Shown piece by piece: positions 1 through 23,970 of a stretch of DNA of 23,970 nt; positions within the stretch are counted from its first letter, which is position 1, and every line of letters begins with the position of its first letter. The position numbers and the translations under genes were made by a program. A model generated the notes under the pieces. It worked only from the letters and a program-made list of their open reading frames with translations, was not told the DNA's origin and did no database searches. Source of the DNA: a virus; the IMG/VR virus record IMGVR_UViG_3300030382_004229, positions 1 to 23,970 of that record, one strand, 5' to 3'.

Positions 1-2
1 AA

Positions 3-101
3 TATTTCAAAGGTTCTATTGATGAGGTGAAAATTTACAGAAAACCATTATCATTAGCAGAAATCACAAAGAATTATAAACATGGGTTAAGCAAACATTA
101 A
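3..101 (+). CDS. LamG-like tail/appendage protein, C-terminal end (partial)
   Basis: An open frame enters from the left edge and stops at a TAA at 99-101; 32 residues are visible. It reads GSIDEVKIYRKPLSLAEI then a short basic end. The pattern G-x-I-D-E-V-x-I-Y-x-x-x-L-S-x-x-E-I is the typical final strand and helix of a LamG/concanavalin-like beta-sandwich domain, which phages use in tail fibres and other carbohydrate-binding appendages. Position just before a lysis region fits a late tail gene. The start and the rest of the protein lie outside the window, so only the last domain can be judged. Confidence 0.7.
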   Translation, partial: YFKGSIDEVKIYRKPLSLAEITKNYKHGLSKH

Positions 102-113
102 TAGGAAAATATT

Positions 114-572
114 ATGGCACATTACGAATTATACATCTGTTTAAAGAAAGTTACTTACGAGTCACAGATACCAACTGTACTCCAATCTAAGTTAGGTTGG
201 AAGGTTCTGGCAGATGATTTACCTACTAATTCAAATACAGTAGCAGAGATTAAGACTTGGATGGATTCAAAGAGTCTTAGCTATACATCAGATGACCTAA
301 AAGCAGATTTGCTTGAGAAGGTTAATTCTACTCCCACTGAGGCATATACACCTACTTGGAAAGAATCAGCTTTTAGAGGTAAACTAGGAGCACCTAGAGT
401 GAGTCTAGATGGTAATCTGATTATTGTGAAAGGTGAGTTCAGTATGTTAGAAGGTGAACTTACAGCTATGATAGCATTAGGCAATGGATTAGCCTATCCT
501 AATAATTCAATATTAACTAAAACAGAGGCACAGACTTTAGCAAATGGTAGTCTGTTTACAGAGAGTGAATAG
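114..572 (+). CDS. Hypothetical phage protein, 152 aa
   Basis: ATG start 12 nt after the previous stop, with a weak AGGAAAA ribosome site. The protein has no signal peptide or membrane segment. It has a mixed alpha/beta composition, with a central part rich in acidic and polar residues (about 50-80) and a glycine-rich, more hydrophobic C-terminal part (about 90-140). I do not recognise a family. It sits between the end of a tail-appendage gene and small membrane proteins, and its TAG stop overlaps the GTG start of the next gene by one base, so it is co-translated with the lysis-region genes. It may be a small virion or fibre-associated protein, but nothing in the sequence proves this. Confidence 0.75.
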   Translation: MAHYELYICLKKVTYESQIPTVLQSKLGWKVLADDLPTNSNTVAEIKTWMDSKSLSYTSDDLKADLLEKVNSTPTEAYTPTWKESAFRGKLGAPRVSLDGNLIIVKGEFSMLEGELTAMIALGNGLAYPNNSILTKTEAQTLANGSLFTESE

Positions 573-826
573 TGATAGATGCTTACTTAGAAGGTGGGAT
601 GGTGTTGGTGGTTGCCATATTATTCGCAGGGCAGATAATGTTCCTTCAAAAAACTCTGATGGGTAAGTTAGAGGAAATTGAACAAATTACTATAAAACTC
701 ATTGACCGTTTCGGAAGGACAGATGATGTAAATATGAGACATTATGAGAATACAATAAAAGAGATTGATGACATAAGTGATTCAATTAATTATTTAAAAG
801 GTAAGATTAACGGAAGAGGGAGTTAA
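572..826 (+). CDS. Small membrane protein with one N-terminal TM segment
   Basis: 84 residues from a GTG start that overlaps the preceding stop (TAGTG), which favours re-initiation. Residues about 8-26 (GGMVLVVAILFAGQIMFL) form one hydrophobic transmembrane segment. The rest is a charged amphipathic helix with possible coiled-coil character (GKLEEIEQITIKLIDRF, then KEIDDISDSINYLKGK). Topology is one membrane anchor with a long soluble helical tail. It is followed by a second and third small membrane protein and then an endolysin, so a lysis role (holin partner or spanin-like) is plausible from position. No lipobox or classical spanin pair is visible. The TAA stop overlaps the next ATG. Confidence 0.75.
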   Translation: MIDAYLEGGMVLVVAILFAGQIMFLQKTLMGKLEEIEQITIKLIDRFGRTDDVNMRHYENTIKEIDDISDSINYLKGKINGRGS

Positions 827-978
827 TGATAGATTCTTTGAAAACGATTTCAGCAGGGATGGGTGGTATAGGGGTCTGGTGGATAGATGGGGTAGAGCCT
901 ATAATCCAACTACTAATATCACTTTTTACATTGATATATGTTTATTTAAAGGTTAAAAAGGAGATAAAAAATGGTTGA
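826..978 (+). CDS. Putative holin, 50 aa
   Basis: A short frame beginning at the ATG inside TAATG (824-828), with a GGGAG site just upstream, and ending TGA at 976-978. The product has a short N-terminal part with a weakly hydrophobic stretch (GMGGIGVWW), an acidic/proline break (DGVEP), a strong transmembrane segment (IIQLLISLFTLIYVYL, about 26-41) and a Lys-rich C-terminus (KVKKEIKNG). Small size, one or two membrane segments and a basic tail are what small phage holins look like, and an endolysin-type gene lies 450 bp downstream. Holins share little sequence, so this is a context-based call. It overlaps the next gene by 8 nt. Confidence 0.65.
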   Translation: MIDSLKTISAGMGGIGVWWIDGVEPIIQLLISLFTLIYVYLKVKKEIKNG

Positions 979-1204
979 ATTTCTAATGTCCAACTGGATG
1001 ATAGCCGTTGGAGTTATAGCTTTAGGAGTAGGTAGCTTTTATATTCCGTTCCTGAATAAATTCATAATGGTTGGATTCAGGAGTCTGCTTACTGAAAAAG
1101 TTATGACTAAAATGATAGTCATGCTTTTGGAAAAGGCCGTTAAGAGTTCATCAAACAAATTAGATGATCTTTGGCTTGCTCAAATGAAAAAGAAACTACA
1201 ATAA
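971..1204 (+). CDS. Small membrane protein, lysis region, 77 aa
   Basis: ATG preceded by AAGGAG with 7-nt spacing; the start lies inside the end of the holin-like gene. Residues about 8-28 (NWMIAVGVIALGVGSFYIPFL) form a transmembrane segment. A second, more amphipathic stretch (MTKMIVMLLEKAVKSS) follows, and the C-terminus is basic. It is the third small membrane protein in a row ahead of the endolysin, so it may be a holin, antiholin or membrane-bound accessory. I recognise no specific family, and which of the three proteins is the true holin cannot be settled from sequence alone. Confidence 0.75.
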   Translation: MVEFLMSNWMIAVGVIALGVGSFYIPFLNKFIMVGFRSLLTEKVMTKMIVMLLEKAVKSSSNKLDDLWLAQMKKKLQ

Positions 1205-1222
1205 AAGCAAAGGAGGCATTAT

Positions 1223-1435
1223 ATGCCAGGCTATGAAAATAAAGAAGGTACTGGGACCTTATTTGTCAATCAAAATAAATCCAAGGACTCTCAACCTGAT
1301 TACACTGGTAACTGTAAGATAGATGGGAAGGTAATGAGGATTGCCGGTTGGAAAAACCAGTCTAAAAAGGATCCGTCAGTCAGCCTTTTAGGGTTGAAGT
1401 TTGAGGTAAAAGAAGATACAGATGCACCCTTCTGA
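1223..1435 (+). CDS. DUF736-like protein with acidic -PF tail, 70 aa
   Basis: Strong ribosome site AAAGGAGG about 7 nt before the ATG. The protein follows the DUF736-type pattern known from phages and mobile elements: a short N-terminus, then GTLFVNQNKSKDSQPDYTG, then IDGKVMRIAGWKN. It ends in DTDAPF, an acidic-x-P-F tail like the C-terminal tip of single-stranded DNA-binding proteins. Such tips are known to dock replication and repair enzymes; the same role here is inference. The biochemical function of DUF736 is not established. It overlaps the endolysin by 14 nt, so the two are coupled although their functions look unrelated. Confidence 0.75.
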   Translation: MPGYENKEGTGTLFVNQNKSKDSQPDYTGNCKIDGKVMRIAGWKNQSKKDPSVSLLGLKFEVKEDTDAPF

Positions 1436-1889
1436 TCTCAAAGATGTAATAACTGACACCCTCAAACCCATTGGTATGTACTCTGATAATGCCCTGGCCC
1501 TGTTAATTGGGACCGGGGCAGTAGAGTCTAAGTACAAACATCTAAAACAGGTAAAGGGGCCTGCAAGATCCTTTTGGCAGATAGAGCCTGCAACAGCCCT
1601 GGATAACCTGGGTAACTATTTAAGGTTCAGGCCGGAACTATTAAATAAAGTTGCTAAAGTATCAATGGTACCTTACCAGATCCTGGATGATATCAGCCTA
1701 ACTACGATGGGCCGATTACTAACAGGTAATATATATTTTGCTATATGCATGGCCAGGATCAAATATTATCGGGTCCCTAAACCATTACCGGATAAAGATG
1801 ACATACATGGGCAGGCAGAGTATTGGTTAAAGTATTATAATGCAGGGGGAAAGGGAACCATAGAAAAATATCTGAAGGCTAATAAATGA
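1422..1889 (+). CDS. Endolysin-like muramidase/transglycosylase
   Basis: 155 residues. After a short N-terminal helix comes ALLIGTGAVESKYKHLKQV (about 26-44), in which E35 in the AVES segment is the candidate catalytic glutamate. Then comes GPARSFWQIEPATALDN (about 46-62), and near the C-terminus YWLKYYNAGGKGTIEKYL. This order (GT-x-x-x-ES, then G-x-x-x-x-x-W/FQ-x-EPAT, then W-x-x-YYN-x-x-x-GKGT) matches a lysozyme-like protein common in environmental tailed phages, expected to cut peptidoglycan glycan strands at lysis. There is no signal peptide, so release through a holin is expected, consistent with the small membrane proteins upstream. An internal-virion lysozyme is the alternative, but the position favours lysis. 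Confidence 0.8.
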   Translation: MHPSDLKDVITDTLKPIGMYSDNALALLIGTGAVESKYKHLKQVKGPARSFWQIEPATALDNLGNYLRFRPELLNKVAKVSMVPYQILDDISLTTMGRLLTGNIYFAICMARIKYYRVPKPLPDKDDIHGQAEYWLKYYNAGGKGTIEKYLKANK

Positions 1890-1984
1890 AAAAAAGAATC
1901 CATGTTAATCAACGTAATAAAAAACCCCCATATTCCAGGGGGTCTTTCATTGGCCTGTTAGATCTACAGGCTCTCCTTCCTTGA
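1886..1984 (+). pseudogene. Truncated remnant of a small phage gene (KRIHVNQ type)
   Basis: An ATG overlaps the endolysin stop (ATGA at 1886-1889), the same coupling used by real genes here. The frame begins MKKRIHVNQRNKK. From memory, a family of about 70-residue phage proteins begins (M)KRIHVNQHVIRxN. After these residues the frame runs straight through the terminator hairpin (1924-1943) and into the 3' end of the convergent gene, ending after 32 codons with no further similarity. The simplest reading is a small gene cut off when the minus-strand cassette was joined here. It could also be a chance frame; the family assignment rests on about nine residues. Confidence 0.4.
1924..1943 (-). terminator. 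Rho-independent terminator of the minus-strand cassette
   Basis: ACCCCC (1924-1929) pairs with GGGGGT (1938-1943) around an 8-nt loop. Read on the minus strand, the stem is followed directly by a T-rich tract (GGGGGTTTTTTATTA), a good intrinsic terminator for the leftward genes ending at 1964. On the plus strand it is followed only by CTTTCATT, so it is weaker there but may also stop transcription leaving the endolysin. It lies between the two convergent transcription units. Confidence 0.8.
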
Positions 1985-2110
1985 TCTCAGATAGGCTTTA
2001 ATCAGCCTTCCAATTAACTCCTGTATTGTGGTATTGTCTTTAATGGCCCGGATCTTCAGGTTTTTTTTGTCATCATCACTGATGTTTGCCTTGACCATTT
2101 TCCATTTCAT
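1964..2110 (-). CDS. Ribbon-helix-helix DNA-binding protein, 48 aa
   Basis: A short frame on the minus strand. The ATG overlaps the stop of the upstream gene (TAATG), so it is translationally coupled. The sequence MVKANISDDDKKNLKIRAIKD followed by NTTIQELIGRLIKAYL fits the Arc/CopG ribbon-helix-helix fold: a short beta strand (VKANIS, about 6-11), helix A with a polar face, the turn with TT before helix B (TIQELIGRLIKAYL), and a basic end. Such proteins dimerise, and the paired strands read the DNA major groove as repressors or antitoxins. No toxin partner is adjacent. It could control its own operon or the nearby iteron or palindrome region. Last gene of the cassette, 21 nt before the terminator. 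Confidence 0.7.
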   Translation of the reverse strand: MKWKMVKANISDDDKKNLKIRAIKDNTTIQELIGRLIKAYLRSRKESL

Positions 2111-2490
2111 TAGTGGACCCCCCTATTCTGTAACGGCTCACCCATTTCATCAGCACATCCAACACAATGATGGGATCCGTATACTATACCAATGTCCTTT
2201 GGGTCATGTCCTTCACCACAACAGGTGCAGTACATTTTAGGTAGACCTGAGATTAAAGTTATACCTCTCTTGTCTAACTTAGATATATCTATTTTTAATC
2301 CATATACATCAGTGAGTTTACTGTTCAATTCAAGGACCTTATGTATTTTCATCTCTGAGAGATCCTCAACTTCAGTCCACCCTTCTTTATCTGGTAGTGA
2401 CAGACTTGCATAAGCCTGTTCCAGGGGACCATCAAAAACAAGTAATGAAGGATATTCTAATCTCCAGATATTGCCAAATAGTTCTATCAT
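2110..2490 (-). CDS. Hypothetical protein with C-terminal zinc-ribbon-like motif
   Basis: 126 residues on the minus strand; its ATG overlaps the preceding stop (ATGA) and its stop overlaps the next start (TAATG). The N-terminal 80 residues are unfamiliar, with a mixed alpha/beta look. The C-terminal part has MYCTCCGEGHD, then about 17 residues later SHHCVGCADEMG: two CxxC-type knuckles (CTCC and CVGC) with flanking histidines, a probable structural zinc site. Placed between a very basic peptide and a ribbon-helix-helix protein, it may take part in nucleic-acid or protein binding, but no enzyme motif is visible. I recognise no family. Confidence 0.75.
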   Translation of the reverse strand: MIELFGNIWRLEYPSLLVFDGPLEQAYASLSLPDKEGWTEVEDLSEMKIHKVLELNSKLTDVYGLKIDISKLDKRGITLISGLPKMYCTCCGEGHDPKDIGIVYGSHHCVGCADEMGEPLQNRGVH

Positions 2491-2636
2491 TTTGCACCTT
2501 TGTAGAATGGTGACCTGGGACTGAAAATACCCTTCTTTTGTAGGTTATGCTTTTTAGCATACTTGGAATTTACTGATTGTGTACCGGCCTTATTCCTGGC
2601 CACTTTTAGTTTACGGGTTAGTTTTGCTTTTTTCAA
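2487..2636 (-). CDS. Very basic 49-residue protein, TTG start
   Basis: A gap between two minus-strand genes is exactly filled by a frame starting at TTG (2636). It overlaps the upstream stop (TTGA) and has AAGGAG 8 nt before it. It stops at TGA overlapping the next ATG (ATGA). The peptide (MKKAKLTRKLKVARNKAG..., ending SPRSPFYKGAK) is about one-third Lys/Arg with almost no acidic residues and no membrane segment. It is probably a nucleic-acid-binding or disordered accessory. The double overlap and good ribosome site are the main support for a real gene; no family is recognised. Confidence 0.6.
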   Translation of the reverse strand: MKKAKLTRKLKVARNKAGTQSVNSKYAKKHNLQKKGIFSPRSPFYKGAK

Positions 2637-2959
2637 CTTCTGTACTCCTTCTTTAATCTGTTAAAAAGAATAGTTGCCTCATCATGGCACCATACCTGGA
2701 TGGATTGTGCAAACTTGAGGAACTCATTTTTAATAGTACAACATCTCTGGCATTTTATTCCTTCGGTTGCCTGATTGGATTTTGAGATAACTCCGGTATG
2801 TTGTGCCATCACTGTTTTCATTCCATCTTCCGTGGCCCTGTCACACATCTGTATTATCAGATCCTCAACGGCTCTGTTTATACTGTCTACGGCCAGTGTA
2901 CTTAAACTCATTTGTCTTGAATTGATCAATTTCTTGATCTTGGTTATTTGTATTAGCAT
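2633..2959 (-). CDS. Bacterial-type histone-fold protein with Cys-rich C-terminal extension
   Basis: 108 residues, minus strand; AAGGAG lies about 6 nt before the ATG. Residues 4-57 match a histone fold of the short bacterial type: helix 1 (ITKIKKLINSRQM), loop SLSTL, long helix 2 (AVDSINRAVEDLIIQMCDRATEDG, about 23-46), the diagnostic loop MKTVMAQHTGVI equivalent to the R/K-T-I/V segment, then the start of helix 3. Spacing from helix 2 to KTV equals that in Bdellovibrio Bd0055-like histones as I remember them. Histone-fold proteins dimerise and bend or coat DNA. Residues 58-108 are an added tail with C70, C73, C74, C91 and H92 (possible metal site) and a basic end. Third-helix residues are atypical (H54, T55), so DNA binding is inferred. 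Confidence 0.65.
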   Translation of the reverse strand: MLIQITKIKKLINSRQMSLSTLAVDSINRAVEDLIIQMCDRATEDGMKTVMAQHTGVISKSNQATEGIKCQRCCTIKNEFLKFAQSIQVWCHDEATILFNRLKKEYRS

Positions 2960-3141
2960 ATTGACTCCTTTTTATACTTTTTCATTAAATCAGATACCTT
3001 TGTCAATTTCTGGTAAGAGATAACATCCAACCCAATAACATCCATTTGATGATATAGATGATTTAAGTTTTTTGCTTTTAATTCTTCTGTTATCTCTCTT
3101 TCACCATCTGTAAAAACTACACTGTACTTTTTCATTACCAT
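2953..3141 (-). CDS. Hypothetical protein, 62 aa, first gene of minus-strand cassette
   Basis: Starts at the first ATG, 5 nt after AGGAG (AGGAGTTAACATG); a second ATG two codons in is possible but more poorly spaced. The sequence suggests two beta strands (KKYSVVFTDG, REITEELKAKN), a helix (NLNHLYHQMDVIG), a strand (DVISYQKLT) and a basic helix (LMKKYKKESIC). This is the alternating layout of many small phage regulators, but I recognise no family. It overlaps the histone-fold gene by 7 nt and is the promoter-proximal gene of the leftward operon. Confidence 0.7.
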   Translation of the reverse strand: MVMKKYSVVFTDGEREITEELKAKNLNHLYHQMDVIGLDVISYQKLTKVSDLMKKYKKESIC

Positions 3142-3240
3142 GTTAACTCCTATTTGATTAGTATAACAAGTTAGACAATAATATAATACAAAGCAAGTAG
3201 TATACCATTAACCAGTTATGTGCAGTTCTTTGTAACCTGA

Positions 3241-3393
3241 TTGTGCACTAAAAAATCACAATTTGTGCACTAAAAAATCACAATTTGTGCACTAAAAAAT
3301 CACAATTTGTGCAGTATAAAATCACAATTGTTCAGTGCAAACTTACAATTTGTTCAGTAAAAACTTACAATTTGTTCAGTAAAAAATCACAAT
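3241..3393 (+). repeat. Array of seven 22-nt iteron-like direct repeats
   Basis: Tandem copies start at 3241, 3263, 3285, 3307, 3328, 3350 and 3372. Six are 22 nt and the fourth is 21 nt. Copies 1-3 are identical and begin TTGTGCACTAAAAAATCACA; copies 5-7 begin TTGTTCAG and copies 5 and 6 have CTTACAAT at the end; copy 4 is intermediate. Each unit begins TTGT and ends ACAA, so it is also an imperfect inverted repeat. The period equals two helical turns, placing every copy on the same face of the DNA, as in plasmid and phage iterons or multi-site operators. The unit is not a multiple of three, so it is not a protein repeat. Confidence 0.85.
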
Positions 3394-3495
3394 CTAAAGA
3401 TAGTTTTCAGCTTGGAAACCCCGCTGAGGTGGAGTTTTCAGTAAATAAACCCAGTTTATCGGCAGAAAACCCCAGTTTTCAGCCTAGAAACTCAC

Positions 3496-3546
3496 AAAGT
3501 AAAGTAAAGGAAAGTAAACTAAATAAAACTAAAGGAGAGGAGGGTA
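3496..3546 (+). other. A-rich, purine-biased tract (possible unwinding element)
   Basis: The top strand is nearly all A and G, with repeated AAAGTAAAG-type words and then GGAGAGGAGGG. It lies between the iteron array and its solitary copy. An easily melted A-rich tract beside iterons is the layout of lambda-type and plasmid origins. Assigning it as an unwinding element is inference. Confidence 0.45.
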
Positions 3547-3562
3547 GGAACACCACCACCAA

Positions 3563-3584
3563 TTGTTCAGTAAAAACTTACAAT
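3563..3584 (+). repeat. Solitary eighth copy of the 22-nt repeat
   Basis: Identical to array copy 6 (3350-3371), starting TTGTTCAGTAAAAACTTACA, but lying 170 bp away on the other side of the A-rich tract. A detached copy in the same orientation is common in iteron origins and in looping operators. Confidence 0.8.
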
Positions 3585-3636
3585 GTTTTACGGAAAATAA
3601 CAGACCGTTTTTTGGCTTGTTAGTTTCCGTGGATTC

Positions 3637-3658
3637 ATATACACATTGATGTGTATAT
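3637..3658. promoter_or_regulatory. Perfect 10-bp-arm palindrome, operator candidate
   Basis: ATATACACAT (3637-3646) and ATGTGTATAT (3649-3658) are exact inverted copies around TG. A second overlapping inverted relation (ATTGAT at 3645-3650 with ATCAAT at 3665-3670) follows. It lies about 30 bp upstream of the rightward start at 3687, where a dimeric repressor would control the replication operon. The binding protein is unknown; the ribbon-helix-helix protein is one candidate. Confidence 0.6.
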
Positions 3659-3686
3659 TTGTATATCAATGCACAGGAGTTAACTA

Positions 3687-3866
3687 ATGTTAGGTACTAA
3701 AGAACAGGTCCATGAGTTTTTAGGCAGGCTGTTTGAGCCTGTACCGTGTACTCATTCTGTTAGGATTTATCAACCCCAGGAAGATGAAACTAACATTCCG
3801 GAATCATTTAGTTGTAATGATTGTGGTAAGGAATTTGAGATACCCCAGGAAGACCCAAATTTATAA
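3687..3866 (+). CDS. Small zinc-finger-like protein, 59 aa
   Basis: The first rightward gene after the control region; ATG 8 nt after AGGAG in the sequence AGGAGTTAACTAATG. The product has C21-T-H23 and C43-N-D-C46-G-K-E-F, a CxH / CxxC arrangement about 20 residues apart that fits a treble-clef or zinc-ribbon-like single finger. The N-terminal part (EQVHEFLGRLFEPVP) is a short helix. Small single-finger proteins are common early phage products, often of unknown role. The stop is followed at once by the base of a strong predicted RNA stem (3867). No homologue recognised. Confidence 0.65.
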   Translation: MLGTKEQVHEFLGRLFEPVPCTHSVRIYQPQEDETNIPESFSCNDCGKEFEIPQEDPNL

Positions 3867-4093
3867 TTAGGGCGGTATTAAATTGAAACATAAAATAAAC
3901 CTACTGAGGAATACATAAATCGGTAGGATGAAAATGGTTTTTGATGTGTGGACTTAACAATTGTTGGTTGGTAAGTACAGAGGGTTGGCGAAATACTCAA
4001 ATCACATACTGCCCTAAAAATATGCCCGGTCACAACCTAAAAGGGACGGCCATCCAGTCCCTTATCTTCCATATAACACCCACAGTGGCCGGG
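3867..4093 (+). ncRNA. Candidate structured RNA, two stem-closed domains
   Basis: No credible gene lies here, but long-range pairing is strong. Domain 1 is closed by 12 continuous pairs: 3867-3878 (TTAGGGCGGTAT) with 4006-4017 (ATACTGCCCTAA). Inside it, 3900-3906 pairs with 3921-3927 (CCTACTG/CGGTAGG, 7 pairs). Domain 2 is closed by 4025-4033 with 4085-4093 (CCCGGTCAC/GTGGCCGGG, 9 pairs). It encloses a hairpin, 4041-4047 with 4057-4063 (AAGGGAC/GTCCCTT), extendable by GG/CC into its loop. The one mismatch in each of the three G-T containing stems is a G-U wobble on the plus strand and would be A-C on the minus strand, so the RNA is read rightward. It ends about 60 nt before the next gene. It could be a cis-regulatory leader or an independent small RNA; no known class is recognised. 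Confidence 0.55.
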
Positions 4094-4152
4094 TGCAGGT
4101 TTAAATAAAATGAGTGATAAGACAATAGATGATTTCATAAAGGAGGATAAAA

Positions 4153-4500
4153 ATGACAAATTGGATACAAACTAAAGCAGGTTTACAAATGGTAGAGACT
4201 ATTAATAAAATATTACCAAAAATAGCAACATCTCTAAAAAGCAATGATAGAGAGTCTTCCCGTTGTATCAAGTTAAACTATGAGGATATTAAAAAGCTTA
4301 GGAGAGACTTTTTAAAAATGATAGATGAGATGGACAACCATAATGATAAAATGGAAGAGATTGAAGAAAGACTATATAGCGGTAATGAAACAATGGTTGA
4401 GTACTTGCAAAAAATAACAGTATGTCTTGAAGAGATAGCAAAGATTTACACATTTAAAGGTCTTGATGCAAAGGCCGGTATCCAGAAGGAGTTAACATGA
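4153..4500 (+). CDS. Hypothetical helical protein, 115 aa
   Basis: ATG after AAAGGAGGATAAAA, a strong ribosome site. The sequence is almost entirely helical and charged, with heptad-like stretches (DIKKLRRDFLKMIDEMDNH and KMEEIEERLYSGNETMVEYLQKITVCLEEIAKIY), suggesting a coiled coil or helical bundle. No catalytic motif and no membrane segment. Its stop overlaps the YqaJ exonuclease start by 4 nt (ATGA), so it is made with the recombination enzymes and may be an accessory to them. It lies directly downstream of the candidate RNA element, which could control it. Family not recognised. Confidence 0.75.
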   Translation: MTNWIQTKAGLQMVETINKILPKIATSLKSNDRESSRCIKLNYEDIKKLRRDFLKMIDEMDNHNDKMEEIEERLYSGNETMVEYLQKITVCLEEIAKIYTFKGLDAKAGIQKELT

Positions 4501-5468
4501 GGAAAGATATAAATGTAACCAATTTGGGATATGATGAGTGGAAGACTATGAGGTCAACCTATCTTGGAACAAGTGAATGGAGTAAGGTAGTAGGTGCCTC
4601 AAAATATGGGAGTCCACTATCAGTTTATGATGAAAAAATGAATGGGGCTGAGGACATTGATAATAATATAATGAAGTTTGGCCGTCTAATGGAGCCTGTA
4701 GTGTCAAGTTTGTTTGAAGAAAAAACTGGGCTACTCACTTCAGATGACCCGTATATCAGGTTCCATACAAATTATCCATATCTGGCAACCAATCTGGACC
4801 GTGTAACTAATGTTCCAGGTCATGGTCCTGCTGTAGTTGAGATAAAAACCACTTGTCAAAGTGCATATGAAATATGGCCTGTTAGTGGTACTGATATTGA
4901 TGGTAATGAATGTAGGCTCCCTAAAGAGTATATGATTCAGATACAGGGACAAATGTTTATCATGGGTTACACTAAAGCATATACATCAGTATTTTACACC
5001 CCTAATTATAGTAATGATTTCAAGCTAATTGTCCAGGAGCATGAATATGACCCTGAACTTACATATCAAGTAGTGAAGGAATTGAACCGTTTCTGGAATA
5101 AACATATCTTAAAAAAGATTCCCCCGGATCCTGAAAGCAAGTTAGATATAAAGATAGCATATCCACAGCATGAGGAAGGTACAGCTATGGATGCATCTAA
5201 TGATATTATTGAGTCACTTGCCATGCTAAAGTCCACAAAAGAGCATATCAAGGAATTAAAGGCCCATAAGGAAGAATTAGAGACCCAGGTTAAGTTATAC
5301 ATGGGAACAAATGAGAGGTTAACTAATGGTGACAAGATACTTGCAACCTGGAAGAATGGGAAATCCAGGAAAACCTTTAATAAAAAGAAATTTGAACTGG
5401 AACATAATAGACTGTACTCATCTTATGTTGAGGTGGGTGACGGGTTCCGGAGATTATCAGTTAAATAA
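4497..5468 (+). CDS. YqaJ-family viral recombinase (PD-(D/E)xK 5'-3' exonuclease)
   Basis: 323 residues, coupled to the previous gene by ATGA. Family landmarks in order: GTSEWSKVVGASKYGSPLSVYDEK (about 24-47), M-x-FGRLMEP (about 59-67), TNLDRV with D101, VEIKT with E115 and K117, and PKEYMIQIQGQM with Q148 and Q150. D101, E115 and K117 form the metal-binding PD-(D/E)xK core of lambda-exonuclease-like enzymes, which digest one strand from double-strand ends to leave 3' overhangs. The C-terminal third has a helical segment (TKEHIKELKAHKEELETQVK) then a basic end, usual in this family. The annealing-type protein directly downstream would coat the exposed strand, making a Red-like two-component recombination pair. 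Confidence 0.88.
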   Translation: MRKDINVTNLGYDEWKTMRSTYLGTSEWSKVVGASKYGSPLSVYDEKMNGAEDIDNNIMKFGRLMEPVVSSLFEEKTGLLTSDDPYIRFHTNYPYLATNLDRVTNVPGHGPAVVEIKTTCQSAYEIWPVSGTDIDGNECRLPKEYMIQIQGQMFIMGYTKAYTSVFYTPNYSNDFKLIVQEHEYDPELTYQVVKELNRFWNKHILKKIPPDPESKLDIKIAYPQHEEGTAMDASNDIIESLAMLKSTKEHIKELKAHKEELETQVKLYMGTNERLTNGDKILATWKNGKSRKTFNKKKFELEHNRLYSSYVEVGDGFRRLSVK

Positions 5469-5481
5469 AAGGAGTTAATAA

Positions 5482-6108
5482 ATGAAAATACCCCTAAATG
5501 GAGTAATTAAAATAGGTGATAAAAAATATCTAAAAGTATCGGCACGACTGCAAATGTTCCGGTCATCATATTCAGCCGAGAAGAATTGGAAAATAATAAA
5601 TGAGATCGTGAATATAAGTGATACAGGTGTCATTTTTAAATCATCAATTGTCAACCCTGATGATAAGGTAGTATCAATTGGTCATGGCTATAATGATAAG
5701 GTGAATGACAAGTCAATGGAAAAGGCTGAGACCTGTGCAGTTGGCCGTGCATTAGCATTCTTTGATCATCAGTTTGGTGGTGATTATGAGATAGCCTCTG
5801 CCGATGAGATTGAGAAAATGGATGATATGACAACTGGTACATCCACTGAATTGGAACGGGAACTAAATCAGATCCAGGATCAATTAAAGACCAAAAATGC
5901 TAATGGTGTATTTGTTATGCCAGGTGGCAAACATAAAGGTGTCAAAATCACCGAGGTTCCAACAGATTATATGGTATGGTGCTTACAAAATAACAAGTTT
6001 AATGACGATGTTAAGCCTAAAGCACTTGCAGAGATGAAAAGAAGGAATGATGCTAAAGATCCAGAACACCAAATACCTGATGAATTTGATGATGGTTTAC
6101 CATTTTAA
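5482..6108 (+). CDS. Annealing-type (Rad52/Sak-like) recombination protein with DUF3820-like module and SSB-like tail
   Basis: 208 residues, GGAGTTAATAAATG start. Residues about 17-95 follow the pattern of phage single-strand annealing proteins (KVSARLQMFRSSY, INEIVNI, FKSSIVN, then MEKAETCAVGRALAFF at 79-94). A helical linker with a possible coiled coil (ELERELNQIQDQLK) follows. Residues 146-169 (MPGGKHKGVKITEVPTDYMVWCLQ) match the DUF3820/ExoX-C type module, in which GKHKG-x-x-x-x-x-VP is typical. The protein ends DEFDDGLPF, like the acidic -PF tip of SSB that recruits partner enzymes. Next to the YqaJ exonuclease, the role is to anneal exposed strands. The combination of three parts is unusual; the family name is given from motif memory, not a search. 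Confidence 0.72.
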   Translation: MKIPLNGVIKIGDKKYLKVSARLQMFRSSYSAEKNWKIINEIVNISDTGVIFKSSIVNPDDKVVSIGHGYNDKVNDKSMEKAETCAVGRALAFFDHQFGGDYEIASADEIEKMDDMTTGTSTELERELNQIQDQLKTKNANGVFVMPGGKHKGVKITEVPTDYMVWCLQNNKFNDDVKPKALAEMKRRNDAKDPEHQIPDEFDDGLPF

Positions 6109-6410
6109 TGGCTGATAGGTGGAAACTTATACGGAAATATGCCGGGGCCCAAACAGAGTTCACGGGCTCCGGTGTTCCGGGGGAAGATGGAGTGGGAGCA
6201 AACAGGGCTATCAAGTTAAAAGATAGATTATACCTGGATAAAAGTTTAATAGGTATGACCTTATCACAATTAAACAACCTTATTATTGAGTTGAAAAAAT
6301 TATATGCAAAACTAAAGAAGGACAAAGACCTGGGTAAGGAAGTCCCAGGAGATGTAAAAGGAGTTATCCACTACCATGACCCAGGAGATGAAAATGAAAA
6401 TAAAACTTAA
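6108..6410 (+). CDS. Hypothetical protein, 100 aa
   Basis: Starts at the ATG within TAATG of the previous stop. The N-terminal 30 residues contain a glycine/proline-rich loop (GSGVPGEDGVG), the middle is helical and leucine-rich (KSLIGMTLSQLNNLIIELKKLYAKLKKDKDLG) and the C-terminus is acidic. No family recognised and no catalytic motif. Conserved overlap with the annealing protein suggests a place in the same operon and possibly a recombination accessory role, which is only positional inference. Confidence 0.7.
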   Translation: MADRWKLIRKYAGAQTEFTGSGVPGEDGVGANRAIKLKDRLYLDKSLIGMTLSQLNNLIIELKKLYAKLKKDKDLGKEVPGDVKGVIHYHDPGDENENKT

Positions 6411-6621
6411 AGGGACAGATGCTGAGAGAATTACAACAGCACTCAGGTATGCTATCACCAAGATTAAAGGTAATGTAGCAAATCGGGAAGTAGACAAGTT
6501 CCAACAGCTTTTAGACAGGTTCTTAGCCGTAAAAATAGAGAGGGAAGAACCTGTTGATTATAATAAAGTGGGAGAGGTATACGGAAGTTCTAAAAAAGAT
6601 TGTATAAACTGTGATGAGTGA
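6394..6621 (+). CDS. Hypothetical basic helical protein, 75 aa
   Basis: I choose the ATG at 6394, which has AGGAG 6 nt before it; two upstream in-frame ATGs (6376, 6388) are possible but worse placed. The protein is basic and mostly helical (GTDAERITTALRYAITKIKG, then REVDKFQQLLDRFLAVKIE), followed by a polar end with two cysteines (CINCDE). No known motif. It overlaps its neighbours on both sides (17 nt upstream, a few nt downstream), so it is part of the same coupled transcript. Confidence 0.65.
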   Translation: MKIKLKGTDAERITTALRYAITKIKGNVANREVDKFQQLLDRFLAVKIEREEPVDYNKVGEVYGSSKKDCINCDE

Positions 6622-6805
6622 AAGAATTAATGAAAGAATTATTGATAAGATTAGGTCCAGGCTTGATGTGGGGGCAAAAAAGTACGGTGAGGAGATCCTG
6701 GACACCGATCCCAGGGAATGGGTCCAAGAGGCCCTGGAAGAGGTGTTAGATCTTGCAGTATATATATCAGCACAACTTATAAGAATTAAAGATGCATCCA
6801 AGTAA
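6614..6805 (+). CDS. Short MazG-like nucleotide pyrophosphohydrolase-type protein
   Basis: The ATG at 6614 follows a possible GTG at 6611; both overlap the previous stop. The 63 residues include RLDVGAKKYGEEILDTDPREWVQEALEEVLDLAVYISAQL. The helix with E39, E43 and D46 (E-x-x-x-E-x-x-D) after a G-x-x-x-YG segment is the core of phage MazG-like proteins, whose acidic helices bind magnesium and nucleotides. Only one acidic helix pair is present and the protein is short, so it would act as an oligomer, or may bind rather than hydrolyse nucleotides. Location among replication genes suits nucleotide-pool control. Confidence 0.6.
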   Translation: MSERINERIIDKIRSRLDVGAKKYGEEILDTDPREWVQEALEEVLDLAVYISAQLIRIKDASK

Positions 6806-7106
6806 AGCTAAAGGCAACAGACTTGAAAGAGAGGTGGTTAAAATAGCCCAGGACAGTCACCTGGTGGCTGAGAGAGCATACGGTTCAAACGGCAAGGCTT
6901 TAGGCATGGCTGAAGATGTAGATGTTAAAATAGATTCATGGAGGGCAGATGACGGGCCAAAAACATATGCAGTACAATGCAAGTCCCGTAAGTCCATTGC
7001 AGATTATATAAAGCCTCCAGAGAGTTGTGATTTTACTGTAGTCAAAGAAAATAGGGGTGAACCTTTGGCCGTGATACCACTTAAAAAATTATTGGAGTTG
7101 TTATAA
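6792..7106 (+). CDS. Hjc/Holliday-junction-resolvase-like nuclease
   Basis: 104 residues. It starts KAKGNRLEREVVKIAQ (E12), then AYGSNGKALGMAEDVDVKI (about 30-47; D42 and D44), then AVQCKSRKSIADYI (Q62, K64). The order K-G-x-x-x-E-R, G-S-x-G, D-V-D-x and Q-C-K is that of archaeal Hjc-like resolvases within the PD-(D/E)xK group, which cut four-way DNA junctions. In a phage this would resolve recombination intermediates and branched DNA before packaging. It overlaps the MazG-like gene by 14 nt and ends in the TAATG that starts the next gene. A plain structure-specific nuclease is the alternative. Confidence 0.75.
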   Translation: MHPSKAKGNRLEREVVKIAQDSHLVAERAYGSNGKALGMAEDVDVKIDSWRADDGPKTYAVQCKSRKSIADYIKPPESCDFTVVKENRGEPLAVIPLKKLLELL

Positions 7107-7399
7107 TGGACATCAGGAAGAACCTATCTGATTATAATCCAGATGCAATTGTATGGGAGCCTAAATATCTTGATGATGCTATTATAGGGATTACCACTAA
7201 GGGCACATTGGTTTATGACATGGATAGATTGTGCGAGATATATATGGAAGAGGAAGGTTTATCTGAAGAGGATGCATGGGATCATTTAAGCTACAACTTA
7301 GATGGAACTTATGCAGGAGAATACACTCCTATTCAGATCCACATACTAAACGAGGAATATCAAAATGAAACTACTGTTTGTAAGCAGAAAGAAACATGA
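7106..7399 (+). CDS. Conserved phage hypothetical protein, 97 aa
   Basis: ATG overlaps the resolvase stop (TAATG). The sequence NPDAIVWEPKYLDDAIIGIT, then LVYDMDRLCEIYMEEEGLSEEDAWDHLSYNLDGTYAGEYTP, resembles a small acidic protein seen in many phage replication regions, with a variable first strand, a YD-x-D-x-hydrophobic segment and a final aromatic/GE-TP motif. Its function is not known to me. It is strongly acidic, which would suit a protein-binding partner or DNA mimic, but that is speculation. It overlaps the next gene by 35 nt. Confidence 0.7.
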   Translation: MDIRKNLSDYNPDAIVWEPKYLDDAIIGITTKGTLVYDMDRLCEIYMEEEGLSEEDAWDHLSYNLDGTYAGEYTPIQIHILNEEYQNETTVCKQKET

Positions 7400-7553
7400 G
7401 AAACTGTACGACAGATATAAGTCTGCACTAAAACATAATACACTGTTTGCTGTCCGGGTCAGAAAGGCCCGTGAGATCATAGATGACTATGATAATAATA
7501 AGATAGGTACCGGAAAGATGGTTGGGATGATCCGGGACCTGTTCTTTGATTAA
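7365..7553 (+). CDS. Small basic hypothetical protein, 62 aa
   Basis: ATG with a moderate GAGGAA site, beginning inside the end of the previous gene in another frame. The product is basic and helical (SRKKHEKLYDRYKSALKH, VRVRKAREIIDDYD), with a hydrophobic C-terminus (MVGMIRDLFFD). No membrane segment or known motif. The 35-nt overlap upstream and 8-nt overlap downstream fit the compact operon, which supports a real gene; function unknown. Confidence 0.6.
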   Translation: MKLLFVSRKKHEKLYDRYKSALKHNTLFAVRVRKAREIIDDYDNNKIGTGKMVGMIRDLFFD

Positions 7554-7947
7554 TACAGTCAGAAAAGGCTACATAGGTGAGACTGAGGTCCATAAGGATC
7601 TCTTAAAAAAGGGGTGGAATATCTATGAGCCTGTGGTAGATGATCATGGCATAGATCTGATTGCGGAAAAGGGTGGTACTATTCATAAACTTCAAATTAA
7701 GGCTAGGGGTTATAGTAAGTATCAATCAAGAAGGCCATCACTTGAGGTTCGGGTCCGCAAAAAATCAAATGCAAACATACTAGCTATCCCTATAAAGTTG
7801 CACAGATGTGTATGCTATATGCCGGTTGATTTTACAGGAGATATGCCTGTAGCAGGATATTTTGTAAGCATTGCTATAAAGCCTGCTAAGAATAATATGA
7901 AGATGGGTAGGAGATGGTATGCTGATTACATGGATCTCCCGGAATGA
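7546..7947 (+). CDS. PD-(D/E)xK nuclease-like protein, TTG start
   Basis: 133 residues from a TTG at 7546 inside the end of the previous gene; no ATG is available before the conserved region and the ribosome site is weak, so translation is probably coupled. Motifs: GYIGETEVHKDLLKKGW (E12), DDHGIDLIAEKG (D37) and LQIKARG (Q50, K52). The E / G-I-D / Q-x-K order is the active site of a restriction-endonuclease-like fold, and the first segment resembles group-I-intron or DUF-type endonuclease domains. The C-terminal half is basic and aromatic-rich. Possible roles are host DNA breakdown or junction processing. Substrate unknown. Confidence 0.65.
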   Translation: MINTVRKGYIGETEVHKDLLKKGWNIYEPVVDDHGIDLIAEKGGTIHKLQIKARGYSKYQSRRPSLEVRVRKKSNANILAIPIKLHRCVCYMPVDFTGDMPVAGYFVSIAIKPAKNNMKMGRRWYADYMDLPE

Positions 7948-8246
7948 AAAAGCCTTACTCAAAGTACAAGGTAAATGCCTGGCTTGATGAAGTAATGGAC
8001 TTTGATAAAAAGTTTTATTTAAGAAGAGCAGGAAAGGACCGGGATATGTGTACGGGTCATGCTAATATTTTCAGGTGTCCTGACTGTAAAAAAGAGTGGC
8101 AAACATTACCTTATAATAGTAAAGATAATTCCCTAAAAACTGGGCTTAAAGCAGGGTTTATAGAAGGATTTTATGGGGTGCCAATGCGGAGACAAAAACC
8201 GCCAAAGGTGTTCTGTGAAAATATGTGTGATGTAAATGGGAGTTAA
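7944..8246 (+). CDS. Hypothetical zinc-binding-like protein, 100 aa
   Basis: Overlaps the preceding stop (ATGA). Contains C36-T-G-H39, then FRCPDCKKEW (C45, C48), and a late FCENMCD (C91, C95). The first two pairs could form one zinc site and the last pair a second half-site. The N-terminus is basic. There is no catalytic motif. It lies between two nuclease-type genes, so a DNA-associated role is possible. Family not recognised. Confidence 0.65.
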   Translation: MKKPYSKYKVNAWLDEVMDFDKKFYLRRAGKDRDMCTGHANIFRCPDCKKEWQTLPYNSKDNSLKTGLKAGFIEGFYGVPMRRQKPPKVFCENMCDVNGS

Positions 8247-8703
8247 AGAGAGAGATCATCAGAGGTTCGTGAAGAATTTAGATCGGTCAAAGGATGCAGT
8301 CTTTGATATTGCAATGTATTATCATAAGCATGGCATACCGGTGACCATAAGTCCAACATCGGTTGCCAAAGGGTATAAAGATCGGTTAAAACATACAGAT
8401 AATGGGGACCTATATATATCACAAAGGATAGAGGTAAAGGATGTATCCACACAGTTTACCTGCGAGAAGGACTGGCCATATAAAAATAGCTTTATAGTCT
8501 GTGCTAAACACAGTTGGGATAATGCATTCCCAAAGCCCCATTCATATATCATAAGGGCTAGGGATAAGAAACATATAGCAGTTGTCTATGGATCTACGCA
8601 TAAAAAGTGGACCGTAAAAAAATTAAGGGATAAACGATACGAGGACATGGTACAGTTATTCTACATATGTCCAACCAATTTAATCAAATGGAGTCAACTA
8701 TGA
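8236..8703 (+). CDS. Conserved hypothetical, possible PD-(D/E)xK-type protein, 155 aa
   Basis: ATG overlapping the previous gene by 11 nt, preceded by GTGTGATGTAA without a strong ribosome site. Residues 57-68 (GDLYISQRIEVK) give D58 and E66-V-K68, followed by FIVCAKHSWDNAFPKPHSYII (about 86-106) and a late RYEDMVQLFYIC. The spacing D-x7-E-x-K is compatible with a compact restriction-like nuclease core. Similar proteins recur in phages, but I know of no assay. If correct, this is the fourth such fold in 4.2 kb. It ends in TGA overlapping the ATG of the replisome organizer. Confidence 0.55.
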   Translation: MGVKERDHQRFVKNLDRSKDAVFDIAMYYHKHGIPVTISPTSVAKGYKDRLKHTDNGDLYISQRIEVKDVSTQFTCEKDWPYKNSFIVCAKHSWDNAFPKPHSYIIRARDKKHIAVVYGSTHKKWTVKKLRDKRYEDMVQLFYICPTNLIKWSQL

Positions 8704-9623
8704 GTGGATGGATTAAACTACATCGGGACATACAGTCTCACTGGATCTGGGATAACCCTGATTACCTCAAAGCCTGGCTTGATATGTGTATGATGGCAAA
8801 TCATAAGGCCAGGAAAGAACTGATCAATGATAATGTTGTTAACATTCCCAGGGGATCATTTGATGCATCTAATAGGTTCCTGGCTACCCGTTGGAAGTGG
8901 TCAAAGAACAGAGTTAGACGGTTCATTAATGCACTAAAAACGGACACAATGGTGGACACAGCAACGGACACAGGTCAAACCGTTATAACTATCTGTAAGT
9001 ATGGAACTTACCAGGACCATGATATTAAGACGAACCCAGTGACGAACCCAGTGACGAACCCACCAACGGACCCAGTGACGGACCCAAATACAAGAAAGAA
9101 AGAATTAAAAGAATTAAATAAACCCCCCTATAGTCCCCCCAAGGGGGATGTGGCTGTTTTAAATGGATCTAATACAGCAAGGTTGTTTAGGCTGTGGGTA
9201 GGTGAGGATCAGTTAATGGGTCAGGTCCCTACACCCTATGAGTTAAAGATCCTTGGTACTGCATTAAACTTCCAGGGTGTTGATGTATGGGAGAAACTGT
9301 TGAAGGTGAGGGCTACTAATAAGGCCCAGTGTAAGTTCTATCACAAGTCCATGAAGACTTTCTTTGATGGTGGATTTCGGGAAATGGAAGATAGTGCTGA
9401 CAAAAAATCCATTGAAGATAAGTTCACTAAATTCCCATCAGGATTGTACAAAGCCTATTGTTCCAAATGCGGTAAGAGACATATGCCTGCTGATAAATAT
9501 CAGTTAATGAAAGGATCTGAGTGCTGTCATGTTGAGTTTGTACCTGATGCTCCAGGTGTTGTTGATCATAAAGTGCATAGCCATCCGTTGGGGGCAGGGT
9601 TTGCTCATAAGGATATTAAATAA
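8700..9623 (+). CDS. Phage replisome organizer / replication initiator
   Basis: I place the start at 8700 (GGAGTCAACTATGA, overlapping the previous stop) because the family begins directly with (M)SGWIKLHR; an in-frame ATG at 8667 lacks a ribosome site. Residues 3-105 (GWIKLHRDIQSHWIWDNPDYLKAWLDM, IPRGSFDASNRFLATRWKWSKNRVRRFINALK, TVITICKYGTYQ) are the winged-helix N-terminal domain of phage replisome organizers, which binds origin DNA. A linker of TNPV-type repeats (111-130) is encoded by 12-nt DNA iterons. A C-terminal zinc site is likely (C254, C257, C275, C276/H277). Like lambda O, it probably binds its own gene and recruits a host helicase. No helicase or polymerase is in the window. Confidence 0.78.
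   Translation: MSGWIKLHRDIQSHWIWDNPDYLKAWLDMCMMANHKARKELINDNVVNIPRGSFDASNRFLATRWKWSKNRVRRFINALKTDTMVDTATDTGQTVITICKYGTYQDHDIKTNPVTNPVTNPPTDPVTDPNTRKKELKELNKPPYSPPKGDVAVLNGSNTARLFRLWVGEDQLMGQVPTPYELKILGTALNFQGVDVWEKLLKVRATNKAQCKFYHKSMKTFFDGGFREMEDSADKKSIEDKFTKFPSGLYKAYCSKCGKRHMPADKYQLMKGSECCHVEFVPDAPGVVDHKVHSHPLGAGFAHKDIK
9029..9088 (+). repeat. Five tandem 12-nt repeats inside the initiator gene (possible origin)
   Basis: Five adjoining units of the type GACGAACCCAGT: two identical copies (9029-9052) and three with one to four changes (to 9088). They code for the TNPV linker. The next 35 nt are A-rich (AAGAAAGAAAGAATTAAAAG at the core). Iterons inside an initiator gene followed by an A-rich tract reproduce the layout of the lambda origin in gene O. 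Whether this or the 3241-3393 array is the active origin cannot be told. Confidence 0.55.
9134..9148 (+). other. Short GC hairpin inside initiator gene
   Basis: TCCCCC (9134-9139) and GGGGGA (9143-9148) pair around CAA, directly downstream of the A-rich tract after the internal iterons. No T-run follows, so it is not a terminator. It might help strand separation or primase loading at an origin, but could be chance within a proline/lysine codon run. Confidence 0.35.
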
Positions 9624-10096
9624 TGTATATAAACACAAGCCAAGCAAGAAGGATTATTAACTTTCTGAATAAACTTGAAAAAGAGGAGAAGCAGGAGGCT
9701 GAGGAAAATCAAGAAAAGTATAGCCTTGAGTACTACCCTGCAAATGGGCTATTTCCAGGTATTAATGATAATTTTGTTGTTGGCTTTGATACAAACGAGG
9801 CAGACTCAATAAAAAGGAAAGGGTATGATAGTTTTGAATTAAGAATTATTAACTGTCCCGATCTGGAAAAGATCTATGATGAACATGGTAAAGACAGGAC
9901 ATTAGAAATTCTAAACAACCTTACATTTATCTTCCTTCAAAAAAAGATTAAAATAATTGAGAAAAGAGGATTTACCGGATCTGATTCACTCTGGCACAGG
10001 GGGATAAATAATTTCATTAAGAGTGGCTTTAGCCCAAGTTTAGTTTATGATGTAATGTTTGAGGGCCGAGGGAATTATATCAGGCTAAAAGAATGA
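9623..10096 (+). CDS. Hypothetical protein, 157 aa
   Basis: ATG in TAATG of the initiator stop. The N-terminus is a charged helix (QARRIINFLNKLEKEEKQEAEENQEKY). The centre has beta-like segments (LEYYPANGLFPGINDNFVVGFDTNE). The C-terminal half is helical and basic (DRTLEILNNLTFIFLQKKIKIIEKRGF, then NNFIKSGFSPSLVYDVMFEGRG). No known motif. The position directly after a replisome organizer is where many phages carry a helicase loader, but no Walker A motif is present, so that role is not supported. Confidence 0.7.
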   Translation: MYINTSQARRIINFLNKLEKEEKQEAEENQEKYSLEYYPANGLFPGINDNFVVGFDTNEADSIKRKGYDSFELRIINCPDLEKIYDEHGKDRTLEILNNLTFIFLQKKIKIIEKRGFTGSDSLWHRGINNFIKSGFSPSLVYDVMFEGRGNYIRLKE

Positions 10097-10305
10097 TAAT
10101 GGTGGGTGATGCATATGAATCCTTAATACAATGGAACTGTATATTTGATGATGATGAGTTAAAGGAACCGTGTAAGTTGATACAAATAGATAAACATTAT
10201 ACAGCCAGTGAGATTAAATCATTTAGAGAGTATTTTAGGAAGAAGGCTGATGTTTATGATAAAATGATTAGTGATGCAAATGGCATTAAGAATAAGAATA
10301 GATAA
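10093..10305 (+). CDS. Hypothetical protein, 70 aa, last gene of replication operon
   Basis: Starts within the previous stop (ATGA); a second ATG at 10099 is possible. Acidic N-terminal half (WNCIFDDDELKEPCKL), basic helical C-terminal half (SEIKSFREYFRKKADVYDKMI). No motif or membrane segment recognised. It is followed by a gene-free regulatory stretch, so it closes this operon. Confidence 0.65.
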   Translation: MIMVGDAYESLIQWNCIFDDDELKEPCKLIQIDKHYTASEIKSFREYFRKKADVYDKMISDANGIKNKNR

Positions 10306-10427
10306 TCAAAATAAAATGGCAAAAATTATTTACCATCAAAAGTGGTGAACTATAATGAATATGAATGATTATCTAATAATCATCATTTATTGACGGGAGA
10401 ATTAGTGTAAATTATTTTTTCTTATTA

Positions 10428-10495
10428 AGTGGTGAAAGTGGTGAAAAATCTTTCACCACTATTTCACGAGGAGACTGGTGAAAACATTTTCACCA
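10428..10495. promoter_or_regulatory. Operator cluster: tandem and inverted GTGGTGAA sites
   Basis: AGTGGTGAA occurs twice in tandem (from 10428 and 10437). The second forms a palindrome with TTTCACCACT (10437-10446 / 10451-10460, 10-bp arms, 4-nt spacer). A second palindrome is TGGTGAAAA / TTTTCACCA (10476-10484 / 10487-10495). A half site TTTCAC lies between (10462-10467) and another AGTGGTGAA at 10341. The cluster ends 5 nt before the -35 box of the promoter below, an arrangement typical of a cooperative repressor or activator. Confidence 0.7.
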
Positions 10496-10500
10496 CAAAA

Positions 10501-10528
10501 TTGGGAATAAATTCCCTATATATATAAT
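10501..10528 (+). promoter_or_regulatory. Sigma70-like promoter for late/packaging genes
   Basis: TTGGGA (10501-10506) and a perfect TATAAT (10523-10528) are separated by 16 nt. The -35 box matches at four of six positions. It reads towards the two tiny genes and the terminase, and sits directly downstream of the operator cluster. Confidence 0.5.
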
Positions 10529-10613
10529 CAATGTCTATGTGTCCATGTGGACAACATATACATATATTAGGAAAGGATAGTAATTTGCCTGAGAAATAGA
10601 TTTAATATTCCCC

Positions 10614-10778
10614 ATGGAATTGAGTATGGGGATATTCATCTGCCAGGGAGTGATCTCTGCGTTGTCATTTATAGCGGGGGCCTATATCTACCGAAAGGGG
10701 ATAGAGCAGGCTCCTGTATTTCCATTTAATCCAGAAAAAAAAGAAAAAGAAAGCACCCCATCCTGGGATGAAGTATGA
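10614..10778 (+). CDS. Small membrane protein, 54 aa, at head of packaging operon
   Basis: ATG at 10614 (a second in-frame ATG at 10626 is possible; neither has a strong ribosome site). Residues about 5-26 (MGIFICQGVISALSFIAGAYIY) form one transmembrane segment. It is followed by a basic anchor (RKGIEQ), a proline-rich stretch and a Lys/Glu-rich tail (EKKEKESTPSWDEV). Single-span topology with a cytoplasmic charged tail is likely. Its TGA overlaps the next ATG (ATGA). Function unknown. Confidence 0.55.
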   Translation: MELSMGIFICQGVISALSFIAGAYIYRKGIEQAPVFPFNPEKKEKESTPSWDEV

Positions 10779-10912
10779 ACCCAGGAACTGTTATAGAGGT
10801 GCCTTTTGCATTTGAAGACTTTCCAGATCCAGAGTATCTGTATGCATACCTAACCATCAGTGCATGGCAGGCAGGAATAGAGATATTAGATGGAGTTTTC
10901 GGAATAGCATGA
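10775..10912 (+). CDS. Small acidic protein, 45 aa
   Basis: ATG overlaps the previous stop. The peptide is acidic and aromatic (VIEVPFAFEDFPDPEYLYAY), then LTISAWQAGIEILDGVFGIA. No family known to me. The overlap with the upstream gene and its position 24 nt before the terminase gene support a real, co-translated gene. Confidence 0.5.
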   Translation: MNPGTVIEVPFAFEDFPDPEYLYAYLTISAWQAGIEILDGVFGIA

Positions 10913-10936
10913 GATCTGTTAAACAAAAAGTAACAA

Positions 10937-11221
10937 ATGGCTAAACCAGGCTTAAAAAAGGGGCAGACCAACAACCCTAACGGCAGGCCCAGGATCTCAC
11001 TTGCCCAGGAGTTAAGGAGAAATCCAAACATCCAGGCTGTGATTGATAAGGTGGTGGATACTGCTTGTACATTGGGTACAGAAGAGGAGCATCCGCAGGC
11101 AGTTAGCTGTGCTAAGATCTTAATGGATAAGTCAATTCCAAACTTAAAAGCATCTGAGATCCAGGTGGAGGGTAATATCAATTTACCTGTGATCAATTTA
11201 AGGATTAAGGATGATGAATAG
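10937..11221 (+). CDS. Terminase small subunit-like protein (DUF5681-type N-terminus)
   Basis: 94 residues. It opens with KPGLKKGQTNNPNGRPRISL, the GQ-x-NPNGRP segment of DUF5681 proteins that precede large terminases in many phages. It continues with helices (LAQELRRNPNIQAVIDKVVDTAC, then EEHPQAVSCAKILMDKSIPNLK) and ends in an acidic tail with beta character. The small subunit recognises packaging-start DNA and hands it to the motor. The gene ends inside the start of the large-subunit gene (11-nt overlap), which fits a packaging pair. Assignment rests on the N-terminal motif and on position. Confidence 0.72.
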   Translation: MAKPGLKKGQTNNPNGRPRISLAQELRRNPNIQAVIDKVVDTACTLGTEEEHPQAVSCAKILMDKSIPNLKASEIQVEGNINLPVINLRIKDDE

Positions 11222-12533
11222 ATCAGTAGACATAGATCTTAATCCAAACCAGGCCAGGTTCCTTAGTGATAAGTCACCGGTGGTAGGGTTTTATGGTGGT
11301 ATTGGTAATGGAAAAACTTATGCAGGGATATTAAAGGGCCTGGAGAGAGTGCTGAATCCTTCTGAGCCTCCACAGTTGGGCATGATCTCCAGGTTAACTT
11401 ATCCTGAGTTAAGAGATTCAACCCAGAGGACCTTCTTTGAATTAACCCATATGTTTGGACTTCTCCCAGGGATCCATTATGAGTACAATAAAATGGAGAA
11501 TAGGATCAAGTTTATTAATGGGCATGAGATTGTATTCCGGGCATTAGATGACCCGGCAAAGCTACTGTCAATCAACCTGGGGTGGTTCTACATAGATCAG
11601 GCTGAAGAGGTAACAGAGGAAGTATTTCTGACATTGTTAGGTAGGTTAAGAGCAGTGACCAAACCGCAGTGTTGGATCACCGGGAATCCCCTGGGCCATA
11701 ACTGGGTCTGGCATAGGTTTATACATGATCCGGTGGAAGGTAATGTAATGTATAATGCTGTGACCGAAGAGAATAAGGCCAACCTGCCACCAGGTTATAT
11801 TGACTCACTGATGAAGAATTATAATGAGATCTGGACCAATAGATATCTCTATGGATCCTGGGATGCATTTGAAGGACAGATCTACCCGGACTTTGATCAT
11901 AAGGCCCATGTGGTTGCAGACAGGCAGGTACCTCATAATTGGAGGAGGTTTATTGCTATTGATCATGGCCGGACCAACCCAACGGCAGTGCTGTGGGGGG
12001 CAGTGGATCCAGATGATAACCTGTGGATCTACCGGGAGCATTATGAGGCAGGCCGGGATGTGGAGTACCATGCATCAGTTATTAATGCCCACAGGAGGGA
12101 AGGGATGTATGAGACCTATGTAATAGATCCATCAACCGGGGCAGGAAAGAAGGGTGATCCAGAGACCATTGGTAACCGCTACAGACAGTTGAAGGTCCCT
12201 GTGGTTGGTGCTAACAATGATGTCCAGGGTGGAATAGATAAGGTCACAGAGTATATCAAAAAGAATAAGATCAAGGTTATGGCATCATGTAAGAATTTAT
12301 TGAGGGAGATAGTCAACTATCAGTGGGAGCAACCATCAGCATCCAGGGTGGACTTAAATCAGCCTGAGAAACCACTAAAGAAGGATGATCATGCTGTAGA
12401 TGCCCTTAAATATTTAGTGGGAGAGGCTGTAGAATCTACTAAGGTGAAGGATACCAGGACCGATACACAAAGATTTATTGATAAGATTGTAGTGGATACA
12501 AATCCATCTGTACCTACCTGGGATATATTATGA
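11211..12533 (+). CDS. terL: Terminase large subunit (packaging ATPase/nuclease)
   Basis: 440 residues; ATG at 11211 (another at 11214). The ATPase domain has Walker A GGIGNGKT (29-36), Walker B-type WFYIDQAEE (125-133; acidic E132/E133) and the coupling motif ITGNP (156-160). The RNase H-like nuclease domain has IAIDHGRTNP (D251), YVIDPSTGAG (D306) and DHAVDALKYLV (D393, D397), which supply the metal-binding acidic residues. It powers DNA entry into the procapsid through the portal and cuts the concatemer. Length is slightly short but both domains are complete. Upstream small terminase and downstream portal confirm it. Confidence 0.95.
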   Translation: MMNRSVDIDLNPNQARFLSDKSPVVGFYGGIGNGKTYAGILKGLERVLNPSEPPQLGMISRLTYPELRDSTQRTFFELTHMFGLLPGIHYEYNKMENRIKFINGHEIVFRALDDPAKLLSINLGWFYIDQAEEVTEEVFLTLLGRLRAVTKPQCWITGNPLGHNWVWHRFIHDPVEGNVMYNAVTEENKANLPPGYIDSLMKNYNEIWTNRYLYGSWDAFEGQIYPDFDHKAHVVADRQVPHNWRRFIAIDHGRTNPTAVLWGAVDPDDNLWIYREHYEAGRDVEYHASVINAHRREGMYETYVIDPSTGAGKKGDPETIGNRYRQLKVPVVGANNDVQGGIDKVTEYIKKNKIKVMASCKNLLREIVNYQWEQPSASRVDLNQPEKPLKKDDHAVDALKYLVGEAVESTKVKDTRTDTQRFIDKIVVDTNPSVPTWDIL

Positions 12534-12543
12534 GGAGAGAGTA

Positions 12544-14436
12544 ATGGCAGATATGGATTATTACCCGGCAGAGACTATGGGATCTGCTGTAGATGAACTG
12601 GCAGATGTAGCTACACGGATCCCACAGGTAAGGGCATGGTTGGACCGATCTAAGAAAGCCAGGGATGCACAGGCTGACAGGTGGAGAAAGAATGAGGCAC
12701 TGTACTATGGCCGTCACTGGTCACCTACACCGTTAGGCACAGAGCATCAGTCCAGGTTAACATTCAATTTCCCACTGGCTGTTGTGGAGACCATTATCCC
12801 TATTATAAATGACTTTCAGCCCACTGTTGATATCATGCCAGAAGGATCCAATGATGTACACTTTGCGGATATGATGAGCAAGAGATTTAAGCAAGTAGTT
12901 GATGAGACAGACCTATACCATAAGATATTATTAGCTGTGAAGGATGCCCTGATCTATTCCAACGGGTTTATCCAGGTACTGCCAGAGATCAATGATAATG
13001 GAGTCTTTACAGGGTTTGATATACAGGTCATAGATCCATACACGGTGATCCCTCACCCATATGCTACGGACCTGGATCTAAATCAGGGTGAGTATTTCTG
13101 CTTTGCTGTGCCCATGGAACTTGAAAAGATATACCGGGAGTTTGGGATCAAGTGCAGTGCAGAGGGAAAACTGGATGACTATAGGGCATTCCAGAAGACC
13201 GAAGAGGGAGTATTTAACACAAGCCCAGAGTATGCAGACAATGATATTGCCCTGGTGATTGAGTGTTATTCCAATGAGCCAGATACTAAAAAGTATCCCC
13301 ATGGTAGGCATACAGTAATAGTAGGGGATAAATTAATAGTTGATGAGCCATTAGAGTTATATAGGATGCCAGTATTTATGATCAGCAATTACAAATCCCC
13401 TCATTCATTCTGGGGTATTGGTGAACCTGATCTGATCCGCACCCAGACCAAGAGTTTTAATGAGGTCTTCTCTGCCATCAATGAGAATATCAGGAGAACA
13501 GGATTCCCGGTAAGAAAGGTAACCCAGAGAGCAAAGTCATTATTGACCAGGCCTATCACTGGGGCACCTGGGGAAGAGATCCCGGTGGTAGACCCCAATG
13601 ATGTGCAGTTTGAGTCACCGCCTCCGCTACCGGCCTATCTACAGAACTATATTACTCAGATGGGGCTATTTATGGAACAGATATCGGGAGTAAATGATGT
13701 GACCCAGGGTAGGACCCACAGAGATCTATCAGGTCGTGCTGTAGTGGCACTCCAGGAGGCGAGTCAGACCAGGCAGAGATTTAAGATTAACAAGGAGGTT
13801 GCCAAGTTCACAAAGGATATTGGTGAGTTTATGGTTCAGATGCTGTTAGCATTTGATGACGAGACAAGGTCAATACGGGAGCAGGATGCAGAGGGTCAAT
13901 ACCAGTTTACTGAATATGATCCAAACGGGGTATTTGATGCTGACGGCAACCCTGAAGACTCTTCTGAGTTTGATCCCAGGACAGCAAAAAGTTTAAAAGA
14001 ATCCCAGTTTGATATAGATGTAACCACTGGATCCAGGTATGCACAAGGTAGAATTGCCAATGAGGAAAGAGCCATGCAGTTATTCGGTGCAGGGATATTT
14101 GGAATAGAGGAAGTTGTAAATGCCCTTAATGTGGACAACAAGCAGGAGATCATCCAGAACTGGTATATCCGGAACCAGATGGCACCACCTCAACAGCAGT
14201 TACAGGAGGCCCAAGATGATGAGCAGAAGTTTAATGGGTTAGTTGCCCAAGCCATGCAGGAGGGTCCTGGTGGTCCGGCAGAAGAGGCTGTGGCTCAGAT
14301 GGTCATGCAGATGCCTTCACTGGCAGAGAGTGAGGCTTTTCAGCAGATACCAGGAGATATGAAAGAAAGAATTATAACAGTAGCAGGATTAATGGGAGGT
14401 CAACAGGAACAAGAAAATGTTCAACCCAGGGCCTAA
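12544..14436 (+). CDS. Portal protein, P22-like
   Basis: 630 residues after GAGGAGAGAGTA and ATG. The N-terminal KKARDAQADRWRKNEALYYGRHW region (about 36-58), the long central wing, and the segment VNDVTQGRTHRDLSGRAVVALQEASQTRQRF (about 382-412), followed by long helices, are typical of the large P22-type portals. The C-terminus is Gln/Met-rich (QQQLQEAQDDEQ, PGGPAEEAVAQMVMQMP), as in portals with a barrel-like extension. Twelve copies form the ring through which DNA is packaged and ejected and to which the connector binds. A portal of this type suggests a podovirus, often with headful packaging. Confidence 0.92.
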   Translation: MADMDYYPAETMGSAVDELADVATRIPQVRAWLDRSKKARDAQADRWRKNEALYYGRHWSPTPLGTEHQSRLTFNFPLAVVETIIPIINDFQPTVDIMPEGSNDVHFADMMSKRFKQVVDETDLYHKILLAVKDALIYSNGFIQVLPEINDNGVFTGFDIQVIDPYTVIPHPYATDLDLNQGEYFCFAVPMELEKIYREFGIKCSAEGKLDDYRAFQKTEEGVFNTSPEYADNDIALVIECYSNEPDTKKYPHGRHTVIVGDKLIVDEPLELYRMPVFMISNYKSPHSFWGIGEPDLIRTQTKSFNEVFSAINENIRRTGFPVRKVTQRAKSLLTRPITGAPGEEIPVVDPNDVQFESPPPLPAYLQNYITQMGLFMEQISGVNDVTQGRTHRDLSGRAVVALQEASQTRQRFKINKEVAKFTKDIGEFMVQMLLAFDDETRSIREQDAEGQYQFTEYDPNGVFDADGNPEDSSEFDPRTAKSLKESQFDIDVTTGSRYAQGRIANEERAMQLFGAGIFGIEEVVNALNVDNKQEIIQNWYIRNQMAPPQQQLQEAQDDEQKFNGLVAQAMQEGPGGPAEEAVAQMVMQMPSLAESEAFQQIPGDMKERIITVAGLMGGQQEQENVQPRA

Positions 14437-14471
14437 CTGGAGTTGGCCTCCCGTATATTTAGGAGAATGAA

Positions 14472-14618
14472 ATGATAGTCGTACAAAAAGGAAAAGACTG
14501 GTTATTGATGACAGAAAAACCACCACCGAAGGTTGTAGCAAAGTTTGCCTCCCGTGAGCAGGCAGAGGCCAGGAGGCAACAGATGGAAGGTGGAAAGAAA
14601 ATAATGAGGGTAACCTGA
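14472..14618 (+). CDS. Small hypothetical protein, 48 aa
   Basis: AGGAG sits 6 nt before the ATG and the stop TGA overlaps the next ATG (TGATG), so this is a well-supported tiny gene. The product starts with a short strand (MIVVQKGKDWLLMTEK), a proline triplet (KPPPKVV), then a basic helix (SREQAEARRQQMEGGKK). Tiny genes between portal and scaffold are common in P22-like phages; role unknown. Confidence 0.6.
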   Translation: MIVVQKGKDWLLMTEKPPPKVVAKFASREQAEARRQQMEGGKKIMRVT

Positions 14619-14716
14619 TGCCTGAATTAAAACTAAAGTCAGGTAAAAAGAAAAAGTTTGCCTATACTGAAAAAGGTAAGAAGGCCTATAAGGCATACCT
14701 AAAGGCTATGAAATAA
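14618..14716 (+). CDS. Very small Lys-rich protein, 32 aa
   Basis: ATG overlaps the previous stop; TAA at 14714-14716. More than one-third of residues are lysine (GKKKKFAYTEKGKKAYKAYL). Short K-rich peptides with the F-x-Y-T-x-x-GKKAY pattern are found at this position in several podovirus-like phages as far as I recall. It may bind DNA or act in head assembly, but there is no direct evidence. Confidence 0.5.
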   Translation: MPELKLKSGKKKKFAYTEKGKKAYKAYLKAMK

Positions 14717-14752
14717 ACAGTGTCTGAAAGGACCAACTGAAAGGAGAAGAGC

Positions 14753-15697
14753 ATGAGTGAGATACAAGTAGCAGGAACAAACATTTTAGATGTAACAGAA
14801 CCATCTGAAGAGATTGTCATAGGGAATATATCTGTGGATCCAGATACCCAGGCAACTAATCCCCTTGAATATAAACAGGGTGATGGTTATGATAAAATTG
14901 AGATCCCGAACTCCGCATTATTTGGGGAGCAATCGGATCCAGATACAGAACAGGCAGTGACCACAGAGTCACAAGAAGAGCCCACAGCAATATCTGAGAG
15001 TGATGACGGTGAAACCGATACGGTTAGTGATAATTCTGAGGGTGAGTCCCTCGTGTATACAACAGATGACGGCACTGAATATACCTCAAATGATATTGAT
15101 ACATGGAGGACAGACAGTCTGAATAAAGCGGAATGGCAGAAATCTAATACGGAGAAAGCCCAGGAAGTAGCACAGACAAGAAAGTCCATGGAACCCTTTA
15201 TGAAACTCATGGAGAAGTTCCGTAAATCTGAAGAGTTCACTGATACGGTAAAAGAGGCCGTTGTTGATGAATTAGGTGATGAGGCAGGGCAACTGTTTGA
15301 ACAGTCCCTGAAAATGGAAATGACGGATAATTCAGAAGAGCCAGAGACCACAGTAGAACCTGGAGAGGTTAGTGAGTTAAAGGCAAAGAACCGGCAGTTG
15401 GAAAATGAGTTGGCCCTGAATACCCAGGTATCAGAGTTGATGGTAAAGCATAAATTAGATTCTAATGGAGTGGACAAGGTCCTATCTTTTGCTGTAGAGC
15501 ATCAGGAGAAGACCGGCACTCTATTGACTCCAGAGGATGCTTTTAAGGTGATGAACTTTGATAAGGTAAAACCAGTGCCAAAGAAGAAACCATCTGTACC
15601 GGTGAATGTAAAGAAGGGTGTCGGTGTTAAAGCAGATTCGTCAAACAAACCTTTTACGAATTATGAAGACATTGACATCAGTGGTTTTTTTAGTTAA
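14753..15697 (+). CDS. Capsid scaffolding protein
   Basis: 314 residues, good AAAGGAGAAGAGC site. Between portal and coat genes, where scaffolds lie. The N-terminal 110 residues are very acidic and low-complexity (SDDGETDTVSDNSEGES). The centre is helical (MKLMEKFRKSEEFTDTVKEAVVDELG, and VSELKAKNRQLENELALNTQVSELM, a coiled coil). The C-terminus is basic (about 275-298, KPVPKKKPSVPVNVKK), then a short FTNYEDIDISGFF tail. In P22 a basic C-terminal helix-loop-helix binds coat; the basic end here may play that part. It would guide capsid assembly and then leave or be degraded. The protein is elongated with no fold homology visible. Confidence 0.8.
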   Translation: MSEIQVAGTNILDVTEPSEEIVIGNISVDPDTQATNPLEYKQGDGYDKIEIPNSALFGEQSDPDTEQAVTTESQEEPTAISESDDGETDTVSDNSEGESLVYTTDDGTEYTSNDIDTWRTDSLNKAEWQKSNTEKAQEVAQTRKSMEPFMKLMEKFRKSEEFTDTVKEAVVDELGDEAGQLFEQSLKMEMTDNSEEPETTVEPGEVSELKAKNRQLENELALNTQVSELMVKHKLDSNGVDKVLSFAVEHQEKTGTLLTPEDAFKVMNFDKVKPVPKKKPSVPVNVKKGVGVKADSSNKPFTNYEDIDISGFFS

Positions 15698-15709
15698 TTA
15701 ATTACTACT

Positions 15710-15740
15710 CTCTGGGGAGTATGGGGATACTGCTCCGGAG
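15710..15740 (+). promoter_or_regulatory. Strong bulged hairpin in coat-gene leader
   Basis: CTCTGGGGAGTAT (15710-15722) pairs with ATACT-G-CTCCGGAG (15727-15740) around a GGGG loop: 13 pairs with one bulged G and two G-U pairs, extendable after one mismatch. No T-run follows, so it is not a standard terminator. It stands 22 nt before the coat ATG and 7 nt before the AAAGGAG ribosome site. It may stabilise the coat mRNA or be a processing site. Confidence 0.55.
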
Positions 15741-15761
15741 TGTGGAAAGGAGAGTAAAACA

Positions 15762-16835
15762 ATGAGTAATATTGTTGTTTCAGGGACAGGCTATCTGTCT
15801 CTATCGGCTCTTATCCAACAGTACTATATGCCTGAACTGTATGATCAGATTTTTAAGAAGTCTCATCCTGTTCTTGCATTACTGAAGGGTAAGGCAAAAA
15901 CCTTCAACGGCAGGTCCATTGTGGTACCTGTGGAATACAATGATGGTGGAGCATCAGCATGGGGTGATCAACATACCCTGGCAGGTGCATATACACCGGC
16001 TATTGCTGACATAGCAAAGACCGCATCATTTACACCAACAATGCTTACCGGGCATTTCTTACTGACAAAGGAAGAGACACTTTTGATGACCTCTAAACAG
16101 GCCATTAAGAATATTGTCTCTGCCAAGGTGAAGAACCTTCAGAAGTCACTGGAACAGACAGTAGCAGAGAATCTGTTTGCTGTTGCCCAGGCTACTGATG
16201 CATTTCATCCATTGGGTACTTTGCTGTCTGATAGTGATTCGTTTGATATTGGTGGAATTGATGTTTCAGCGGACACCTGGTGGAAAACACCAACCCTTGA
16301 TAACACTGACTTTGCTGATGAAACCGGTTCACTGATCACAGAAGATGATATGCTTGATGCAGATAAAGACACCTATATCCTGAGACTGTTGCAGAAAGGT
16401 GTTGCCAATGCAAGAGGATACACGGGTGAAAATCCGGATATCATTGTCTGTCCACAGTTCATCTATGACTTGATTGAGAATGAACTTGATCCACGGAAAC
16501 AGGGATCCAGGCTATCCGAGAGGATGGGATCCATGGGCTTTACAGGTCTGAACTTCCGAGGTATTGATGTGGTTGCTGACCAGGATATGGTCAATGCACA
16601 GGCAAATGATACCGATGGAAGGATCTACTTCATCAACACGAGTTATCTCTATATGTTCTTCAACTCAGGGGCCAAGTTCACGGCATCCGATATGTTGGAA
16701 GACACAAAGAGTAACACTTTCGTGCAGAAGGTACACACTTATGGGAACATGGTTGTTACAAACCGTAGGGCCCATTGTGTTATCACTGATGTGGCAAGTC
16801 CAAGAGCATATGCACCATATGTAGGTGGAGCATAA
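15762..16835 (+). CDS. Major capsid protein
   Basis: 357 residues after AAAGGAGAGTAAAACA. The start SNIVVSGTGYLSLSALIQQYYMPELYDQIFKKSHPVLALLKGK, then GRSIVVPVEYNDGGASAWGD, is typical of coat proteins with the HK97 fold from environmental tailed phages. The middle carries TMLTGHFLLTKEETLLM and a long spine-like helix (AIKNIVSAKVKNLQKSLEQTVAENLFAVA). The C-terminal part has FRGIDVVADQDMVN and FNSGAKFTASDMLEDTKSN. It forms the icosahedral shell with the scaffold encoded just upstream. Coding sequence is more GC-balanced than its neighbours, as expected for a highly expressed gene. Hairpins flank the gene on both sides. Confidence 0.9.
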   Translation: MSNIVVSGTGYLSLSALIQQYYMPELYDQIFKKSHPVLALLKGKAKTFNGRSIVVPVEYNDGGASAWGDQHTLAGAYTPAIADIAKTASFTPTMLTGHFLLTKEETLLMTSKQAIKNIVSAKVKNLQKSLEQTVAENLFAVAQATDAFHPLGTLLSDSDSFDIGGIDVSADTWWKTPTLDNTDFADETGSLITEDDMLDADKDTYILRLLQKGVANARGYTGENPDIIVCPQFIYDLIENELDPRKQGSRLSERMGSMGFTGLNFRGIDVVADQDMVNAQANDTDGRIYFINTSYLYMFFNSGAKFTASDMLEDTKSNTFVQKVHTYGNMVVTNRRAHCVITDVASPRAYAPYVGGA

Positions 16836-16876
16836 TTAACCTGAATCCATAAAGGTTAACAGTTTATAGGTACTGT

Positions 16877-16903
16877 ACCGGGGGTCACTAAAAGGCTCCC
16901 GGT
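16877..16903 (+). terminator. Hairpin after coat gene (possible weak terminator/processing site)
   Basis: ACCGGGGG (16877-16884) pairs with CTCCCGGT (16896-16903), eight pairs with one G-U, around an 11-nt loop. A smaller hairpin TTAACC/GGTTAA (16836-16841 / 16854-16859) begins right after the coat stop. No poly-T follows, so full termination is doubtful. Such hairpins often dampen transcription after coat genes or protect the coat mRNA 3' end. Confidence 0.45.
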
Positions 16904-16938
16904 AAAACCTAAAAGATTTTAAACAAAAGGAAATATTT

Positions 16939-17643
16939 ATGACTGTAACATCAATGGTAGATACACTGATCATCAGGCTTGGATCTGTAAGTGAAAAGCC
17001 TCTAAGTAGGGCAAATATCCTGTCTTATTTAAACACAGCACAGTTAATGTTCTTGACTTTGATAAATAGAAACCTTTTAGGTGTACTGGACCAAACCGAC
17101 TCAGCCCTATCCTTAACAGATAATGGATCTATCATCCCATCAAGTTATGATATTACTGCACTTACAAAGACACCATATGGGGGTCCAGGGGGGATTGACT
17201 CAGTGAGGATCAATAACGGTGGGAACTATATATACAGGATCAGCTTTGATGAGTACCAGGACCATATAAACGGCAGGGCCACATCGGCAACTGGATATGT
17301 TTATTATGTGAAGGGGAATAAATTTTATTTTGTTGGATATGACGGGAAGATAGATATTGATTATATGAGAAAGCCAGATACCCTTGTGGAGTCTGGTGCC
17401 AGTAGTGGTGAGACAGAAACCTGTGAAATGAATGAGGTCTACCATGAGATTATTATGGACATGGCAGAGGCAGAGGGGTGGAGAACATTATGGGAGAATA
17501 CTAAAGAGCAGGAGGCATCTACCAGGGCTACATCATGGATAGCCCATTACAATGCCCAGTTCCTGCCAACCGAATCAAGAAACTCATACCAGTATAATGC
17601 TCCTGATATCGGGTTTACATCTAATACAGCTTTTAAACCGTAG
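16939..17643 (+). CDS. Head-tail connector/adaptor protein
   Basis: 234 residues after AAAAGGAAATATTT. Helical N-terminus (VDTLIIRLGSVSEKPLSRANILSYLNTAQLMFLTLI) with the YLN-x-AQ-x-x motif seen in phage adaptor proteins that bind the portal. A beta-rich centre follows (GNYIYRISFDEYQDHIN, GYVYYVKGNKFYFVGYDGKIDIDYMRKP), then a C-terminal helix (YHEIIMDMAEAEGWRTLWENTKEQEA). The Y-x-x-x-x-D-Y-x-x-P strand pattern followed by such a helix is frequent in gp6- or P22 gp4-type connectors. The position directly after the coat fits. Confidence 0.72.
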   Translation: MTVTSMVDTLIIRLGSVSEKPLSRANILSYLNTAQLMFLTLINRNLLGVLDQTDSALSLTDNGSIIPSSYDITALTKTPYGGPGGIDSVRINNGGNYIYRISFDEYQDHINGRATSATGYVYYVKGNKFYFVGYDGKIDIDYMRKPDTLVESGASSGETETCEMNEVYHEIIMDMAEAEGWRTLWENTKEQEASTRATSWIAHYNAQFLPTESRNSYQYNAPDIGFTSNTAFKP

Positions 17644-17652
17644 GAATATATT

Positions 17653-19560
17653 ATGGCAACATTAACCGGAACAAAAATAAAAAACACTTATAAGGACCTG
17701 CTCCAGGTATCAAACTCAAATGCAGGTGTAGATGGGACACTGAGAAATGTATCTGATGGTGAGGGGACGGACTCAGTTCTTCAGATCTCATCCAGTGCTG
17801 TTAAATCAACAGGAACCTTAGAGGTTACCGGTGTATCTACCTTGACCGGGGCTGTTACTGCAAGCGGTGGAGTGACTGGTGCCGTTACAGGAAATGTTAC
17901 CGGTAATGTCACGGGGAATCTTACTGGGAATGTTACTGGGAATGTTACTGGGAATGTTACTGGGAATGTTACTGGTGATGTAACGGGAAATATTGCAAGT
18001 ACAGGGACATCTACATTTTCTACTGTAGATATAAATGGTGGAGCCATAGATGGAGTTACTATAGGAACCAACTCAGCAGTGACAGAACTTCAGGTTGATA
18101 ATGTAAATATTAATGGCAGTGTTGTAAAAAGCACAAGTGGAATGCTATTGTTTAATACTGCCGATAATAATAATATATTATTAACACCTAATGGGACAGG
18201 AAGTGTTAGTTGTACTAATAAGTTAGTTGCAAATGCCGATTTAGAGGTTACTGGTGAGGCAGATATTGATAATATTAATATAAATGGTAATAGTATAACA
18301 TCAACGGATACAAATGGTAATATAGAGTTATCCCCTCACGGTACGGGAACAGTTGTTATAGATACTGATCTTGATGTTGATAATATAAATATTAATGGTA
18401 ATAGTATAACCTCTACTGATACAAATGGTAATATAGTACTAACCCCCCATGGTACTGGTGAAGTTGATATAACTAATGCTGATCTTATTGGTGGAACCGT
18501 AGGGAATGTCACTCCTGTAACAAAATTAAAATGTGATAATATGCAGTTGGATGGCAACACTATAAGTTCAACGGATACTAATGGTAATATAGCGTTAACA
18601 CCTCACGGTACAGGTGAGGTTGATATAACTAAAGTAGATATAGCCTCCGGGGAAATAGATGGAGTTACCATAGGGACTACATCTGTTTGTACAGATCTTA
18701 GGGTGGATAATTTGAAATTAGATGGCAACACTATAAGTTCAACGGATGTTAATGGTCAAATAACATTAAATCCTAATGGTACAGGGAAAGTTTATACAGA
18801 TGCAGATATACTCCCAGTATCAGACAGTGGGGGGACTGACCTTGGGAGTGCTTCTTATAGGTTTCAGACTGGTTACTTTAAAAATACAGTAGATGTTTAT
18901 GGTTATGTTCAGACAGATGAGATAAGAGAATTAACAGCAGATAATGGTGTAACGATTGATGGTGTAGATATAAAGGATAGTGAGATTAGTGATGTAAATA
19001 GTTTGGCTGTTGATAATATTACGATTGACGGAAATGCTATAACCTCTACCAATACAAATGGAGATCTTACATTACAGGCGAATGGAACAGGGAAAGTTGA
19101 GGTAACTTCTGCTGACGATGATCCTTCTTTTAGAGTGACGGGTGACGATCCTGATATGGATGTGAATATTAATAGTAGTTCAGATTCAGATTTAGCCGAA
19201 TATAGAATGAGTGTTAATGGGGCAATGAAGGGACATATAGCATATGATAAGGATATTGGTGCAGTTAGGATAGTTACATATGGTACTGATGAAAATATAA
19301 ATTTATCTCCTAATGGTACAGGATCAGTTGTTATAAATACTGATCTTGATGTAGATAATATTAATATAGATGGCAACACTATAAGTTCTACTGACACTAA
19401 TGGTGATATAACTTTATACCCTAATGGGACAGGGGAGATCAACTTTCGGGTGACTGCTACTTCAGGGGCTCCTTCTGGTACATCTTATTCTATCCCTCTT
19501 TCGGTTGCAGGAACTACTTACTACTTAGAACTAAAAACTGCACCTCCAGGTGGTGGATAA
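17653..19560 (+). CDS. Beta-repeat fibre-like structural protein
   Basis: 635 residues. Residues about 78-113 are nine VTGN-type tetrapeptides encoded by tandem 12-nt repeats. From about 150 to 600 there are degenerate repeats of about 35-45 residues built on NINGNSITSTDTNGNIxLxPHGTGxVxI, typical of extended beta-helix or trimeric beta-fibres. The C-terminus ends in a short globular region (GAPSGTSYSIPLSVAGTTYYLELK) and PPGGG. Such proteins are trimeric fibres or capsid/neck appendages that touch the host surface. Here it lies between connector and tail nozzle, so a head- or neck-attached fibre is possible as well as a tail fibre. It stops in TAATG with the next gene. Confidence 0.7.
   Translation: MATLTGTKIKNTYKDLLQVSNSNAGVDGTLRNVSDGEGTDSVLQISSSAVKSTGTLEVTGVSTLTGAVTASGGVTGAVTGNVTGNVTGNLTGNVTGNVTGNVTGNVTGDVTGNIASTGTSTFSTVDINGGAIDGVTIGTNSAVTELQVDNVNINGSVVKSTSGMLLFNTADNNNILLTPNGTGSVSCTNKLVANADLEVTGEADIDNININGNSITSTDTNGNIELSPHGTGTVVIDTDLDVDNININGNSITSTDTNGNIVLTPHGTGEVDITNADLIGGTVGNVTPVTKLKCDNMQLDGNTISSTDTNGNIALTPHGTGEVDITKVDIASGEIDGVTIGTTSVCTDLRVDNLKLDGNTISSTDVNGQITLNPNGTGKVYTDADILPVSDSGGTDLGSASYRFQTGYFKNTVDVYGYVQTDEIRELTADNGVTIDGVDIKDSEISDVNSLAVDNITIDGNAITSTNTNGDLTLQANGTGKVEVTSADDDPSFRVTGDDPDMDVNINSSSDSDLAEYRMSVNGAMKGHIAYDKDIGAVRIVTYGTDENINLSPNGTGSVVINTDLDVDNINIDGNTISSTDTNGDITLYPNGTGEINFRVTATSGAPSGTSYSIPLSVAGTTYYLELKTAPPGGG
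17884..17991 (+). repeat. Nine tandem 12-nt repeats coding VTGN
   Basis: Nine consecutive 12-nt units (GTTACTGGGAAT and variants) lie in frame within the fibre gene. Three central copies (17932-17967) are identical and the outer ones differ at one to four bases. Identical inner copies suggest recent slippage or expansion, so copy number may vary between relatives. Confidence 0.9.
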
Positions 19561-22091
19561 TGGCTGTAGTTGACCTCACAAATATAAAAGGTGTATATAC
19601 CAATGCAGATCACGATGACCTGCCGGATTCCATGGTGTATGACCTGGTTAATTTAAAGCCAGAGAATGGCAGGCTTATAAAGACCAGGGGTATCGGGGAC
19701 CTGATCAGTGCATTTACCAATACAACAGACTATGTTACATATGGACTATACACCTGGGTTGAGGATAGGTTAACAACTCCTACTGGGTACAGGATCATAC
19801 TGCTTGAGATCCATGCAACCACTAAGTTATTAAAGTCTCACTATTGGAATGGAACTACCTGGACAGATCAATCTGTAGGGACCTTTTACCATAAGGCAGA
19901 TTATAACCCTGTTATATTTGATGGAGGTATAGTAAGGGTATTGCCAGGGAATGTCGGTAAAGCAGATGATACAAACCAATCTAAACCACTGTGGACAGGA
20001 TTTATAGATCGTAAGGTATTTAATGATAACTACACTATGACAGAGGCTATTAATAATTACACGGCCAATGTTACCAGTGCTATTTCTGTTAGTTCTTATA
20101 CTCACTATGAGTCAACTGATGATCTTCGTGTTCAGGATAATTATAGGTATAAGATAGCCACTATATACGATGGGAATCAGGAATCTTTGTTATCTGCCGG
20201 GAGTGTTCATATTGATATTAAAAAGAAGGCTGTAAAAATCAGGGCCCTGGTAGACTATACCGATACAGCTAACTATCAGAAACGGATCACCGGAATGGTA
20301 CTATATAGGGCAGAGCAGGTTTCAGGAAAGTACGGTGAGGATAAACAGATTTTAAGAGTAGATTTTACCGGGGATGATATTCCAAATATTGTAACTCCCC
20401 CATCAGCAGTTTGTACTACTACATCAGACAATGTTTTGGTTGTTGATAGTGATGTTAGCTTACCAACTAATTGGTGGAACAACCCTACAAGTCATCTTTA
20501 TAGTTTATATATAGATGATATTAAAGTTGGTGAGATGAATAATACCCCTCAGTATAACATGACATCAGGGAATACATGGTTTGGAATGGACGATGATATC
20601 CCGGATGTATTTGAAACAGACTGGACAATTAAAAAGACTTTAAATAGTAATGGATCCCTTGTAGACACATTAACTGGATCAGGAAATGGATATGGTGGTC
20701 CTAATCTTATACTTTTATATACATGGACAGGAACTGCTATGTCAGATGCTGAACTCTCAAATCAGTGGATGTTTATAACTGATAATGGAAGTGCAAGGAT
20801 AGCACAGATAAAAACAGCAACCACCTATAGTTCCCATGATAGTGATGAAAGGCTTATTCAAATGGATAGGGATAAAGATGGTATTAGTGCAAAGTCTGTT
20901 CAGGTCTTACCTTTATATGGATTCACTGAACCAGTAGATGGTAAGTTTTTTGTGGATATCTATGATGTTGAACTAGTAGAAGGTGCCACCTACCCATTAC
21001 AGGGTGAGGTTTCTATTGATGTAAATGGTAGGTTTGCAAGGACTGTACAAGGTAGACTGTTCCAGGGTGATATTGTCCTGGATCCTGGTGACAAGGCAGA
21101 GGTCCATAATAACTGGGTATCTTATTCGGAGTTGGACCAGTATGATGTAAACCCGGTATCCAATGTTATCTCATTCCCTGATAAGGAGGGTGGTCCTATT
21201 ACAGGCCTTGCAGAACTCTTTGGAAAACTGGTGATAATGAAGAAACAGGCCATGTTCTTTTTGAATGCATCAGCAAGTTCCCCTGCATCCTGGGTGATCC
21301 AGGAATCTGTACATAATATTGGGAACATTGCCACCAGGGGATCTGTAGAGGCTTTTGGGAAGGTTTATGTCTGTTATTATGATGGGATCTATGCTTTTAC
21401 TCCTAATAGTATGGCTGAGTCTGACGGCACTCCCACAGAAAAATTAAAGATCTCCGGTCCTATTGAAAACATCTATTTAGGGGTACTGGACAAGGAGGCT
21501 ATTATAGCTGAATATGATCAGTATGCAGGAGAGGTTATATTCTTCTTTGGTCCAACATCTACAGTATATGATTCCATTGAGCATGAATGGTCAGACTCTT
21601 CTTATGAATATGGATCTGATGATTATGCCTGGGCATACAATGTATCAACAGGTGACTGGAGGCAGATATCATCATCAGCTAATGTTGGGATTGTCTCTTA
21701 CGATCAGGATGCTAATCTTATTATTTATGACAGCACTGACACGAAGATCAAGAGTATGGGAAAGCCAGAAGAGGTCCAGGCAAGGGTTAGGACAAAGTTT
21801 TACAATGTAGATGATGGAGAGAGGTTAAACACCAGGACTTTAAGGACCCGATATAAAAGCAATGAAGGATTAACATTAAAGGTATTTGGGGACCATGACA
21901 TCACTTCTCCAGTGGATACGGTAACTCTCCCTGTATCAAGTTCTGTTACAGAACAGGAGGTTGTATTTCGGCATAGATTTAATGATGTTGCAGTAGAGAT
22001 TGAAGAGACAACAGCATCAGATGACAATGTTGAGATCCACAGGGTAACAGTTGAACCAGGATTTACAAGAAACAGAAACTATAGGTTATAA
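19560..22091 (+). CDS. Large tail structural protein, nozzle/hub-like
   Basis: 843 residues starting inside the stop of the fibre gene (TAATG). It opens VVDLTNIKGVYTNADHDDLPDSMVYDLVNLKPENGRLIKTRG. The pattern of a few starting residues followed by D-x-V-N-L-x-P-x-x-G-R-L-x-x-R-G-G/I is shared by long beta-propeller tail proteins of podoviruses (T7 gp12-like nozzles or P22 gp10-like stabilisers). Beta-rich throughout; later segments such as ELFGKLVIMKKQAMFFLNA, and GSVEAFGKVYVCYYDGIYAF, are blade-like. No enzyme motif. It should form the tail tube end through which DNA leaves. Size is close to T7 gp12. Confidence 0.7.
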   Translation: MAVVDLTNIKGVYTNADHDDLPDSMVYDLVNLKPENGRLIKTRGIGDLISAFTNTTDYVTYGLYTWVEDRLTTPTGYRIILLEIHATTKLLKSHYWNGTTWTDQSVGTFYHKADYNPVIFDGGIVRVLPGNVGKADDTNQSKPLWTGFIDRKVFNDNYTMTEAINNYTANVTSAISVSSYTHYESTDDLRVQDNYRYKIATIYDGNQESLLSAGSVHIDIKKKAVKIRALVDYTDTANYQKRITGMVLYRAEQVSGKYGEDKQILRVDFTGDDIPNIVTPPSAVCTTTSDNVLVVDSDVSLPTNWWNNPTSHLYSLYIDDIKVGEMNNTPQYNMTSGNTWFGMDDDIPDVFETDWTIKKTLNSNGSLVDTLTGSGNGYGGPNLILLYTWTGTAMSDAELSNQWMFITDNGSARIAQIKTATTYSSHDSDERLIQMDRDKDGISAKSVQVLPLYGFTEPVDGKFFVDIYDVELVEGATYPLQGEVSIDVNGRFARTVQGRLFQGDIVLDPGDKAEVHNNWVSYSELDQYDVNPVSNVISFPDKEGGPITGLAELFGKLVIMKKQAMFFLNASASSPASWVIQESVHNIGNIATRGSVEAFGKVYVCYYDGIYAFTPNSMAESDGTPTEKLKISGPIENIYLGVLDKEAIIAEYDQYAGEVIFFFGPTSTVYDSIEHEWSDSSYEYGSDDYAWAYNVSTGDWRQISSSANVGIVSYDQDANLIIYDSTDTKIKSMGKPEEVQARVRTKFYNVDDGERLNTRTLRTRYKSNEGLTLKVFGDHDITSPVDTVTLPVSSSVTEQEVVFRHRFNDVAVEIEETTASDDNVEIHRVTVEPGFTRNRNYRL

Positions 22092-22102
22092 GGAATAATA
22101 TT

Positions 22103-22870
22103 ATGGCAATAAATCCATTTTTAGCACAAGCATTAATATCAGGTGGAAAGGCTATTTTGGGACATGGACTTTCAAAAGCATTTGGAGGAAGTAGAACAAA
22201 GTTTAAAAATACAGGTTGGGGAAAGTATTTAAAACAGATCTCTGAAAAGGGGATGTACACTCCAGGTATGCAGGCTAATATCCTGGGAAAGGTAGGCACC
22301 CAGGTAGGCCAGACAACATCAGATGCACTCTCCAGGTATAAAGGTAACCTAATAAAGTCCGGCATGGAAAACTCCATAGCAGGTGCCAGGGGAATAAAAT
22401 CTACAGCACTATCAGGTCAACAACAGTTAGTAGATACTGCAAAAGATGTATCCCACCAGAATGAACTGTCAAAGATCCAGGCTAAGAGTCAATACCTGCA
22501 AGGGGTAATGCAGGATCAAGGTATGAGAGAAAATGAAGAGATCGGGGCAAGGAATAAGTTAGTAGGTGGGCTTGTAGATGCAGGGACCGGGTATTTTAGT
22601 GATAAGTTGGGACATAAAATGAAACTTGATGCTGAGAAATTAGAATTAATAAAAGCAGGGTATGATCCACAAGCAATAACTACCCCTGTAAGTCCTGGCA
22701 GTAAGGAGACTGGTCCAATAGAAGGTTGGAGGAAAGACCCCTATAGAGAACCAACTTTTGAAGAAAAAGAAAAGATAAAAGCAGATATTTTGATAAAGTT
22801 AAAAGGGATGACCAAAGAAGAAAAGCAACAGATTATACCAATATTTCAACAGCTATACCCATGGCTATAG
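22103..22870 (+). CDS. Internal virion/ejection protein candidate
   Basis: 255 residues after AAGGAATAATATT. The N-terminal AINPFLAQALISGGKAILGHGLSKAFGG is a glycine/alanine-rich amphipathic or membrane-active helix. The rest is mainly helical and basic/polar (QQQLVDTAKDVSHQNELSKIQAKSQYLQGVMQ) with a charged C-terminus (TFEEKEKIKADILIKLKGMTKEEKQQ). Helical, glycine-rich proteins after the tail genes are the ejected internal proteins of podoviruses (T7 gp14 or P22 gp7 types), which extend a channel across the cell envelope. No sequence match is claimed beyond this. Confidence 0.6.
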   Translation: MAINPFLAQALISGGKAILGHGLSKAFGGSRTKFKNTGWGKYLKQISEKGMYTPGMQANILGKVGTQVGQTTSDALSRYKGNLIKSGMENSIAGARGIKSTALSGQQQLVDTAKDVSHQNELSKIQAKSQYLQGVMQDQGMRENEEIGARNKLVGGLVDAGTGYFSDKLGHKMKLDAEKLELIKAGYDPQAITTPVSPGSKETGPIEGWRKDPYREPTFEEKEKIKADILIKLKGMTKEEKQQIIPIFQQLYPWL

Positions 22871-22879
22871 GAAAATAAT

Positions 22880-23590
22880 ATGAGTGATCCAAAGAAAAAG
22901 AAATCTAAATCCGGATACCAGAAAATAAATTGGGATGATGTATTGTCAATGCCCTCTGATCCCACAAAGGAAAGAGAGGAAAAGACCTCTGACCTAACAT
23001 CTAAGAAGGCTTACGAAAAAGCTAAGTATGAAGAAACTGAAGAGTATAAAGTTATACAGGATAAAAAGAAAAAAATAGATAAGCTTAGTACCGAGTCCAA
23101 GCTAAAAAAAGCAGAAATAGTAAAAGACTACGAAGAGTCACCTGAGTCTGATTATGACAGGTATTTAAAAAAAGCAGGTGACTATTATAAGGAGGGGTAT
23201 AGTACAAAAACTATACCGCATTTAGTTATTAACAAAACTACTGTTCCTCCTGATACATCTAAAATATATAGAAATATAGCAATCCCTAATCCAGGCCAAT
23301 TTGCTGAGTCGGCCAGAGAGGGGGTCCAGGCATATACAGACTCTATGGATGTATCAAAAACTGCTATGGATCTTGGAATGAGAACTACTGAGGTCCGTGA
23401 ATTAGAGAATAATTTTAAAAAAATGACAAGAGATAAAGTAAAAGAATTATCTCAAGATCCAAAATATGATATGAATGACCCAAATGTTCAGCAATATATA
23501 ATGCAACAGGTAGCTTATAATTTTGCTCAAAAGTATGGTGAGAGAGCCAAAAGGTATTTAGAATCTAAAAATATACCAGTTGTGCAGTAA
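22880..23590 (+). CDS. Hypothetical internal virion protein, Lys-rich
   Basis: 236 residues. The N-terminal 130 residues are extremely charged (SDPKKKKSKSGYQKINWDDV, then EYKVIQDKKKKIDKL) and probably disordered or helical. The C-terminal half has helices (NFKKMTRDKVKELSQDPKYD, QQYIMQQVAYNFAQKYGERAKRYLESK). No enzyme motif. The gene lies between two probable ejection proteins and overlaps the next start (TAATG), so a virion role is likely. Possibly part of the same ejected complex. Confidence 0.6.
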   Translation: MSDPKKKKSKSGYQKINWDDVLSMPSDPTKEREEKTSDLTSKKAYEKAKYEETEEYKVIQDKKKKIDKLSTESKLKKAEIVKDYEESPESDYDRYLKKAGDYYKEGYSTKTIPHLVINKTTVPPDTSKIYRNIAIPNPGQFAESAREGVQAYTDSMDVSKTAMDLGMRTTEVRELENNFKKMTRDKVKELSQDPKYDMNDPNVQQYIMQQVAYNFAQKYGERAKRYLESKNIPVVQ

Positions 23591-23970
23591 TGACTGATTT
23601 TTTTGAGTTAGCCCGAAAAGAAGGGCTAATGGCTTCTCCTGATCCACCGAAGAATCAACTGGACCATATCCTGGAGGAGTCAAAGAAGGACCTTGAGACA
23701 CAGAGATTTAGACATCATGCTATTATAAACTCTGAGGTCCCCCAGGATACATTAAAACAATTCCAGTCTACTGAGAAGTCTATCCAGGATGAAGATCCTG
23801 AGATCCAGAAAAGGGTTTTAAACAATACTTACAGTACACAGTTCACCAAGGATAAGCCAGAAAAGGCAGGGTTTTTTGAAGGACTTTGGTATTCCCTTGC
23901 AGAAGGTTCAGCAAGACTTGGCCAGGGGATGGCAAGTTTCCCAGGGTTTATATATAGTGTTGCATCCCTT
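23590..23970 (+). CDS. Large internal virion protein, N-terminal part (runs off window)
   Basis: Starts at the ATG inside TAATG and is open to the right edge (127 codons). It begins MTDFFELARKEGLMASPDPP, continues with charged helical sequence (HILEESKKDLETQRFRHH), and reaches FFEGLWYSLAEGSARLGQGMASFPGFI, an amphipathic glycine/aromatic segment that may enter membranes. This fits the start of a very large ejection protein such as those after the nozzle gene in podoviruses, which often carry a transglycosylase; that part would be outside the window. Confidence 0.6.
   Translation, partial: MTDFFELARKEGLMASPDPPKNQLDHILEESKKDLETQRFRHHAIINSEVPQDTLKQFQSTEKSIQDEDPEIQKRVLNNTYSTQFTKDKPEKAGFFEGLWYSLAEGSARLGQGMASFPGFIYSVASL

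Follow-up and report, generated by a model that had tools for sequence, protein, structure and literature searches.

An alpha3-type phage histone with a C-terminal helix, encoded in the accessory operon of an uncultivated tailed phage

What is the small protein with a cysteine-containing tail that an uncultivated phage encodes in a compact minus-strand operon, and what might the tail do? Phage histones were described in 2024 from structure predictions (PMC11390915), and our literature search found no experimental study of any phage histone. A preliminary description of this DNA had proposed a phage-encoded histone of bacterial type followed by a tail outside the fold. The analysis reported here adds a further member to the phage histones, a category known from predictions, and gives a different account of the tail.

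The histone gene and its operon

The window (the whole stretch of DNA analyzed) is a 23,970-base virus record in IMG/VR that encodes a terminase, a P22-like portal, a RecE-like exonuclease and a DnaD-like helicase loader. Its major capsid protein is only 22.7% identical to a Bradyrhizobium phage protein, which is too weak a match for a host to be assigned from it. The open reading frame that had been marked at 2633-2959 is real. It is read on the minus strand, from 2959 to 2633, and encodes 108 amino acids; a strong ribosome site (AAGGAG) lies 5 nt ahead of the ATG, and the plus-strand reading of the same interval is full of stops. The gene belongs to a minus-strand operon of five open reading frames that runs from 3141 down to 1964, and it overlaps its neighbors by a few bases. 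The features are as follows.

2633-2959, minus strand: phage histone gene, 108 amino acids, ATG at 2959 (open reading frame call, histone matches and AlphaFold2)
2792-2959, minus strand: alpha3-type histone-fold domain, residues 1-56 (AlphaFold2 and HBb match)
2729-2791, minus strand: flexible linker, residues 57-77, with C70, C73 and C74 (low pLDDT, variable in relatives)
2639-2728, minus strand: C-terminal helix, residues 78-107, with C91-H92; proposed tetramerization element (AlphaFold2 and conserved pattern)
2953-3141, minus strand: 62-residue open reading frame that opens the operon and shares 7 nt with the histone gene (no family match)
2487-2636, minus strand: basic 49-residue open reading frame overlapping the histone stop codon
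2110-2490, minus strand: cysteine-containing 126-residue open reading frame of the same operon (no family match)
1964-2110, minus strand: ribbon-helix-helix-like 48-residue open reading frame with which the operon ends (PF20605 match below cutoff, E = 0.0042)
1925-1941, minus strand: terminator-like hairpin and T run after the operon (the number of such sites is near chance expectation)
3241-3393, no strand assigned: seven 22-bp repeats in tandem, separating the histone operon from the rightward early genes (TRF period 22, 90% matches)

The cysteines of the 126-residue protein are clustered (CTCCGEGH ... HHCVGCADE). The 22-bp repeats, which recur at about two helical turns in a divergent intergenic region, look iteron- or operator-like, and the 48-residue ribbon-helix-helix-like protein is a candidate autoregulator acting on them. 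We do not count the array as part of the histone system, since it is absent at other histone loci.

A histone fold with a truncated alpha3

Residues 2 to 54 match HBb (Bd0055) of Bdellovibrio bacteriovorus (PDB 8fvx) with an E value of 7.6e-6 in a phmmer search of PDB sequences. With a profile built from four relatives, alpha3-type histones rank first (HBb, 9.8e-7; archaeal HTkC, 2.8e-4; Leptospira HLp, 1.7e-3), and nothing unrelated falls below 0.25. The best Pfam family is PF00808, which comprises CBF/NF-Y and archaeal histones; its match is weak, with an E value of 0.0032 that is below the family's cutoff. A Pfam match to Elong_Iki1 (E = 0.0085) was rejected because it is likewise below cutoff and is at odds with the fold.

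The AlphaFold2 model, which is of a single chain and was built from 12 aligned sequences (mean pLDDT, 81.6; pTM, 0.44), has helices at residues 5 to 14 (alpha1), 21 to 44 (alpha2), 52 to 55 (alpha3) and 78 to 107 (C-terminal). The preliminary description had read a short-long-short fold, with an alpha2 of 24 residues, from the sequence, and the model bears this out; its block pLDDT is 79 to 92 for residues 1 to 50 and 72 for residues 51 to 60. Superfamily alpha3 is defined by an alpha3 of 3 to 4 residues and a shortened alpha2, and both are found here, with 4 and 24 residues, respectively. When the model was compared with the PDB by Foldseek, the first nine matches were all HBb, HLp or HTkC, with TM-scores of 0.72 to 0.85 by target length; the best E value is only 1.8e-3, which is not surprising for a domain of 55 residues. 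Sequence and structure agree on histone identity, well beyond chance. We conclude that this is a genuine histone-fold protein of the alpha3 superfamily, HBb-like and with a truncated alpha3, and that the histone fold which the preliminary description had proposed for the first 57 residues holds; neither of the outcomes that it had named as contrary, a different helix arrangement or the lack of a profile match to histone-fold families, was seen.

That PF00808 is the best Pfam family could also suggest an NF-Y/CBF-like regulator that controls transcription at specific DNA sequences, rather than an architectural protein, and the setting in a small operon with a ribbon-helix-helix-like gene, beside a repeat array, would suit one. 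However, the closest solved relatives are all architectural alpha3 histones and the repeat array was not found at other histone loci, and we consider a regulator of this kind highly improbable.

Assignment to the phage histones

Phage histones (Schwab et al. 2024, Nat Commun, PMC11390915) are a category of alpha3 histones, exemplified by A0A2E7QIQ9. They are defined by a C-terminal helical domain and a predicted tetramer, so that they may bridge DNA, and they are marked by conserved K10 and K49, a highly conserved Arg at the side of the dimer and the absence of an RxTxxxD motif (PMC11390915). The protein of the window has a helical domain after the fold (residues 78 to 107; 74 to 99 in the relative from contig L014). 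Its K9 and K48 are exactly K10 and K49 in the numbering of L001; K7, K9 and K48 are invariant in two alignments of the family (A2 and A4), and L054 has Arg at the position of K9. R29 is present in 14 of 14 full-length sequences, and we infer that it is the Arg in the figure of PMC11390915. The RxTxxxD motif, which is R51-K-T ... D58 in HBb, is replaced by M47-K-T ... H54. The terminase and portal genes are those of a tailed phage. Because every mark examined is present, we file the protein as a phage histone; it is a member of that category, in which the tetramer is known as a published prediction. The earlier proposal of a bacterial-type histone encoded by a phage within an accessory operon thus takes a more specific form, that of an HBb-like alpha3 histone.

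Other categories fit less well. The N-terminal ZZ zinc-finger domain of ZZ histones is not seen, since the fold begins at residue 2, the cysteines are C-terminal and Pfam gave no ZZ match. The AlphaFold2 model has a single fold, not the two folds per chain of a DUF1931-type pseudodimer. Nor is this a bacterial dimer histone of the HBb type, since there is an extension of about 50 residues with a helix and the R51-D58 clamp is replaced by M47 and H54. HBb (PDB 8fvx, 8cmp and 9ezz) is 38% identical over a 55-column structural alignment, but it is a chromatin protein of the host, ends after the fold and carries the clamp. The face-to-face alpha3 histones HLp (Leptospira) and HTkC (Thermococcus) have the same truncated-alpha3 fold (Foldseek probability, 1.00), but they tetramerize via their histone folds without an added helix (PMC11390915, PMC12701072). 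Compared with the published description of the phage histones, the protein of the window adds a CxxC before the C-terminal helix and a C-H pair within it.

Distribution and selection

Scans of IMG/VR yielded 14 distinct full-length members including that of the window, all in uncultivated phages; the others are on contigs L005, L006, L007, L001, L002, L022, L010, L003, L013, L014, L034, L035 and L054. A near-copy of the L014 protein (L031) is outside this count, and L015, L037 and L053 carry fragments. BFVD holds two near-full-length relatives, A0A516LIY4 (47% identity) and A0A516M1G1 (40%). No relative was found in GTDB species genomes by two pattern-based contig scans, which distant prophage copies can escape, or among the 50,697 phage records of INPHARED by tblastn with three members as queries, and hence the family has no named host or cultured phage. 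PHROGs and NCBIfam have no matching family. A short, tail-less set is found on L016, L017 and L038. The genes at L016 6001-6204 and L038 8351-8557 encode 68 to 69 amino acids, keep the start IQ(K/I)(S/T)KVKK and replace GMKT with NVKR; they are perhaps a second type of phage histone.

Pairwise dN/dS point estimates are 0.07, 0.08 and 0.12 in three pairs and are low in both the fold and the tail, which points to purifying selection on the family. For the pair L001 and L002, which has few changes and low divergence, dN/dS is 0.6. Comparison of the window with L005, the relative nearest to it, shows saturation at synonymous sites (pS, 0.86; pN, 0.23).

The C-terminal helix and the cysteines

C70, C73, C74, C91 and H92 are all present as originally listed, and the 50 residues that carry them are indeed separate from the histone fold. 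The notion of an unusual, metal-site-like tail was not supported. Residues 78 to 107 form a confidently predicted helix (block pLDDT of 85 to 95 over residues 81 to 108) rather than an unstructured metal tail, and this helix is common to the family and belongs to the features by which phage histones were defined (PMC11390915). The tail is not odd, because its helix is the phage-histone family's own. The pattern EFxxFAxSxQxxCxxxA is conserved in the helix across relatives, and the L014 protein, which lacks CxxC, is predicted to have the helix too. In a shuffle test the helix is amphipathic in 8 of the 14 sequences (P = 0.002 to 0.035), with P = 0.077 for the window. The tails of the L007 and L010 proteins are divergent.

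Among the 14 full-length members, C91 is kept in 12 and the C91-H92 pair in 9, while CxxC (C70/C73) is found in only 6; on these counts a zinc site conserved across the family was rejected. It could still be that, in the subclade of the window, CxxC and C91-H92 bind zinc or form disulfides that stabilize or gate tetramerization. Five of the six CxxC members also have the CH pair. However, seven members have C91 without CxxC (four with the C91-H92 pair and three with the Cys alone), L007 has CxxC without CH, and CxxC borders the part of the linker that is modeled with low confidence (pLDDT below 50 at residues 60 to 69). In addition, CxxC clusters on the family tree, which is poorly resolved, and needs only 1 to 3 changes there, so the covariation of CxxC with CH is thin. 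We regard such a site as quite unlikely, and we think it very doubtful that it would act as a metal- or redox-sensitive switch, with a dimer that bends DNA in one state and a tetramer that bridges it in the other.

DNA contacts and proposed mode of action

HBb bends DNA as a dimer, and ten of its DNA-contact residues have been named (PMC11317129). In the phmmer alignment five of the ten are identical in the protein of the window (K10, K12, S24, K52 and T53 of HBb, corresponding to K7, K9, S20, K48 and T49) and two are conservatively changed (S9 to T6 and N22 to S18). The contacts T8, K16 and R57 are lost (I5, N13 and Q53), as is the R51-D58 clamp (M47 and H54). The fold domain is weakly basic, with a net charge of +1; that of the whole protein is +5. 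By analogy with HBb (PMC11317129), the protein would bind the DNA backbone independently of sequence.

We give a probability of roughly 55% to the following explanation. Two chains of this alpha3 phage histone would pair through the histone fold, and the dimer would bind the DNA backbone nonspecifically through the kept positions T6, K7, K9, S18, S20, K48 and T49. Packing of C-terminal helices between two dimers could then yield a tetramer able to hold two duplexes, of phage or host DNA, together. Bridging by such a dimer of dimers is suggested by the helix and by a prediction published for one relative. A model for how such a protein might work is MJ1647 of Methanococcales, which belongs to a different histone category; its C-terminal element is cited in PMC11390915 as having been shown experimentally to allow tetramerization and DNA bridging. 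Compaction of DNA by the protein is plausible from its homology to HBb. A decoy function, also raised in the preliminary description, is conjecture.

The same fold would also be compatible with a dimer that bends DNA like HBb and that uses its C-terminal helix to bind a partner protein and bring it to DNA. Among solved structures the nearest relative, HBb, is a DNA-bending dimer (PMC11317129), tail-less short relatives exist (L016 and L038), and the operon of the window also encodes the basic 49-residue and ribbon-helix-helix-like proteins. On the other hand, the helix is conserved while the neighbors vary between phages, so that any partner would need to come from the host or from a phage gene at another locus. 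We consider recruitment of this kind unlikely and prefer helix-mediated bridging. These probabilities need not sum to one, since both the zinc or disulfide site discussed above and the protection from nucleases discussed below are compatible with bridging.

Dispensability and genomic neighborhood

Nine contigs with a shared terminase reach at least 6.4 kb beyond it on the relevant side, and seven of them carry the histone gene (two of the seven are nearly identical); a tenth contig, which reaches 3.3 kb beyond the terminase, is outside this count. Contig L047 keeps the SprT-like gene and the 170-residue gene that directly precedes the histone gene in its sibling L026. No histone was found in L047 by tblastn or profile search, and another small gene lies where L026 has the histone gene. 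Since L047 keeps these neighbors of L026 without the histone, the histone gene is accessory, an optional cargo rather than a fixed packaging protein. L058, with the same terminase, has no histone gene either. With 14 distinct full-length members, and with a sibling in which the gene is missing from the same neighborhood, it becomes testable whether phages use histones on their own or on host DNA.

The neighborhood fits an early or lysogeny-type accessory region. Upstream of the histone gene, two phage backbones have either ArdC-type anti-restriction genes (ArdcN plus MPTase-PolyVal) or SprT-like genes. This would be in keeping with an anti-defense accessory region in which the histone covers phage DNA on entry and protects it from nucleases of the host. 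However, the window, L020/L021 and L034 to L039 have no such neighbors, and L047 has the SprT-like gene without a histone, so the link may reflect a shared backbone only. A shielding role seems to us very improbable. ArdC-type genes are found upstream of the histone gene at L018 7032-7991, L019 6210-7133, L023 8075-9064, L027 7865-8926 and L031 1465-2448. A strict partnership of histone and ArdC was not retained, since other loci have SprT-like genes or neither. The SprT-like protein of L025 matches Pfam below cutoff, and in L020/L021 an integrase-like gene (PF00589, also below cutoff) directly follows the histone gene. Elsewhere in the window, positions 17653-19560 encode a 635-residue protein in which TGNVTGN units recur along with other internal repeats; it is probably a tail fiber or other structural protein.
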